Part shown: one piece after another, positions 1-64,000 of the stretch
Layout: every line of letters starts with the position of its first letter
Numbering within the stretch: the stretch's first letter is position 1
Source: Nitrosomonas sp. Nm51
Lineage (GTDB): Bacteria; Pseudomonadota; Gammaproteobacteria; Burkholderiales; Nitrosomonadaceae
Direction of reading: 5' to 3'
DNA length: 64,000 nucleotides
Assembly (NCBI RefSeq): GCF_900111165.1
Contig: NZ_FOGH01000001.1
Coordinates: 124,001-188,000, forward strand
Program-made: the position numbers and the translations under genes
The notes under the pieces: model-generated
Told to the model about the DNA's origin: nothing
Seen by the model: only the letters and a program-made list of their open reading frames with translations
The model's database searches: none

Positions 1-571
1 ATCCGCCCAATGCTTCAGTCATCACAGATGCACAAGGTTCATCACGTACCAGTAATTTGCCGTGTTTACCCACCTTGTCGTAACGGTAGCCAGTCGGCGC
101 ATTAAACACGTTATAGCCATTCATCATCCGCGCCCGCATCCGGTTTTGTACCTGTTCGGCATTCTTTTCACGCTGATGTGCGGCAACAGACGCCAATAGA
201 TGCTCGACCAAACGACTGTCGGAATCGTCGCCGAACTCGATGGATGGCGATTCCAATTTACCACCTGCATCGTTAATCGCGGTGCGCAAATGAATATGGG
301 TTTCGATATCACGTGCCAAACGGCTAATATCGTCGATAATCACTACCGGTTTATCGGCCTTGCGTTTCTTAATGTATGACAGCATCGCCTTCATATTCGG
401 ACGATCCAGCAATTTGCCGGACAGTCCTTCATCACGGAATACGTCAATCACGTCATAGCCCTTATGTTTGGCGTATTCGCGGCAGCGTGTTTCTTGGCTG
501 GCAAGGCCGTGACCCTCGGTCACTTGCTTGGAGCTGGAAATGCGGCAATAAATAACGGCCTGTTGTGTCAT
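1..571 (-). CDS. Serine recombinase (resolvase/invertase family), N-terminal 190 residues
   Basis: The frame is open from the ATG at 571 down to the window edge, so the C-terminal part is missing. The first residues read MTQQAVIYCRISSSKQ, the usual start of a serine recombinase with the nucleophilic Ser in the RxSS segment. Further on are EGHGLASQ, the DEGLSGKLLDRP stretch and VVIIDDISRLAR, all typical of the resolvase catalytic domain, then the YRYDKVGKHGKLLV segment that begins the recombinase DNA-binding domain. Its ATG overlaps the stop of the preceding small gene (ATGA), so the two are translated together. Large serine recombinases usually integrate phages or islands, which fits the accessory genes to its right. 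The exact subfamily cannot be judged without the C-terminus. Confidence 0.9.
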   Translation of the reverse strand, partial: MTQQAVIYCRISSSKQVTEGHGLASQETRCREYAKHKGYDVIDVFRDEGLSGKLLDRPNMKAMLSYIKKRKADKPVVIIDDISRLARDIETHIHLRTAINDAGGKLESPSIEFGDDSDSRLVEHLLASVAAHQREKNAEQVQNRMRARMMNGYNVFNAPTGYRYDKVGKHGKLLVRDEPCASVMTEALGG

Positions 572-810
572 GATCGAGGCTCCTTATTGTTCTGACTGTT
601 GCGATCCCTAGAATCTATCACGCGGTTTTGCTCTTGCAAAGATTTTCGGTTTTTCTCATCCACGGCCTGCTGAACCGGGTGTTTGCCAAATGCCGCAGAA
701 ACAAACTCCCCCATGATCGCGTATATAAAACGAATAACCTTTTCTTCTTGTTCTTTACCTAGCTTAAGCGGCGCAAGATGTTTGCGGTATTTTTCGATAT
801 TCAGTGACAT
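568..810 (-). CDS. Small hypothetical protein coupled to the recombinase
   Basis: An 80-aa protein beginning MSLNIEKYRKHLAPLKLG. A longer in-frame start exists at 933, but the ATG at 810 is preceded by AAAGGA at good spacing and the protein looks compact from there. It has a helical, charged middle (EEKVIRFIYAIMGEF) and a basic, Asn/Arg-rich tail. The stop overlaps the recombinase start by 4 bp, so it is probably an accessory protein of that recombinase. I do not recognise the family, and no function can be assigned. Confidence 0.6.
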   Translation of the reverse strand: MSLNIEKYRKHLAPLKLGKEQEEKVIRFIYAIMGEFVSAAFGKHPVQQAVDEKNRKSLQEQNRVIDSRDRNSQNNKEPRS

Positions 811-1038
811 AGTAATTCCTTTCAATGTACAAACCGTATGGCATGCACATTCAATATTGATAACAGGATGGAGTGTAAGGGCATGCACCGAAAGTTTCGG
901 GCGGCTGATGAGATGCGTTATAAAAAAACGCATGGGCGGTCATGCTGATAAAGCTGTAGCAAATATTTTTCTTAAATACAAGAAAATATTCCTACTATTG
1001 GCATATTGAATGCAAGTGTATGACTATGTATGGGATGG

Positions 1039-1327
1039 TTAAAACTGAGTTTTGGTATCTTCATGTCCCAAGATACGCATAATCTCAATAGCATCGCCAT
1101 CAATACGGTAATAGATGGAATGACTGCCGTAGACGCTACGTCGATATCCGGCACAAATATGATCAACAGCTTGCCAGAGACGCGGTGCTTCTACCAATTC
1201 CTGAAACCTCTGAATTAACCCGTCATAATATCGGTCGGCCTGTTCCAAGCCGAAAGTCAGGACACCATATTCATAAAGACGATCTAAATCTTCATCTGCT
1301 GTCTGGCTGAGCCTATAAACTTGCCAT
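1039..1327 (-). pseudogene. ParE/RelE-type toxin, start region frameshifted
   Basis: The reading frame from about 1318 encodes YRLSQTADEDLDRLYEYG, then a ParE-like body (EQADRYYDGLIQRF, DHICAGYRRSVYGSHSIYYR) and the EIMRILGHEDTKTQF C-terminus typical of ParE toxins. No start codon lies upstream in this frame before a stop. The ATG at 1327 that should begin it (ATGGCA, then GTTTATAGG) is separated from the body by one extra A. Removing that A would give MAVYRLSQ and would also end the antitoxin at DNGSL with the usual stop/start overlap. So a one-base insertion probably inactivates translation of the toxin, unless an internal TTG/CTG is used. Sequencing error is an alternative. Confidence 0.7.
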
Positions 1328-1571
1328 TATCTTTTAACCGCTTCTTTACAGCCTTCCTGATGTCATCAGGAGTACGATCGCTAAAACCGCTTCCTTCTGC
1401 TTTGATCAGTGCTTCACGAATGATCTCAATCTCGGAATTCCGGGATTGTTCCCGTCTGATCAAATCACGCAACAGTTCGCTGTCATTGCCATAGTGACCA
1501 CTGGCTATTTGCGATTTAATCCATTCTTCCTGTTGATCTGTTACCGTAATGGTTTTTTTAATCATCACCAT
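1284..1571 (-). CDS. ParD-like ribbon-helix-helix antitoxin
   Basis: A 95-aa protein with an N-terminal MIKKTITVTDQQEEWIKSQI ribbon strand and helix, followed by GHYGNDSELLRDLIRREQ. This is the CopG/ParD (CC2985-type) antitoxin pattern. The ATG at 1571 has AAAGG nine bases upstream. ParD proteins bind their own operator through the ribbon-helix-helix domain and neutralise ParE with the C-terminal helix (here REALIKAEGSGFSDRTPDDIRKAVKKRL). The last residues (KFIGSARQQMKI) appear to be a read-through caused by the same extra A that breaks the toxin start. A palindrome that could be its operator lies just upstream. Confidence 0.85.
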   Translation of the reverse strand: MVMIKKTITVTDQQEEWIKSQIASGHYGNDSELLRDLIRREQSRNSEIEIIREALIKAEGSGFSDRTPDDIRKAVKKRLKDNGKFIGSARQQMKI

Positions 1572-1592
1572 AGCGTCATACCTTTATAAAAA

Positions 1593-1621
1593 TATCCGAT
1601 ATAATCCTACTATATCGGATA
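1593..1621. promoter_or_regulatory. Inverted-repeat operator of the ParDE module
   Basis: TATCCGATATA at 1593-1603 and TATATCGGATA at 1611-1621 form a perfect 11-bp inverted repeat with a 7-bp spacer. It lies 22 bp upstream of the antitoxin start and overlaps the likely -10 region on the minus strand. Autoregulatory palindromes at this place are the rule for ParD antitoxins. Confidence 0.7.
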
Positions 1622-1700
1622 ATATAGGCAAATGAAAGAAAAATTTGTTCACCCTTGATGCTCGTGTCAGTGTTCTGGTTGTTACCGGGGACGTACACTC

Positions 1701-1829
1701 TCAAAGATCAGCGAATAAATTCCAATCGATCATACGATTGAGCTCTTCAAGCGGATCTTCCAGCTTGCTTAGCTGTTCATAGCGATTCTCAAGGTCAAAA
1801 AAACTGAGTTGCGTGATTGAATCCTGTAT
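1701..1829 (-). pseudogene. IS5-type transposase N-terminal remnant
   Basis: The minus strand reads SFFDLENRYEQLSKLEDPLE, then LNRMIDWNLFADL and a stop. This is the usual N-terminal block of one group of IS5-family transposases. About 40 residues are left, there is no ATG in frame (ATA stands where the start would be expected), and the DDE domain is gone. It is a scrap left by deletion between the two toxin-antitoxin modules. Confidence 0.65.
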
Positions 1830-2006
1830 CAGTAAATATGTATATTTTTAGAGATGCCCTTATGTGGCTTCTTTTCTTAGGAAGAGAAGGGGCCTGTTGA
1901 GGATACGTGCAAAATGTTGTCACTTTGCGATCACCAGTGGTCTTCTATACGAATTATCTGGACAATAATCATATCATAATGCATGATGGATAGTATGATT
2001 TATTAG

Positions 2007-2249
2007 ATGATGAGTAATATGATGCATAGGACAACAATCACTCTTAATGACAGTAATTTCACATTTTTAAATAGTGTTGCTGGTAACAACCGCAGTGCGT
2101 ATATCAACCATCTCTTGGAGCAACAACGGAAAATTGTTTTAAAGGAAAAGCTTCTCAAGGCCAACCAGGAAGAAGCAGAAGATGAAAATTATCAAAATGA
2201 GTTACAGGAATGGAACAGCACAGCATCTGATGGTTTAGCGAATGACTGA
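2007..2249 (+). CDS. MazE/CopG-like antitoxin
   Basis: An 80-aa protein: a short N-terminal strand (HRTTITLNDSNFTFLNSVAG), then RSAYINHLLEQQRK, followed by a charged acidic helix that ends in WNSTASDGLAND. This is a ribbon-helix-helix DNA-binding antitoxin with a toxin-neutralising tail. Several in-frame ATGs (2007, 2010, 2019, 2022) are possible starts and none has a clear ribosome site. It overlaps the toxin gene by 8 bp. The upstream 40 bp contain repeated ATCATA/TATGAT words that may be its operator. Confidence 0.8.
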   Translation: MMSNMMHRTTITLNDSNFTFLNSVAGNNRSAYINHLLEQQRKIVLKEKLLKANQEEAEDENYQNELQEWNSTASDGLAND

Positions 2250-2583
2250 TTACAAGCAGCTTGATATTTACTGGGTTGATCTTGAACCAACCAAAGGTGC
2301 AGAAACTCAAAAACTTAGACCGTGTGTCATTATTCAGGGTGATTTTGTAAATATAGAATCAAAGACCTTAATTGTTGCACCGTTGCTTCCAGAGCATAAA
2401 TCATGGCCGTTTGCAGTAAACTTGGAACCGACCAAGGCAAATGGGCTTGATAAAAAGCGTCATATCAATTTGAAGCAATTACGGGCGATTGATATTTTGC
2501 GGATCAGACGGAAACAGGGAAAACTCGAAAGTCAATATATTGATCCCATCAAGGGTGCTTTAACAATTGTGTTTGATCTGTGA
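2242..2583 (+). CDS. MazF/PemK-family mRNA interferase toxin
   Basis: A 113-aa protein with the MazF layout: DIYWVDLEPTKGAETQKLRP near the N-terminus (the DL.P..G.E..K.RP signature), CVIIQGD, then IVAPLL and the later RHINLKQLRAID segment. Length is normal for the family. MazF toxins are sequence-specific endoribonucleases held inactive by the partner antitoxin, here the overlapping upstream gene. Nothing suggests that this copy is broken. Confidence 0.9.
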   Translation: MTDYKQLDIYWVDLEPTKGAETQKLRPCVIIQGDFVNIESKTLIVAPLLPEHKSWPFAVNLEPTKANGLDKKRHINLKQLRAIDILRIRRKQGKLESQYIDPIKGALTIVFDL

Positions 2584-2741
2584 TCTTATATGAATAATGG
2601 TTTCAGGGTGCGCATCGCGTTTTGTGTGTTTTATGTTAAAAAATTGGCGTGAGTTGATAAAAACTGATTCAGCGGGTCTGTTTCAGCGGATTGTCGACAA
2701 GGCGGCTTTTTTCTTAAACTACAGCAAACTGTTCAAAGTCG

Positions 2742-4631
2742 GTGAATATGACAGACCAGACAACGAATAATAATGCGAATCGTGGCAGTGTCAGTGTCGG
2801 GCAAAATTATGCACCGATTACAGTCACAAACCATTTTGTGACTCAATCCGGTCTGACCGAAGAGGCGATCAGAAAGCTGGAGATGCAATATCTGCGGCGG
2901 CTGATCGCCGATTGCGGCGGTTTGGACTGGCTCTCCCTGATGAATCTGGAAGAAGGGGAAGGCGGCATGTGTCTGGACGCGGTTTATACCGAATTGCTCA
3001 CGGAGTTCCGTGATAAGCAGGAATTGCCCGCATCCAGGGAAGACGTAAACGAAGAAGACCCGGTCAGGCAGGGGCGCTTGTCAGCCGTCGAACTGTTGAA
3101 TCGTGAGCCGCGGCTGGTGCTGCTGGGCGATCCGGGCAGCGGCAAAAGCGCGTTTGTCAATTTCGTGGCGCTGTGTCTGGCTGGCGAGCAATTGGGCGAT
3201 TCGGTCAATTTAATGACATTGACACAGCCGTTACCGGATGAAGACGGCCGGCCACAAACGCGTAAAGTTGACGCATCCCGGGTGGAAGTACGGCAGGACT
3301 GGAGCCAGGGCGTATTCATTCCACTGCGAATCATTTTGCGTGATTTCTCCGCTTCCGCTAGTTTCCCGAATGATCACGACATGCCCGAAACCCATCATTT
3401 GCTCGAGTTTCTGCAATCGGACTTGAAGCGCAAAGGGTGTGAAGCCTATTTCAAGGTGCTGGAGGAACATCTGCGAAACGGGCAGGTGCTGGTCATGCTG
3501 GATGGACTGGATGAAGTGCCGCGGGCTGGTGACAGGCGCAAACACCTGGTGGCCTGTATCGACGGTTTTGTTAAAAGCTTCGGAGCCTGCCGGTATCTGG
3601 TGACCTGCCGTCCGTATGCGTACCGCGACCGGGAGTGGCAATTGCCGGGGTTCGCTTCCGGTAAGCTGGCCGCATTTGAACGCGGCCAGATCATCCGCTT
3701 TATCGAGCGCTGGTACGACCGCCTGCCTGCACTGGACAGAGCAACAACTGCCGAACGCGGAAAAGAATTGCAACACAAGGTATTGGGCCGTCCCGATTCG
3801 CGGGATTTGGCCAGGCGTCCGCTGTTGCTGAGTCTGATTGCTTGTTTGCATGCCTACCATCATGAATGGCCCGAGCGGCGAGCCGACCTGTATGAAAGCC
3901 TGTTGAAATTGCTGGTGAATAAATGGGAGAAAGCCCGTTTTAACGTGGCCGATGGCGATGCCGGCAAAGCCCGGCAACTGGCGCAGGCCAGCCTGGCGGA
4001 ATTTTTGCAGATCGGACAGGATGCGATTCGAAAAGTGCTTGAAAAACTGGCATTCCAGGCGCATACCCAGCAGGGCGGACAGCAGGATACCGCTGATATT
4101 GCCGCAAAAGAGCTTAAAGATGCGTTAAGCGATGAAGCAGAGGATGTCAATGTTGCGGAGCTGTTTGAATATCTGCGTGACCGGGTCGGTATTTTGTATC
4201 AGCGTGGGGGCAGTAACGAACAGGACGCTGTTTATACCTTCCCGCACCGCAGCTTTCAGGAATATCTGTCTGCGGCCTATCTGCGCCGGGAAGAAAAAGC
4301 GTTGTTCAATTTGTTTCCAAAGCAGTCCGCCGATCTGGTGGATGACACCTGGCAGGAATTGATCGCGCAACTGGCCCGGGCCGATCCGGACCGCTGGCGT
4401 GAAGTGGTGATATTAGCTGGCGGCATTCGGGTGCTGTGTGAACCTGGCCCGGTATGGAGGTTGTTGCAGGCGCTGACAGAACGCGATGGCTATCAAGAGC
4501 TGTCCAGATGTGAGGCGTGGGGTTTCCGCCTGGCAGGTGAAATCCTGGCGGAGAGCGTGGCGTTGAGCGACCTGAATCCCAAGCGGGAAAAATATTCAAC
4601 CGGATACAGTGTGTTTTGCCTGAGGTGCTGA
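2742..4631 (+). CDS. NACHT-domain NTPase, N-terminal part of a frameshifted NACHT-FGE gene
   Basis: The frame encodes 629 aa. The start has an Asn-rich segment followed by RGSVSVGQNYAPITVTN, a strand-rich leader often seen before NACHT domains in bacterial conflict proteins. The Walker A motif GDPGSGKSAF is near residues 129-138 and Walker B MLDGLDEVP near 250. The winged-helix region (ARRPLLLSLIAC, FPHRSFQEYLSAAYL) follows. At about 4588-4592 an A-run is one base short: in the -1 frame the protein continues as IFNRIQCVLPEVL straight into the FGE-like region, so the native gene was a single NACHT-FGE protein. Such STAND proteins act as sensors in phage defence. As read, the protein ends without its sensor domain. 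Confidence 0.85.
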   Translation: MNMTDQTTNNNANRGSVSVGQNYAPITVTNHFVTQSGLTEEAIRKLEMQYLRRLIADCGGLDWLSLMNLEEGEGGMCLDAVYTELLTEFRDKQELPASREDVNEEDPVRQGRLSAVELLNREPRLVLLGDPGSGKSAFVNFVALCLAGEQLGDSVNLMTLTQPLPDEDGRPQTRKVDASRVEVRQDWSQGVFIPLRIILRDFSASASFPNDHDMPETHHLLEFLQSDLKRKGCEAYFKVLEEHLRNGQVLVMLDGLDEVPRAGDRRKHLVACIDGFVKSFGACRYLVTCRPYAYRDREWQLPGFASGKLAAFERGQIIRFIERWYDRLPALDRATTAERGKELQHKVLGRPDSRDLARRPLLLSLIACLHAYHHEWPERRADLYESLLKLLVNKWEKARFNVADGDAGKARQLAQASLAEFLQIGQDAIRKVLEKLAFQAHTQQGGQQDTADIAAKELKDALSDEAEDVNVAELFEYLRDRVGILYQRGGSNEQDAVYTFPHRSFQEYLSAAYLRREEKALFNLFPKQSADLVDDTWQELIAQLARADPDRWREVVILAGGIRVLCEPGPVWRLLQALTERDGYQELSRCEAWGFRLAGEILAESVALSDLNPKREKYSTGYSVFCLRC

Positions 4632-5554
4632 TAACACCGCACCTGCCGGTATTGGAACGGGTAGCGATCGGCCGTTATCTGGCGAAGATCGGCGATCTAC
4701 GCCCGGAAGTGTCTAACGTGGATGCCATGCGGTTTTGTCATGTGCCTGCTGGGCCGTTTTTCATGGGAAAAGGGGCGTATGACAATGAGAATGAAGCGTG
4801 GTTGTTGGGAGAAACACCCTCTGGCGAATACGACCTGAATTATGATTACTGGATCGCGCAGTATCCGGTGACGGTGTCGCAGTTTCGAATGTTTGCTGAC
4901 GACAGCGGTTTTGAGCTGGGCGATACCGATGCCTTGAAGGCCGACAGTAACTTACCGGTTGTTTTGATTTCTCAACAGGAAGCGCTGGCTTTCTGCGACT
5001 GGCTGACGCGTCGTTGGCAGAAAAGTGGTGCGCTTCCCGAAGGATGGCGCGTGACCCTGCCGAACGAACCGGAATGGGAAAAAGCCGCGCGCGGCGGTCT
5101 GGATATGCCTGTCACACCCTTGGTGAACAGTATCGCAACGATTGCTTTTGAAAAACCTGCTGCCGGTTATGCGATGAAATCCAATTCTGAATCCCAGCGG
5201 CGTTATCCATGGGGTAATCTGATTGATGACAGTTATGCCAATTACCAGATGAATGCGGGCGGCATTTCGACACCCGGAATATATTCTGGCAATATCAGTC
5301 CCTATGGTTGTCATGATCTGGCGGGTAATGTCTGGGAGTGGACGCGTTCCGAAAAAGGTGATTATCCGTATCCGGCCGTGAATACGGCAGCCTAACAGCA
5401 ACGGGAAAAGAATGATTTGTCCGTTTGCGTGTTGCGCGGCGGTGCGTTCGACTTCATCCACGACTGCGTGCGTTGTGCTGTGCGTTACGACCTCAGGCCG
5501 GACCTCCGGAACTACTATCTCGGGTTTCGTGTTGTTTTGTCCCCATATCGCTGA
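4592..5554 (+). pseudogene. FGE/sulfatase-modifying-factor-fold sensor domain, C-terminal part of the NACHT-FGE gene, with in-frame stop
   Basis: In this frame, after the frameshift, the sequence runs LPVLERVAIGRYLAKIGDLR, the FGE-fold start (FCHVPAGPFFMGKG), AQYPVTVSQFRMF, LPNEPEWEKAARGG and LAGNVWEWTRS. A TAA at 5393-5395 then interrupts it. The same frame stays open after the TAA, encoding the conserved end of the fold (VLRGGAF, then NYYLGFRVVLSP) until a TGA at 5552. So this is a nonsense mutation inside the domain, on top of the frameshift at its border with the NACHT part. The domain lacks the Cys residues of true formylglycine-generating enzymes in its last segment and is more likely a C-type-lectin-like ligand binder. 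Confidence 0.8.
5431..5540 (+). repeat. Variable-repeat-like C-terminus of the broken NACHT-FGE gene (orphan VR)
   Basis: The last 35 codons align with the DGR variable repeats of this window: R-G-G at the left and L-G-F-R-V at the right. At nearly every place where the DGR template has AAC, this sequence has another NNC codon: GAC TTC ATC, CAC GAC, TAC GAC CTC, GAC CTC, AAC TAC. That is what random replacement of adenines in AAC codons gives. The invariant codons differ from the template at 47311 (for example GTG for GTT, TGT for TCT), so it was not written by that template. No other template was seen in the window. Confidence 0.55.
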
Positions 5555-5852
5555 TCGATGAAATCTCTGGACGATGAATCTCTGTTATGAGCGATGCAAA
5601 GCCACAGCAGATGCCCATTTTATCGCGCGATAATCGAGTACCGGTACCGAGACGATAAATTCAATCATCAGCCACTTTGCTCATTTTCCTGACAGTCGGG
5701 ATAGTGTTCTGACAATGACACCGTTTTTCACGAAGATGTCATGATGCCGGTTTATTCTCAACCGATTTGTGTGTACGCTATCAACTTACAGCAGGGTAAA
5801 ACAGCATAGTTTGACAGTTTGACAGGATACGTTGAAAACAACCGAGGTTGCC

Positions 5853-7226
5853 ATGTTAAACCCCAGAGCAGTCAAAACCATCGAAGACGCGCGGCGGATC
5901 GTTAATGAACGCAATCTGTCGCATGTCAAAATCGGCATTTTCGATATCGACGGCGTGATGCGCGGCAAGTATCTTAGCGCGGACAAGTTTCTCGCGTCGC
6001 TGGTGGACGGGATTGCTTTCTGCGACGTGGTGCTGGGTTGGGATTCGAAGGATCAGCTGTACGACAATACTGCCTATACGGGCTGGCATACCGGCTACCC
6101 CGACGCGCCGGTGTGTATTGTCGTTGACAGCTGCCGCGAGATTCCGTTTGAAGAAAACACGTTGCTGTTTATCTGCGAATTTGCGCAGGAAGCGGCGTCG
6201 ATCTGTCCGCGCAATCTGTTGCGGCGCGTGATTCAGCGTGCAAGCGACATGGGTTTTGATGTGTTTGCCGCGTTCGAGTATGAATTTTTCATGTTCAGGG
6301 AAACATCCGGGAGCGTGCGCGAAAAAAACTTCAGGAACCTGCAGCCGCTGACGCAAGGGTGGTTCGGATATTCGGTGCTGCGCAGCTCGGTGCACGCCGG
6401 TTTCATGGAACAGATCCTGCAAATGGCGCAGGCGATGGATTTTCCGATTGAAGGACTGCACGACGAAACCGGGCCGGGCGTGCTCGAAGCGGCGCTGGCG
6501 GTGGATCATGCCGGTGATGCGGCCGATAAGGCGGCGCTGTTTAAAACGTTCATGAAAGTGCTGGCGCAGCGCAATGACCTGATGGCAACGTTCATGGCGA
6601 AATGGTCGCCGGATTATCCCGGTCAGAGTGGGCATATCCATTTGTCGCTGCGTTACCGCAACGGAGGCCGTTCCGCGTTTTACGACGCGGATCAGGAGCA
6701 TCAAATGAGCGTCACCCAACGCCATTTTCTGGCCGGGCAGCAGCGGCTGATGCCGGAGTTTCTGGCGATGGTTGCGCCGACTGTGAACAGTTATACCCGA
6801 TTGATTCCGGGCGCGTGGGCGCCGACCGGCGCGACCTGTGGCGTGGAAAACCGCACCACGGCTTTGCGGGTGATTCCGGGCAGCGAGAAATCCCAACGTA
6901 TCGAATACCGGATCGGCGCGGCCGACGGTAACCCGTATATTGCGCTGGCCGCGGCGCTGGCGTCCGGGCTGTACGGGGTGATGCAGCAGTGGGAACCGGA
7001 GCCGTTTATCAAAGGCAGTGCGTATCAGCATCAGCCGCCGTCGCATCTGGCGCTGCCTGCGATGCTATGGGACGCGGCGCAACGGCTCAAGCAGTCCGAC
7101 GCCGCGCGCGAACTGTTCGGCGACGCGTTTGTCGACCATTTTGTGGCGACACGCGAATGGGAGGAGCGTCAGTTCCGCAAACACATTACCGAGTGGGAGC
7201 TGGAGCGGTATTTTGAAATTATCTAG
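5853..7226 (+). CDS. Glutamine-synthetase-family gamma-glutamyl ligase (PuuA/GlnA3-like)
   Basis: A 457-aa member of the glutamine synthetase fold: N-terminal beta-grasp with IGIFDIDGVMRGKYLS, the catalytic-domain segment FAAFEYEFFMF (metal-binding Glu residues), GLHDETGPGVLEAA, the SGHIHLSL ATP/metal segment, and GVENRTTALRVIP with the substrate Arg. Start ATG 5853 follows GAGG; an upstream in-frame TTG at 5832 is less likely. Family members that sit next to aldehyde dehydrogenases usually glutamylate amines such as putrescine or ethanolamine rather than ammonia. Here the next genes are an aldehyde dehydrogenase, an alcohol dehydrogenase and a glutamine amidotransferase, supporting a gamma-glutamylated catabolic route. 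The amine substrate cannot be read from sequence. Its stop codon lies inside the target duplication of the MITE that follows. Confidence 0.85.
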   Translation: MLNPRAVKTIEDARRIVNERNLSHVKIGIFDIDGVMRGKYLSADKFLASLVDGIAFCDVVLGWDSKDQLYDNTAYTGWHTGYPDAPVCIVVDSCREIPFEENTLLFICEFAQEAASICPRNLLRRVIQRASDMGFDVFAAFEYEFFMFRETSGSVREKNFRNLQPLTQGWFGYSVLRSSVHAGFMEQILQMAQAMDFPIEGLHDETGPGVLEAALAVDHAGDAADKAALFKTFMKVLAQRNDLMATFMAKWSPDYPGQSGHIHLSLRYRNGGRSAFYDADQEHQMSVTQRHFLAGQQRLMPEFLAMVAPTVNSYTRLIPGAWAPTGATCGVENRTTALRVIPGSEKSQRIEYRIGAADGNPYIALAAALASGLYGVMQQWEPEPFIKGSAYQHQPPSHLALPAMLWDAAQRLKQSDAARELFGDAFVDHFVATREWEERQFRKHITEWELERYFEII

Positions 7227-7494
7227 AGGGTGTCGTCATGTGTTATGTACAATTATGCGCGCGCAGATTTTTGATGAATGTTTGTGAAAAGCGTGCAGAG
7301 CATAGCCATAGCTATGTTCAAGCGCTTTGAACAAACAGGTGCAAAAATATGCCGCGCCCCTCGGGTTTGTTTTTCGAACAAAATTATCGTCGTCTTTGCG
7401 CCTTGAATATGCTCTGGCATGTCATGCGGCACAAAAACCTGATCCTTTTGTCCGAAAAACAAACAGAATTGCACATAACACATGACGACACCCT
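7227..7494. mobile_element. IS5-type MITE with 28-bp terminal inverted repeats and CTAG target duplication
   Basis: The ends 7227-7254 and 7467-7494 are inverted copies that match at 27 of 28 bases (both begin AGGGTGTCGTCATG). They are flanked on both sides by CTAG (7223-7226 and 7495-7498), the 4-bp target duplicated by IS5-group elements. The 268-bp body has no open frame of useful size, so it is non-autonomous and would need a transposase from elsewhere. It contains inner hairpins such as CATAGCCATAGCTATG. It sits exactly between the stop of the ligase gene and the start of the aldehyde dehydrogenase gene. Removing it with one CTAG leaves only four bases between those genes. Confidence 0.85.
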
Positions 7495-7502
7495 CTAGAA
7501 CC

Positions 7503-8894
7503 ATGACAGAGATACGACAAACGATCAGCCCCATTGACGGCTCAGTCTACGCCGAACGCGCATTGGCCAGTAGCGGGCAGGTTGATGCGGCTTTGGCAAA
7601 GGCAAAACAGGCGCAGGCAGGCTGGCGCAGTATGCCGCTGGAAGAACGCAAGGCGCTGTGCAGCCGCGCGGTTGAGGCTTTTGCCGCCAACGAGGCGGTG
7701 ATTGCCGAGGAACTGTGCTGGCAGATGGGCAGGCCGATCCGTTACGCCGCCAATGAGGTCGCCAGCTTTGCGCAGCGCTCGCGCTATATGATTTCCATTG
7801 CAGATGAAGCGCTCGCGCCGGTACGGGCCGGCGACAGGCCCGGCTTTATCCGCTACATCAAGCACGAGCCTGCCGGCAACGTGCTGGTGATCGCGCCGTG
7901 GAATTACCCGCTGCATACGCCGATTAATTCGATTATTCCGGCATTGCTGGCCGGCAACACGGTCATTCTCAAACATTCCGCGCAAACGCCGCTGTGCGCC
8001 GAACGGATTGCTGAGGCGTTTGCGCAGGCCGGTGTTCCGGAAGGCGTGTTTCAATATCTGCATATGTCGCATGCGGCTGTGGAGGATGTGATTCAGTCGG
8101 GGCAGGTTAATTTCATCGCTTTTACCGGTTCGGTGCCGGTCGGCGCGCGCATTGAACAACTGGCCGCCGGGCGTTTTATCGGCGTCGGGCTGGAACTGGG
8201 CGGCAAGGACCCGAGTTATATCCGCGCGGACGCGGATCTGGATTATGCCGTGGAGAATACGGTGGACGGTGCTTTTTTCAATTCCGGTCAATCCTGCTGC
8301 GGCATTGAGCGTATTTATGTGCATGCATCGATTTATGAGCGTTACGTTGAACAGTTTGTCAATCTGGTCAGCCAATACCGGCTGGGCCGCTCCGACGACC
8401 CCGAAACCACGCTGGGGCCGCTTGTCAATGCTCAAGCGGCGGCATTTGTCAGGGATCAGGTTAATGCGGCTGTCGCGCAGGGTGCCGTGGCGCATATCAC
8501 GCCATCGGATTTTCCGCTGGATCAGGCTGGCACGCCCTATATGGCGCCGCAGGTGCTCACTGAGGTGAATCACGGCATGCGCGTGATGACCGAGGAAACC
8601 TTCGGGCCGGTTGCCGGGATTATGAAAGTGGATTCGGATGCACAGGCGGTAGCGCTGATGAACGATAGCATATACGGATTGACGGCATCGGTTTTTACCC
8701 GGGATATCGAAGCGGCCGAGGCACTGGGGCGACAGATCGAGACCGGCACCTTTTTTGTCAATCGCTGCGATTATCTCGATCCCGAACTGGCCTGGACCGG
8801 GGTAAAAAACACAGGGCGCGGTTGCACGCTGTCGAAACTGGGGTTTAATGCATTTACCCGCCCCAAGTCGTTTCATATCAAAATCGTATCGTAA
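7503..8894 (+). CDS. NAD(P)-dependent aldehyde dehydrogenase
   Basis: A 463-aa ALDH-superfamily enzyme. It has the Rossmann-fold IAPWNYPLHTPINSIIPALL segment, the catalytic Glu in GLELGGKDPSY and the catalytic Cys in FFNSGQSCCGIER, followed by TLGPLV and MTEETFGPVAGI. These oxidise aldehydes to acids; next to a glutamyl ligase the likely substrate is a gamma-glutamylamino-aldehyde (inference). The native start is ATG 7503. The MITE ends eight bases upstream and supplies another in-frame ATG at 7482, so the present protein may carry seven extra residues. The native ribosome site has been separated from the start by the insertion. Confidence 0.9.
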   Translation: MTEIRQTISPIDGSVYAERALASSGQVDAALAKAKQAQAGWRSMPLEERKALCSRAVEAFAANEAVIAEELCWQMGRPIRYAANEVASFAQRSRYMISIADEALAPVRAGDRPGFIRYIKHEPAGNVLVIAPWNYPLHTPINSIIPALLAGNTVILKHSAQTPLCAERIAEAFAQAGVPEGVFQYLHMSHAAVEDVIQSGQVNFIAFTGSVPVGARIEQLAAGRFIGVGLELGGKDPSYIRADADLDYAVENTVDGAFFNSGQSCCGIERIYVHASIYERYVEQFVNLVSQYRLGRSDDPETTLGPLVNAQAAAFVRDQVNAAVAQGAVAHITPSDFPLDQAGTPYMAPQVLTEVNHGMRVMTEETFGPVAGIMKVDSDAQAVALMNDSIYGLTASVFTRDIEAAEALGRQIETGTFFVNRCDYLDPELAWTGVKNTGRGCTLSKLGFNAFTRPKSFHIKIVS

Positions 8895-8904
8895 GAGGCG
8901 CAAC

Positions 8905-10068
8905 ATGCCGGATCTACACGCCAACTGGAATTATCCCGCCGCAATCAGCCTCGGCATTAGCCGCATTCGGACACTGCCCGACGCCTGTAAACAGCAGGGC
9001 ATGCAAGCGCCGCTGCTGGTCACCGATCCGGGTCTGGCGGCGTTGCCGTTTATTCAGGAAATTGTCGGCCGTTGCGATGCAGCCGGCGTACGTTGCACGA
9101 TTTTTAGTGGCATCAAGGGTAATCCGACCGGCCAGAACGTCATGGACGGCGTTGCCGCTTATCATGCAGGCGGTCACGACGGTGTGATTGCCCTGGGGGG
9201 CGGTTCGGCGCTCGACGCCGGTAAAGTGGTCGCATTGATGGCCGGGCAGCAGCGTCCGTTGTGGGATTTCGAAGATTGCGGGGATAACTGGCAGCGTGTG
9301 AACGAAGCAGGCATGGCGCCCGTGATTGCCGTACCTACCACTGCCGGGACCGGCTCCGAAGTGGGCCGCGCGTCCGTAATCACCGACACCGAACAGCAGC
9401 GCAAGCGCATTATTTTTCACCCGAAAATGATGCCCGCTCAAGTGATTCTCGACCCGAAGCTGACTGTGTCGCTGTCCACGAAAATTACGGCTGCAACCGG
9501 CATGGATGCGCTGTCGCATAATCTGGAAGCGTATTGCGCGCCGTTTTATCATCCGATGGCCGACGGTATCGCCATGGAAGGCATGCGCCTGGTGAAGCAA
9601 TATTTGCCGATTGCTGTTGCGCACGGAGAGGATCTGGAAGCGCGCACGCACATGCTGACCGCGTCAATGATGGGCGCGGCCGCTTTTCAAAAAGGCCTGG
9701 GCGGCATGCACGCCATCGCACATTCTCTGGGCGCGCTATACGATGCGCACCACGGACTGCTCAACGCCATACTGATGCCGTATATCCTCAAGGCGAACCA
9801 GGCGGCTATCGAAGACCGGATCGTACGCTTAACCGGTTTTTTAGCGCTCGATACAAATACTTTTAACGGTTTTATGGACTGGGTGCTGGCATTACGCGAC
9901 CAGCTGGGCATACCGCGCAACCTGTCCATGATTGGCATCGATACGTCACAGGCCGAGCGGGTTGGAGAAATGGCTGTTGCCGACCCATCTGCGAGCGGTA
10001 ATCCGGTAAACTTCAGCGCCGAACGCTACAGCGCTATTTTTGCCGATGCCGTTAATGGCAAGCTTTAG
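8905..10068 (+). CDS. Iron-containing alcohol dehydrogenase
   Basis: A 387-aa group III Fe-ADH. It contains the NAD-binding GGGSALDAGK, VPTTAGTGSEVG, then DALSHNLEAY and HAIAHSLGALYDAHHG, whose His residues bind the metal. Start ATG 8905 is preceded by AGAGG and lies 10 bp after the aldehyde dehydrogenase stop; an in-frame ATG at 8848 lies inside the previous gene. It would interconvert an alcohol and the aldehyde taken by the upstream enzyme. This fits breakdown of a glutamylated amino-alcohol such as an ethanolamine derivative, but that substrate is only inferred from the gene neighbours. Confidence 0.9.
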   Translation: MPDLHANWNYPAAISLGISRIRTLPDACKQQGMQAPLLVTDPGLAALPFIQEIVGRCDAAGVRCTIFSGIKGNPTGQNVMDGVAAYHAGGHDGVIALGGGSALDAGKVVALMAGQQRPLWDFEDCGDNWQRVNEAGMAPVIAVPTTAGTGSEVGRASVITDTEQQRKRIIFHPKMMPAQVILDPKLTVSLSTKITAATGMDALSHNLEAYCAPFYHPMADGIAMEGMRLVKQYLPIAVAHGEDLEARTHMLTASMMGAAAFQKGLGGMHAIAHSLGALYDAHHGLLNAILMPYILKANQAAIEDRIVRLTGFLALDTNTFNGFMDWVLALRDQLGIPRNLSMIGIDTSQAERVGEMAVADPSASGNPVNFSAERYSAIFADAVNGKL

Positions 10069-10105
10069 AGGTGTGCTTTAATTTGATGACGATGCATAAT
10101 ACAGT

Positions 10106-10822
10106 ATGAACATAGGTATTTTACAGTGCGACCATGTGCGCGGAGAACTGCAGCCGAGATTCGGCGATTATCCGCAGATGATTACCGCGTTGTTTGCCAA
10201 CGTAGCGGCGGAATATCAGTTCCGGGTGTTTCGCGTGCAGGCGTTCGAGTATCCCGGCAGCCTGGACGAGTGCGACGCCTATATCACCACCGGCAGCCGT
10301 CATGGCGTTAATGACGGACAACCGTGGATTCAGCGGCTGGAAGATTTTATTCGTCAACTGCACCAGGCGAAAAAGCGGTACGTGGGTATCTGCTTCGGTC
10401 ACCAACTCATGATCAAGGCGCTTGGCGGCGAGGTCAGAAAGTCCGGCAAAGGCTGGGGAATCGGCGTGACGGTCAATCAGGTGGTACACACCAGACCCTG
10501 GATGCAACCGGTGCAACCGGCGCTGAATCTGGTCGCCAGCCATCAGGACCAGGTGGTCGCGTTGCCGCCGAATGTCGATATCGATGTGCTCGCCGGCAGT
10601 TCGTTCTGCCCTTATTACATGCTGGCTTGCGGCGATCATTTTTTAAGCGTCCAGGGGCACCCGGAGTTTATCAAGGATTACGCCAACGCACTGATGGAAA
10701 TCCGTCGCAGCATCATTCCGGCAGAGCGTGTCGAGCGGGGGATTGCATCTCTGCAAAAAACACTGGATGATCAACCATTTGCACAATGGATGGTCAATTT
10801 TTTCAATGCACCGGGCCGCTGA
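10106..10822 (+). CDS. Class I glutamine amidotransferase-like hydrolase
   Basis: A 238-aa protein with the class I GATase triad: nucleophile Cys in YVGICFGHQLM, and His/Glu in VQGHPEF. It resembles stand-alone GMP-synthase-type amidotransferases. It lies 37 bp after the alcohol dehydrogenase in the same direction. In gamma-glutamylation pathways the last step removes glutamate from the product, and PuuD, which does this for putrescine, is also a class I GATase fold protein. That role is the best guess here; amide hydrolysis of another gamma-glutamyl compound is possible. Confidence 0.85.
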   Translation: MNIGILQCDHVRGELQPRFGDYPQMITALFANVAAEYQFRVFRVQAFEYPGSLDECDAYITTGSRHGVNDGQPWIQRLEDFIRQLHQAKKRYVGICFGHQLMIKALGGEVRKSGKGWGIGVTVNQVVHTRPWMQPVQPALNLVASHQDQVVALPPNVDIDVLAGSSFCPYYMLACGDHFLSVQGHPEFIKDYANALMEIRRSIIPAERVERGIASLQKTLDDQPFAQWMVNFFNAPGR

Positions 10823-10915
10823 GGCCTGAGGTCTGATGCCTTGTTTCATAAACCTGTCCGGCCATTTCTTATGGCCGGGCGTTAGTTAATGCAGCAACAA
10901 TACTGGAGGCGCGAT

Positions 10916-11284
10916 ATGAAAAACCCGATTGGCTGGTTTGAAATTTATGTGGACGACATGGCAAAAGCAAAATCGTTTTACGAAACGGTGTTTGAATGCA
11001 AACTGGAGCCGTTGAATAGTCCGGATGTTGAATTATGGTGCTTTCCTGGCGATCAGAACGCATACGGCGCCATGGGCGCGCTGGTCAAAATGGAGGGCTG
11101 TCCGGCGGGCGGCAACAGCACGATCGTGTATTTTGCCTGCGACGACTGCGCAATCCAGCAGGCCCGGTCAGCCGAATACGGCGGCAAGGTACTTAAAGAA
11201 AAATTTTCTATCGGCGAATACGGCTTTATTGCGTTGGTGACGGATACCGAAGGCAACACGATCGGGTTGCATTCGATGAAGTGA
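10916..11284 (+). CDS. VOC-family (glyoxalase/bleomycin-resistance fold) protein
   Basis: A 122-aa single-domain protein starting MKNPIGWFEIYVDDMAKAK. The ATG at 10916 has GGAGG seven bases upstream, which decides the start over an earlier in-frame TTG. It shows the two beta-alpha-beta-beta-beta halves of the VOC fold (FEIYVDDMAKAKSFYETVF, then TIVYFACDD and GFIALVTDTEGNTIGLHS). The metal-binding residues typical of glyoxalase I are not obvious. Substrate is unknown. It follows the catabolic operon after a 93-bp gap and may be its own unit. Confidence 0.8.
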   Translation: MKNPIGWFEIYVDDMAKAKSFYETVFECKLEPLNSPDVELWCFPGDQNAYGAMGALVKMEGCPAGGNSTIVYFACDDCAIQQARSAEYGGKVLKEKFSIGEYGFIALVTDTEGNTIGLHSMK

Positions 11285-11390
11285 ATTGAACGTGCTCCCT
11301 ATGCCGCAGAATAACTGCGTCTGCGAGCACGTTCAATTCAACACAGTTCGGCGTTTAAATTCCAGCAACTGATGCAATATCCGGGCTAAA
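11283..11390 (+). repeat. Dispersed stem-loop repeat, copy A (right part)
   Basis: GAATTGAACGTGCTC at 11283-11297 and GAGCACGTTCAATTC at 11325-11339 form a perfect 15-bp inverted repeat enclosing the conserved core CCGCAGAATAACTGCG. The tail TTTAAATTCCAGCAACTGAT follows. The same block recurs at 15028, 49835 (inverted) and 60541. This copy lacks the left part found in the others. It starts at the stop codon of the VOC gene and could act as its terminator. Confidence 0.8.
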
Positions 11391-11631
11391 TGTGCGTTTC
11401 TTCCTGTGGTTGCCGCGAATAATTTGTGAGATGCGGTTTGATGACACGTCAATTTGCCGTGCGGGTCCCGTGCGTGTCATGCCAATTTCTGTTAATTCAT
11501 CAGCGAGAAATTCGCCGGATAAGCGTTTAAAGCGATTACTGGATAATCAACCAGCGTTCAAGCGTATTGGCGGCATCCAGTATTCGGAGACGCTTTTCCG
11601 CCTGGCGCTTACGTTTAAAGCTCTTTATCAT
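11391..11631 (-). pseudogene. HigB-HigA toxin-antitoxin remnant
   Basis: On the minus strand an ATG at 11631 begins MIKSFKRKRQAEKRLRILDA, matching the start of HigB toxins with an internal deletion, and soon runs into stops. Downstream, in another frame, GEFLADELTEIGMTRTGPAR and VSSNRISQIIRGN match the helix-turn-helix of HigA antitoxins. The HigA part ends where repeat copy A begins. Both genes are broken, so this is a relic. Confidence 0.65.
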
Positions 11632-11922
11632 TCTTGACCCTGACATATATTAATGTAATACGTCAATCGTCAACATGATGCAATATTGGTGTCTGAAGAA
11701 AACCGGCCGTCGATTGACGGGTTTGTCTATGGTCCTGCAGAAGCACTATGATTCACTGTGCTATATTTGCCGGGCGTTGTCTTTAATATAATAAAACACA
11801 GCAGATGCATACAGAAGTGTAAAATGCGGTTAACTGCGCTGATTTGTATAATTGAAATATTTGTCTGAGTTATTTTAGTTTGGACATGAAGATATCTCTG
11901 AATATTATTAGGGAATAGGTCT
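11632..11922. other. Intergenic stretch before the BON lipoprotein gene
   Basis: AT-rich, without a credible gene. It should contain the promoter of the downstream lipoprotein gene; AGGGAATAGG before its ATG is the ribosome site. I see no clear operator or terminator. Confidence 0.4.
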
Positions 11923-12255
11923 ATGTATAATCGCTATAAATCACCAATGCTGGCAATGATCGTAGGTGCATTCTTGTTGGCCGGCTGCGAAAATTATGCG
12001 GAAAGAACGCACGAATCGTGGGTCGAAAAACCGGCCGGTATTACTTATGATGATTCAACCATTTATGCCAGAATCTCTTACGAATTGAATACAGACCCAG
12101 ACCTGGAAGGCAGCGATGTAGAACTCAAGGTTGATGATGGTAACGTACTGCTAACCGGAACTGTGGCGAATAATCACCAGATTACCAAAATCAATATGCT
12201 GTCCTGGATGGTTGACGGTGTCAAAGAGGTCGATAACCAGTTGTCTGTCAAGTGA
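11923..12255 (+). CDS. BON-domain lipoprotein
   Basis: A 110-aa protein with a signal peptide and lipobox LLAGC (Cys at about residue 22), so it is probably lipidated and exported. The mature part has one BON domain: DSTIYARISYELNTDPDLEG, VELKVDDGNVLLTGTVAN, MVDGVKEVDNQL. BON domains (as in OsmY) bind phospholipid surfaces and are linked to envelope stress. It is a single gene ended by the strong terminator at 12294. Confidence 0.85.
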   Translation: MYNRYKSPMLAMIVGAFLLAGCENYAERTHESWVEKPAGITYDDSTIYARISYELNTDPDLEGSDVELKVDDGNVLLTGTVANNHQITKINMLSWMVDGVKEVDNQLSVK

Positions 12256-12293
12256 CTGAATCTTACAAACCCGGGAATGAAGTGGACGATCAA

Positions 12294-12330
12294 AAAGCGC
12301 GCCTGTCCGTTCCCGGCAGGCGCGCTTTAT
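12294..12330. terminator. Bidirectional intrinsic terminator
   Basis: AAAGCGCGCCTG (12294-12305) and CAGGCGCGCTTT (12317-12328) form a perfect 12-bp stem with an 11-nt loop. A/T flanks on both sides let it serve the BON gene on the plus strand and dapD on the minus strand. Confidence 0.85.
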
Positions 12331-12394
12331 TCCGAAACAAGGAATAAGCGGATCGTTTGACAGCTTTACGATTTGGCGACTGCTCTACGGTCCG

Positions 12395-13216
12395 TTATAT
12401 ACCCCGCAACAATTCGTTTATTCCGGTTTTGGAGCGCGTTTTGGCGTCAACCTGTTTGACAATCACCGCGCAATAAAGGCTGTATTCCTTATTGGCTGAA
12501 GGCAGACTGCCTGAGACAACAACCGAACCGGGCGGGATGCGTCCAAACGTGACTTCTTTGGTCTCGCGATGATAGATTTTGGTGCTCTGTCCTATATATA
12601 CACCCATAGAAATAACCGAATTTTCACCGACAATCACGCCTTCAACGATCTCGGAGCGTGCGCCGATAAAACAATTGTCTTCAATAATCGTCGGATTGGC
12701 TTGTACGGGTTCGAGCACGCCGCCGATGCCAACGCCACCGGATAAATGCACATTTTTGCCGATTTGTGCGCATGAACCGACCGTGGCCCAGGTATCAACC
12801 ATTGTGCCCTCGTCGACATAAGCACCGATATTGACATACGACGGCATTAACACCACGTTGCTGGCAATGAACGCGCCTTTACGAACCGCGGCCGGCGGAA
12901 CAACGCGGAAGCCGCCGTCGCGGAAATCGCGCGAGCTGTAGTCCGCGAATTTTGAGGGCACTTTGTCAAAATAATTGGAAAAGCCACCTTTGATAAAACT
13001 GTTGTCTTCAATGCGGAAAGACAGCAGCACGGCTTTTTTGATCCACTGATGGGTAACCCATTCACCGCCGATTTTTTCGGCAACACGCAGTTTGCCGCTG
13101 TCGAGCATATTCAGCACCTGTGCGATAGACTCCTTGAGATTGGCGCCTACATTGCGCGGGGTGATTTCGGCGCGGCGGTCAAATGCTTCTTCGATTGTGG
13201 CTTGCAGTTCTTTCAT
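12395..13216 (-). CDS. dapD: 2,3,4,5-tetrahydropyridine-2,6-dicarboxylate N-succinyltransferase
   Basis: A 273-aa protein, full length for DapD. It catalyses succinyl transfer from succinyl-CoA to tetrahydrodipicolinate in the succinylase branch of lysine/diaminopimelate synthesis. The left-handed beta-helix hexapeptides are clear ([50 protein letters not shown]). It follows dapC by 78 bp in the same direction, and DapC uses the product of this branch, so they form one unit ended by the terminator at 12294. Confidence 0.97.
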
Positions 13217-13294
13217 AGTTTTTCCTGATTTGATAGTAGAGTTTTATTGATGTTTCTGGCCAGGATCTTAATAATTTGCCAATTGTTAATACGC

Positions 13295-14500
13295 CTAAGC
13301 ATAGCCCAGGTTGTTTAACAGACTTTTTATCCGGTCGATCGCTTCGGTGCATTCGTTCAGTGAAGCAACAAGCGCGATGCGTACATGATTTTCGCCCGGA
13401 TTGACCCCGCGTACTTCACGGCCCAGGTAGCTGCCTGGCAATACGGTGACATTGTAATCGCGGCGCAGCCGTTTTGTGAATTCAGTATCGCTGACTGGCG
13501 TTTTGTACCACAGATAAAAGCCTGCGTCAGGCATTTGTGCTGCCGTTGCGCCGGATAACATGGTTGTTGCCTTGGAAAATTTCTGGGTGTACAAACGCCT
13601 GTTTTCCAACACATGGTTTTCATCATTCCAGGCGGCTATGCTGGCTGCCTGCGATGCGGGATTCATGGCGCAGCCATGATAGGTGCGATACAGTAAATAT
13701 TTTTCCAGAATCTGTGCGTTACCTGCAACAAATCCTGAGCGTAATCCCGGTACGTTAGACCGTTTGGACAGACTGTTGAATACAACCAGCCGGGGAAATC
13801 CTGTGCGGCCCAATTGATGTGCGGCTGCCAGTGCGCCGAGTGGTGGCTGGTTTTCGTCGAAATAGATTTCGGAATAGCATTCATCGGCGGCAATGATGCA
13901 GCCGTGACGATCGGACAATTCAAAAAGCTGGCGCCATTCATCCAGCGACATGACGCCGCCTGTCGGATTGTTTGGATTACAGACATAAATCAGTTGCGTG
14001 CGCGGCCAGGCTGTACCGGGTAGTTGAGTGAAATCCAGTCTGAATGCCTTGTCCGCGGTGGTGTTGATATACTGCGGCGAGGCGCCGCCCAAGAATGCCG
14101 CGCCTTCGTATATCTGGTAAAAGGGGTTCGGACATACGACATAAGGCGCAGGCTTTGCCGTGGTGTCGATAACGGCCTGAGCGAATGAAAACAGAGCCTC
14201 ACGGCTGCCGTTTACGGGAATAATTTCAATGTCCGGGTTGACTGCAGGCAGGTTAAACCGGCGCATGACCCAGTCAGCGATACTCTGACGCAGCTCGGGC
14301 GTACCCTGTGTCGTCGGATAATGTGACAACCTGTTTAAATGGTCTGCCACGGACTGGCGGATAAAATCCGGCGTTGCATGTTTGGGTTCGCCAATATGCA
14401 GATTAATCGGGTTTAAACCCGCCTTATGTGTGACACCATCAAACAGTTCTCGCAGTTTTTGAAATGGGTAAGGTTGCAAAAGATTGAGATTAGAATTCAT
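13295..14500 (-). CDS. dapC: Succinyldiaminopimelate aminotransferase
   Basis: A 401-aa class I/II PLP aminotransferase: NLHIGEPKHATPDFI at the N-terminus, YVCNPNNPTGGVMS, DECYSEIYFDE, and the PLP-lysine in FNSLSKRSNVPGLRSGF. The size and the neighbour dapD point to the DapC activity, transfer of an amino group to N-succinyl-2-amino-6-ketopimelate. It is the first gene of a dapC-dapD unit. Another aspartate-family aminotransferase role is possible but less likely given the neighbour. Confidence 0.92.
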   Translation of the reverse strand: MNSNLNLLQPYPFQKLRELFDGVTHKAGLNPINLHIGEPKHATPDFIRQSVADHLNRLSHYPTTQGTPELRQSIADWVMRRFNLPAVNPDIEIIPVNGSREALFSFAQAVIDTTAKPAPYVVCPNPFYQIYEGAAFLGGASPQYINTTADKAFRLDFTQLPGTAWPRTQLIYVCNPNNPTGGVMSLDEWRQLFELSDRHGCIIAADECYSEIYFDENQPPLGALAAAHQLGRTGFPRLVVFNSLSKRSNVPGLRSGFVAGNAQILEKYLLYRTYHGCAMNPASQAASIAAWNDENHVLENRRLYTQKFSKATTMLSGATAAQMPDAGFYLWYKTPVSDTEFTKRLRRDYNVTVLPGSYLGREVRGVNPGENHVRIALVASLNECTEAIDRIKSLLNNLGYA

Positions 14501-14987
14501 GCTGTTGCGGATTCATCGCTGATATTTTATTGTACGTGACCAGCCACCAGTTACAGGATTCGGAAATTATACCGATCACTTTATGAATTGTTACCTGATT
14601 ATAAAGCGTGTGTGCATGAATGGCCAATCCAAACACGTACTCAGGCAACCGGGTCTGTTGGACAAAAAACGATAAAACGCAGCTTTAACTGTTGGGGAGC
14701 CTTGGTCATTGGTGCTTGCGTGCAAGATTTGAAACCAATCATGCGTTTTCCGGCTTGCTGTAATTGGGCTGCACGGAATGGCAAACAAAAAATCCCAGCA
14801 CATCACAGCAGCTATTCGGCGCAATGATATGCTGGGTAACATTCCTGTATAATGCTATAAATGTTAACTGTTCCAATCATCCGGCTACGCATACTGGCTA
14901 TGCGCTGATCGGTGCGGCAATACATCGTCAGATAAGGGCTCAATGTATGTTGATATAGTTAGTATACTGAGCATTATTCATTTTGTA
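14501..14987. other. Gene-poor spacer upstream of dapC
   Basis: About 490 bp with no credible coding region on either strand; the short open frames here lack ribosome sites and family resemblance. It should hold the dapC promoter near its left end. The right end runs into a Fur-box-like palindrome and then repeat copy B, which suggests that a gene has been lost here. Confidence 0.4.
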
Positions 14988-15006
14988 AATGATAATTGTT
15001 ATCATT
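14988..15006. promoter_or_regulatory. Fur-box-like palindrome without a target gene
   Basis: AATGATAA TTG TTATCATT is a perfect 8-bp inverted repeat around a 3-bp centre and closely resembles the Fur consensus GATAATGATAATCATTATC. No gene starts nearby: repeat copy B begins 21 bp to the right and the next gene points towards it. Confidence 0.5.
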
Positions 15007-15027
15007 ATAGTAAAAATTATTATGTCT

Positions 15028-15222
15028 AGCGGTTTTCATGGATTCTGACAAAAATACAGTCTATACCCCGGATCTACTTTCCGGGTTTTAACTTGCTTTA
15101 TCTTGAATTGAGCGCACATGTCCTTATCCCGCAGAATAACTGCGCCTGCGGCCGCGAACACGCTCAATTCAAAACAGCTCAGCGTTTAAATTCCAGCAAC
15201 CGATGTAATATCCGGCTAGACT
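15028..15222 (+). repeat. Dispersed stem-loop repeat, copy B
   Basis: A full copy of the ~190-bp family: left part GGTTTTCATGGATTCTG, then CTTGAATTGAGCGCACATG, the core CCGCAGAATAACTGCG, the closing arm CACGCTCAATTC, and the tail TTTAAATTCCAGCAACCGATG with ATATCCGGCTAGA. The other copies are at 11283, 49835 (inverted) and 60541. Confidence 0.8.
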
Positions 15223-15235
15223 AGGCTTTCGCAGG

Positions 15236-15625
15236 TTATTGGTGTTCTTCCTGCTGGAATAGTTCTGATGCAATTGTGTGGACTTTCTCCTGCAACTGAA
15301 CGTCAGACTGAATAGTCTGTCCCATCGAATTATACTCATCCGCCGTTAACCCAGCCTGCTGTAGTACTTGCAGCATTTGTTGATTGATCGACTGCATAAC
15401 TTCCTGCTTTTGTTGATCTGTTTCCGTATTTTGCATTTGGGAAACAGCCTGCTGCTGCAGTTGATAAAGACCGGCGTTTGCGATAAGAAAAGATTTGAGT
15501 TCTTCATTGGTGTAGGTGATTTCCGCAGCTTCGGAATTACCCTGATTCTGTGCCATTGCCGGTATCGAACAAAGAATACTTAATAAACAAGCAGTAACTA
15601 TACTGTTAATCCATCTGTTATGCAT
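15236..15625 (-). CDS. Secreted Gln-rich protein, DUF4168-like
   Basis: A 129-aa protein starting MHNRWINSIVTACLLS with a signal peptide cleaved after AMA. The ATG at 15625 has GGAG seven bases upstream; an in-frame ATG at 15646 is less likely. The mature part is Gln-rich and helical (ANAGLYQLQQQAVSQMQN, MLQVLQQAGLTADEYNSMGQ). The last segment resembles the conserved motif of DUF4168 proteins, which are small exported proteins of unknown function. Repeat copy B ends just after its stop. Confidence 0.7.
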   Translation of the reverse strand: MHNRWINSIVTACLLSILCSIPAMAQNQGNSEAAEITYTNEELKSFLIANAGLYQLQQQAVSQMQNTETDQQKQEVMQSINQQMLQVLQQAGLTADEYNSMGQTIQSDVQLQEKVHTIASELFQQEEHQ

Positions 15626-15794
15626 GCATAACTCCTTTGGGTTCATTTAAATTTGCCCGGTTTTTGAACAGGTAAACCTGTTAACCTGAAGGCTTGCTTC
15701 AAGAACCACCCTAACAGATAATTCGATAGCATTCAATTTTTCGGAAATACTGATCTGTTTTTTTGAGATTTCTCATCCGAAAAAATCGAGCAGC

Positions 15795-16337
15795 GTGAAC
15801 GTGCTGATATACTTGCTGTGCGATAATGGCGATTTGCCAAGGCTCAACATCAGGAAATGGGTGAGGGAAAACCGGATACTTTCGATTTTCTGGGTTTTAC
15901 ACATTATTGTACGAAATCAAAAAAGAGAGAGTGGTTTGTTGTCGGAAGAAAGACAATCAAGAAGCGAATGCGGACTCAACTTCTAGAGGTCAAGCATGCG
16001 CTGCGTGAGCGTTTACACGCGCCAATATCCGAAACTGGCGTATGGTTAAGGCGAATCCTCATGGGTCACTTGAACTGCTACGACTACGCTACGCGGTTCC
16101 AGGAAATGGTGCCAGTTTAAAATACTTTTTCAATCGTGCGGCCTGGTATTGGATTCGAATGCTAAGACGAAGAAGCCAGCGCCAGCGCATGACATGGGAG
16201 CGATTGGGGCGCTTGTGGAGACGCCTTGCCTTTCGATCGCTTTGCCGCCGGAACCTGAGGCAGGAGCCCAGTGTATTAGTAGTGCACGCTGGGATCTGTG
16301 CAAGGGGTGCCAGGTAGCCGGCATTTCTATCGCGACC
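15795..16337 (+). mobile_element. 5'-truncated group II intron with broken maturase and intact 3' end
   Basis: The frame around 15857-16090 reads GEGKPDTFDFLGFTHYC, then RKTIKKRMRTQLLEVKHALR and WLRRILMGHLNCYDYA, the C-terminal (maturase) part of a group II intron reverse transcriptase. It then shifts frame to AAWYWIRMLRRRSQRQRMTW and RLGRLWRRL. An in-frame stop lies before GEGKP. After the maturase, 16264-16296 folds as domain V (GAGCCCAGTG, loop, TGCACGCTGGGATC). Domain VI follows, with the TGCCAGG/CCGGCA stem and the typical end TATCGCGACC. The catalytic RT half and the 5' intron are missing, so it cannot move. Confidence 0.8.
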
Positions 16338-16447
16338 ACTGGGATATCCCGTTAAAATACTACAAATCAGGCAGAATTTACCTTATCATCCACTTTACCA
16401 GTTACACGTTCATTCGCGTTAATTAGAATTATAAAACGAGGCTTATC

Positions 16448-16957
16448 ATGAAATACGCTTTAATAATCATTGTTACGATGATGACGCTGCTTTCCGTTAC
16501 TGTATATGCTGGACGGATTCCTTTCGGACATCAGGTTGAAACTGTTCAAAATTACAATCGTGCAGCGCCACAGGTTGCTACATCCGGATTAATCGGCGAT
16601 GGCGGCGCACCCCTGCTGGCAGCGCACGGTTTCAAAACCGTGATTGATATGCGTACCGCCAATGAAGGCACCCGCGAGGAAAAAGCGCTGGTTGAAGGCG
16701 CGGCTCTGATTTATGTCAACATACCCATGACGGTCGCCAATATCAGTAAGGAACACGTGGAAGCATTCACTGAAGCCATGAATAATTCGCCCAAACCGGT
16801 TCTGGTGCATTGCGGGTCGGGTAATCGGGCGGGCGCAATCTGGGCAAGTTACCTCATCAGCCAGGGCGCCGACATAGAGGAAGCGGTTGAGGCCGGCCGC
16901 AAAGCCGGTATGCGGCCGCCAATGGAAGAAAAAGTCAGAGCGCTCTTTGCAGAATAA
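16448..16957 (+). CDS. Exported dual-specificity-phosphatase-like protein
   Basis: A 169-aa protein with a signal peptide (MKYALIIIVTMMTLLSVTVYA). It carries the Cys-X5-Arg phosphatase loop HCGSGNRAGA and an upstream FKTVIDMRTANEG segment. It belongs to the DUF442 / beta-lactamase-hydrolase-like branch of protein tyrosine phosphatases. The signal peptide puts it in the periplasm. The substrate is unknown. Start ATG 16448 follows ACGAGG. It stands alone between the group II intron relic and a stem-loop element. Confidence 0.8.
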   Translation: MKYALIIIVTMMTLLSVTVYAGRIPFGHQVETVQNYNRAAPQVATSGLIGDGGAPLLAAHGFKTVIDMRTANEGTREEKALVEGAALIYVNIPMTVANISKEHVEAFTEAMNNSPKPVLVHCGSGNRAGAIWASYLISQGADIEEAVEAGRKAGMRPPMEEKVRALFAE

Positions 16958-16992
16958 TCTAGTACCCTATCCATATGATATTGCCGGTTAGC

Positions 16993-17084
16993 GCTACCGT
17001 GGTGTTATGCAGCAAGGCACAGCGCGCTGGAAAGGGTTACTCCCTTTTCAAGTACTGTACACAGTTGCAGAACATCACGGTAGC
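16993..17084. repeat. Nested inverted-repeat element
   Basis: GCTACCGTGGTGTT (16993-17006) pairs with AACATCACGGTAGC (17071-17084) at 13 of 14 bases. Inside, AAAGGG TTACT CCCTTT makes a second hairpin. It could be a small palindromic insertion or an elaborate terminator of the phosphatase gene. Confidence 0.5.
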
Positions 17085-17111
17085 ACCCTGTGGGTGAACT
17101 TGTAGCATCCA

Positions 17112-17193
17112 TCGGCTGCGCTGCGCCTTTTGACAATTAGAACGACTATTGCCTGCAAAGCACGCCTTGCCGGCTGTCGGCTGCCGGCAAAGC
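17112..17193 (+). repeat. Short dispersed repeat, copy 1
   Basis: Shares CGCCTTTTGACAAT, AGAACG and CCTGCAA with the stretch at 18880-18956 in the same order. Both copies end in ACAAGCGC/CAAAGCGC. No coding potential was seen. Confidence 0.45.
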
Positions 17194-17377
17194 GCTCTCC
17201 TATATGTTTTTAACCATGGAAAAGTGCCATTCTATTTTGGAAATTTTTTCAATAAATGCCGATGCATTTGTTGCGAAACGGATTACCGGATCGGGCTGCA
17301 TTAACAGGCTGGCTCTAAATTCTGTAGAATTGGGATGAACTGGATAGTACGATCTTTGATATATAAGGAGTTTTTTA

Positions 17378-17749
17378 ATGGGAAAAATGACCAAATCATT
17401 TTGTATGCTGCTGCTTTGCCTGGCGTCATTTCCAGCAACTGCATCAGGCGGGTACGGCTACGGTCTTGGTTATGGGCAGGGCTATATCGGAATGGCGAGT
17501 GAAAAATTTGTTACAGGTATTACCAATACAGCGACAGGATTTGTTGAACTGCCCAAAAATATTATTTTGACAACGCAAAAGGATACTATTGTGCATGGAA
17601 TGACCATAGGCCTGGTGTCGGGAATCATGCATACGGTTGCGCGTACTGTCATTGGGGTATTCGATGTCGCGACATTTCTTATTCCGACACCGCCTTCCAT
17701 ACAACCGACTTTTGTCTGGCAGGATTTTTCTGTCGAGTCTTCCTACTAA
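17378..17749 (+). CDS. Exosortase-system-associated protein, TIGR04073-like
   Basis: A 123-aa protein with a signal peptide (cleaved about ATASG), then a Gly/Tyr-rich stretch and FVTGITNTATGFVELPKNII. GLVSGIMHTVARTVIGVFDV and a C-terminal QPTFVWQDF follow. This is the pattern of the TIGR04073 family, which occurs in genomes with exosortase/PEP-CTERM systems; its function is unknown. AAGGAG lies 9 bases before the ATG. It is ended by the terminator at 17796. Confidence 0.8.
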   Translation: MGKMTKSFCMLLLCLASFPATASGGYGYGLGYGQGYIGMASEKFVTGITNTATGFVELPKNIILTTQKDTIVHGMTIGLVSGIMHTVARTVIGVFDVATFLIPTPPSIQPTFVWQDFSVESSY

Positions 17750-17795
17750 CAAGCAATTCACGTACACAGGCGCAGCAGGGTTTTTGTATGAAAGA

Positions 17796-17835
17796 AGCAC
17801 TGCATCACCGGACGAGGCAGCGCAGTGCTTTTTAC
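17796..17835 (+). terminator. Intrinsic terminator
   Basis: AGCACTGC (17796-17803) and GCAGTGCT (17822-17829) form the stem, followed by TTTTT. It lies after the TIGR04073-like gene and before the end of the convergent htpX. Confidence 0.75.
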
Positions 17836-17873
17836 AGTGAAAGCATTTTTATCGCAATAAATCAAAACTCAAA

Positions 17874-18761
17874 TTAATAGCGTGATTCGCGTAATGCTGC
17901 GATTCTGTCTTCCAGCGGCGGGTGCGACATGAACAGGCTTTTGAGTCCAGAACCAATGCTTCCTGCAATGCCGAATGCCGCAAGTTGATCCGGCAAATGC
18001 GGTTGTTTGACTGTCATTTGCAGGCGTTGCAATGCCGCGATCATTTTTTCGCGTCCGGCAAGACTGGCACCGCCTGCATCTGCACGGTACTCGCGCTGAC
18101 GACTGAACCACATCACAATGGTGGTCGCCAGAATACCCAGAATAACCTCTGCAATAATAGCTGTGATCCAGAAGGCCGGACCATGTCCATGCTCGGTTTT
18201 AAAGATAACGCGATCAACCGTATGTCCGATAACGCGTGAGATGAAGATAACAAATGTGTTAACAACGCCCTGGATTAGTGCAAGCGTTACCATATCGCCA
18301 TTGGCAACATGGCTGACTTCATGTGCAAGCACCGCTTCGGCCTCATCCTGATTCATGCCAGTTAGCAGACCGGAACTGACGGCAACGAGCGCATCATTTT
18401 TTGACATTCCGGTAGCAAAAGCATTAACGTCCGGTGCATTATAAATGGCAACTTCCGGCATACCGATGCCTGCTGCTTTTGCTTGCCGCTGCACGGTCGA
18501 GATCAGCCAGTGTTCCTGAGCGTTGCGTGGCATCTCAATAACCTGGGCGCCTGTAAGCCGTTTGGCAATCCATTTTGACATGGCGAGTGATATGAACGAG
18601 CCGCCAAAACCAAAGACGGCGGCAAACAACAACAGGGAATTCATATCCAGCCCTGCTCCCTGCTCATCCAGAATTCTTTCAAACCCCAGCAGGCGTAACG
18701 TAATACTCAATACAACAATGATCGCCAGGTTTGTTGCGAGAAAAAGAAAAATTCTTTTCAT
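17874..18761 (-). CDS. htpX: Membrane metalloprotease HtpX
   Basis: A 295-aa M48 peptidase with two N-terminal membrane helices ([20 protein letters not shown], then [18 protein letters not shown]). The zinc motif is [14 protein letters not shown], and further helices surround [16 protein letters not shown]. The third zinc ligand region is [18 protein letters not shown]. HtpX degrades misfolded inner-membrane proteins and is usually induced by envelope stress. GGAG lies 8 bases before the ATG. The length is normal. Confidence 0.96.
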
Positions 18762-18879
18762 TCAATTTGCTCCGAAGAAAATTCAAATCATAACGTGTTG
18801 TAGATTGCGTCTAAGAATATACGGTCTGTTTGTATGTTTTCAAGCGACGGTAATGCATAGCGCAGCCTGGTAATATGTG

Positions 18880-18956
18880 CCGGCTGGTACTCGCCTTTTG
18901 ACAATAGAACGGCTGTTTCCTGCAAGGTGTGCTTGCCATGTACGCTGACAAGCGCA
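18880..18956 (+). repeat. Short dispersed repeat, copy 2
   Basis: Related to 17112-17193 (shared CGCCTTTTGACAAT, AGAACG, CCTGCAA). It lies between ftsB and htpX. The match is partial, roughly two thirds by eye. Confidence 0.4.
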
Positions 18957-18977
18957 CCCCTGGATGATCTGGTTAGA

Positions 18978-19304
18978 TTACTGCACGCGATTTATGTGCG
19001 CAAAATTTGTGTGCGGCATTGTAGTTGAGGGACTGCTTTCAATAATCTGAAATAGAATTTCATTTTTTTTGACCATGCCGAGCTCACTGCGTGCATGCTC
19101 TTCGATAGCATCAGTTCCCTGTTTGAGGTCATTGATTTCTGCATACAGCAGTGTATTTCGGTCTCGCAGTTCAAGATTTTTTTCATGTGCAGCAGCAACA
19201 TTTTGTTTGAGCTGTTGCACATTTAACCAACCGGGTTTGCCAAACCACAACGGATACTGCAGCATGATAATCAAAAACAAAAGCACGGCGGTCAGATATT
19301 TCAT
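18978..19304 (-). CDS. ftsB: Cell division protein FtsB
   Basis: A 108-aa bitopic protein: N-terminal membrane helix (YLTAVLLFLIIMLQYPLWFG), then a coiled coil (LKQNVAAAHEKNLELRDRN) and the conserved EEHARSELGMVKKNEIL. FtsB joins FtsL and FtsQ in the divisome. It starts 10 bp after the enolase stop, the usual eno-ftsB arrangement in beta- and gammaproteobacteria. The tail after residue 93 (SSPSTTMPHTNFAH) is poorly conserved. Confidence 0.95.
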   Translation of the reverse strand: MKYLTAVLLFLIIMLQYPLWFGKPGWLNVQQLKQNVAAAHEKNLELRDRNTLLYAEINDLKQGTDAIEEHARSELGMVKKNEILFQIIESSPSTTMPHTNFAHINRVQ

Positions 19305-19314
19305 GATTTGACGG

Positions 19315-22615
<3,301 letters not shown>

Positions 22616-22696
22616 CTACTTGCAATCTGAAGAAAATAAATGTTTTTGATCTGGTTGGGCATGGGTACGGCCAGTGTCATCGGGCATCGTGATTTG

Positions 22697-23581
22697 TCAG
22701 CGAATTTCAGCAAGCAAACTATCCATCATCTGTTCGGCCTGCTGGCGATAGCCGCCACCGAAAAGATTCAAATGATTCAGGATATGATAAAGATTATATA
22801 AAACCCTGCGGCTATTATACCCTGAATCCAACGGATATTCATGCCGGTAGGCAGAATAAAATTCTCTGGAAAAACCGCCGAATAATTCGGTCATGGCGAT
22901 ATCGGCTTCCCGGTCGCCATAGTACACGGCGGGATCGAATACGACAGGCTGACCGGTATTGTCATAAGAAAAATTACCACTCCACAAATCGCCATGAAGC
23001 AGTGAAGGCGCGGGTGTATAATCGGTGAAAAACTGATCGCAATCCTCTAGCAAGCGTTCTCCGAGGGTCAGCAGCTTGCCGTGATGACCGTTTCGTTCGG
23101 CGAGCTTAAGCTGATAACCAAGCCGCTGGATGCGCCAAAACGATACCCAATACGGGTCTTGCGCGTTGATCTGGGGAGTGCTGCCGATAGTATTATCGCG
23201 CACCCACCCAAATTGCCGCGCATGAACGCGATGCATGGCGGCAAGCCTGGCGCCTAATTCCTTAACATTACCGCTGCCGCGTTGATTCAATTCGAGATAG
23301 TCGAGTACCAGCCAGGCGTTACGCGCGTCCTTTCCCCAGCATACCGCTTGAGGGGCGCGCAGCGTATTGGTCTGGCCGATTTCATAAAGCCCCGCAGCTT
23401 CGGCTTCGAACATGGGCAGTCCATCGGCATGATTGATTTTGACAAAAAAGCGCCGTTTGTCATCGGCTACACAAAAAGCCTGATTAATGCAACCACCGCC
23501 GACGGTGATGGTTTTTTTTGGTTCAAACGGCTGCTGCGTTGCCTCGGTGATGTGCCTGGCTATATCAGTCAAATTATTCAT
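22697..23581 (-). CDS. Fructosamine kinase family protein
   Basis: A 294-aa protein of the FN3K family. It has a protein-kinase-like fold: KTITVGGGCINQAFCVAD, FFVKINHADGLPMFEAEAAG with the ATP-binding Lys, LLHGDLWSGNFSYD with the catalytic Asp, then VVFDPAVYYGDREADIAMTE. Bacterial homologues phosphorylate sugar adducts on proteins or small sugars (ribulosamine/fructosamine repair). It lies 41 bp after argH in the same direction. Confidence 0.92.
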   Translation of the reverse strand: MNNLTDIARHITEATQQPFEPKKTITVGGGCINQAFCVADDKRRFFVKINHADGLPMFEAEAAGLYEIGQTNTLRAPQAVCWGKDARNAWLVLDYLELNQRGSGNVKELGARLAAMHRVHARQFGWVRDNTIGSTPQINAQDPYWVSFWRIQRLGYQLKLAERNGHHGKLLTLGERLLEDCDQFFTDYTPAPSLLHGDLWSGNFSYDNTGQPVVFDPAVYYGDREADIAMTELFGGFSREFYSAYRHEYPLDSGYNSRRVLYNLYHILNHLNLFGGGYRQQAEQMMDSLLAEIR

Positions 23582-23622
23582 GATGTCATCAAGAGAGTTG
23601 CCGGATAGTTTTTGTCTGGCAA

Positions 23623-25032
23623 TTAGACATGTTTTTCTCCAGACAGCCAGCTTTTTGCTCCAATTACGGCCGCACGCACCTGTTCCGGCGCAGTGCCGCC
23701 CGGATGACTACGGCTGTTCAATGATCCCTCCAGGGTAAGAACGGAAAATACGTCGGCTTCAATTGCGGCTGAAAATTGCTGCAATTCGGAAAGCGCCAGA
23801 TCACTCAGATCGCATGCTTTGTGTTCGGCATATCGCACGGAGCGGGCGACAATTTCATGCGCATCGCGAAAGGGTATGCCTTTTTTCACCAGATAATCCG
23901 CAAGATCGGTCGCAGTAGCAAAACCCTGCAATGCGGCGTTACGCATAATTTCAGGATTAACCTGAATACCGGAAAGCATGTCGGCATAAACACGCAATGT
24001 ATCGATTACGGTATCAACAGTATCGAACAACGGTTCTTTGTCTTCCTGATTGTCCTTGTTGTACGCCAGCGGCTGTGCTTTCATTAAAGTCAACAGCGCA
24101 ATCAGATGGCCATTGATACGGCCGGTTTTACCGCGCACCAGTTCGGGCACATCGGGATTCTTTTTTTGCGGCATGATGGATGAGCCGGTACAAAACCTGT
24201 CCGCCAGCGAGACAAAGCCGATTGCGGGATTCATCCAAAAAATCAGTTCTTCCGACAAACGCGACAGATGTGTCATCATCAACGCGGCGCAGGCGCAAAA
24301 TTCAATCGCAAAATCTCTGTCCGAAACCGCATCCAGCGAGTTTTCGCAGATGCCTTCAAACGACAGTGAACGCGCCACGCGCTCACGATCAATCGGATAG
24401 CTCGTGCCCGCCAGTGCAGCAGCGCCTAATGGCAATTGATTGACACGTTTTCTGCAATCGGATAATCGTGCTGTATCCCGTTTAAACATCTCAAAATAAG
24501 CCATCAGATGGTGGCCGAATGTGACCGGTTGGGCAACCTGAAGATGCGTAAATCCTGGCATGACCGTTTCAGTATGGTTTTCGGCGAGGTTGACAATCGC
24601 CCATTGTAAAGAACGCATAAGATGATTGATTTCATCAATAGAAGCGCGCAAATAAAGCCTGATATCCGTAGCCACCTGATCGTTTCTGGATCGGCCTGTA
24701 TGAAGACGTTTACCGGCATCGCCAATTAATTGAGTCAATCGTTTCTCGATGTTCAGATGCACGTCTTCCAGTTGCAGCGACCACTCAAAGCGGCCGTCTC
24801 GAACTTCGTCGCCAACTTGTTTTAATCCCTGCTCAATGGCCGACAAATCATTTTGCGTGATAATTCCTTGAGCGGCGAGCATTTGTGCATGCGCCAGAGA
24901 ACCCTGTATGTCGTGTTCTGCCAGACGGTAGTCAAAGGCAATCGATGCCGTATAACGTTCCACCAGCGCGGAGACAGGTTCATTAAATCTGCCTGACCAT
25001 TTTTTGATATCGCTGTCATTGTTTTCAGCCAA
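23623..25032 (-). CDS. argH: Argininosuccinate lyase
   Basis: A 469-aa enzyme of the fumarase/aspartase superfamily that splits argininosuccinate into arginine and fumarate. It shows [18 protein letters not shown] near the N-terminus, [13 protein letters not shown], and the family signature [16 protein letters not shown]. An in-frame ATG exists at 25191, but the family start corresponds to [15 protein letters not shown] 25032 with GAGAGG 11 bases upstream is therefore the best start. Confidence 0.95.
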
Positions 25033-25317
25033 AATGTATGTTTCCTCTCGAATAGTTATAATGTCATGTGTTGTATTCTTGATGACTGGCGTTTGTTTTG
25101 AATTATAAAACAAAATGGATGAAGCGTTATTTGCTATACTCCGGATACAGGATAATCGCCGCCAGACGGCGGAAGAATCCCCGTAACACATTGTTGTAAC
25201 ACCTATTCATATTGAATTGTCCTGAAAACTAATTTTTAAAATGCTCCGCTTTCACTTCAGATTGGATTAGTGGATAATTGGAGTTTTTTTACCTGTCACC
25301 TAAACAAGGAGCTATTG

Positions 25318-25929
25318 ATGACGGATCGGAATAATGAATCATTACAATCTAAAGCAACGACATTTTTCTCAATGCTGGGTCAACGGTTTGAAGTACTGGA
25401 AAAACTTCCACAAAAGCAGTTGCCCATGAAGTATGCTTTTGTATTGGTAGGTATCATTATCTTCGTTTTTGCCTGGAAGCTGATAGCTGTCAGCAAAATC
25501 GAATCGGATATGAACAAGCAGCTTGAAAATGAACGTACACTCATTACCCAGCAAGCGCGCGAGCATGCTGACAAACAATATAAAAAAGAAGAAGAGCGCT
25601 TTGGCCAGGTTCTGGCATGGGCTGTGCGCAGCGAACTGATTCGCAATAATATTGATCAAATCGGCCTGTATCTCAACGACATTGTCAAGCAGATTGATGC
25701 TGATCGTATCGTGTTGATCAGTGACAGCGGTGAATTGCTGGTGTCTACCGATAAGCGCCTTGAAGATGTAAAAGGCGGTGATCTGTATCCTCAGGATGTA
25801 ATCAATGTGCATGAAATCACCATTAAATCAGATGTGGATGGTAAGAAACTGCTGATTGCACCGATAGCTGATTTTAATAAGCGTATTGCCGTTCTCGTAA
25901 TCAGCTACAATCAAAGTAAGATCAGTTGA
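25318..25929 (+). CDS. Single-pass membrane protein with periplasmic sensor-like region
   Basis: A 203-aa protein starting MTDRNNESLQ; AAGGAG seven bases upstream decides this start over a GTG/TTG further up. One membrane helix (YAFVLVGIIIFVFAWKLIAV, residues ~38-57) is followed by a coiled-coil segment (LENERTLITQQAREHADKQY). The outer region (LNDIVKQIDADRIVLISDSG, LLVSTDKRLEDVKGGDLYPQ) looks like a small dCACHE/PAS-type sensing fold. No output domain follows. The function is unknown. It ends before the terminator at 25999. Confidence 0.75.
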   Translation: MTDRNNESLQSKATTFFSMLGQRFEVLEKLPQKQLPMKYAFVLVGIIIFVFAWKLIAVSKIESDMNKQLENERTLITQQAREHADKQYKKEEERFGQVLAWAVRSELIRNNIDQIGLYLNDIVKQIDADRIVLISDSGELLVSTDKRLEDVKGGDLYPQDVINVHEITIKSDVDGKKLLIAPIADFNKRIAVLVISYNQSKIS

Positions 25930-25998
25930 GTATTTGGTTGGATCGGTAGTTATGTGAAGCGAAAGCTTGGCATGCTGCAAAATAAGCGAATTGTTTCA

Positions 25999-26023
25999 CC
26001 CCTGCTATGTGCAGGGGTTTTTT
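25999..26023 (+). terminator. Intrinsic terminator
   Basis: CCCCTGC (25999-26005), loop TATGT, GCAGGGG (26011-26017), then six T. It ends the membrane-protein transcript. Confidence 0.85.
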
Positions 26024-26318
26024 GTGCGCGCAGGCAGGGACGTCCATCGCGCGCCTGAAAAAAACTACTGGCAAGTTGGCTTTGACAGTATCGATAAAGC
26101 GCGTTTCTAGTATATTATAATAACCCTATAATGAAAGCAGGAAAGAATCGAAGCATGTATGACGCATGGTTACTTTCCGACTTCAGGCACTTCATTTCCA
26201 GCCCGGTTTTCCTGATCAGCTGTTGGAATTGAAGATTCATTTGCCATTTAAAACGCAGAGCAATAATTGTAAACTGCCATTTTTTAATTTCAACGGGCGC
26301 GTCCCTAAGGAGAATTAT

Positions 26319-27272
26319 ATGAAACTTTTTTTTATTTTGGCGCTGATGTTCAGTGCCCAGGCGTATGCACAGGATAACTCTCAACAGATCGATGCAGATG
26401 ATCTCAAGCGATTCTTCGAACCGCTGCCGGAGTCGATCATCGATGAAGAAAAGAATGCCGCGCTGATTAAACTCGGCAAGACGCTTTACCTGGACCCAAG
26501 ACTGTCAGTCAACGATAAAATTTCCTGTAATTCGTGTCACAAGCTGGATGGTTACGGCGTCGATAACGAACCGACATCTCCGGGTCATGACAATAAACGC
26601 GGTGATAGAAACTCCCCCACCACCATGAATGCCGCGCTGCATATCGCACAATTCTGGGACGGGCGCGCCAGTGACGTGGAAGAACAGGCACTGGGCCCAA
26701 TACTCAATCCTATTGAAATGGGTATGGCGAACAAAGGAGACGTGGTGGCAAAATTAAAAGCCATTGATGAATATCAGAAATTATTTGCAGAAGCATTTCC
26801 TGATTCAGAATTCCCTTTTAATTATAATAATATAGGTGTTGCAATCGGCGCCTTTGAACGTACGCTGCTGACACCCTCCCGCTTTGATGATTATCTGAAA
26901 GGTGATGAAGACGCTTTAAGTCAGCAGGAATTAAGCGGGTTGAACAAATTTATCGACGCAGGATGCGTGACCTGTCATAACGGCGTTGTGATCGGCGGCA
27001 ATTCCTTCAGAAAAATCGGTCTAGTGGAGCCTTACGAAACGGATGATCTGGGGCGGTACGAAGTTACAGGCATGGAAAGTGATAAAAAAGTCTTTAAAGT
27101 CCCGAGTCTGAGGAATATCACCAAAACAGCGCCCTATTTTCATGATGGTTCAATTGAAACCCTGGATGAAGCAATTCGTTTGATGGCCAAACATCAGCTC
27201 GGCCAGGACGCGGATTCGGAATTTGTCGAGGATATCAAAGCGTTTTTGGGATCTTTGACAGGTAAGGACTAA
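26319..27272 (+). CDS. Di-haem cytochrome c peroxidase
   Basis: A 317-aa protein with a signal peptide (MKLFFILALMFSAQAYA) and two haem c sites: KISCNSCHKLDGYG and AGCVTCHNG. The family segments GDRNSPTTMNAAL and FWDGRASDVEEQALGPI are present, as is the C-terminal FKVPSLRNITKTAPYFHDGS. It reduces peroxide in the periplasm with electrons from c-type cytochromes. AAGGAG at 26307 fixes the start; the longer frame from 26166 is spurious. It is a single gene ended by a strong terminator. Confidence 0.95.
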   Translation: MKLFFILALMFSAQAYAQDNSQQIDADDLKRFFEPLPESIIDEEKNAALIKLGKTLYLDPRLSVNDKISCNSCHKLDGYGVDNEPTSPGHDNKRGDRNSPTTMNAALHIAQFWDGRASDVEEQALGPILNPIEMGMANKGDVVAKLKAIDEYQKLFAEAFPDSEFPFNYNNIGVAIGAFERTLLTPSRFDDYLKGDEDALSQQELSGLNKFIDAGCVTCHNGVVIGGNSFRKIGLVEPYETDDLGRYEVTGMESDKKVFKVPSLRNITKTAPYFHDGSIETLDEAIRLMAKHQLGQDADSEFVEDIKAFLGSLTGKD

Positions 27273-27300
27273 TCATCATCTTCCTTTCGTAAAATAGATA

Positions 27301-27346
27301 ATAAACATTCCCTCGGCTGGCGTAACCAGCCGAGGGAATGTTTATT
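27301..27346. terminator. Long perfect hairpin terminator
   Basis: ATAAACATTCCCTCGGCTGG (27301-27320) pairs perfectly with 27326-27345 across the loop CGTAA, a 20-bp stem. It ends the cytochrome c peroxidase transcript. Confidence 0.85.
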
Positions 27347-27508
27347 TTAGACTGCGAATATCTGTTGCTACCGCATTGTATTTTATAGCTGGTCAGTTCC
27401 GGTGGCTTGGCTTTTAAACTCCCACTCGAAAATATTTCTCATTGCTGCGTTAACGCGTTAGACTGACAATTCTTCGCAACCGATTACTTCGCCAGAAAAC
27501 GGGATATT

Positions 27509-28792
27509 ATGCAAAATGTAAAAATGAATTGTAAGCGTTTTATCCTTCCTGCAATGGTTATGCTGATTATGCTGACGGGCTGCGCTACCGGCCGGGAAGA
27601 AAGTGACGTATCTACGCTGCCCGAACAGCAGAGCACATCTTTATCAGATCAGTCGTTTTTCAAAGTCGTACGTACGATCGGGTTTGAAGATGCAGGCAAA
27701 TTTATTATGGTGGAAGGCAGTCAATGCGGCGAGCAGGCGAGCGGGCCCGAGCCGGCGACTATGCTGATTACGCATGATTTGCCTGCCTATGTTAACAACG
27801 CCACCGTAATACTCAATGGCTGGAGCTTGCGCTATTTGCACAAAGATCATGAGGTGCGCACGCTGCGCGCCGATATTTCGCATAGCAAACTGGTGACGGG
27901 TGGCGGTGGCCCGCCAACGCTCGTGTTCGAGGTGGCAGGCGAGCTGAGTGATCAGAATGGGGATGACGCTTATGAATTCTGCGTCTACTACACCGGCCTG
28001 GGTTTCAATTCGGCATGGATCAATGCACGTATCGAGGGTGATTATAACGGCATTGAAACCCAGGCTTTGCAGATACATTCGGACGGGCCGATCGCCACTC
28101 TGGAGAGCATATGGACCGGCGGTGCATTGAGAGGGCACGACTCAGTCGCCGTTATTCCCCGCGGATTCGATTTTCAATACGACAATCAATTTGAATGCGA
28201 ATTTCGCTTTCCGCCTTGCCGATGGGATGATCCGGCCGATCATCCTTTGCGCCAGGTCGCCTACAGTCTTTTCCAGACTGACGCATCGCCCAATCCGGAC
28301 GGAAACCCGCATTGGGTCACACAGACTATTTTCAAAGACAGCGGCACTCGCACGCACTGGGTGAAAACACGCGCCGCGCTCATCGGTGGGGACAGCGTAA
28401 AACTGCGCGCCAATTTCCTGCCGCTTAATTCGCGCTCGGGAAAAACCGGTATTTGCCGCAATGGCGTGGACGGTGTCGTGCACACAGAAACGTTTCGTCT
28501 TTATGATCTGCCTTATGATTATGTCGTTCCCATGCTCACCGGATGGAATCTGGATTATGAATGCGACCACCAGCATGTGCAGCGTGCGGGCATATGGATA
28601 CACGATATCCGCTTCGATCCGGAAACCAAAGGGCTTGAGTATAAACTATCGTCAATCCTTAGAGATAAAAACGGTGCGCCCGGCTTCAATGCCTCGCACA
28701 GGGTTAGCGTGCTTGGACTCAACCGATCCGCTATTCCGCCGGTCATACGGCATTCAGCGCCTGAACTGAAAATCAAAATCAGGGACCGTTAA
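27509..28792 (+). CDS. Hypothetical lipoprotein
   Basis: A 427-aa protein with a lipoprotein signal (hydrophobic FILPAMVMLIMLTGC, lipobox LTGC), so it is probably membrane-anchored. The rest is rich in aromatic residues, with pairs of Cys (GICRNGVDG, FPPCRWDD) and segments such as GWSLRYLHKDHEVRTLRADI and GWNLDYECDHQHVQRAGIW that look like two related beta modules. I do not recognise the family. GGGA precedes ATG 27509; ATG 27524 is another possible start. Confidence 0.7.
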   Translation: MQNVKMNCKRFILPAMVMLIMLTGCATGREESDVSTLPEQQSTSLSDQSFFKVVRTIGFEDAGKFIMVEGSQCGEQASGPEPATMLITHDLPAYVNNATVILNGWSLRYLHKDHEVRTLRADISHSKLVTGGGGPPTLVFEVAGELSDQNGDDAYEFCVYYTGLGFNSAWINARIEGDYNGIETQALQIHSDGPIATLESIWTGGALRGHDSVAVIPRGFDFQYDNQFECEFRFPPCRWDDPADHPLRQVAYSLFQTDASPNPDGNPHWVTQTIFKDSGTRTHWVKTRAALIGGDSVKLRANFLPLNSRSGKTGICRNGVDGVVHTETFRLYDLPYDYVVPMLTGWNLDYECDHQHVQRAGIWIHDIRFDPETKGLEYKLSSILRDKNGAPGFNASHRVSVLGLNRSAIPPVIRHSAPELKIKIRDR

Positions 28793-29533
28793 CAGTTGCT
28801 GATGTGGCCGCTATTGTTGATCTTGTACGGCACGTCCGTTTAAACGTCAGCACGCATAATACATTACCGGAAAACCCAAGCAATGAGGCATTGCCAGAAT
28901 TATGGACGAACCAGAATATTTTCGTTCGATTCTTTCGAAATACGTGTCCCAGGGCAGTCAATACAATGTGTAAGATTTTTTGACACTTTTATTACAGACG
29001 TGTTTGACAGTTTCGATGCGGTCATTCACAGCACCCGGGCTGCACAACAGCACATCTTTGATGGGTCCATTTAATTCATTGACAGAAAAAGTTTTTTTCG
29101 AACCAAGTGTCATATGACAATGCTTTATTGTCTTTTCCCGTCCTGACAATAGAATTTGTCCTATTTTTGTCGGTTTTTTTTACACAAGTAGGAATCACAC
29201 CAAATCAAAACGCAATATTTCTTATTTTAATATTTATTATCAAAATATTACAAAAATATAGAAAATCTGGCACGAATTATGCTTCATACCTTAATAAAGT
29301 AAATATCAAGCAGAGCGCCACTTGGCTCAGTTCGCTAAACGGTTTAGTGCAACGCAGCCAATTCTGGTTATTGCAATCTATTATTGAAAACTGGTTTGTT
29401 TTTGCTGGTTGGGATAATGCCATAAAACGCAACTTAATAAAAAGTCCAGCCGGCAATCTTATTCAGGCGGCAGCCAACCAAAAAGAAAATGCGCAATTAG
29501 AGCGAATTTTCTTTTTTATAATCAGTTATATAA
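28793..29533. other. AT-rich gene-poor region
   Basis: About 740 bp of AT-rich sequence. One frame (29107-29547) could code for 146 aa with a hydrophobic N-terminal half, but it has no ribosome site, is rich in Phe/Ile/Lys from base bias, and runs into the element at 29534. I do not call it a gene. Confidence 0.4.
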
Positions 29534-29692
29534 GGGGTCGTTCATAAATAACTGCAACACCCGGATCGCATCTGGCGGGCACGCTGCGGCGTTGTTTGCC
29601 GCCGCCATAGCTTGTGCTATGACTCATTCTCTCGCCCTGCATTGCATCCCGCCAGACGCGCCCAATTGTCACACTTATTTATTCGCGGCTCC
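29534..29692. mobile_element. 159-bp palindromic MITE-like element with TAA target duplication
   Basis: The left end GGGGTCGTTCATAAATAACTG and the right end (complement GGAGCCGCGAATAAATAAGTG) are imperfect inverted repeats. TAA flanks both sides (29531-29533 and 29693-29695). Inside are TCTGGCGGG/CCCGCCAGA arms and an ATAGC-GCTAT hairpin. It has no coding capacity. The same two ends occur fused at 63722-63766. Confidence 0.65.
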
Positions 29693-29768
29693 TAAGACTG
29701 GCGGATGTTGAAACATAAACGCCAGTTTTGCCTTGTATCGGCTGCTTTGAAAGCGTTTTCTCCGTCTG

Positions 29769-31421
29769 TTAATCGCCCGCGTTGTCCATTACCTGATTGC
29801 GGCCTTTCTTTTTGGCCTGATAAAGCGCTTTGTCAGCAGCTTCGCTGACACTTTTTACATCCGGGTAATGTTTAATATCTGCAATACCGCAGCTGAACGT
29901 AACCTTGAATTCCTTATTATCACTCATATGCAGCAGACGTGAAAACACCTTGCGGATTTCATCGATCACCTTGGCCGCTTCCGGTGCATTGGTATCGGTC
30001 AGGATTACCGCAAATTCTTCACCACCGTATCGGCCGACAATATCAGTGCCGCGCAGCCGTTGTTTAAGAAGCCGCGCCAGGCTTTTTAATACACGATCGC
30101 CTGCTGCATGTCCATGGTTATCATTTACTTTTTTAAAAAAATCAACATCAATCATCGCGAATGACAGCGGCGTTTTCAGTCGGTTCGATCGCACAATTTC
30201 ACGTCCGAGCTGCTCTCTGATGGCAGTGTGATTGAATAATCCTGTTAAGCCGTCACGCACCATCAGTCCGCGCAAAAGGCGCGCACGCCGCACCCGCATG
30301 GTGACAGCAGAAATCAATCCCTTCGGATCGATGGGCTTAACCAGAAAATCATCACTTGCCAGCTGCATGGCTTCCTGCTGGGTATTGAAATCATTTTTTG
30401 AGGATAAGTACACGATTGGGACATTGAGCAGGCCGTCGATCTGGCGAATTACTTTCGCAAGTTCGATACCACTGCATTCAGGCAAATAAACATCAATCAA
30501 AATAACATCCGGATTAAACTCCAGTAATGTTTTCATGACCCCATCCATTTGCTCAACTCCCCTCACGACCATGCCGGACAGTTCGAGGACAGCGGTGTGA
30601 TAGGCCAGGTCACTGGCGCTATCGTCGATAATTAAAACCCGAAAGGGGGTCTGCGTTTGCGGCACTGCAAACGAATCGAGCTGTTCGATCAATTCTGTAG
30701 AATTAATGGGTTTTGTCAGATACGCAATACCACCTGCACGTACGGCCTCAAGCCGAACAGCCAAATCGTCATTCGAGGAAAGAAACATAGCCAGCACGGG
30801 TTCTGCCATTTCACGCTGAATTTCTTTCATAATTCGTATACCGGCCATTGCGTCATCAGAAAACTCGACATTCATTAACACGATGGCGTTAGGTGTTTTT
30901 TTGATTGCTTTGCGGAAATCCGCCAAACGGCCAAAAACCTCAACTTCATAACCGTAATAGCTTATCTGCAATGCCAGTTCCTGCGCGGCTTCCTGGTCAT
31001 CGTCAACAACAAAAACACGACACGCATCATCTGTATCCACCAGATAATCATTTAGCTTCTGAGCAATCACTTGAGAAAGATCCGGCGCCGGGTTGGCTGC
31101 CAGGCGGCTTAGTTCCAGTAGCTGAGAAAAGATTTCTTCGCACTGCCGTTCATCCATGGGGGTTTTGTTCTGTAGCGCCGCTTTCAGGGTCTGCTCCATA
31201 GAATCCGCCACCCGGCTCAACTCACTCAGGCCGAATGTTTTACTTGAGCCGGCAAGGCCGTGCGCTTTACGATGCACAATTTGAAGTTTTTCGGCATGCC
31301 ATTCGTTCTGAAGCTGTTGCCATAACGTTTTTAAATCTTCGGTTTTTCCCGGAAGTTCCTTGATAAATGCATTTGCCAAAAGCTGCATTCTTTCTTGAAA
31401 ATCTGCTACAGAACTATTCAT
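29769..31421 (-). CDS. Hpt-REC-REC-GGDEF signalling protein (diguanylate cyclase)
   Basis: A 550-aa protein. Residues ~1-110 form a histidine phosphotransfer domain (HRKAHGLAGSSKTFG, active His about 54). REC1 (~140-255) has VFVVDDDQEAAQ, but the phospho-acceptor position reads IVLMNVEF, Asn instead of Asp. REC2 (~263-380) has VLIIDDSASD and VILIDVYLPECSG with a proper Asp. The GGDEF domain (~395-545) has DVDFFKKVNDNHGHAAGD and the active-site YGGEEF, so it should make c-di-GMP. It is cytoplasmic. No kinase lies beside it, so it probably receives phosphate from an unlinked histidine kinase. It is a single gene. Confidence 0.93.
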   Translation of the reverse strand: MNSSVADFQERMQLLANAFIKELPGKTEDLKTLWQQLQNEWHAEKLQIVHRKAHGLAGSSKTFGLSELSRVADSMEQTLKAALQNKTPMDERQCEEIFSQLLELSRLAANPAPDLSQVIAQKLNDYLVDTDDACRVFVVDDDQEAAQELALQISYYGYEVEVFGRLADFRKAIKKTPNAIVLMNVEFSDDAMAGIRIMKEIQREMAEPVLAMFLSSNDDLAVRLEAVRAGGIAYLTKPINSTELIEQLDSFAVPQTQTPFRVLIIDDSASDLAYHTAVLELSGMVVRGVEQMDGVMKTLLEFNPDVILIDVYLPECSGIELAKVIRQIDGLLNVPIVYLSSKNDFNTQQEAMQLASDDFLVKPIDPKGLISAVTMRVRRARLLRGLMVRDGLTGLFNHTAIREQLGREIVRSNRLKTPLSFAMIDVDFFKKVNDNHGHAAGDRVLKSLARLLKQRLRGTDIVGRYGGEEFAVILTDTNAPEAAKVIDEIRKVFSRLLHMSDNKEFKVTFSCGIADIKHYPDVKSVSEAADKALYQAKKKGRNQVMDNAGD

Positions 31422-31679
31422 GTCAGGTTACCTATTTGTAAATAAAGATTTATATAGCTGTCTCAGTGTTTCAGACAAGCAGACTTGTGTTGTATTCGCT
31501 TTTGCGGGGAAATCGAATATACACTGCGAATACCTGCTTTCCTCTCAATGTTTAGATCTTGCATGTAATGGTACGAAAATGCATTAACAACCAATCGTCG
31601 CAAACAAATTTATATTCTCTGTTTGCCCGTTAAATTGTAACATTAAGACTTTACAAAAATCTGTACGATTAACACGGAC

Positions 31680-32552
31680 ATGTTTAAACGTATATGGACT
31701 TGCTTGGCTGGCGTAACCGTTCTTCTTTTGGCTATCAGTTTTCTAGCTGGCGAACTGGTTACGGGTTCCGCCGCCACTGCCACCGAGACTTTGCTGGCAG
31801 ACCTGCCCGTAGAATCGGTCAACATTCCAGCCGGAGACGGGGCGAATGTTCACGGCTGGCTCGTTAATGGCGAGCATGGCAACGGAGCGGTCCTGCTTGT
31901 GCATTCCATTCGCAGTAACCGCGTTGAAATGCTGAGTCGTGCGCGTTTTCTGACCGCTCATGGCTATCATGTGCTGATGATAGATTTGCAAGCGCACGGG
32001 GAAACACCCGGTTCCCGTATTACTTTCGGTGCCCGCGAATCAAGAAATGTTGAGTCGGCCATTAATTTTTTAAGCCGTACGTTCCCTAACGAACGCATTG
32101 GCGCCATTGGTGTATCGCTGGGCGCGGCAGCGATCGTTCTCGCCAGGCAAGATATACGGCTGAGCGCTGTAATCCTCGAATCGTTACATCCAACGCTGGA
32201 AGAAGCCGTAGAAAACCGGCTGAGACTTTTTCTTGGCGAATCGGGCACCTTGTTTTTACCATTATTACTCGCGCAAATTGCTTTTTTTACCGATACGAAT
32301 GTTGATGAGCTGAGTCCGATTAAACATATCAATAACCTGAATTCACCTGTATTGTTTATATCCGGCGCCAGCGATAAACATACCACCCCACCCGAGAGCG
32401 AACGTTTGTTCGCCGCAGCAAGAGAGCCCAAGGAACTCTGGATAGTTCCAGGCGCAGGACATTTTAATATGCACGAATATGCAGGCAAAGTATATGAACA
32501 GGAAGTGCTGGAATTTTTGTCTTATTACCTCAGACCTTCTGCATACCATTGA
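31680..32552 (+). CDS. Alpha/beta hydrolase with N-terminal membrane anchor
   Basis: A 290-aa protein. An N-terminal hydrophobic segment (LAGVTVLLLAISFLAGEL) is a signal or anchor. The hydrolase fold shows VLLVHSIRSNR, the nucleophile elbow GAIGVSLGAA with the Ser, PVLFISGASDKHTTP with a candidate Asp, and VPGAGHFN with the His. Substrate is unknown; it resembles dienelactone-hydrolase/prolyl-oligopeptidase-like esterases. Its stop is followed after about 110 bp by the universal stress gene. Confidence 0.85.
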   Translation: MFKRIWTCLAGVTVLLLAISFLAGELVTGSAATATETLLADLPVESVNIPAGDGANVHGWLVNGEHGNGAVLLVHSIRSNRVEMLSRARFLTAHGYHVLMIDLQAHGETPGSRITFGARESRNVESAINFLSRTFPNERIGAIGVSLGAAAIVLARQDIRLSAVILESLHPTLEEAVENRLRLFLGESGTLFLPLLLAQIAFFTDTNVDELSPIKHINNLNSPVLFISGASDKHTTPPESERLFAAAREPKELWIVPGAGHFNMHEYAGKVYEQEVLEFLSYYLRPSAYH

Positions 32553-32664
32553 CGATTCAGGATATGTATCCTCAATCGGCCACGGTATATAATAAAAAAC
32601 CAAAAAATATCGGACCAGGTGCGCGAATCAAAAACCCCGGACACACCATTCAAACAGATAAACC

Positions 32665-33111
32665 ATGCACAATTATAAAAAAATTTTAGTTGCGATTGAT
32701 TTTTCCGACTATGGTAACCTGGTTGCCAAACAGGCCAGATATATAGCCGATACTTTTCGTGCCGAACTGCATGTAATTCATGTTCTTGATAATATCCCTA
32801 TGCCGGATACACCCTATGGCACATTGATCCCTCTGGACGGGCCGTCGGACGATTTGCTGCTGCAGACCGAGAAAAACAAGTTTATCCAGATCTGCGATGC
32901 AGTACAGATAATACCCGCCAATCGCTGGTTGATATGGGGTGTGCCTCAAGAAGAAATCACGCGGCTCTCTCTGCAGAAAAAAATTGATCTGATTATAGTC
33001 GGTTCGCATGGCAGGCATGGACTTGCCGCGCTCATGGGATCAACCGCCAAAAATGTTATTTTCCACGCTGAATGCGATGTGATGACAGTACATTTACGTG
33101 GCGACCAATAG
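32665..33111 (+). CDS. Universal stress protein, UspA family
   Basis: A 148-aa Usp domain: KKILVAIDFSDYGNLVAKQA at the N-terminus, then HVIHVLDNI. The nucleotide-binding motif is near the end (LIIVGSHGRHGLAALMGST, AKNVIFHAECDVMTV). This G-2x-G-9x-G(S/T) pattern marks ATP-binding members. UspA-type proteins help survival under stress. It converges with bamD, with only 13 bp between the stops. Confidence 0.93.
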   Translation: MHNYKKILVAIDFSDYGNLVAKQARYIADTFRAELHVIHVLDNIPMPDTPYGTLIPLDGPSDDLLLQTEKNKFIQICDAVQIIPANRWLIWGVPQEEITRLSLQKKIDLIIVGSHGRHGLAALMGSTAKNVIFHAECDVMTVHLRGDQ

Positions 33112-33124
33112 GCCAATGAAGCTG

Positions 33125-33931
33125 TTACCAGATCTTCCACCACGGTGGATTCTCGGTTTCATGAATATCTTCGATAAATTCACTATCCGGAAAATTTTGC
33201 TTTAAAACGCGTTCGGCGTCGTCGCTCAACGCATGCATACCCAGCGCATTGTATGCTTGCGCCATGATAAAAAGCGCTTCTTCGGTTGCGGGTGTGCGCG
33301 GATATTCCCGCACCGCAAACTGCGCCCGGTTGGCTGCCGCAACATAGGCTTTGCGCTTCATATAGTAACGCGCCACGTGCACCTCGTTCATGGCAATAAC
33401 ATTCAGCAAATGCGCCATGCGCTGCCGGGCATCCGCGGCATATTTGCTGTCCGGAAAACGCCTGGCCAGTTCCCTGAAGTTGTCAAAGGACTCGCGCGAT
33501 GCTTTGGAATCGCGCTCGCTCATATCCTGCTTTAAAAAACCACGCATCATAAAATTCATAATTCCCCAGTTGTCGTGATAATTAGCCAGTCCCTTGATAT
33601 AATAGGCATAATCAACATTGGGATGATTGGGGTGCAATTTAATAAAGCGGTCAGCCGCCGCAATCGCTGATGCAGGCTCCAAATCTTTGTAATGCGCGTA
33701 CGCGGTTTCAAGCTGCGCCTGCTGCGCGTAACGGCCATAAGGATATCGCGCTTCCAGTCCTTCAAACAGCTTGATCGCCGCTTCATAGTTGCCATTATTC
33801 AGTTTTTCTTTCGCTTCAGTATAAAACCTGTTTGCAGACCAGTTATGCGTATCTTCTGTTTGATCGGGCAACAAACCACATGCGGACAGCGCCGAAATAA
33901 CAATTAACACTAAAGTCACGTGATGCAACAT
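33125..33931 (-). CDS. bamD: Outer membrane assembly lipoprotein BamD
   Basis: A 268-aa lipoprotein starting MLHHVTLVLIVISALSACG, lipobox LSAC. The mature part has TPR repeats (YTEAKEKLNNGNYEAAIKLF, GRYAQQAQLETAYAHY, KYAADARQRMAHLLNVIAM). It works with BamA to insert beta-barrel proteins. AAGGA before ATG 33931 decides the start. The divergent rluD begins only 19 bp away, so the two promoters must lie inside each other's coding or leader sequence. Confidence 0.96.
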   Translation of the reverse strand: MLHHVTLVLIVISALSACGLLPDQTEDTHNWSANRFYTEAKEKLNNGNYEAAIKLFEGLEARYPYGRYAQQAQLETAYAHYKDLEPASAIAAADRFIKLHPNHPNVDYAYYIKGLANYHDNWGIMNFMMRGFLKQDMSERDSKASRESFDNFRELARRFPDSKYAADARQRMAHLLNVIAMNEVHVARYYMKRKAYVAAANRAQFAVREYPRTPATEEALFIMAQAYNALGMHALSDDAERVLKQNFPDSEFIEDIHETENPPWWKIW

Positions 33932-33950
33932 GATATCCTTCATCAAAAAC

Positions 33951-34973
33951 ATGAAAACTGACGATGATTATAACGTAAATCCTTTATCCGCTTCATGGGG
34001 CGAGGACGGCGAATCCTGTATCCATTTGCAGATACCGGTGGACTGTGCCGGGTTGCGCCTGGATCAGGCGTTGTCCAGACAGCTTCCCGGCTGGTCGCGC
34101 AATCGTATTCAGACATGGATAGCGCAGGCGCGCGTCAAGCTCGATAATCAATCGTGTACGGCAAAGCAAAAGGTATGGGGTAATGAACATATACGGGTTT
34201 ATCCTTATTTTAACGAGCCGCCATCCGTTCATGGTCCCGAAGCAATTGCATTAAACATCATTCATGAAGACAATACGATGATTGTTGTCAACAAACCAGC
34301 CGGTATGGTTGTGCATCCGGGTAATGGTAATCGGCAGGGCACTTTGCTGAATGCATTGTTGCATCATGCGCCGCAACTGGAAAATGTACCCCGGGCGGGT
34401 ATTGTTCACCGGCTGGATAAGGACACCAGCGGATTATTGGTCGTCGCTAAAACGGTTGAAACGCAAATCCGGCTGGTACGTCAGCTACAGCAACGGACGA
34501 TGAAACGCGAATACCTTGCGCTGGTGTTGGGTCAAGTGAACCAGGCCGGTACTGTCGACGCCCCCATCGGCCGTCATCCCACCCATCGCACCAAAATGGC
34601 TGTAACCTCACGGGGAAAGCCGGCACGAACGCATTTTAAACCAATTGAATCCCTGACCGGTTGTTCGCTGCTGCAATGCAGTCTGGAAACGGGGCGCACG
34701 CACCAGATTCGCGTGCATATGCATTCCATACATCACTCATTGGTAGGGGATCCGGTCTACGGCGGAAAACCCAAAAAAACAATTGCAGAAATCGGACGAT
34801 TGTTAGCAGAATTTCCCAGACAGGCACTGCATGCCTGGCAACTGGCATTGACTCACCCGGAAAATGCGCAAACGGTGCATTGGCAGGCGGAATTGCCGGA
34901 TGATCTGACAACGTTATTGAATCAACTCAGGCGATGCCGGCGAGGATGTAATATCCCATTGGACCCCTGCTAA
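33951..34973 (+). CDS. rluD: 23S rRNA pseudouridine synthase RluD
   Basis: A 340-aa protein: N-terminal S4-like RNA-binding domain (GLRLDQALSRQLPGWSRNRI), then the RluA-type catalytic domain with NKPAGMVVHPGNGN and the catalytic Asp in GIVHRLDKDTSGLLVVAKT, and GRTHQIRVHMHSI. It modifies U1911, U1915 and U1917 of helix 69 in E. coli. The bamD/rluD divergent pair is conserved in many proteobacteria. ATG 33951 is preferred to an in-frame start at 33930. Confidence 0.96.
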   Translation: MKTDDDYNVNPLSASWGEDGESCIHLQIPVDCAGLRLDQALSRQLPGWSRNRIQTWIAQARVKLDNQSCTAKQKVWGNEHIRVYPYFNEPPSVHGPEAIALNIIHEDNTMIVVNKPAGMVVHPGNGNRQGTLLNALLHHAPQLENVPRAGIVHRLDKDTSGLLVVAKTVETQIRLVRQLQQRTMKREYLALVLGQVNQAGTVDAPIGRHPTHRTKMAVTSRGKPARTHFKPIESLTGCSLLQCSLETGRTHQIRVHMHSIHHSLVGDPVYGGKPKKTIAEIGRLLAEFPRQALHAWQLALTHPENAQTVHWQAELPDDLTTLLNQLRRCRRGCNIPLDPC

Positions 34974-34984
34974 CGAAATTCCGG

Positions 34985-35899
34985 TCAGGCGTCTTGATCC
35001 CAGTAGGGTACTGTTCCGATACGCGTCAGCAGAAATTCAATAAAGGAGCGTACTTTGGCCGGCACGTGACGGCTGGGCAGATAACATGCATAAACATAGC
35101 GTTCCACTGGAATATATTCCGACAGCACAGCCTGCAATTTACTGCTTTGCAGATCTTTCCCCACCGTAAAAGTGGGAAGCAACGCTATACCTAAGCCGCC
35201 CAATACCGCTTGCGACAAAGCATCGTCATCATTAATGCGCAGCGTTCCTGACACAGGCACAGCGATCACCCCTTCCGGTCCGGTAAAGTTCCAGTAACCC
35301 TGTTCGCCGGAGAGCGTATAGTCCAGACAGTTATGTCTGATTAAATCCTCGGGTGTCTGCGGCACGCCGTTTTTTTCAAAGTATTGTGGCGTTGCGCATA
35401 ATTTGCGCCGTACAGGCGCAAGCTTGCGCGCAACCAAATTAAGATCCGGCTCATTGGTCACTCGAATAATCACATCATATCCTTCACCAATCAGGTCGAC
35501 AGGCCGGTCGGTAATCGTCAGATCAATCCGGATTTCCGGATACCGGGACAAAAAATCAGCCAGCGCCGGCGCAACATGAAGCGTTCCAAATGCCACAGAA
35601 GCGCTGACTTTCAACATGCCGCGCGGTTCGGCTTGCAGACTATTGACAACACGCTCCGCCTGTTCGGCCTCATCGAGAATATGTGCGGAGTGCTCTGCCA
35701 GGACAGCGCCTGCCTCGGTTAAACTAAGAACACGGGTACTGCGATTCAATAGCTGCGCCCCAAGGCTTTTCTCCAGCTTTGATATTGCTTTACTGACTGC
35801 TGATCGCGAAATACGCATTCTTCGCGCAGCTTCTGCAAAGCTGCCCGATTCAACGACGCGCGCAAAAATGATAAAAAGATTAAGATCCTGCATTGCCAA
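34985..35899 (-). CDS. LysR-family transcriptional regulator
   Basis: A 304-aa LTTR. The N-terminal winged helix reads LNLFIIFARVVESGSFAEAA, RRMRISRSAVSKAISKLEKS, LGAQLLNRSTRVLSLTEAG. The effector-binding domain follows (PRGMLKVSASVAFGTLHVAP). It is of the CrgA/DsdC-like group common in betaproteobacteria. No adjacent gene on the other strand is an obvious target: the 600 bp upstream contain only a 35-codon frame and a palindrome. The start is either ATG 35893 or the one at 35899. Confidence 0.93.
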   Translation of the reverse strand: MAMQDLNLFIIFARVVESGSFAEAARRMRISRSAVSKAISKLEKSLGAQLLNRSTRVLSLTEAGAVLAEHSAHILDEAEQAERVVNSLQAEPRGMLKVSASVAFGTLHVAPALADFLSRYPEIRIDLTITDRPVDLIGEGYDVIIRVTNEPDLNLVARKLAPVRRKLCATPQYFEKNGVPQTPEDLIRHNCLDYTLSGEQGYWNFTGPEGVIAVPVSGTLRINDDDALSQAVLGGLGIALLPTFTVGKDLQSSKLQAVLSEYIPVERYVYACYLPSRHVPAKVRSFIEFLLTRIGTVPYWDQDA

Positions 35900-36119
35900 C
35901 GATGGCTAATTATTGTCAACTAAAAGGAAACAATATAATTCAATTTTTGGTACTTATCGTGTGGAATTTATGTCTGTATGATTCACTCTAAATTAAAGAC
36001 AAGACGAATTTGAGAAGATTTGTTTGAGACAGGATAAAAACGCATTTTATAACAAACAGATGTCTAAAGCCAAAAATTAATGGCGTTTATTAGAATCGTT
36101 CTTGTCCTTTTGGACGGCT

Positions 36120-36139
36120 CAATTGTAACGTTACAATTG
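36120..36139. promoter_or_regulatory. Perfect 20-bp palindrome
   Basis: CAATTGTAACGTTACAATTG is a perfect palindrome, 49 bp upstream of the small membrane-protein gene at 36189. Such symmetry suggests a dimeric repressor site (TetR-like or similar), but the protein that binds is unknown. Confidence 0.5.
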
Positions 36140-36188
36140 TCAACCTGGAAGAACGAGAATATGGTCTGGTTGCTATGAGGAAGATCAA

Positions 36189-36296
36189 ATGAAAGTAAAT
36201 AAGGATTTAGATCTGACCTTGATCAAGGTTATAGGTGTGGTAATACTCATTAAGGTGCTTTCTTTTACATTTTTTCTGCCGGCCAGTATTGTTTAA
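36189..36296 (+). CDS. 35-aa single-helix membrane peptide
   Basis: The frame MKVNKDLDLTLIKV followed by IGVVILIKVLSFTFFLPASIV is a charged start plus one hydrophobic helix, typical of small membrane proteins that adjust larger complexes. GAGGAAGATCAA lies directly before the ATG and gives a good ribosome site. A perfect palindrome lies upstream. It is too short for homology by eye, and I do not recognise it. Confidence 0.5.
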   Translation: MKVNKDLDLTLIKVIGVVILIKVLSFTFFLPASIV

Positions 36297-36511
36297 AAAG
36301 TTCTGACAGGATTTAGCTTCTTACGGTGGCAGCAAGCATATATGCTCTTTAGTTGAGCAGCAGATTTACGATGAAAAACAGCTCTATAAAATCGTAATAA
36401 AAGGCCTGTAGTGGCCAGCAAGCAGCAAAAAAAACAGGAAGAGAGAAGTTATTTATATAGTCAGAATAATTTCTTTTCTTCCTGGTTTTTTCCTAGACAA
36501 ACAACTCAGCA

Positions 36512-37762
36512 TCAGAAACGGAAAATCCCGCTGACTGACAGCATGATCTGATCGTTATCCCTGAAGTTATCAAAAGCCTTATTTTCCGTCGTGCGATCAT
36601 ATCTGACCTCTGGCCGGATAGTGAAACCGGCAATCGGTGTATAGTTCAATCCACCTGTCACGCCAATATAATTCTCGGCAAAACTATTTACGCGGGTGCC
36701 ATCATCATCGCGGAACCACTCCATACGCAAGCCGGCAGCAAGATTGTGCATAATTTCGTAGAACAGATATTGATTCACGCCATACCATTCCGCGGAAGTG
36801 TTTGTTGATGTACTGCTTTCTACGCCCAGATCATGCTGCAATACATAATGCAGCCTGTCGGTAATGTCATGTTCAAGCACAATGCTGTACATGGTCCGGT
36901 TGTGGTCGTCATGCGGACTCCCGGTTTCTACACTGCCGGTGATTAAAGACGCGGTCAGCGAGGTTCTCTCATCGTCTGTCGCATACGCAACACTGCCCAG
37001 GAAGTTTACCGGTTGATCGAAGTGCGCGTCCCATCCTGTCACGGCACCGCCTCTCAACGTGATGTTGTCGGTCAGTTGATACGTCAGGTAACCGCCTGAA
37101 TGCGTGAAGGGCTCGCCGTACTGCATTGTATAGGCATGCGAGAAAAAGAAGTTGCCCGCCGAAGGTACCGTTTCATATCCGATCATCGTATAAAAATGCC
37201 CCATTGTTGCGGTCAACCCATTGCCTATTGGCAGAAAAACGTCCACATAAGCCTGCGGAAACGCCAGCTTACGCTGATTCGTATCATTCAGAATATTGGT
37301 GTCAAAATTTGATGCTGTTGTGAAACGCGCATCGGTTCCGTACAAGACGTCCGCGCGAAAACCGAAGCTGATTGAATCAGAAGCGGTATTAACTTCCCGT
37401 TCAATAATGCCATAGACCTGATGCAGCTTGAATTCATTTGGTCCATCATTAAATGTGACCGGTCCATTCCCGTGCGAACTTTTCGAAGTGCCGGTGTTAC
37501 CAGAAAAGCCAATTTCAGTCCAACCCTTAAACTGTATACCTAGCGCCTGCATAAATGACGATTCATTATATTTATAACCTGTCAAACTCTCAATCAGCCC
37601 AGATTCGTCATCACTTGTAAGTTCATCGATTAAATCGCCATAGCTTTCATGGCCACTATATTCCCAGTCTTCTGTATTAGCATGTGCCAGCGATGAAACA
37701 AAAAACGCGCCGCAAATGGCAAGCGTCAATTCTTTCATTCTCATTTTTGTATGCGTAACCAA
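36512..37762 (-). CDS. Outer-membrane beta-barrel porin-like protein
   Basis: An approximately 416-aa protein with a signal peptide (KELTLAICGAFFVSSLAHA) and alternating amphipathic strands ending in a C-terminal Phe (IMLSVSGIFRF), the outer-membrane signature. Segments such as GYETVPSAGNFFFSHAYTMQ and GGLNYTPIAGFTIRPEVRYD match the BBP2-type barrel family of predicted porins. GGAGG lies 8 bases before TTG 37762, which makes that a better start than the ATG at 37777. Solute is unknown. Confidence 0.8.
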   Translation of the reverse strand: MVTHTKMRMKELTLAICGAFFVSSLAHANTEDWEYSGHESYGDLIDELTSDDESGLIESLTGYKYNESSFMQALGIQFKGWTEIGFSGNTGTSKSSHGNGPVTFNDGPNEFKLHQVYGIIEREVNTASDSISFGFRADVLYGTDARFTTASNFDTNILNDTNQRKLAFPQAYVDVFLPIGNGLTATMGHFYTMIGYETVPSAGNFFFSHAYTMQYGEPFTHSGGYLTYQLTDNITLRGGAVTGWDAHFDQPVNFLGSVAYATDDERTSLTASLITGSVETGSPHDDHNRTMYSIVLEHDITDRLHYVLQHDLGVESSTSTNTSAEWYGVNQYLFYEIMHNLAAGLRMEWFRDDDGTRVNSFAENYIGVTGGLNYTPIAGFTIRPEVRYDRTTENKAFDNFRDNDQIMLSVSGIFRF

Positions 37763-37939
37763 AACGTAGTCCTCCATAATTAATATTTTGATTCATTATT
37801 TTTTAAGGGCAAAACATACTGTCCGCCCTTCAGATCGAGGCACGAAGAAAAATCCATATCCTGCGCAAGGTTTAGCTTACTGAACGGCAACTTAACACGC
37901 AAACATTTTCGTCATTTATTTTACATAATTACAACAATC

Positions 37940-38092
37940 TGTTGTGAAAAGTTCCCACTTTACTGTTATTTTGAGCAAATTACGCGTCTGCATGCCAATC
38001 AAGCTGCAGTTTTGAGGGTATAAAAAGAGCTGATTCAGGCTGGGCCAGCCATAAACTAAGAGGTTGGAGAAAATCTCCAGCCTCTTTTTTCT
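37940..38092 (+). ncRNA. Candidate small RNA ending in an orphan terminator
   Basis: AGAGGTTGGAGA (38059-38070), loop AAA, TCTCCAGCCTCT (38074-38085) with one G-U pair and a run of six T is a first-rate plus-strand terminator. No plus-strand gene lies upstream: the porin is on the minus strand and starts at 37762. A transcript starting in this gap would be a small RNA. A weak TTGTGA near 37940 may be its promoter. The 5' end is a guess. Confidence 0.35.
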
Positions 38093-38288
38093 TGATGCGA
38101 ATGCGATTATTAGACAGGTAAATGTTACGTTGACCAGTTAAGGTCATGCCGGCATCCCAATCTTGATGAGAATGTGACATTTGGCACTGTTTGTTTTGTG
38201 CACCGCATTTAAAGTGTATTCCTGTTAGAAGGAAACGACTCTTCGTTTTTCTTTGTTCGTCTATGTCCCTAAATTGGAGGAAATACAA

Positions 38289-39872
38289 ATGAACAAGTAT
38301 GAAATCGCCGCTAATGGGATGCGCGACATATTCCGGAAGCAATCATTCAAGTTTTTGTGGGCGGTTGCGGCTGGAATTTTTCTGATGGCCGGGTTTATGC
38401 AAAATGCCCATAGCGCTGTTACATACCATGCCCTGCCTTTTAAAGCGGAAGATTTAAAAGCTGGAGAACGGGTCTCTACGGGAGATCATGCCAGCGGTAT
38501 ACAAGGCGAAGGAGAAGATTTTGGCGTAAAACGCTATTTGGGAAATAAAAAGTGGAGTCATGTTAAAAACGGCACCGATGGCAAGAAAAATACGGACTAT
38601 CTGATATATGGCAAACCGGTTTATGCGATTGGTGACGGTACGATAGTCGGTTGCTGGCGGAATGCCCCCGAAAATCCTCGTCCTGGAGAGCGGCATGCAA
38701 AAAAAGATAGAATTCCGGGCGGCGGTAACATGCTTTGGGTGGATCATGCCGATGGAACCAGAGTGCTCTATGCGCATATGATTCCAGGCTCAATTTATGA
38801 GAAATTATGTGCCAATAATGCCCAATTGTTTCCCAAGCCAAAATCCGACGCCAATCCAGAGGGTAATTATGTGATGTTGCCCGCCGGTAAAACGGTAAAG
38901 ATTAAAAAAGGACAGTTTTTGGGAAAAGCGGGTAACTCAGGCAGTTCTTCCGGTCCGCATCTTCACCTCCATATGCAAAAAGCTGGAAAAGCCGCAAAAA
39001 TGTTTTTCGAGCGCGGCTTGTATAAAAGCAGTGTCAATGCTGATCTGAACGGATGGAAAAATTTTGCTAAAAAAGAAATTCCGGATGGAAAAATTTTAAT
39101 CTGGCCGCCGCGGACAGTGTTCAATGAGTACACACGCTTTGGTTATAAAGATGACGATTTCCAACGGTTGTTTGACCATCTGGTTGATTCAGGCTATGAA
39201 CTGGAATGGATCGATGGATACAGTGTAAATAATCAGGGCTACCTCAATTTCAGCTGGAAGCCGGCCTCAGGAAAGAAATGGAAAGCCTATTTCGGACAAA
39301 CCGGCGCGCAGTATCAAAAGCGATATGACACCAACAAGAATCTGGCCCCCATTTTTGTTGACAGCTACACAATCGGCGGAAAGGTCCGTTACAACGTGAT
39401 TCTGAAAGCGGTGCCAGGCAATTACATGGCGCGTCATGGATTGACCTATGATCAGCATATGCAGGTTATGAAGGAAGCGAAAAAAAGAAAACTTGAGCCG
39501 GTTAACGTTTCCGTTGCTTCCGTTGGGAATAACCTGAGTTACACAGTACTTTACCGTAACCGCAATTATGGCGCCTGGAACATTAAATCCCGGATCAAAG
39601 AGGGCGATTACCAGAAAGTCTTCAACGATTTCAAGAAAGCCGGTAAAACACCTGTGTATCTCAATGCCTATAAACACAAAGGAACGACGTATTTTTCTGC
39701 AATTTTTGCAAAAAATGGCGGCGGCAGTTTAAAAGCCAGGCATGGTATGAGTGCATCCGTTTTGCAGAAAGAGTGGAAAAATGCCGTGGATAAAGGTTTT
39801 AACACCATGATTCTGACCGCATTTGACGGCGCTGCTTCAAAACACAGATTTGCGGGATTGTGGCGCAAATGA
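38289..39872 (+). CDS. M23 metallopeptidase with C-terminal tandem-repeat domain
   Basis: A 527-aa protein. GGAGG 8 bases before ATG 38289 fixes the start. An N-terminal hydrophobic segment (FLWAVAAGIFLMAGFMQNAHS) is a signal peptide. The M23 (LytM) domain, residues ~70-240, has VLYAHMIPG and GNSGSSSGPHLHLHMQ with the HxH zinc site. From ~270 on are repeats of a ~60-residue unit (RFGYKDDDFQRLFDHLVDSG, RHGLTYDQHMQVMKEAKKRK, RHGMSASVLQKEWKNAVDKG), resembling the bacterial tandem repeat domain of polyglycine-hydrolase-like proteins. The protein is probably exported, acting on peptidoglycan or on a rival's envelope. Confidence 0.85.
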   Translation: MNKYEIAANGMRDIFRKQSFKFLWAVAAGIFLMAGFMQNAHSAVTYHALPFKAEDLKAGERVSTGDHASGIQGEGEDFGVKRYLGNKKWSHVKNGTDGKKNTDYLIYGKPVYAIGDGTIVGCWRNAPENPRPGERHAKKDRIPGGGNMLWVDHADGTRVLYAHMIPGSIYEKLCANNAQLFPKPKSDANPEGNYVMLPAGKTVKIKKGQFLGKAGNSGSSSGPHLHLHMQKAGKAAKMFFERGLYKSSVNADLNGWKNFAKKEIPDGKILIWPPRTVFNEYTRFGYKDDDFQRLFDHLVDSGYELEWIDGYSVNNQGYLNFSWKPASGKKWKAYFGQTGAQYQKRYDTNKNLAPIFVDSYTIGGKVRYNVILKAVPGNYMARHGLTYDQHMQVMKEAKKRKLEPVNVSVASVGNNLSYTVLYRNRNYGAWNIKSRIKEGDYQKVFNDFKKAGKTPVYLNAYKHKGTTYFSAIFAKNGGGSLKARHGMSASVLQKEWKNAVDKGFNTMILTAFDGAASKHRFAGLWRK

Positions 39873-39970
39873 ACTGCGTTATCGCGCAGGATTGTTATCA
39901 ATAAACGTGGCGGAAATTCAGTGCCGGCTTGAACTGTTTATTCTGATCTATGCACGCTGACCACTTTAAG

Positions 39971-40009
39971 CGGCAACGTACCGACATCGCTAGTGCCGGT
40001 ACGTTGCCG
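39971..40009. terminator. Hairpin after the M23 gene
   Basis: CGGCAACGTACCG (39971-39983) and CGGTACGTTGCCG (39997-40009) form a perfect 13-bp stem. No T-run follows, so it may be a factor-assisted terminator or mRNA-protecting hairpin. Confidence 0.5.
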
Positions 40010-40024
40010 TTCCCGGCCATGAGT

Positions 40025-40171
40025 CTAAAACTTTAATCCTTCATCCCAACGTACATGAAATCGTCCGCCAGGTGTTGATAAACGTAATTCCTTTGTACTT
40101 TGATTCATCTCATGTACAGCGAGATTAACTGCTTTTACCAGCTCTCTTTGCTCAAATTCCATTTCACCCAT
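40025..40171 (-). pseudogene. Transposase N-terminal fragment (48 codons)
   Basis: The minus-strand frame starts MGEMEFEQRELVKAVNLAVH and ends LSTPGGRFHVRWDEGLKF. The segment S.PGGR.HVRWDE is the N-terminal block of a group of transposases, after which the protein should run on for several hundred residues but stops here. It lies 300 bp before the conflict operon and may mark an old insertion. Confidence 0.45.
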
Positions 40172-40466
40172 TGGGTGACTCCTGTCTTTAGTCCGAAAAC
40201 CTTGACACTACTACGTTTGAGCTAATTTTTGTAGATCTAACTGAGGAAAATAGGTTAATGTGCTTGCTGAACTGATTCAAGTCGCTGATTGCAAGTTACT
40301 GGAATGCGTTAAACTTAATGGAGTAAATGAACGCGCAGTTTATTCAGAATTCTGCGTTCGCTTTCGAATTGGCTAAAACGAACATTCGTATTTTCGAAAC
40401 ATTTTCCTTGTGCCGACGATTCCTGAGGGTAAAATAATCCCGAAAACGGGGATTAAAAAAACGCGC
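40172..40466. other. Leader region of the TIR-MoxR-DGR operon
   Basis: About 295 bp without a gene. It must hold the promoter of the operon. It contains AT-rich inverted words (AACGCGCAG and CTGCGTT; TTCGTATTTTCGAA). No clear sigma-70 box can be singled out by eye. Confidence 0.35.
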
Positions 40467-41876
40467 ATGGGGCATGAAATCCACATTTTTTTGTCATACC
40501 GACAGAAAAATCCTGACGATATAAAAGCACGCGATATGCTTGCAGCATTATGCACCAAGCATGGATTTAAACTGATCTACGATGAGAATACACTGGGCGA
40601 AGGGGAAAACCTGACCCGGTTTATGAATGATCTCGGATCAGCGCGCTGTGTTTTGATACTTCTGAGTCCCGAATATTTCAAATCGGCCTATACCCTGTAT
40701 GAACTCATCCGCATTTATGAAAATGCAGACCTGGACAGGCGCTTTATTTTTCCATTGCGCGCGACAGCGGATATGAGCGCATATGTAAAAACCGGTGCCA
40801 AAAATGACTGCTGGCTGAAAAGTGAAGCGGTGCGCAACGAATTGTGCAGCAGGCTGAAAGAAAATGATGAAAGCGCAGTCTGGGAATGTGTTCTTGATGC
40901 CTGGGATGCGATCGTTGGCAAAAATCTGGATACGGTAACCCCGTCACTGGAACAAAACGGGCCTGAGGAGGTTCTGGAGGCAAAGCTTGCAACGGTCAGG
41001 GAAACCATCGATAAAGCAATTGCCGATGAACACGAACTGTTATGCAAAAGGATTCAATCAGAACTGACATTTTTTCTGGAAGAACACAATATTCCGCTGA
41101 AGCATTTGAAGCATAGGCTTGGACTTCTACCAGGTACCGATATCGAAGAATTGGCCGAAGTCCTTGTGGAAAAACAAGTCAGCGACGCAATTGGAGCAAT
41201 CACGGGGGTAATCACCAATCAGGAAGCGCAATTAAAACAGGATAACCGCTGGTATGAGGCGTTATCCGATGCGGAGCAGATCTGCGGCTGGCTGTTGATC
41301 GGCAGCGTCGATCCGGTCTGGTGGTTCCATCACCAGTTGAAAATGAAACACATTGGGAAAACGGATATCAGGAACCAGTTAATACTGGAGCATCATGCGT
41401 ATGCTGAAGTGATTATTTCCCGCAGCATTCTGCGTAACGCCAGTTTCAGGCTGGACAAAAACAAAGCCGTGCCCTCGATAGATGCTGAGATCAATTTAAT
41501 GGTGGTATTTGATGCTTCAAAAGATGCGCTAGGTCAACAGTTTTTGTCGGATATCTACAAAGATTTGTGCGATAAAAACAAGGGCCCGAATGACACGGAC
41601 GAAATGATTGTGGATGAGGTTTATGGTCGGGCTTATGCGATATATAAGTCCAAAGGAAGGCCTGTCTGTTATTTGCTGTCGCGTGATATTCTGAACCAGT
41701 TTGAGCAGCAATCCTGGTATGCCTACGCCAGACAGAAACTCACAGGTTATCTGCAGTTCGTTTACTGCGATATCCCTCCGCGCGATGAAGCACTGAAAAC
41801 CATGCCTTCCAGTTTGGAAGAACAGGAGGGTTTGATCGGACAAATCGGATATTTGCTGTCTTTGCGAGGCAGATAA
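40467..41876 (+). CDS. TIR-domain protein, first gene of the DGR conflict operon
   Basis: A 469-aa protein. MGHEIHIFLSYRQKNPDD opens a TIR domain (residues 1-~130): box 1 IFLSYR, FKLIYDENTLGEG, and VLILLSPEYFKSAYTLYELI, where Glu79 sits at the catalytic Glu position of NAD-cleaving TIRs. The remaining 340 residues are unrecognised, with a Trp-rich segment (GWLLIGSVDPVWWFHHQLKM) and an alpha/beta-looking C-terminus. The likely role is effector: NAD+ depletion or cyclic-ADP-ribose signalling on activation. An in-frame GTG at 40410 is a possible earlier start, but the TIR fold begins at ATG 40467. The next gene follows after 20 bp. Confidence 0.8.
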   Translation: MGHEIHIFLSYRQKNPDDIKARDMLAALCTKHGFKLIYDENTLGEGENLTRFMNDLGSARCVLILLSPEYFKSAYTLYELIRIYENADLDRRFIFPLRATADMSAYVKTGAKNDCWLKSEAVRNELCSRLKENDESAVWECVLDAWDAIVGKNLDTVTPSLEQNGPEEVLEAKLATVRETIDKAIADEHELLCKRIQSELTFFLEEHNIPLKHLKHRLGLLPGTDIEELAEVLVEKQVSDAIGAITGVITNQEAQLKQDNRWYEALSDAEQICGWLLIGSVDPVWWFHHQLKMKHIGKTDIRNQLILEHHAYAEVIISRSILRNASFRLDKNKAVPSIDAEINLMVVFDASKDALGQQFLSDIYKDLCDKNKGPNDTDEMIVDEVYGRAYAIYKSKGRPVCYLLSRDILNQFEQQSWYAYARQKLTGYLQFVYCDIPPRDEALKTMPSSLEEQEGLIGQIGYLLSLRGR

Positions 41877-41896
41877 ATAATGACTAAGGACCTGGT

Positions 41897-42922
41897 ATGT
41901 CGACACAACTTCCGCTTGAAAATTTTTTCCCGCAAGACCTGAAAATTTCAAATCCTTCGAGACAATTGCATCACCTGTTTGACGAACGGGATTGCTATGC
42001 GCTCTGGGCGGCGTATTCGGCGGGCAGGCCGTTGCTGGTGCGCGGCAAGCCGGGAACCGGGAAAAGCCAGTTGGCCAGAGCGATTGCCGAACAGCTCGGG
42101 TGGGCGTTTGTCAGCGAAGTGATTCGCGGCAATACCGAATTGAGTGATCTTCACTGGCATTTTGACGCCATCGGCCGTCTGGGGGAGGCACAGGCGCGTG
42201 GTATTGCAGGAGATACACACGGCACGGACAGGCTCGATCCGCTCAACTTTCTGTCGCCGGGCGCTTTCTGGTGGGCGTTTCACTGGAAAAGCGCTGAGCA
42301 GCAATACACGGGCCGCAACAACCACTTGCGTCCCAAACCGGAAAAACCTGATGCGACAAACGAAACAGGAAAAAACTGGCAGCCTGAAACGGGCGGCGTG
42401 GTGCTGTTGCTCGATGAAATCGACAAGGCTGAACCCGATCTGCCCAACGGTCTGCTCGAGACACTCGGGCAGTACCGGTTCACCGTGCCGTACCTCAAAG
42501 ATGACGTTACTGAAGAGTCAGTGAAAAACCCAATTGGTGCCGATCCATCCCGGGTACTGATTGTCATTACCACCAATGAAGAGCGCGAACTGCCGAGCGC
42601 GTTTGTACGCCGCTGCTTTGTCCATACCTTAACCATGGAAGATTCCACGAAAAAACTGGAAAATGGCCTGGAAGCGCGTGTCGACTGGCTGGTCAAACGC
42701 GGTCAACTTCATTTCGGCGCGCGAATTGCTGATGATGTATACAAAGTGGCGGCTGACTTGCTGTGGAAGGACAGAACGTCCGGTGCGCATCTGCGCTACC
42801 CGCCCGGGTTGGCTGAGTATATCGATCTGTTGAATGTGCTGCGGGATTTACCTAAACAGGAACAAAAAGATCGCTTGCAGAAAATTGCATGCTATGCGCT
42901 GCAAAAGGAAGCGGGCGATTAA
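41897..42922 (+). CDS. MoxR-type AAA+ ATPase
   Basis: A 341-aa AAA+ ATPase. Walker A is RGKPGTGKSQLA (residues 49-60), Walker B VVLLLDEIDKAEPDL (~167-181), sensor 1 VLIVITTNEERELP, and an arginine-finger region is at SAFVRRCF. The insert EVIRGNTELSDLHWHFDAIG is typical of MoxR-like proteins paired with vWA proteins. AAGGA precedes the ATG. It ends 3 bp before the next gene, which contains a vWA-like region, so MoxR and vWA partners are adjacent as in the known MoxR-vWA conflict systems. It probably gates activation of the complex by ATP hydrolysis. Confidence 0.93.
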   Translation: MSTQLPLENFFPQDLKISNPSRQLHHLFDERDCYALWAAYSAGRPLLVRGKPGTGKSQLARAIAEQLGWAFVSEVIRGNTELSDLHWHFDAIGRLGEAQARGIAGDTHGTDRLDPLNFLSPGAFWWAFHWKSAEQQYTGRNNHLRPKPEKPDATNETGKNWQPETGGVVLLLDEIDKAEPDLPNGLLETLGQYRFTVPYLKDDVTEESVKNPIGADPSRVLIVITTNEERELPSAFVRRCFVHTLTMEDSTKKLENGLEARVDWLVKRGQLHFGARIADDVYKVAADLLWKDRTSGAHLRYPPGLAEYIDLLNVLRDLPKQEQKDRLQKIACYALQKEAGD

Positions 42923-42925
42923 ATC

Positions 42926-45811
42926 ATGGCATGGGGGCGGCTGGCGCTGATTCAGGCTGCGGGCGAGTCGGAACAGGTTTTGCAGCAGACGGCGGCGCTA
43001 TTCGGTTACGAACAGTTGCCGTTGAACGATGCGTTGCAGAAAGACGGCGATTCAAAGCGGGTTGAAGACTTTGTTGCGGAAAAGAAACCGGAGCATAGCG
43101 TGCCTGCTGCAAAAATACGCAGACCGCCCGCGCGTTTCATTTGCGTGACGCAAACCGAATTTCCGGGCGACGTTGAACAACCGCAACGTCCCGGCTATCT
43201 CGACGATCCTGAAAAACAACTAGCGTTGAACGACGGTAAGCCGGGAACATACGCTTTTGTACCGCCGCGCCCGCTGCTGCCGTTGGCGCGTCTGCTGCCG
43301 TTTTTGCTGAACAGTCTGGGCCAACCGGTGATGAGTAACCGGCTCGATCATCACCGGCTCGCACGCTGGATTACACAGGGCAAGCCGCTGCAACGGCTGC
43401 CGTACAAAAAACGGCAGCGCTGGCCGCAGCGGCTGCATATTATCGTCGATTGCCGCGATGCGCTGGAGCCGTTCTGGTCTGATTTTGCATTGATTGTGAG
43501 CGCGCTGAAAAAACTGCTCGGCGACGAGGCGGTTGAATCGGTGCGGCTGGAACACGACCGGATGGACCGCGAAGACTGTCTGCGCATTACCTGGCTAGCC
43601 GGTGCCGTGGCAAAAGAAAGCGCCGCTCATGAAATTCAGTGGCAGCGCTGGCAATTGCCTTCGCCGGATACATCCATCCTGATACTGGGCGATCTGGGCG
43701 CAAGTGAGCCGGAAGGTAATGCCGCAATCCGCTGGCGGCGTTTTGCGCGCCGTTTGTACTTGCATGCTGCTCCTGTTGTCACGCTGAGTCCGGCACGGCA
43801 GTCTCCGCAAGATCCGGTGGCCTGCCGCATATTCCGGCCGCACGCGCTGAACGATCAGCGCAGCCTGCCGCGTCATCCCGGGCGCAGCGGTTTTGATTGC
43901 GGTGTTCAGGATGGCGATCAATTACAGGACTGCCTGACGTTTCTGTCCGCGTTGCCGGTGGTGGACAGCGGCCTGCTGCGCCGGCTGCGCGATGAATTGC
44001 GCTGGGGCGGCAGCGAACTGGAGAGTCTGCTCTGGAACCATGTGGCTATCGACCGAATCGGGATCGGCATCCGGTTGAAAGAGCCAGTCGCAAAGTTATA
44101 CCGGGAGCGCTACCAGGCGCAGTTTGCCAAAACCCTCCAGGCGGAAAAATTCTGGCGGATCGTCAATGTACATCACCGGAGCGCCTTTACCGGGTTGCGT
44201 CAACTGGAAAAACTGAATCAGTGTCTGTTCGAGGATCAGCAGGATGACGGCATGTTCGAGTATATGCAAAGCTTGTGCGCCACGCTTGCGAAGCCGGACG
44301 CGGACGCCGCGCGGCGCAAAATGCTGCAACAGCAATGCCGCACCGTTCTGGCTTCCGCACCACCCGGTATCTGGCAAGACCCGAATCGGAATTATCGCGA
44401 ACTGGGTTATCAATTGTTTGCATCTGCATATGAAGATGACATCCGGGCTGGAAAATGGCCGCAATATCTGGAACCGGGGTTCGATCCGGCGCAACTGCGC
44501 TGGCTGTTCGATGACGATCAGCATGAACAGCGGGTAACGTGGCTGGTGGCGCAAACGGGCGACCAGGGGCAATGTGTATTGCTGCAACAGGACAAGGCGG
44601 ATGCAGCGGGTCAAACGGTTGTTGCGCCTGTGGCTGCAATACAGGCGCAAGCGCAGATACCGCCGGTACTGACTCTGCCATCCGGTGAGCGTATTCCGGT
44701 TCAGCATGGCACGCACGTGCGCGTGCCGCATGACAAAGCGCTTGCGCTGCACACATTTTGGGAGCGGGTGCATCTGGAAGCCATGCAAAAACCCGCCTGG
44801 GCGCACGCCATTTATTGGGACAGTAAGCTTTACGCCAGCATGACGCTGGCTGCCGCGACACACTATTTTTCCTGGGATGCGTTTCAACGAGAACGTGAAG
44901 GTATCTCACTGTATGGCTGGATCAATCAGGACCCGCAGGATATTGTCCAATTTGATGACTGCGGCCTGTATTTCGATTTGACGATCAGCGGCGTCACCCA
45001 GCGCTTCCGCTGGATAGAGCCCGGCACGTTCCAAATGGGCTCACCGGAAACCGAGCTTGAGCGATTTGATGACGAAGCACAGCATCAGGTAACAGTCAGC
45101 AAGGGTTTCTGGCTTGCGGATACCACCTGCACGCAGGCGCTGTGGCAGGCGGTGATGAGGGAAAATCCGGCGCATTTTAAAGAGAGTGACGATAATCCGG
45201 TGGAGCAGGTGAGCTGGGATGATGTGCAACACTTTATCAAAACGGTGAATAAACAGCACCCGGCTGTTCAATTGCGACTGCCGACCGAAGCGGAATGGGA
45301 ATACGCGTGCCGGGCAGGCAACGAAGCGCCATTTTCGTTTGGTCAAACGATGACTGCTGGTCAGGTGAATTTTGATGGTAATTTTCCCTATGCAGGTGGC
45401 CAAAAGGGTGATTATCGTGGGAAAACCGTTGCAGTCAAATCATTACCAGCCAATCCGTGGGGACTGTACGAAATGCATGGTAATGTCTATGAGTGGTGTC
45501 AGGACTGGTACGGTGATTATCCGGCAGAACCGGTTACCAATCCGCAAGGGCCGGCCGGCGGCGCGGGGCGTGTTATCCGCGGTGGTTCCTGGCTCAACCT
45601 CGGCGGGCGCGTTCGTTCTGCTTCCCGCAACTGGCGCAGCCCTGACGAGCGTAACGACGATCTTGGTTTCCGTCTTGCCCTGGGTCATGTTGAGCCCGGA
45701 CAGGCCGGTCATGATGGACAGCCGCTGAGGGACGATGCGGCAGGCAATCATGACGCAAATCAGCAGGGAATGCTGAAGCGGTTGAAGCAGAAGCTACGAA
45801 AAAAACAATGA
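42926..45811 (+). CDS. vWA-like/FGE-fold DGR target protein 1 (961 aa)
   Basis: Residues ~170-330 look like a degenerate vWA domain (LHIIVDCRDALEPFWSDFAL with the first strand and Asp, later TSILILGDLGASEP). Residues ~340-670 are an unassigned helical middle. Residues ~680-930 are an FGE/SUMF1-type C-type-lectin fold: FRWIEPGTFQMGSPETE, LPTEAEWEYACRAG, GLYEMHGNVYEWCQDWYGDY and IRGGSW. The VR covers residues 879-919. The catalytic Cys pair of true FGEs is absent, so it is a binding, not modifying, domain. It overlaps the HRDC gene by 4 bp (ATGA). The likely role is sensor-adaptor between the MoxR ATPase and a ligand, with a tip diversified by the reverse transcriptase. Confidence 0.88.
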   Translation: MAWGRLALIQAAGESEQVLQQTAALFGYEQLPLNDALQKDGDSKRVEDFVAEKKPEHSVPAAKIRRPPARFICVTQTEFPGDVEQPQRPGYLDDPEKQLALNDGKPGTYAFVPPRPLLPLARLLPFLLNSLGQPVMSNRLDHHRLARWITQGKPLQRLPYKKRQRWPQRLHIIVDCRDALEPFWSDFALIVSALKKLLGDEAVESVRLEHDRMDREDCLRITWLAGAVAKESAAHEIQWQRWQLPSPDTSILILGDLGASEPEGNAAIRWRRFARRLYLHAAPVVTLSPARQSPQDPVACRIFRPHALNDQRSLPRHPGRSGFDCGVQDGDQLQDCLTFLSALPVVDSGLLRRLRDELRWGGSELESLLWNHVAIDRIGIGIRLKEPVAKLYRERYQAQFAKTLQAEKFWRIVNVHHRSAFTGLRQLEKLNQCLFEDQQDDGMFEYMQSLCATLAKPDADAARRKMLQQQCRTVLASAPPGIWQDPNRNYRELGYQLFASAYEDDIRAGKWPQYLEPGFDPAQLRWLFDDDQHEQRVTWLVAQTGDQGQCVLLQQDKADAAGQTVVAPVAAIQAQAQIPPVLTLPSGERIPVQHGTHVRVPHDKALALHTFWERVHLEAMQKPAWAHAIYWDSKLYASMTLAAATHYFSWDAFQREREGISLYGWINQDPQDIVQFDDCGLYFDLTISGVTQRFRWIEPGTFQMGSPETELERFDDEAQHQVTVSKGFWLADTTCTQALWQAVMRENPAHFKESDDNPVEQVSWDDVQHFIKTVNKQHPAVQLRLPTEAEWEYACRAGNEAPFSFGQTMTAGQVNFDGNFPYAGGQKGDYRGKTVAVKSLPANPWGLYEMHGNVYEWCQDWYGDYPAEPVTNPQGPAGGAGRVIRGGSWLNLGGRVRSASRNWRSPDERNDDLGFRLALGHVEPGQAGHDGQPLRDDAAGNHDANQQGMLKRLKQKLRKKQ
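45560..45683 (+). repeat. DGR variable repeat VR1
   Basis: 124 bp aligned without gaps to TR 47311-47434. There are 16 differences, all at template adenines: codons AAC to CTC, CTC, CGC, TCC, CGC and GAC, AGG to GGG and TGG, AAG to GAG, AAT to GAT, CTA to CTG. No non-adenine position differs. It encodes the surface loops of the FGE-fold domain between IRGGSW and LGFRLAL. Confidence 0.96.
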
Positions 45812-46302
45812 AATACCGTTTTTTCACCATACCGGTAAGTGATACAGTCAACGCTGCACATGAACTGAATCAATTCTGTGCGCAGCACAGAATTTGCGAA
45901 GTCGAAAAACACTTTGTGGCGCATGGCGCAGCCAGTTTTTGGTCATTTTGTGTGACATGGACCGATCAGGAAACTGCTCTGACTTCGGGCAGCGTCAGGC
46001 AGCGCAATGATAAAATCGATTACAAGGAATTGCTGGGCGATGATGAGTTCACCCTCTATTCCCGGTTGCGCGTACTGCGCAAAACGATTGCTGAACGCGA
46101 AGGAACGCCGGCGTATAACGTATTCACCAATGCGCAACTTGCCGCCGTTGTGCAGCAGCGCATCACAACAAAATCGGCTTTGCTGGAAATCGAGGGCATA
46201 GGAAAAATGCGTGTAGAAAAGTATGCCGATGAATTGCTGGCATGTTTGAAAAATTTTTACGCCAGCGGTCACGCGGATGAAAAGAATACTGATCACACTT
46301 GA
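45808..46302 (+). CDS. HRDC-domain DGR accessory protein
   Basis: A 164-aa protein. The C-terminal half is an HRDC domain: LYSRLRVLRKTIAEREGTPA, YNVFTNAQLAAVVQQRITTK, LLEIEGIGKMRVEKYADELL, the pattern of the helicase/RNaseD C-terminal nucleic-acid-binding module. The N-terminal half (FFTIPVSDTVNAAHELNQFC) is unassigned. HRDC proteins are known companions of DGR reverse transcriptases, where they probably replace the usual Avd protein in binding template RNA; no Avd gene was seen here. It overlaps the target gene by 4 bp and the reverse transcriptase gene by 26 bp. Confidence 0.85.
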   Translation: MKYRFFTIPVSDTVNAAHELNQFCAQHRICEVEKHFVAHGAASFWSFCVTWTDQETALTSGSVRQRNDKIDYKELLGDDEFTLYSRLRVLRKTIAEREGTPAYNVFTNAQLAAVVQQRITTKSALLEIEGIGKMRVEKYADELLACLKNFYASGHADEKNTDHT

Positions 46303-47284
46303 GGCCATTTCCGAGCGCAAGAATCTTGTGCTTGCCTTGCATAAAGCAGCAAGGGGCAAGCGGCACCGGTCCGATGTGCAGGCTTTTTTTCACAATATGG
46401 ATGCCAATTTGAACCGGTTGGGTCGAGATATTTGCCAATTACGCCTGCCGTATGGGCTGTTCAGGACTTTTGAAATTCATGATCCGAAAAAACGCCTCAT
46501 TCATGCGGCTTGTTTTGAAGACCGCGTTTTTCACCATGCTTTGATGAATCTTGCTGGTGAAGTATTGGAACGGGCAATGATGCCACAAAGCTTTGCCTGC
46601 CGTCGGGGAATGGGTGTCCATAAAGCAGCGAAAAAAGTACAGCAGCTTCTATGCCGCAATACCTGGTATGGCAAAATCGATATCGATGGCTATTTTGCAT
46701 CGATACCGCACGGCCGCCTGCTTGAAGTTTTGTTGCGCCGCTACAAGGGTGAGGCGTGCATTGCGCAATTCAAACGTATCATTGCCAGTTACCAGAGTGG
46801 CCCAGAAACTGGTTTGCCGATTGGATCGCTGACATCGCAGTATTTCGCCAATTATTATCTGGATGGTCTGGATCGGTTGTTGTCTGCATCGACTCTGGTC
46901 AAAGGACATGTACGCTATATGGATGATGTTATCTGGTGGGGTGATGACAGACAGTCGGTTCGCGACGTTTTGCAGTTTTTAGTTGAATGGTTATGGCGGG
47001 AAAGAACCCTAAAGATCAAGCCGAATGCGCAAATTCAACCGAGCAGCCATGGTGTGACCTATTGCGGCTTTCGTGTTTTGCGCGGCGCCATGCGCCTTAG
47101 TCGACGGCGCAAGCGGCGCTATCAGCAACGACGGCTCTATTGGGAACAGCTTTGCCGGCATGGCGAAATCAGCCCGCAACAGCTACAGCGGGCATACGCC
47201 GGCGTGCAGGCTATTACCGCGCAAACTGATTCCCGTGCGTGGCGTATAGAAAACCTGCGCCGTCATCCCGCGTATGCGGTATGA
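46277..47284 (+). CDS. Diversity-generating retroelement reverse transcriptase
   Basis: A 335-aa RT. KIDIDGYFASIPH (residues 133-145) carries the first catalytic Asp. GLPIGSLTSQYFANYYL contains IGSLTSQ (182-188), the I-G-x3-S-Q motif that marks DGR RTs instead of the QG of other RTs. HVRYMDDVIWW has the YMDD box (214-217). A thumb-like basic tail (LSRRRKRRYQQRR) follows. The length is right for DGR RTs (~300-400 aa). It copies TR RNA with adenine errors into cDNA that replaces VR. Its stop is 26 bp before TR. It lacks the maturase and endonuclease domains of intron RTs. Confidence 0.96.
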   Translation: MKRILITLEAISERKNLVLALHKAARGKRHRSDVQAFFHNMDANLNRLGRDICQLRLPYGLFRTFEIHDPKKRLIHAACFEDRVFHHALMNLAGEVLERAMMPQSFACRRGMGVHKAAKKVQQLLCRNTWYGKIDIDGYFASIPHGRLLEVLLRRYKGEACIAQFKRIIASYQSGPETGLPIGSLTSQYFANYYLDGLDRLLSASTLVKGHVRYMDDVIWWGDDRQSVRDVLQFLVEWLWRERTLKIKPNAQIQPSSHGVTYCGFRVLRGAMRLSRRRKRRYQQRRLYWEQLCRHGEISPQQLQRAYAGVQAITAQTDSRAWRIENLRRHPAYAV

Positions 47285-47310
47285 TAATGGCGGGTGACAG
47301 ATCAGCAAGC

Positions 47311-47434
47311 GGCGCGGGGCGTGTTATCCGCGGTGGTTCCTGGAACAACAACGGCAGGAACGTTCGTTCTGCTAACCGCAACAGGAACAGCCCTGACAAG
47401 CGTAACAACAATCTTGGTTTCCGTCTTGCCCTAG
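47311..47434 (+). repeat. DGR template repeat (TR)
   Basis: A 124-bp template. Its core codons are strongly AAC/AAT/AGG-rich: TGG AAC AAC AAC, then AGG AAC, AAC CGC AAC AGG AAC, and AAC AAC AAT before CTTGGTTTCCG. It has 28 adenines; 16 are changed in VR1 and 17 in VR2. It lies between the RT and target 2 on the same strand. A frame that overlaps the end of the RT gene reads through it (GRVIRGGSWNNNGRN), but this is most likely template RNA rather than a gene. Just after TR, base 47435 is C where both VRs have G. Confidence 0.96.
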
Positions 47435-47593
47435 CTCAACATGCGGCCGGATGGTGCGTGAATGACCAGATCGTCATCCCGTTTTTTGCCGTGCGCAAGA
47501 ACAAAAAGCCAGGCCGCCGGTACGCTAGTAATGCGCGTAAGTCCGCTGTGAACGCTTGCCGGGTGGCCGATTTGGTCAAATATACGATTCCTG

Positions 47594-48451
47594 GTGCCAA
47601 TGAAGCAATTGATTCACAATGTTCTTGACATGGAAACAGAGTTTCATGCCGGTTCTCCACCGGCGTTCCCGTATCCATGGGCGCCGGCATGGGGCGAAGA
47701 CCGTTACGGTTTGTGGATGGCGCTGGATTTTAAGAGCGTGCGCACTGTTTTCCGCTGGATACTTCCGGGGATGTTCTGGATGGGTTCGCTTGAAAATGAG
47801 AACGGACGTTTTGACTGGGAAGACCGGCATCGTGTAACAATCAGCCACGGTTTCTGGCTCGGTGAAACGGCGGTAACGCAGGCATTGTGGCGTGCGGTGC
47901 GTGGAGACAATCCGGGTTATTTCAAAGGAGACAATCTGCCGGTGGAACAGGTAAGCTGGGATGATGTTCAGGCATTTATCGAAACACTCAATCGTTTTCA
48001 TCCGGCGCTCAAAACCCGCCTGCCGTGGGAGGCGGAATGGGAATACGCCTGCCGTGCAGGCAGTGAAACCGCGTTTCATTTTGGCGATGAATTGCATCTG
48101 GAAAAAGTCAATTACCGTGGCGTCTGGGATTTTAATGATTCAAATGGATGGGGGAAAGGGGCGCGGCGATCGACTGCCGAAGTTAAAAGCTATCCGTGCA
48201 ACGCGTGGGGTTTGTATGAAATGCATGGCAATGTCTGGGAGTGGTGCGCGGATGCGTGGCAGGAACATTTAGGTAAGCAGCCTCAGGTGGATCCCTGGCG
48301 GCAAGACAAATTGGCCGGCGGCGCGGGGCGTGTTATCCGCGGTGGTTCCTGGTTCAACTTCGGCAGGCTCGTTCGTTCTGCTCACCGCTCCGGGTTCAGC
48401 CCTGACGGGCGTAACGACCTTCTTGGTTTCCGTCTTGCCCTAGGTCATTGA
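47594..48451 (+). CDS. FGE-fold DGR target protein 2 (285 aa)
   Basis: A stand-alone FGE/SUMF1-type C-type-lectin fold protein: VFRWILPGMFWMGSLENEN, VTISHGFWLGETAVTQALW, PVEQVSWDDVQAFIETLN, LPWEAEWEYACRAG, GLYEMHGNVWEWCADAW and IRGGSW. The VR forms the last 41 residues up to LALGH and stop. It is clearly related to the C-terminal domain of target 1 but lacks any vWA or effector part, so it may be a soluble receptor or decoy. The start is GTG 47594 or ATG 47600; there is no strong ribosome site. No signal peptide is seen. Confidence 0.9.
   Translation: MPMKQLIHNVLDMETEFHAGSPPAFPYPWAPAWGEDRYGLWMALDFKSVRTVFRWILPGMFWMGSLENENGRFDWEDRHRVTISHGFWLGETAVTQALWRAVRGDNPGYFKGDNLPVEQVSWDDVQAFIETLNRFHPALKTRLPWEAEWEYACRAGSETAFHFGDELHLEKVNYRGVWDFNDSNGWGKGARRSTAEVKSYPCNAWGLYEMHGNVWEWCADAWQEHLGKQPQVDPWRQDKLAGGAGRVIRGGSWFNFGRLVRSAHRSGFSPDGRNDLLGFRLALGH
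48320..48443 (+). repeat. DGR variable repeat VR2
   Basis: 124 bp aligned without gaps to TR, with 17 differences, all at template adenines: AAC to TTC, TTC, CTC, CAC, TCC, TTC and GAC, AGG to GGG, AAG to GGG, AAT to CTT. The bases after it (GGTCAT) match VR1, not TR. Confidence 0.96.
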
Positions 48452-48676
48452 GCTCAGGCAAAAAGGCGGGCAAAGTCATGCATTCGGCGGATAGCACGGA
48501 CAGCTGCGCCTGCACTGAAGCAGGCGCGGCAGGCCGTGCGGTAGCGGTTTATCCGGCGGTGAAACGAAAACAATGCGTTTGCTTTTGTCCGAGCGATCGC
48601 ATACGCTATGTCTGAACCGGGTCAGTATTAGTATCAACACCCCTAATGAGAAATAAAACGTAATTTATGTTAAACA

Positions 48677-49834
48677 ATGACACTCAACTATTTTGACCAC
48701 AATGCCACTACGCGGGTGGATGATGCAGTGATGGCGGCGATGCTGCCTTATTTTCAGCAGGAATACGGTAATGCGTCCAGCCGCCATGCGCTGGGAACGG
48801 TTGCGCGGCGCGCCATCGACAAGGCGCGCGAACAGGTGGCGGCTGCTGCCGGGGTGCAGCCGGTGCAGGTGATTTTTACCAGCGGCGGTTCCGAAGCCAA
48901 CAATCTGTTTATCCGCGGCGCGGCGGACAGTCTGCAGCCGGGTCATATCGCGATCAGCGCTATCGAGCATCCCTGCGTTCTGAAACCGGCGCAGGCGTTG
49001 TCGCAGCGGTCTGCCGCGCGCTGGACGTTGCAGCGGCTGGCGGTCAATCAGCACGGGCAGGTGGAACCGGCAGCGGCCCGGGATGCGATGGCGCAGCAAA
49101 AGCCTGCGCTGGTTTCCGTGATGCTGGCGAATAACGAAACCGGCGTGATTCAGGATGTGGCCGCGATTGCAGAGACTGCGCGCTCACAGGATGCGTATGT
49201 GCATACCGACGCGGTACAGGGGCTTGGCAAGATACCCGTCGACTTTACAGCGCTCAATGTGCATGCCATGACGCTGTCGTCGCACAAAATATACGGGCCG
49301 AAGGGCGCGGCCGCGCTGATTGTCGACAAACGTTTGCTGTTAAAACCGTTGATTTACGGCGGCGGTCATGAGAACGGGCTGCGCTCCGGTACCGAGAATG
49401 TCCCCGCCATCGTCGGATTTGGCGTTGCCTGCGAACTGGCCCGGGCGCGCATGGCCGAAACGGCGCAGCATGTCGCGCAGCTGCGCGAAACGCTGGAACA
49501 GGGTCTGGTTGAAATGGGCGCGGTGATTTTTGGCGCAGGCGCTGCGCGCATCCCGAACACCACTTATTTTGCGCTGCCGGATGTGGAAGGCGATACGCTG
49601 GTTGTGAAACTGGATAAGGCGGGCTTTGCCGTTGCCAGCGGCGCGGCCTGCTCCAGCGTGAATCCGGGGCAAAGCCATGTGCTGGAAGCAATGCAGGTCG
49701 ACCCGCTGCTTGCGCGCTGCGCGGTGCGCGTCAGTCTCGGGCGCGATAATACGCCGGCGCAAATCGAGGCGTTTCTGAAAGCGACGCAGGAAATTGTCGC
49801 GGAGCTCAGGCGTATGAGCAGCCTGGCTTTTTAG
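48677..49834 (+). CDS. Cysteine desulfurase (NifS/IscS-like)
   Basis: A 385-aa class V PLP aminotransferase: YFDHNATTRVDDAVM at the N-terminus, FTSGGSEANNLFI, the PLP-Lys in LSSHKIYGPKGAA, RSGTENVPAIVGFG, and the sulfur-accepting Cys in SGAACSSVNPGQSHVLEAM. It removes sulfur from cysteine for Fe-S clusters or thiolation. It stands alone, not in an isc or suf operon, so it may be a dedicated sulfur donor. Repeat copy C starts right after its stop. Confidence 0.92.
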   Translation: MTLNYFDHNATTRVDDAVMAAMLPYFQQEYGNASSRHALGTVARRAIDKAREQVAAAAGVQPVQVIFTSGGSEANNLFIRGAADSLQPGHIAISAIEHPCVLKPAQALSQRSAARWTLQRLAVNQHGQVEPAAARDAMAQQKPALVSVMLANNETGVIQDVAAIAETARSQDAYVHTDAVQGLGKIPVDFTALNVHAMTLSSHKIYGPKGAAALIVDKRLLLKPLIYGGGHENGLRSGTENVPAIVGFGVACELARARMAETAQHVAQLRETLEQGLVEMGAVIFGAGAARIPNTTYFALPDVEGDTLVVKLDKAGFAVASGAACSSVNPGQSHVLEAMQVDPLLARCAVRVSLGRDNTPAQIEAFLKATQEIVAELRRMSSLAF

Positions 49835-50030
49835 CCGGATATTATTACATCAGTTGCTGTAATTTAAACGCTGAACTGTTTTGAATTGCGCGTGCCCGCG
49901 ACCGCAGGCGCAGTTATTCTGCGGCACAGGGAGCATGTGCGTTCAATTCAAGACGGGGCAAGTTAACAACCGGCAAGCGAGTCCGTGGGTACAAACCGTA
50001 CTTTCGCTAGAATCCATGAAAACCAACAGG
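49835..50030 (-). repeat. Dispersed stem-loop repeat, copy C (inverted)
   Basis: On the minus strand it reads CCTGTTGGTTTTCATGGATT at the left, CTTGAATTGAACGCACATG, then CCGCAGAATAACTGCG, GCGCAATTCAAAACAG, and the tail TTTAAATTACAGCAACTGATG. This is a full-length member of the family at 11283, 15028 and 60541. Confidence 0.8.
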
Positions 50031-50141
50031 CATCATAATTCAGGCTGGCCGTTGCTGTTGTTGACCTTTATTTTTCAGCAATCTGCACGCTATTCGGGGT
50101 AAAATCACATGCTTTGTAATTAACGACCCGAAATCAAATAC

Positions 50142-50876
50142 GTGAATGTTGTCAAAGCGATTATTCTGAGCGCCGGCCAGGGCCGGCGCTTGCTACCGCT
50201 GACCGAAAATTCTCCGAAATGCCTGTTATCCGTTGCCGACAAGCCTGTGCTGGCGTGGCAAATCGACGCGCTGCTCGCCGCTGGCATCGATGACATAGCC
50301 ATCGTGGCGGGTTTTCAGGTGGGGCAGATAGAAGCGCTGTTGCAGGCGCGTTACGCCGACGTTGATAGCATCAAAGTCGTGTTCAATCCATTTTATGAAG
50401 TGGCGGATAATCTGGCCAGTTGCTGGCTGGCGCGCAGCGCCATGGACGGTGATTTTTTGCTGTTGAACGGCGATACGGTCATTGAGCCTGCGCTGCTGTT
50501 GCAAGTATTGAATTCACCGTCAGCCCCGATTACACTGAGCGTGGATTTCAAGGAAAGCTATGATGCCGACGACATGAAAGTGCAGCTCGATGCGGATGGC
50601 TGGGTCAAACAGGTCAGCAAGATTGTGCCGCCCAAAGAAATCGATGCCGAGTCGATCGGTCTGGTTTTTTTCCGCGAGCAGGGTCCGGTTTATTTCAGTG
50701 AGGCGGTCGCGGATGCGCTGCGCCATCCTGCCGAACTGAAATCCTGGTATCTTACCATTATTGATCGGCTTGCCCGCACGCATCTGGTCAATTCGTGTTC
50801 TGTAAAAGGGTTTCGCTGGTGTGAAATCGATTTCATCGAAGACCTGGCCAAAGCGGGAATGCTTTTTACGAAGTAA
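50142..50876 (+). CDS. Sugar-phosphate/phosphocholine-type nucleotidyltransferase
   Basis: A 244-aa NTP transferase: VVKAIILSAGQGRRLLPLTE with the G-x-G-x-R nucleotide loop, SPKCLLSVADKPVLAWQIDA and LLNGDTVIEPALL with the metal-binding Asp. The short size and FRWCEIDFIEDLAKA end recall LicC-like choline-phosphate cytidylyltransferases and N-terminal GlmU-type enzymes. It starts with GTG 50142. It begins a string of closely packed genes up to 56.5 kb. The exact substrate is not determined. Confidence 0.85.
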   Translation: MNVVKAIILSAGQGRRLLPLTENSPKCLLSVADKPVLAWQIDALLAAGIDDIAIVAGFQVGQIEALLQARYADVDSIKVVFNPFYEVADNLASCWLARSAMDGDFLLLNGDTVIEPALLLQVLNSPSAPITLSVDFKESYDADDMKVQLDADGWVKQVSKIVPPKEIDAESIGLVFFREQGPVYFSEAVADALRHPAELKSWYLTIIDRLARTHLVNSCSVKGFRWCEIDFIEDLAKAGMLFTK

Positions 50877-50891
50877 TTGCAAGGAGCGAAA

Positions 50892-51335
50892 ATGAATATG
50901 CCTGTTTTAAATGACACCATGCGCAAATTCGGTGCGCCGCAGACAGTTATTCATGCGTTCCAGTACTGGAGCGTTATGCTGCGCCCCGCACAGGCCACGC
51001 TTGGCGCGCTGGTGCTGGTTGCGCATGAACCGGCCAGAGCGTTTTCGCAGCTCGGTACGGCCAGTTTTGTTGAATTGCACGATGCTGTCAATAAAATTGA
51101 AGACACACTGGCCAGGGCATTCCAGTATGACAGAATTAATTACCTGATGCTGATGATGGTCGATCCGGATGTGCATTTTCATGTTATTCCGCGCTATGCG
51201 CAACCAAAACAGTTTGCGGATGCACAATTCATCGATGCCGGCTGGCCGGCCGCACCGAATCTGGGCCATGTCAATGAAACCGGCGAACAGACAAACCAAC
51301 TGATTATCGAACATATTAAAACCTGCTGGGTATGA
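50892..51335 (+). CDS. HIT-family nucleotide hydrolase
   Basis: A 147-aa protein with the HIT motif DVHFHVIPRY, a variant of His-x-His-x-His with the usual hydrophobic spacing. AAGGAG lies before ATG 50892. HIT proteins cleave nucleotide phosphates or transfer nucleotides. It starts 15 bp after the nucleotidyltransferase stop and overlaps the desaturase gene by 4 bp. Confidence 0.85.
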   Translation: MNMPVLNDTMRKFGAPQTVIHAFQYWSVMLRPAQATLGALVLVAHEPARAFSQLGTASFVELHDAVNKIEDTLARAFQYDRINYLMLMMVDPDVHFHVIPRYAQPKQFADAQFIDAGWPAAPNLGHVNETGEQTNQLIIEHIKTCWV

Positions 51336-52447
51336 GAGAAACTGAAACAACCGTAGCCGGTGAAACAGCGGCATCCGCTGCCGGGCCGGAGAACGGTGAG
51401 GCATTTCCGTTACGCGAAGCGCACAATCTGGTGAGTGATCTGATGACGCCGAACCCCTGGATTTACTGGACGGATTTTTTGTTGAATATTGTTGTCGGGT
51501 GGGCAGCGTTTTTTACCGCGCTGGTGTCGCCCCTGTTTTCACTGTGGCAGATCGTCGCTTATGTGGTTGCTGTACTGGCTTTGTACCGTGCGGCCATTTT
51601 TGTGCATGAGCTGGCGCATTTGAAGAAGGGCACGTTCAAAACATTCCGGATCGTTTGGAACTGTTTGTGCGGCATACCTTTCATGATTCCGTCGTTTACG
51701 TATGATGGTGTGCATAACGATCACCACAGGCGCGATGTCTACGGCACCCGGGAGGACGGCGAATACCTGCCGTTTGCAACCCGCAGGCCTGTTGAAATGG
51801 CGGGGTATGTACTGCTGTCGTTTATCCTGCCGTTGTTGCTGCTGCTGCGTTTTTTGCTGCTGACACCGCTGTCCTATCTGTTTCCACCGTTGCGTAAAAT
51901 TGTCTGGGAACGCGCTTCGTCGCTGACCATCGATCCGAATTACAGGCGCGCGGCGGATGCCATCCGTAACGATCACAACTGGCGGCAGCAGGAACTTGCG
52001 GCATTTCTGTTTGCTTTCGTCATTGTTACGCTGGCGCTGCTGGATGTGATTCCGTATTCGGTGCTGGTGCTCTGGTATCTGGTCGCGGCGATGGTTTTTA
52101 TCCTGAATTCACTGCGTACGCTGGCGGCGCATGCCTACCGCAATCCGGGCGAAAAATCCATGAGCCACGCCGAACAGTTCCTGGATTCCGTCAACGTGCC
52201 CGGCAATCCGCTGATAACGCCGTTGTGGGCACCCGTCGGACTGCGTTTTCATGCCACGCACCATCTGTTCATGAGCATGCCTTATCATAATCTGGGCAAA
52301 GCGCAGCGCCGTCTGGTCAACGGACTCGGCGACAATTCGCTTTATCTGACAACCATGCGCAACAGTCTGTGGGATGCATTGAGGCGTATCTGGCAGGAGT
52401 CTGCGCAGGCAACGGAATCCCGGGAAAAGGCGCGTCACACCGAATGA
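51332..52447 (+). CDS. Membrane fatty acid desaturase
   Basis: A 371-aa membrane protein with the three His boxes of di-iron desaturases: FVHELAHLKKG, DGVHNDHHRR, and FHATHHLF. Hydrophobic blocks (LLNIVVGWAAFFTALVSPLF, LSFILPLLLLLRFLLLTPLS, LAAFLFAFVIVTLALLDVIP) are membrane helices. It introduces double bonds or hydroxyls in acyl chains or a related lipid. Start ATG 51332 overlaps the HIT gene stop, and its stop overlaps the phosphatase start, so it is translated as part of the string. Confidence 0.9.
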   Translation: MRETETTVAGETAASAAGPENGEAFPLREAHNLVSDLMTPNPWIYWTDFLLNIVVGWAAFFTALVSPLFSLWQIVAYVVAVLALYRAAIFVHELAHLKKGTFKTFRIVWNCLCGIPFMIPSFTYDGVHNDHHRRDVYGTREDGEYLPFATRRPVEMAGYVLLSFILPLLLLLRFLLLTPLSYLFPPLRKIVWERASSLTIDPNYRRAADAIRNDHNWRQQELAAFLFAFVIVTLALLDVIPYSVLVLWYLVAAMVFILNSLRTLAAHAYRNPGEKSMSHAEQFLDSVNVPGNPLITPLWAPVGLRFHATHHLFMSMPYHNLGKAQRRLVNGLGDNSLYLTTMRNSLWDALRRIWQESAQATESREKARHTE

Positions 52448-53181
52448 CGGCGGATTCTTCTTTTGGAGTGCGGGCCGCTCCCGGCATAACACGGCTGGTA
52501 CTGCTGCGTCATGGTCAGAGTATCTGGAATCGTGACAAGATATTCACCGGCTGGAGCGATGTTGCCTTAAGCCCTGAGGGAGAGCGGGAGGCGGCGCACG
52601 CAGGTTATTTGTTGCAACAGGCCGGTTTTACCCTGGATTGCTGTTTCTCATCGACACTGCAGCGCGCATCCGGCACAGCGAAAACGGTGCTGTCCGCGAT
52701 GGCGCTTGAATTGCCTGTGCAAAAATGCTGGCGTCTGAATGAACGGCATTATGGTGCGCTGGAAGGCATGGGGCGTCTGGCTGCGGTTGGAAAATTCGGG
52801 CTTTGGCCGGTGTTGCGCACGCAAATACGCTACGATGGCGAACCGCCACGACTGAAAATGGATGACGCGCGTTTTCCGGGTAATCAGTCTGGTTACGCGG
52901 GCATCGATGTCAATGAGCTGCCGCAGGGTGAGAGTCTGAAGCTGGCGGCACAGCGCCTGCAGCCTTACTGGCAGCGTGTTATCCGGCCGGAATTGGCGCG
53001 CGGCAGAAACGTTCTGATCGTATCGCACAAAAATCTGCTGCGCACGCTAATGGGACGGCTCGATCATTTGCCGGCGCGGCAAATGATGAAACTGAAACTG
53101 GCGACCGGCAGACCGCTGGTCTATGAACTGGATCGGGCATTAGAGCCTGTCCGGCATTACTATATGGATAAAATGCCTTGA
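52444..53181 (+). CDS. Phosphoglycerate-mutase-like histidine phosphatase
   Basis: A 245-aa protein of the histidine phosphatase superfamily: RLVLLRHGQSIWNRD with the catalytic RHG, FTGWSDVALSPEGEREAAHA, LNERHYGALEGMGRL, and NVLIVSHKNLLRTLMG with the second His. This order is that of 2,3-bisphosphoglycerate-dependent phosphoglycerate mutase, but the neighbours suggest it could be a phosphatase. Start ATG 52444 overlaps the desaturase stop by 4 bp; an earlier in-frame start lies inside the desaturase gene. Confidence 0.85.
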   Translation: MTADSSFGVRAAPGITRLVLLRHGQSIWNRDKIFTGWSDVALSPEGEREAAHAGYLLQQAGFTLDCCFSSTLQRASGTAKTVLSAMALELPVQKCWRLNERHYGALEGMGRLAAVGKFGLWPVLRTQIRYDGEPPRLKMDDARFPGNQSGYAGIDVNELPQGESLKLAAQRLQPYWQRVIRPELARGRNVLIVSHKNLLRTLMGRLDHLPARQMMKLKLATGRPLVYELDRALEPVRHYYMDKMP

Positions 53182-53214
53182 CCGTTTGCAGTATCCTTTA
53201 CGCTATATCAGTGT

Positions 53215-53766
53215 ATGAACACACTCTACAGCTTTGCACCGATCGCGCAGCCGAATGCCGAAATTCTGATACTGGGGAGCATGCCGGGGCAGGCGTCGCT
53301 TGAAGCGAATCAGTATTACGCGCATCCGCACAATGTTTTCTGGCGCATCATGGGCGAATTACTCGGCTTCGATTCCCGGCGAACGGCCTATTTGGAAAAA
53401 ACGCGTGCTCTGAAATCAGCGCGTATTGCGCTCTGGGATGTATTGCAATCGTGCAAACGCAAAGGCAGCCTGGATTCCAGTATTGAAACCCGTTCGCAGA
53501 CAATCAATGATTTTCCGGCTTTCTTCGCAGCATATCCACGGATTCGCGCCGTTTTTTTCAACGGCGCCAAGGCGGAAGACTGTTTCAGGCGTTATGTGCT
53601 GAAAAAACACATGCCCGGCTTGCAGCAACAGATGCAGTTCTCGCGTTTGCCATCCACGAGCCCGGCGCATGCCGCGTTGTCATTCGAGGAAAAACGTGCG
53701 CAGTGGGTAAACAATATTGCGGGTAGAATTATGAGACACGTATCCGGTAGTGCGATAATCCAATGA
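53215..53766 (+). CDS. DNA-deoxyinosine (hypoxanthine) glycosylase, UDG family 6
   Basis: A 183-aa protein: FAPIAQPNAEILILGSMPG, SLEANQYYAHPHNVFWRIMG with the conserved HxxNxFW, ALWDVLQSCKRKGSLDSSI, AVFFNGAKAED and LPSTSPAHAAL. This is the hypoxanthine-DNA glycosylase type of uracil-DNA glycosylase superfamily, which starts repair of deaminated adenine. It overlaps the next gene by 4 bp. Confidence 0.9.
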   Translation: MNTLYSFAPIAQPNAEILILGSMPGQASLEANQYYAHPHNVFWRIMGELLGFDSRRTAYLEKTRALKSARIALWDVLQSCKRKGSLDSSIETRSQTINDFPAFFAAYPRIRAVFFNGAKAEDCFRRYVLKKHMPGLQQQMQFSRLPSTSPAHAALSFEEKRAQWVNNIAGRIMRHVSGSAIIQ

Positions 53767-54989
53767 AATGGGATAATTTAAAAAACTGGCCGGCCTACTG
53801 GGCGCAATTGCGTAAAACATTGCTCGATCCCAAAGTCGATGAGGCGTTGCTGGAAAAATCGCTGCAGGAAGCCCGGGAGAAAATACCGGTGCCGGTGTTA
53901 TGGCTGATCGGCAAGACGCAGGCGGGCAAGACGTCGATTATCCGGGCGATGACCGGCAGCGAAACGGCTGAAATCGGCAACGGTTTTCAGCCGTGCACGC
54001 GGCAGTCGCGTTTTTACGATTTTCCTGCCGAGATGCCGGTGGTGCGGTTTCTCGACACACGCGGTCTCGGTGAAGTGGCTTACGATCCGGCCGATGATAT
54101 CCGTTATTGCGAATCCAAGGCGCATTTGCTGATCGCCGTGATGAAAGTGGCGGATGTCAGTCAGCAGGCGGTGTTTGATGTGCTGCGTACCGTGCGCGCA
54201 CGTCATCCAGAATGGCCGCTGTTGATCGTGCAGACGGGATTGCATGAATGTTATCCCATTGGCGGGCGGCATATTCGGCCGTGGCCGTATGATCAGGAGC
54301 CATTGCCGGATACGGTGCCTTCCGATCTGAAACGTGCTTTACTGGCGCAACGCCGGGCGGCTGCGGAGTTGCCCGGCCATGCGCCGGTTCGCTGGGTCGC
54401 AGTCGATCTGACGCTGCCGGAAGACGGGTTCGACCCGCCCGATTATGGTCTCGAAGCCCTGTGGCAGGCGATTGAAGCGCTGTCATCGCTGGGACTGGAA
54501 AATCTGCTGACCGGTGATGAAGGCGTGCATGATTTGTTTGAACGCACCGCGCACCAGCATATCGTCGGTTATTCGACAACGGCGGCGGGACTCGGTGCTT
54601 TGCCGGTGGTCGATCTGGTGGCTGTCTCGGCGGTACAGGCAAAGCTGCTGCACAGCCTCGCGGTTTTATATGGCCAGACCTGGGACAAGCGTACGATTAC
54701 TGAATTTCTCGGATTGATGGGCGCAGGTGTTGCAACCGGTTATCTGGCACGCTGGGCGGGACGTACGGTAACCAAAGTGATTCCGTTTCTGGGGCAGACA
54801 GCGGGCGCGTTATGGGGTGCAAGCGCCAGTGGCGCTGCTACTTACGCATTGGGAAAGGCCTCAGTGTATTTTTTTGCCAGAAATCGGAATAACCTGAACG
54901 TAGATGCGAAAACAATACGCCGTATTTATGCTGAAGAGCTTGAGCGCGGCGCGGCCATGCTGCGGGACCGGTTGCGGGGTAAGCCCTGA
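53763..54989 (+). CDS. GTPase with C-terminal membrane-like DUF697 region
   Basis: A 408-aa protein: P-loop LWLIGKTQAGKTSIIRA, PCTRQSRFYDF and the G3 region VRFLDTRGLGEVAYDP form a TrmE-Era-like GTPase. From ~255 on, ITEFLGLMGAGVATGYLARW and IPFLGQTAGALWGASASGAA are the hydrophobic segments found in the DUF697/YcjF family. It probably sits at the inner membrane. It abuts the next GTPase gene (stop 54989, start 54990), so the two form a pair. Confidence 0.85.
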   Translation: MKWDNLKNWPAYWAQLRKTLLDPKVDEALLEKSLQEAREKIPVPVLWLIGKTQAGKTSIIRAMTGSETAEIGNGFQPCTRQSRFYDFPAEMPVVRFLDTRGLGEVAYDPADDIRYCESKAHLLIAVMKVADVSQQAVFDVLRTVRARHPEWPLLIVQTGLHECYPIGGRHIRPWPYDQEPLPDTVPSDLKRALLAQRRAAAELPGHAPVRWVAVDLTLPEDGFDPPDYGLEALWQAIEALSSLGLENLLTGDEGVHDLFERTAHQHIVGYSTTAAGLGALPVVDLVAVSAVQAKLLHSLAVLYGQTWDKRTITEFLGLMGAGVATGYLARWAGRTVTKVIPFLGQTAGALWGASASGAATYALGKASVYFFARNRNNLNVDAKTIRRIYAEELERGAAMLRDRLRGKP

Positions 54990-56552
54990 ATGAAAATATT
55001 GTTTTATGGCATAGACCCGCTCAGGCTGCTGGGTTTTTTTTTATTTATACTGCCGTTTCTTGCGTTGCTGGGTCTGGGCACGGTGTGGCTGTGGCAGCAT
55101 GGCTATCTGCTGTTCTGGGCGCTGGTGATGCTGATATGCACCGTGCTTGGCTACGGTCTGCAGCAGTTGCTGGTGCGGCGTGACCGCAGACTGCTTGCCG
55201 AAGCGGTAACGGAACCGAATCCGGAATGGCCGCTCAGCGCGGATGCAGCATGGGACCAGGTTCAGACGCTGGCACAGGATTGTAAACCGGAAGACTGGCC
55301 GCTGGAAAAAGGAGACTGGATTCTGGCATTGGGCCGGCATGCGCTGGAAACCGTTGCGCGTTGTTATCATCCGCAAGTGGACAAACCTCTGCTTGAGCTG
55401 ACCGTGCCGCATACATTGCTGGTGATCGAGCGCGCCAGCCGCGATCTGCGGCGCGATGTGGCGGGAAACATACCGTTCAGTAATCGTCTCACCGTTGGCG
55501 ATCTGTTTCGCGTGCAGCGCTGGAAAGACAGAGCGGGACAGGTTTTTGAGGTTTACCGGGCCGGACGGATGATTGTCAATCCGGTCGACGCGTTGCTTGG
55601 CGAAGCGTGGCGCCATTTGCGCGAGCGCAGCTTCATGCAGGCGCGCGATGAATTGCACCGCTGGTTCTTGCGTACCTATATCCGCAAAGTCGGTTATTAC
55701 GCGATCGACCTGTACAGTGGCCGCCTTGTGTTGACCGATGAGGAACCAGTGACATCACGAACCGTACGCACCAGTGCCGACATGCGCCGTATGGATGAAA
55801 CGGCGGATACGGCAGAGATAGCGGAAGAGCCGCTGCGCATTCTGGTGCTGGGCCGCTCGAACGCCGGCAAATCGAGTTTGATCAACGCACTGTTTGGTAG
55901 ACTGACAACCGCTGCCGACGTTCTTCCCGACAGTACCGATATGCTAAGGCCGTTTGTACTAGCGCGCGAAGGTCTGACACAGGCTTTAATTTTTGACAGC
56001 CCGGGATGCGACAGCGAATATTTTGATAGCAACAAGCTGCACAGTGCTGCCGGAGACGCCGATCTGATTTTGTGGGTCAGTCCGGCCAACCGGCCCGACC
56101 GGCAGATCGAACGCGAATGCCTGGACGCTTTGCGCGCATTTTTTTCCAGACAAGAGACACGCCGTCCGCCGCCGCTGCTGATCGTTGCCAGTCAGGTGGA
56201 CCGGCTGCGCCCGGCAGCTGAATGGAATCCGCCTTACGATCTGGCGCAGCCAAAGAATGCCAAGGCGGCGAGTATTGGCGCGGCCGTACGCGCTGTTGCC
56301 AGCGATCTTGCCGTTCCGGTTGAACAGGTCATACCGGCCTGCCTGCTGGAGAATCATGTTTATAATGTAGACGATACGCTATGGGCGGCGATTCTGAATC
56401 AACAGGCAGAAGCGCAGCGGGTACGCTTGCTGCGGTGTCTGGATGAAAAGAAAAAAGCGGAAAACTGGGTGTTACTGCGCCGCCAGATGATCAATGCCGG
56501 CCGTTTTCTCAAACATCTGCCTGATATGTTGGACAGACGCCGGGGTGACTAG
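54990..56552 (+). CDS. Membrane-anchored GTPase (HSR1-like)
   Basis: A 520-aa protein. Two N-terminal helices (LGFFLFILPFLALLGLGTVW, YLLFWALVMLICTVLGYGLQ) anchor it. The central region is unassigned, and the GTPase lies from ~285: VLGRSNAGKSSLINALFG (P-loop), LIFDSPGCDSEYF (G3), LLIVASQVDRLRP (G4, VD for KxD). It starts right after the stop of the previous GTPase. The pair occurs in several proteobacteria; the function is unknown, perhaps membrane remodelling or stress. Confidence 0.82.
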   Translation: MKILFYGIDPLRLLGFFLFILPFLALLGLGTVWLWQHGYLLFWALVMLICTVLGYGLQQLLVRRDRRLLAEAVTEPNPEWPLSADAAWDQVQTLAQDCKPEDWPLEKGDWILALGRHALETVARCYHPQVDKPLLELTVPHTLLVIERASRDLRRDVAGNIPFSNRLTVGDLFRVQRWKDRAGQVFEVYRAGRMIVNPVDALLGEAWRHLRERSFMQARDELHRWFLRTYIRKVGYYAIDLYSGRLVLTDEEPVTSRTVRTSADMRRMDETADTAEIAEEPLRILVLGRSNAGKSSLINALFGRLTTAADVLPDSTDMLRPFVLAREGLTQALIFDSPGCDSEYFDSNKLHSAAGDADLILWVSPANRPDRQIERECLDALRAFFSRQETRRPPPLLIVASQVDRLRPAAEWNPPYDLAQPKNAKAASIGAAVRAVASDLAVPVEQVIPACLLENHVYNVDDTLWAAILNQQAEAQRVRLLRCLDEKKKAENWVLLRRQMINAGRFLKHLPDMLDRRRGD

Positions 56553-56691
56553 CAGGTTAATCGGCGTTCAGTTAACAATGCAGCTAAAAATGGCATTATC
56601 AAATTGAAAGAGCGCTGATTGCATTGCTGGAAAATGTTGGCCGGATTGAAATCCATTCTGTTTAGTACAATTCCCTGTTCTGGAGACCGTC

Positions 56692-57318
56692 ATGCTTAAA
56701 TTACGAACCTGGGTTGTTTTATTAGTGTTGTATGGTTGCAGTAGTGCGGTCATCGCGAAGAATGGGGTTGAACTCGCGGATGTTCTGGGCACAACCGCGC
56801 CCAGCTATGAGAACGGTGTTTTGATAATCCCCCGCGTAGATACGCTTGAGCAGGTTGGCCGGTATCAGGATGCAATCTTTCAGTTTGATCCGCAGTCAAA
56901 TACCTGGGTTTTGCAGCATGTTACATCGGCGCGATATAATGCGCCGAGAATCTGGTCGGTTGACGTGCGTGTTATTGACGACGCTTTTCCAATACAGGTT
57001 TTTCTTCAAGTAACCGGAGACCATGGTTGCGGAGGGCTAGGTCAAATCAACGTGCGGCGCAGTGGCAATCTTTTTGAAGTTCAAATCAGTGAAATTCAAT
57101 TGGGGCCTGAGATTGGGTGCACTGCGGACATCAAGGAGTTTGTCAGAATCATTCCGCTGAATGTCTATCGCTTGAATGCCGGTGTATATCAATACAGCGT
57201 CAATGGCGGCAATCCGGGTACATTCAGCCTGGTGAAAGACAATGTGTTCGACGATGAGTGTGGCGGAGCGATCGATCCGGCCGGTAGCAGGTGTAGTTTG
57301 ATTGCTTCCGGTCCGTGA
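56692..57318 (+). CDS. Hypothetical exported protein
   Basis: A 208-aa protein with an N-terminal hydrophobic segment (TWVVLLVLYGCSSAVIA) that could be a signal peptide or a lipobox (LYGC). The rest is beta-rich with four Cys (GDHGCGGLGQINV, GPEIGCTADIKEFV, DDECGGAIDPAGSRCSL), suggesting two disulfides. Family not recognised. It is followed at 57351 by the convergent zapD. Confidence 0.7.
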   Translation: MLKLRTWVVLLVLYGCSSAVIAKNGVELADVLGTTAPSYENGVLIIPRVDTLEQVGRYQDAIFQFDPQSNTWVLQHVTSARYNAPRIWSVDVRVIDDAFPIQVFLQVTGDHGCGGLGQINVRRSGNLFEVQISEIQLGPEIGCTADIKEFVRIIPLNVYRLNAGVYQYSVNGGNPGTFSLVKDNVFDDECGGAIDPAGSRCSLIASGP

Positions 57319-57350
57319 ATGAATGGCTGGCGGCTTTTAACAATATTACG

Positions 57351-58127
57351 TTACAAATTGCAGAACGTCAGCTCAAACGCGACATCTTTTTCATACACTT
57401 TGACGCGCTGTCCGGATTGTGAAGGGATGAAGCGGATATTCAGCGCATATTTATTGGCGCTGATTTCAGGCACGCATGGGAAGTCTTCGTTGACGCTGAC
57501 GCGCAGCATATGGGCGTGATAGTCAGAGCCGGGCTGCTGGAATATACCCTGGCGTGCAATATTCTGCGTCGTTTTTCCGCTGCTTCTCAGCAGGTAGAGT
57601 ACGATGCCGAAGGCATTGCGTACCGGCAGTAGCGGCGCCAGCCATTCGTTAAAGTCCTTGCGGCGCAGCGACGGGTCGAGGTTCAGCCAGTAGTGGTAAG
57701 ACGGCAGGTCAAATTCGCATACGCCGCCGGGAATACTTGTGCGCTGCTTGATGGTCATCAGCCATTCATTATCGCGCAGATGTTCGCCGACTTTGCCGGA
57801 TATTTCCAGCATCGACCGAAAAGTGGTTTGGATATTGTCCAGCACGTTATCCAGCGCTGATTCCGAAATATCCGGATTTCTGCGCAGTGCTTCCAGCATT
57901 TGTTTTTGACGTTCAAGCTCCTGCAGCAAATCGGTTTTGATGTCCGCGCGGCTAATAATTTCCAGTATTTCAAACAGTGTCATTAACGAAGCCTGATGCT
58001 GCATCGGCGAGTCCTTGGCGGAAAAAAAGTCCATTTTTTTGAACAGGTCTTCAAGTTTCAGCAGGGTGCGGATGCGTTCGTTAAGCGGGTGTTCGTAGCT
58101 GATCACAATGGGTTTGGAGTTAATCAC
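57351..58127 (-). CDS. zapD: Cell division protein ZapD
   Basis: A 258-aa protein matching ZapD (formerly YacF/DUF1342): PIVISYEHPLNERIRTLLKL at the start, then SLMTLFEILEIISRADIKTD, IPGGVCEFDLPSYHYWL and the PLLPVRNAFGIVLYLLRSS region. It bundles FtsZ filaments. Length is normal. In many relatives it sits with coaE and yacG; here the neighbours are unrelated. Confidence 0.94.
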   Translation of the reverse strand: MINSKPIVISYEHPLNERIRTLLKLEDLFKKMDFFSAKDSPMQHQASLMTLFEILEIISRADIKTDLLQELERQKQMLEALRRNPDISESALDNVLDNIQTTFRSMLEISGKVGEHLRDNEWLMTIKQRTSIPGGVCEFDLPSYHYWLNLDPSLRRKDFNEWLAPLLPVRNAFGIVLYLLRSSGKTTQNIARQGIFQQPGSDYHAHMLRVSVNEDFPCVPEISANKYALNIRFIPSQSGQRVKVYEKDVAFELTFCNL

Positions 58128-58279
58128 GATGAAGTTTGAATCTTGCCTTATACTGTGAAAATATACAAATGAAAATTGCCGTCGGTACTTGAAACAAGTG
58201 CGGCACTTCAGGGTTGTATTCGTTTCATGAGTCTTTACAATAGGCGTTGACGGTGAATCAGAAACTTAAGAGGAATACG

Positions 58280-58801
58280 ATGATGACGACCAAAAAAATT
58301 CAACGGATGGCGTTGGCGGCTACGGCGCTGTTTTTCAGCCTGTTTTCCGGTAGTTCCCTTTCGGAGGAACAGTCTGCAGATCCTGTTTTGACAACCGAAT
58401 TATCCGCCAGGGCGGCAATGGCGGCGATCAAACAGTGCGAAAGCGATGGTTTCAAGGTCAGTGCCGCTATCGTCGATCATGCCGGCCTGCTTAAAGCGCA
58501 GCTAAAAGCCGATGGCGCGGGTCCGCATACGCTGGACAGCAGCCGCCGTAAAGCGTATACGGCAAACAGTTTGCGCGGTCCGACGCAAAGATATGCCGAA
58601 CTGATTGTCAAAAGCCCTGATTTGCATAGTCTTGCGCATATGAATGAACATATTCTTTTGCTCGGTGGCGGTTTTCCGATCAAAATGGGCGGTGAAGTGG
58701 TTGGCGGTATCGGTGTGGGCGGCGCCCCCGGAATAAAATTTGACGAAGTGTGTGCGCGTGCGGCCCTGAAGGTTTTGCAGGCAGACGAACTGTTTGAGTA
58801 A
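58280..58801 (+). CDS. Exported GlcG/HbpS-family protein
   Basis: A 173-aa protein with a signal peptide (MALAATALFFSLFSGSSLS). The HbpS/GlcG fold follows: LTTELSARAAMAAIKQCESD, VSAAIVDHAGLLKAQLKADG, SSRRKAYTANSL, LLLGGGFPIKMGGEVVGGIG. Members bind haem or degradation products outside the cytoplasm. GAGGAA before ATG 58280 fixes the start. A converging membrane-protein gene ends 19 bp after its stop. Confidence 0.85.
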   Translation: MMTTKKIQRMALAATALFFSLFSGSSLSEEQSADPVLTTELSARAAMAAIKQCESDGFKVSAAIVDHAGLLKAQLKADGAGPHTLDSSRRKAYTANSLRGPTQRYAELIVKSPDLHSLAHMNEHILLLGGGFPIKMGGEVVGGIGVGGAPGIKFDEVCARAALKVLQADELFE

Positions 58802-58819
58802 GGAGTCGCCTTTAGCTGT

Positions 58820-59563
58820 TTATGCTGCGTCATTGACGGTTTTTCTGGCTGCCTCAAAGCGGTTTTTTTCCAGGCGCGCCAGTTCATAATGAATAAACGC
58901 GAGTGCGGTTAACACTGGCGCAAAAAAATTGACGACCGGAACGTATTGCAGAAAGCCGGTGAGCAGACCGAGCGTCCATAACGGTAATCGGCTGGAGGCG
59001 AGCAGTTGCTTGATTTCTGCATGCGTGGCATGTTCAGATAAGGCATCGTAGCGGAACAGCTGTTGATTCAAGAAAGCCGCGGCGATGAACGGTACCATGA
59101 GGCCCGCACCGAAAGCCCATAGTGGCAGCGTGATAACCCAGATCAGAATATACATCAACGTTGCATAAAGCGCATTGATGAGGCTGCCTGTGATGGTGCC
59201 GCCGCTTTCGCGTTTAAGGCGGGGATAACGTCTTTTTGCAACATGATGGATCAGTGCCGGCATTGAAAAAATAGCGGTGATAATCAGCGTGGTGATGATG
59301 ACCAGCGGGATAAAAAAAAGGATGTGTATCAGCCATTGCAGGCTGTAAGCCAGCCAGCCGGGTGCCTGATTGTCCAGCCAGTCTCTCATGCCCAGTTCGG
59401 CAAAACCCAGAAAAATAAATTCAGCAAAAAAATCCCGGAACAGCCAGCCGATAAGGATCCAAAGCAAGCTGGCCGTTAAAATCGGCCAGACCATGATCCA
59501 GATAATTTTCAGTCGCAGTAAATCGCGTGTTGCATTTGCGATCGCACTTAAAATTTGAGACAT
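58820..59563 (-). CDS. EI24/CysZ-type inner membrane protein
   Basis: A 247-aa protein with at least four membrane segments (IWIMVWPILTASLLWILIGW, ILFFIPLVIITTLIITAIFS, ALYATLMYILIWVITLPLWA, LLTGFLQYVPVVNFFAPVLT). The conserved EI24 pattern is present, including FVPVVNFFAPVLTAL-like YVPVVNFFAP near the end and PFIAAAFLNQQLFRYDALSE. CysZ members of this family import sulfate; others have no known role. ATG 59563 is preferred; a GTG at 59569 is also possible. Confidence 0.82.
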   Translation of the reverse strand: MSQILSAIANATRDLLRLKIIWIMVWPILTASLLWILIGWLFRDFFAEFIFLGFAELGMRDWLDNQAPGWLAYSLQWLIHILFFIPLVIITTLIITAIFSMPALIHHVAKRRYPRLKRESGGTITGSLINALYATLMYILIWVITLPLWAFGAGLMVPFIAAAFLNQQLFRYDALSEHATHAEIKQLLASSRLPLWTLGLLTGFLQYVPVVNFFAPVLTALAFIHYELARLEKNRFEAARKTVNDAA

Positions 59564-59569
59564 AGACAC

Positions 59570-59976
59570 CTGCAGGTAATAAAGGCCCGTGCGGCCCGAT
59601 AAGCTCTGTAGCTATTGTATCAGGCTGTTAAAAAACTATCTGCAGTTAACAGCATGCACCAGGGAAATAACGAACTTTGTATGTCCCGCCAGGTTTGTGA
59701 TAAAGTCTCATGCAGCCTTTTCATTTGTTGATCTTTTTCGAGTTTTTGACAATTCAGCTTTATCACTGATGGACAGGCTACTTTCATTTTTTTGGCCGTT
59801 CGGGCCGGTAATTCAGCTCAATTCTTGAGTTTTGCAAGTTCATCGCTTGGACTTGATTTTCTGCCGCATAAAATACGGTTTAAAAAAGCTGCAATCAGGC
59901 AACATGTGTATTTTACTGTTTCGCCGTTCAAGCGGATTAACTGGTTCGACAAATACTGTTAAGGGGAGTGTTTTAT
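59570..59976. other. Spacer between EI24 and a small membrane protein gene
   Basis: About 400 bp without a credible gene. GCTGTTAA and TTAACAGC near 59627-59655 form a short inverted repeat. GGGGAGTG before 59977 is the ribosome site of the next gene. Confidence 0.35.
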
Positions 59977-60369
59977 ATGAGTATGGAAAGTGAAGTTAAG
60001 GCGAAGTTCGGAGGGTTCTGGAATTCGCTGGTGATAGTGCTGATTATTATCATTTGTTTGCGGTTTTCCAGTTTGGCACTGGCCGAAGAAGACCTGGGCG
60101 AACGGGTGCTGTGTTCGCTGCATCTGTTCCTGAGTTGTATCGGTGCGGGTATTGTGCTTGGCATTTTGCGGATTTTTCTGTCATTTTCAAATGATACCTA
60201 TACGCGCGCACCGGCATCTGCAAATTTCACATCCGGTCTCCGCTACGGCATTGTGGCTGGCGGAATATTGATTTTGATTGTCGGCATACTGCAGCTGGAT
60301 AATTTCCTGGGGCCGTTGCAGGTTGTGGTCGATGCGTTATTCGGCAAGTTGTACGCATTATTTGACTGA
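59977..60369 (+). CDS. Small membrane protein
   Basis: A 130-aa protein with three hydrophobic helices (LVIVLIIIICLRFSSLALA, LHLFLSCIGAGIVLGILRIF, GLRYGIVAGGILILIVGILQ). GGGGAG seven bases before ATG 59977 gives the start. Family not recognised. It is followed by a region that holds repeat copy D. Confidence 0.7.
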   Translation: MSMESEVKAKFGGFWNSLVIVLIIIICLRFSSLALAEEDLGERVLCSLHLFLSCIGAGIVLGILRIFLSFSNDTYTRAPASANFTSGLRYGIVAGGILILIVGILQLDNFLGPLQVVVDALFGKLYALFD

Positions 60370-60540
60370 TTGCAGTTTGACAAGTTTTTAGTACATGCCA
60401 GGACCGGCAATGCAAAGTAAAAACAGGCGAAGAAGCGGAATTGAGTATCATCAATGAAGATCCAAGCCTGTTTTTTGTTATGGTGTTAGTTCACCTGGAT
60501 ATTGCACCAGTACGCTGGATTTTGACCTGTAATTATGATG

Positions 60541-60730
60541 CCTGTTGGTTTTCATGGGCCTGACGAAATGCAGTCTGTATCCACGGATCCACTTGCCGGT
60601 TTTTAACCCGCCCTGTCTTGAGTTGAGCGCACGTGCTCCCTGTGCCGCAGAATAACTGCGTCTGCGGGCAGGCTCAATTCAGAACAGTTTAGCGTTCAAT
60701 TCCAGCAGCTGATGCAATAGCCAGGTTAAT
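60541..60730 (+). repeat. Dispersed stem-loop repeat, copy D
   Basis: Begins CCTGTTGGTTTTCATGG, continues GTCTTGAGTTGAGCGCACG, core CCGCAGAATAACTGCG, closing arm GGCTCAATTCAG, tail TTCCAGCAGCTGATGC. It is a full-length copy. The 500-bp gap 60370-60881 holds nothing else that I can recognise. Confidence 0.8.
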
Positions 60731-60881
60731 CAGACAACCTGTTATAGTTATAACGCGAATCGGTGGTCCAGCGGTTCATTGCGTTTGCCCGGAATGGATA
60801 CCGGACTGACTGTAAAAATCCATCTATGCTGTCTTCGCAGCACAATCACGATATAACTGACTTGCCTGAGTGCTGTTTGTT

Positions 60882-61457
60882 TTAGGAGGTATCGGCATGT
60901 TTGCTTTTTTCCAGATCCAGGATATACCGGTACAAATGATCGTATTCTTTTTTTGACCGATTGTTGAACAAAGGATCGTTCTGCGTCTGAATTTCTTTTT
61001 CGATCTCGCGCCACTCGTCCTCATTGAATGCGCTATCCATAAGTGGATAGACATGCTCGTTTTCCTTTTCGAGATGCCGCCTTTGCAGCATAACGTAGTC
61101 TCTTGATCGTGTCAGCAGCTCATCCGCCGATACAATGCAGTCTTCAGCAACGTTGTCGAACAGTTCCCGAATTTTCTCTGTTGCTTGAATAATCTCCTGA
61201 TGTTCGTCCTGGAGCTGCTCAATGAGCTGGCTTTGTTTGACCTTTTTTTTCAAAAGCTTGCTGAATATGATATCTTCGGTTGGATGATGCCATTTGTCAG
61301 GATAGGTCTGAATATAGTCTAACGCACTGAGAATGATATCTAAATCCGCGCTGCGTTTGCTGTCGAAATCGTAACAGTCAATTTCATAACTGAAACAATC
61401 GAGCAATCTTTGCAAGTGATAATGATCGGTGTGAAGCTGGCGTTGTATTTTATGCAT
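60882..61457 (-). CDS. Hemerythrin-like (HHE) domain protein
   Basis: A 191-aa protein. GGAGG five bases before ATG 61457 fixes the start. The all-helical HHE domain has the His/Glu iron ligands in HKIQRQLHTDHYHLQRLL, KWHHPTEDIIFSKLL, IEQLQDEHQEIIQATEKIR and VMLQRRHLEKENEHVYPLMD. Such cytosolic di-iron proteins sense or store oxygen or NO, or help repair Fe-S centres. NO handling would suit a denitrifying or ammonia-oxidising host (inference). Confidence 0.88.
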   Translation of the reverse strand: MHKIQRQLHTDHYHLQRLLDCFSYEIDCYDFDSKRSADLDIILSALDYIQTYPDKWHHPTEDIIFSKLLKKKVKQSQLIEQLQDEHQEIIQATEKIRELFDNVAEDCIVSADELLTRSRDYVMLQRRHLEKENEHVYPLMDSAFNEDEWREIEKEIQTQNDPLFNNRSKKEYDHLYRYILDLEKSKHADTS

Positions 61458-61673
61458 AACAACCTCCATTTAGATTGCCGTTTAATGGCTGAACATGACC
61501 ATATCAGATAGATAGAGCATGCAGTCGAATTTGTTGCGGCGTGTCAAATATACCGCTCTTTTCTACAATCCAGCTGCCTGCATCCGTCATTTGCGTATAA
61601 TACGTAAATGTATTCGCCGGAAATATAAACCAACTCTAACAAAATTCCACTAACCTTGGACAGATTTTTTTTC

Positions 61674-62282
61674 ATGAAAGTTTTTTCCCGGTTTCAAATC
61701 TGTATTTACGTAGTTCTGATGCTGCTTCTCAACCAGTCATTGCAGGCTTTTCAGGACCGTGATGCCATGAATTCCGAAGACTTGCTGATCAGTTACATAG
61801 AAAAAAACAAACATGTACGGCCACCCGGTCAGGAGTTGAAAATTGATATTTACCAGGATGGCTACGTGCTGGTTGCTTTGCCGGAGATCATGAGAGGCGG
61901 CGGTTACTATCATACGGTGCTGGAACAGGAAAAGCTGGATGCATTGTGGAGTTTGTTGACCGACAAAAAAATACTGGCATTTGATGCGCAACATGTACGC
62001 GAGATGCTGCGCAAAGAACGGCGGCTATTGAAGGAATCGGGCGCGGTGGTGACCAGTGTATCCGATACGGCGGATATTATGATTGAATTCTATCCGAACC
62101 GGTACCAGCCACAGGGACTTGCGGGCGAGGATCGGGACGTTATCCGGCGTATTGCGTGGAGCGGTCTCAGATGGGATGCTGAGCAGTATCCGCACATTGA
62201 GTCCATTCGATTGCTGTCAGAAATACAGCATGAACTGTTGATGATTTTCGATCGTGACGATCTGCAGCCGGTCGATCCGTGA
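61674..62282 (+). CDS. Hypothetical exported protein
   Basis: A 202-aa protein with a signal peptide (RFQICIYVVLMLLLNQSLQA). The mature part has GQELKIDIYQDGYVLVALPE and SVSDTADIMIEFYPNRYQPQ, which look like a small beta fold. I do not recognise the family. It lies 39 bp before the metalloprotease gene and may share its transcript. Confidence 0.7.
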   Translation: MKVFSRFQICIYVVLMLLLNQSLQAFQDRDAMNSEDLLISYIEKNKHVRPPGQELKIDIYQDGYVLVALPEIMRGGGYYHTVLEQEKLDALWSLLTDKKILAFDAQHVREMLRKERRLLKESGAVVTSVSDTADIMIEFYPNRYQPQGLAGEDRDVIRRIAWSGLRWDAEQYPHIESIRLLSEIQHELLMIFDRDDLQPVDP

Positions 62283-62321
62283 GGCATGCAGCAAAAGGCA
62301 TTTTCATAAGGCTACAGTTTC

Positions 62322-63722
62322 ATGACGCAGGTTTTACAGGAAAACAGGCAAGGCAATTATCTAAAGAAATACGTGCTGCTGGCCGTATTAATCCCGGGCT
62401 TGTTGTTATGGATTCCGGCAGGAGAGACCGGCGTATTCGAGTTTATCAGCGATGACGATGAAGCTGATGTTATCACGCATCCAGCGGGATATACCGGCGC
62501 AGGCGGTGAATTGGTCGTGACGGTCGGAATTACGCCATTGTCGCCACATGCCGGTGAAATGGAAATACCGGTAAAGAACGCAATCAACACCTGGAATCAA
62601 CTTGTCCCGACAATCAACAATATTCAGATAGATGACAATATTGTGCCGCGCCGGATGTTTGACTTTGAATCGGTCGCATTGCATGAGCTCGGACACTGTA
62701 TCGGTCTGGCGCATCCTAATCTGGCCACCGAATCGGGGCTGGACGGTGAGAATAAAAATTATACCAATGCTGTCAGAGGCGCGAATAATATATTTGACTT
62801 GGGACGCGGTGCAGATGGCATTATCGGTTCCGGCGATGATATGCGCGGCGATGATATCAATCTGCACTGGTTCAACAAAGAAAACAACAATCCGTTCTTG
62901 CTGCCCGAGATTATTGATCAGACGACTTACAGCCGGGCGCTGGATGATTTGCCACCGGGCCATCATTTTGCCGCAAACGGCGATCGTCTTGTTTCGCTTC
63001 TGCTCGGGTTTGAAAATACCGAGACTGTGATGCAACAGGGCATTACATCGGGAGAGGCCCGGCGCACTCTCGCTGCCGACGATGTGGCAACGTTGCGTCT
63101 GGCAATGAGCGGGCTGGATAGATTGCAGGGAACGTCAGACGATTACACGCTAACCCTGCAGTACGTCGGCAAAACTGATAATGCCGACATTGTTTTGAGT
63201 TTTGATGACAGAGCCGCATTTGCTGCATGCAGGATTACAGGATTCTTTCTGGACGGTAAACATGTTGCGATTCAGGAAGGACGCATTTCGTTTAATACCG
63301 GTTTTGCATGGTTTTTTAATCCTGCTTTAGCCCAGCCTGTACCGGAACAGCCTGTGGTGTCCATTTTGGTTAACGATCAGGATGCGCCCATTGTGTTGCA
63401 GTCTGACGATCGCCTGGTGCTGACGGTAGGGCTTGATCCGGGAATGAAAAGCGGAAACCAGACAGATTACTGGGTGCGCGCAAAGACGCCAGCAGGTGAT
63501 TTCTGGCTGGACAGCCGGTTACAGTTTACTCGTTCTGATACGCCGGTCCGGGCGCATGGCGGTCCGATGGCTGCGCTAGCCGGTCTCAATATTCTAGACA
63601 GAACGGCTGCCGGTTTGCCCGCGGGCACTTACACGGTTACCTTCGCGGTAGACGATAATCGTGATCAGGTTTTCGATGAGACGTATCAGCAATCCGTCTC
63701 TTTTACGGTGTTGCCGCGCTAG
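62322..63722 (+). CDS. Matrixin-like zinc metalloprotease
   Basis: A 466-aa protein with an N-terminal hydrophobic segment (YVLLAVLIPGLLLWIPAG) for export. The zinc site ALHELGHCIGLAHP is the HExxHxxGxxH of metzincins. Around it AINTWNQLVPTINNIQID resembles the matrixin start. Beta-rich segments follow (FDLGRGADGIIGSGDDMRG, PVVSILVNDQDAPIVLQ, GTYTVTFAVDDNRDQVFDET), perhaps an adhesion or Ca-binding tail. It is probably secreted or surface-bound; the substrate is unknown. Its stop codon lies at the border of a palindromic element. Confidence 0.85.
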   Translation: MTQVLQENRQGNYLKKYVLLAVLIPGLLLWIPAGETGVFEFISDDDEADVITHPAGYTGAGGELVVTVGITPLSPHAGEMEIPVKNAINTWNQLVPTINNIQIDDNIVPRRMFDFESVALHELGHCIGLAHPNLATESGLDGENKNYTNAVRGANNIFDLGRGADGIIGSGDDMRGDDINLHWFNKENNNPFLLPEIIDQTTYSRALDDLPPGHHFAANGDRLVSLLLGFENTETVMQQGITSGEARRTLAADDVATLRLAMSGLDRLQGTSDDYTLTLQYVGKTDNADIVLSFDDRAAFAACRITGFFLDGKHVAIQEGRISFNTGFAWFFNPALAQPVPEQPVVSILVNDQDAPIVLQSDDRLVLTVGLDPGMKSGNQTDYWVRAKTPAGDFWLDSRLQFTRSDTPVRAHGGPMAALAGLNILDRTAAGLPAGTYTVTFAVDDNRDQVFDETYQQSVSFTVLPR

Positions 63723-63766
63723 GAGCCGCGAATAAATAAGTGTTACAGTTATTTATGAACGACTCC
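63722..63766. mobile_element. 45-bp palindromic end-to-end relic of the 29534 element
   Basis: GGAGCCGCGAATAAATAAGTG, TTA, then a complementary arm ending GACTCC. The two arms match the right and left ends of the 159-bp element at 29534-29692, with nothing in between. It overlaps the stop codon of the metalloprotease gene and could serve as its terminator. Confidence 0.6.
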
Positions 63767-63936
63767 TTAGTGTTGCGTGCAGAGGCAGGCTGCCTGCATT
63801 GCGAGCGGTATGCGGAAATGAAAATGTAAAAAGGCGTCTTTATGGCATCACCTAAATAGGTTAAAGTACGTCGCGATGTATTTTTGAGAGCAGTGCTTCA
63901 TGAAACAAGAAATAACAATTTTTTGAGGATATTGAT

Positions 63937-64000
63937 ATGCTTTGCCCTAATTGTGGAACAGAAAATACTGAACAGGCCGAATACTGTACGCAATGCGCCG
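63937..64000 (+). CDS. Zinc-ribbon protein, start only
   Basis: GAGGA before ATG 63937 and the frame MLCPNCGTENTEQAEYCTQC, a C-x2-C and C-x2-C zinc ribbon, run off the window. Such ribbons often head membrane or regulatory proteins of unknown function. Only 21 residues are visible. Confidence 0.75.
   Translation, partial: MLCPNCGTENTEQAEYCTQCA

Follow-up and report, generated by a model that had tools for sequence, protein, structure and literature searches.

The described systems closest to the locus considered here are, by layout, the MoxR-associated diversity-generating retroelements (DGRs) of clade 5A. For these, the available text of Dore et al. 2024 (PMC10907252) describes a MoxR-like ATPase directly upstream of the target, a target N-terminal extension without predicted domains, a short and a long target, TIR or trypsin effectors and, in Thiohalocapsa, trans targets, and it names Nitrosomonas and Accumulibacter among the hosts of related DGRs. 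The window (the whole 64,000-nucleotide stretch of Nitrosomonas sp. Nm51 that was analysed) has this layout, with TIR as putative effector and a trans target of its own; unlike the clade 5A DGRs of that text, it has a NACHT protein as a third and remote target. Similarly, the TvpA DGR of Treponema denticola, so far as its available description goes (PMC4891356; structure 2y3c), resembles the window in an HRDC gene overlapping the reverse transcriptase (RT) gene, remote targets and targets of FGE/C-type-lectin fold, whereas several of its targets are predicted lipoproteins and those here stand beside TIR, AAA and NACHT. The DGR of phage BPP-1 is alike in adenine-only transfer from template repeat (TR) to variable repeat (VR), in its RT (33% identity of brt across 77% of the query) and in a guide-like match from the TR/VR boundary, and unlike in having Avd for HRDC, TR upstream of the RT, a tail-protein target and a match further from TR. 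Finally, the VMAP or MoxR-vWA ternary conflict systems (Kaur et al. 2020, PMC7159879) share an AAA ATPase, an effector such as TIR and DGR-linked FGS/FGE, and differ in that neither a vWA nor a VMAP domain was recognised in the window.

Judged from its sequence, the locus is a bona fide DGR of known kind, a reading carried by adenine-only differences, three targets, an intact RT and the operon layout. An earlier note had aligned TR with two VRs by hand, and programmatic alignment returned the same three gapless segments of 124 bp, with 16 (VR1) and 17 (VR2) differences from TR, every one at one of its 28 adenines, none at the 96 other positions, and 15 positions at which the two VRs differ from one another; the DGR-type RT motifs that it named are likewise present, as GLPIGSLTSQ and RYMDD. 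Its count of one template and two variable repeats was right as to the template and those two but incomplete, given that a third, VR3, lies on another contig of the same genome (C77:97974-98097), with 17 differences from TR, all at TR adenines. Pooled over the three VRs, 50 of 50 differences fall on TR adenines and 288 of 288 non-adenine positions (3 x 96) are identical to TR; the chance that 16, 17 and 17 random differences over 124 positions would all land on 28 adenines is about 2e-39. The repeat extends 5' by at least two further bases (GC) common to TR and VRs. At its 3' edge TR reads AG/CTCAA, VR1 GG/GTCAT and VR2 and VR3 AG/GTCAT, the IMH and IMH* at the repeat ends being non-identical (RG/GTC in the VRs, AG/CTC in TR), and not until one base past the 3' end given earlier does a difference (C to G) fall outside the adenines. 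The VR1 change A123G, silent (CTA/CTG) and two bases from the boundary, is perhaps no product of mutagenesis. Imperfect inverted repeats occur near VR1 and VR2, and two relatives have clear hairpins, L048 at VR2 and L057; an Rfam scan of window positions 40000-50000 at E 0.5 gave no match.

Table 1. Features of the DGR operon and of the proposed guide (window coordinates)
Feature	Position	Strand	Evidence or remark
TIR-domain protein, 488 aa, putative effector	40410..41876	+	Pfam TIR_2 E 3.1e-12
AAA ATPase, 341 aa, MoxR-like by context	41897..42922	+	Pfam AAA_5 E 5.1e-10
Target 1, 961 aa, FGE/C-type-lectin-fold C-terminal domain	42926..45811	+	FGE-sulfatase E 2.8e-47, residues 696-918
VR1	45560..45683	+	16 differences vs TR, all at A
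VR1 boundary-side site GGTCAT	45683..45688	+	complementary to proposed guide, 6 bp
HRDC-domain accessory gene, 164 aa	45808..46302	+	Pfam HRDC E 1.1e-18
DGR reverse transcriptase, 335 aa	46277..47284	+	RVT_1 E 1.5e-15; YMDD, IGSLTSQ intact
TR (template repeat)	47311..47434	+	alignment
TR-side boundary CTCAAC (IMH*)	47435..47440	+	VRs read GTCAT here
Proposed guide in TR RNA, AAUGACC	47461..47467	+	complementary to GGTCATT of VR2, VR3
Adenine directly 3' of guide, predicted cDNA-priming nucleotide	47468	+	BPP-1 analogy
Target 2, up to 285 aa, FGE/C-type-lectin-fold	47594..48451	+	Pfam FGE-sulfatase E 1.6e-44
VR2	48320..48443	+	17 differences vs TR, all at A
VR2 boundary-side site GGTCATT	48443..48449	+	complementary to proposed guide, 7 bp

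The VRs lie at the 3' ends of C-type-lectin/FGE target genes (Table 1), and the best solved structure for the target-family profile is 2y3c, T. denticola variable protein 1. Where they align, VR included, the target proteins are 48-59% identical; in the stretches directly 5' of the VRs, 38 and 60 of 150 bases are identical without gaps. The start codon of target 2 is uncertain, ATG 47630 being possible. The long N-terminal part of target 1 has no Pfam domain and no solved-structure sequence match at E 1; the vWA domain expected there is unsupported, by Pfam or PDB sequence alike. The TIR protein aligns with the bacterial TIR structure 7uxr, including the glutamate of its YEL motif, which we take to be the catalytic residue; its C-terminal part, where a VMAP C-terminal domain was sought, has no Pfam match at 0.01. 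The HRDC gene overlaps both the stop of target 1 and the start of the RT. Among the six operon proteins scanned there was no match for Avd and none above the curated cut-off of NCBIfam. PADLOC matched the RT to a generic RT model (1.7e-34) as well as to numerous DRT models, and the HRDC protein to DpdF (3.8e-15), while the TIR and AAA proteins matched more weakly and targets 1 and 2 not at all; a named PADLOC defence system was rejected, the matches being read as shared domains. The order FGE-HRDC-RT-TR-FGE recurs in another Nitrosomonas (L048/L056), in Accumulibacter (L057) and in a planctomycete (L058), with 36/37, 32/33 and 34/34 differences at TR adenines in pairs pre-selected for such differences, and AAA relatives occupy the same place in L057 (49% identity) and L058 (38%). 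A scan of viral contigs with the window RT alone found no relative.

Within this operon the RT would copy the RNA of TR and its 3' flank, misincorporating opposite adenines, with the HRDC protein probably its cofactor in place of Avd, and the cDNA would then replace the 3' ends of three FGE/C-type-lectin genes, at VR1 and VR2 in the operon and at VR3 in trans. How the VRs are chosen and TR is spared may be indicated by the RNA just 3' of TR, where a short stretch is complementary to the boundary as it reads in VR, and to a lesser degree as it reads in TR; the same VR-biased complementarity is found in many, not all, of the other DGRs examined, BPP-1 included. The proposed guide, 27-33 nt after TR, would pair with the VR strand GGTCAT(T) over 6-7 bp, the adenine that follows it would prime cDNA synthesis, and the resulting RNA-cDNA chimera would be complementary to VR on both sides of the boundary; TR, having C in place of G, would pair less well with its own guide and so be spared. 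In BPP-1 the match, of 9 bp, ends at spacer nucleotide 56 and lies at +63..+71 after the last shared base; A56 is presumably the BPP-1 spacer priming adenine, and on this the prediction of A47468 is based. Such a mechanism may be new.

Across 34 VR sites of 17 HRDC-type loci, boundary-anchored complementarity averages 5.71 bp, against 2.79 at TR's own site, 3.31 with shuffled flanks (0 of 2000 reach 5.71) and 4.26 across loci; it is greater at VR than at TR in 30 sites and tied in 4. In a second set, of viral contigs, a match lies in the zone +50..+64 at 22 of 50 VR sites and 4 of 50 TR sites, against a shuffled mean of 2.0 (max 6, n=300) and a permuted mean of 9.6 (max 16, n=300). That zone was chosen on a preceding set of 89 loci and was fixed beforehand for the second set only; a further zone, +45..+80, was added ahead of the second set because the BPP-1 match ends at +71. 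Flanking pairs covary in the HRDC sites (36/54 vs 22.0 shuffled, 0/10000) and in the GCTTT subfamily (34/70 vs 19.9, P 0.0001), and in the BPP-like subfamily covariation is absent beyond the core (8/25 vs 6.95, P 0.37). These statistics include related loci that are not independent, and in per-locus shuffles the match, because it is short, is often not significant. It reaches only 4 bp at L057 and L114 and is shifted by 1-2 bases at L049 and L092; TR is favoured at 5 of 21 non-HRDC sites; of eight named phage or plasmid records with a pair, BPP-1 alone has a long match, and L126, L128 and L131 match TR better than VR; and 28 of the 50 VR sites of the second set have no match in the fixed zone.

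Since the pair script discards any pair in which most differences are not at A, its A-fraction partly reflects selection. In the 89-locus set, BPP-1 included, all but 19 loci gave a clear TR/VR pair, and of 74 pairs 57 remained after reduction; in the second set, 6 of 80 loci had been covered before and were passed over, 21 of 74 had no pair and 56 pairs became 50. The guide test dropped one truncated or wrong-strand pair each of L051 and L054 and left out the HRDC-bearing L090, L117 and L121 (no pair), as well as L113 (no pair) and L110 (truncated pair); L059 and L094, with weak HRDC matches (54 and 58 bits), were counted as non-HRDC, and five duplicates (1 HRDC, 4 other) were removed from the HRDC/non-HRDC site comparison. 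A fold common to the TR 3' flanks was rejected, the ten sequences folded being mostly no better than shuffles (z-scores -3.0 for L116, -3.4 for L113, -1.9 for L091, and -1.1 to +0.9 for the other seven, the window among them). Hairpins are poorly aligned in the alignment of TR 3' flanks.

Whether in many DGR RNAs the region 3' of TR indeed holds a short, covarying guide for the VR side of the boundary, with the adjacent nucleotide, often A, as primer, is in our judgement an evenly balanced question. Instead, the complementarity might only fold the TR RNA and place the priming adenine, the target being chosen otherwise, by a cruciform or by cDNA homology. Some of this pairing is open to the TR RNA itself, and the available accounts of BPP-1 report priming within IMH* by an adenine internal to the spacer (PMC12875486) and a role for a hairpin/cruciform 3' of VR (PMC3240598). 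Counting against a guide, too, are the favouring of target-primed synthesis with no orientation effect seen, in the available text of the latter, and the identity of IMH and IMH* in a crAss-like phage, in that of PMC7290462. RNA-internal priming alone, however, would be expected to favour TR, and the VR-favoured match in the HRDC sites, where it is never worse than at TR, and in the second viral set counts against it; we consider the folding explanation rather unlikely.

As for what is diversified, the variable domains would by analogy be ligand sensors, that of target 1 coupled to the MoxR-like ATPase and the TIR effector and that of target 3, a 1208-aa NACHT-FGE protein ending in VR3, coupled to NACHT signalling; we infer that the three targets may together form a diversified defence repertoire. 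The several lipoproteins predicted among the T. denticola targets (in the available text of PMC4891356) would favour surface or adhesion proteins over intracellular defence sensors, but a surface role is improbable here, given that target 1 shares a closely packed operon with the TIR and AAA genes, that target 3 is fused to NACHT and that in L058 a Trypsin_2 protein occupies the effector place.

The genome has one RT of this family and four strong repeat copies; a first C58 paralogue was rejected as a further VR of the window TR (28/96 non-A mismatches). Homing in trans is the preferred origin of VR3. A VR cassette spread by ordinary duplication or by gene conversion would fit GTCATTGAGCTCA, which both VR2 and VR3 carry past the repeat, such that a single copying of the landing site is probable, and the same base at 6 of 11 co-changed positions (about 4 expected were bases equally likely). 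VR3, however, is identical to TR at all 96 non-A positions and keeps TR's A at six positions changed in VR2 (34, 35, 41, 73, 77 and 97), and is therefore not simply today's VR2 copied; such an origin for the repeat seems to us distinctly improbable.

To speak of direct evidence for mutagenic retrohoming, as the earlier note does, is fair as regards past homing, ongoing homing being more than a sequence can attest, and its suggestion of recent transfer gains support from the 288 TR-equal non-A positions in VRs whose target proteins have diverged; its term 'active-looking' is an inference. That the element was recently silenced, its VRs recording past homing only, would fit a genome seen in one snapshot but is very doubtful, since the reading frames of the RT, the HRDC protein and the three targets are uninterrupted, the RT motifs intact and those 288 positions unchanged, such that any loss would be recent.

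Overall, a Nitrosomonas chromosomal DGR with three targets, a guide and defence-type sensors is a reading that we hold to be probable. The locus is a clean case, from an ammonia oxidiser, in which one template serves three sensor-like genes that differ in architecture. Should the guide rule prove true, the 3' end of DGR homing would become predictable from sequence, and the priming nucleotide and the legitimate and remote targets would become annotatable. Likewise, a guide would account for the difference between IMH and IMH* and for the one-way flow of information from TR to VR, and would allow one TR to reach several genes in trans, a target then requiring both the repeat and a guide match. 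The question of how TR spares itself would be reduced to an experiment on a few bases.

The diversity-generating retroelement (DGR) combines adenine-only replacement, three targets, intact genes, a pattern at the 3' boundary of its repeats, and complementarity between RNA 3' of the template repeat (TR) and the variable repeats (VRs). The earlier note had placed three 124-bp segments, and their positions are exact; likewise, its counts of 16 (VR1) and 17 (VR2) differences from TR, every one at a TR adenine, are correct, and the two VRs are, as it claimed, mutually distinct (15 positions). Its description of one template with two VRs stands for both VRs in the window but not for their number, as a third lies on contig C77. 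When the 3.24-Mb genome (131 draft contigs) was searched with the invariant TR head, allowing up to 3 mismatches, four places were returned, the three known ones and this copy, which has 17 differences, all at TR adenines, and 0/96 at other positions. Using the full-length TR as a DNA query gave these four places again and added a weak fifth on contig C58. Over the three VRs all 50 differences are at a TR A (random-placement chance about 2e-39), with 31, 18 and 1 at codon positions 1, 2 and 3, and the products are G (21), T (18) and C (11). Fifteen codons differ from TR in one or more of the VRs; AAC accounts for 9, and one is silent. Together they allow a protein repertoire of about 2.7e14, and a stop codon is reachable from only one of them.

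VR3 is best explained by homing in trans, because its body matches TR at all non-A positions and keeps TR's A at six positions changed in VR2. As GTCATTGAGCTCA outside the repeat is likewise common to VR2 and VR3, the landing site itself probably arose by a single copying event before it was used. IS200-like (Y1) transposase-type genes, possible carriers of target cassettes, adjoin the remote target and lie near the C58 FGE genes, the latter gene scoring below the Pfam cut-off. Several Nitrosomonas targets carry the palindrome TGAGCTCA or a near copy 3' of the boundary, in part past the stop codon.

The reverse transcriptase (RT) is 33% identical to brt of the Bordetella phage BPP-1 and is the single member of its family found in this genome; a general RT model matches four places, which besides the DGR RT are on C73 (two pieces) and C84. 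The best solved-structure match of the RT profile is 8ub7, which we take to be a DGR enzyme. All three targets, two in the window and one remote, end C-terminally in an FGE-sulfatase (C-type-lectin-fold) domain, and the best structure match of their family is T. denticola variable protein 1 (2y3c, E 1.2e-41). An AAA ATPase and a TIR protein are encoded upstream, and from the TIR gene to the RT gene, neighbors are separated by at most 20 bp or overlap. In T. denticola, as excerpted in PMC4891356, HRDC accessory genes overlap the RT, as here.

Coordinates of features at the DGR and at related loci (window positions unless a locus, L, or contig, C, is named)
Feature	Position	Remark
TR	47311-47434	
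VR1	45560-45683	
VR2	48320-48443	
Target 1	42926-45811	
Target 2	47594-48451	
Target 3	C77	1208 aa, VR3 at its end; NACHT (E 4.8e-11) and FGE domains
HRDC-domain gene	45808-46302	directly upstream of RT gene, 26-bp overlap; Pfam
RT	46277-47284	
Proposed guide	47461-47467	
Peptidase_M23 protein	38253-39872	upstream of TIR gene; five BTRD1 stretches
FGE-like stretch	4739-5536	interrupted by one TAA; about 40 kb from DGR
Palindrome or near copy	48449-48456	
Palindrome or near copy	L018 10104-10111	
Palindrome or near copy	L048	VR 3' flanks
Palindrome or near copy	L017 near 6944	
Y1 transposase-type gene	L018 10415-10945	
Y1 transposase-type gene	L017 5485-6051	
C58 FGE paralogue	L017 6105-6944	
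Prosthecochloris plasmid DGR	L126 4191-6014	HRDC gene and avd both annotated beside RT

Among 61 genomes (this one and 60 relatives), 18, this one included, have an RT match at E 1e-3, mostly distant, the closest at 61% identity. The order FGE-HRDC-RT-TR-FGE recurs in Nitrosomonas genome G022, in Candidatus Accumulibacter iunctus and in a planctomycete, where a Trypsin_2 protein replaces the TIR gene. RT profile matches were found in 13/28 genomes of the Accumulibacter genus (E 1e-60; HRDC not in all) and in 23/369 class-wide (E 1e-30, this genome included). TR/VR pairs in which 80% or more of the differences are at A were detected by script in 36/42 loci. Nitrosomonas genomes also hold a second, HRDC-less DGR lineage (L051, L052, L054), likewise beside AAA and FGE genes, and G022 carries both. 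The C58 FGE paralogue has 13/96 non-A mismatches to the G022 TR and 28/96 to the window TR; by this comparison it may be an orphaned target whose DGR, a second one, has been lost.

At the boundary, TR AG/CTC accompanies VR RG/GTC in 13 of the 20 loci that combine an HRDC hit with a TR/VR pair, the exceptions being L049, L059, L091, L092, L094, L100 and the truncated L110. GACC is often present in the RNA 3' of TR, in a context matching the VR side. The proposed guide in the window, AAUGACC (+27 to +33), is complementary to GGTCATT in both VR2 and VR3 and, for 6 bp, to GGTCAT in VR1; TR's own site has C where the VRs have G. Covariation is seen in some exceptions: L091 has VR GTTCAAG and guide CUUGAAC, VR1 of L058 has a 9-bp guide match (GGTCAGGGT), and L092 has a 9-bp match displaced by two bases. 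Over 34 VR sites in 17 HRDC-type loci, complementarity anchored at the last base common to TR and VR has a mean of 5.71 bp, and TR's own site has 2.79; controls gave 4.26 bp across loci and 3.31 with shuffled flanks (0/2000 reaching 5.71). Kinship among loci inflates some controls. The mean is maximal at the last shared base and lower on both sides, and the RNA base after the match is A in 25/27 sites with at least 5 bp. Flanking pairs covary in the HRDC set (18 sites; 36/54 against 22.0 shuffled, 0/10000) and in the GCTTT subfamily (35 sites; 34/70 against 19.9, P 0.0001), but no such covariation was found in the BPP-like subfamily (8/25 against 6.95, P 0.37).

Other loci of the same searches average 4.33 bp, against 2.71 and 3.01; at 21 of their sites VR matches better than TR in 14, equally in 2 and worse in 5. 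The non-HRDC loci L118, L122 and L124 have 9-10 bp guide matches beginning exactly at the boundary. In a first independent set (viral contigs and nine named phage or plasmid stretches), matches of at least 5 bp ending at +50 to +64, a zone picked after seeing the data, occur for VR in 24/57 and for TR in 10/57 (shuffled mean 2.9, maximum 8 of 500; permuted 5.1, maximum 12 of 500). With that zone fixed beforehand, a second set of viral contigs gave 22/50 for VR and 4/50 for TR (shuffled mean 2.0, maximum 6; permuted 9.6, maximum 16 of 300), and +45 to +80 gave 35/50 and 6/50 (4.4, maximum 11; 16.4, maximum 23). Eight named records yielded a pair, and of these only BPP-1 shows a long match, 9 bp of TGACCACCT with AGGTGGTCA at spacer nucleotides 48-56 from the annotated TR end; VR has 5 bp against 3-4 for TR in L127, L129 and L133, the two are equal in L132, and TR is matched better in L126, L128 and L131. 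We take A56 of the BPP-1 spacer to be the mapped priming adenine.

Mechanistically, the guide would pair with the VR strand that also complements the cDNA, and guide plus cDNA on the target would resemble an RNA-primed DNA fragment. In excerpt, the literature points both ways. A 2026 BPP-1 study, which has an internal spacer adenine priming within IMH* (the TR-side boundary element), reports better editing with that VR strand as lagging-strand template, and it credits Naorem et al. with proposing an Okazaki-like intermediate (PMC12875486); both favor the fragment picture. Against it, Guo et al. 2011 found no orientation effect and favored target-primed synthesis (PMC3240598), and identical IMH (VR side) and IMH* are reported in a crAss-like phage (PMC7290462). 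That a covarying guide 3' of TR pairs with the VR side in many DGRs is evenly balanced between true and false; the crAss-like phage and the named records keep it from being rated higher. Spacer-VR complementarity was not found in excerpts of PMC12875486, PMC3240598, PMC7290462, PMC4372165, PMC8867640 and PMC4891356; it may already be published, Naorem 2017 and Handa 2018 lying outside this comparison.

The locus belongs to an already described type of DGR, because its layout, putative MoxR/FGS link and HRDC-RT overlap all have counterparts in excerpts of PMC10907252, PMC7159879 and PMC4891356. As excerpted, Dore et al. 2024 describe the same layout, propose antigen sensors, and count Accumulibacter and Nitrosomonas as hosts of multiple related DGRs (PMC10907252); Kaur et al. 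2020 predict conflict systems linked to MoxR in which FGS domains are associated with DGRs (PMC7159879). For the locus itself, we infer a putative role in defence.
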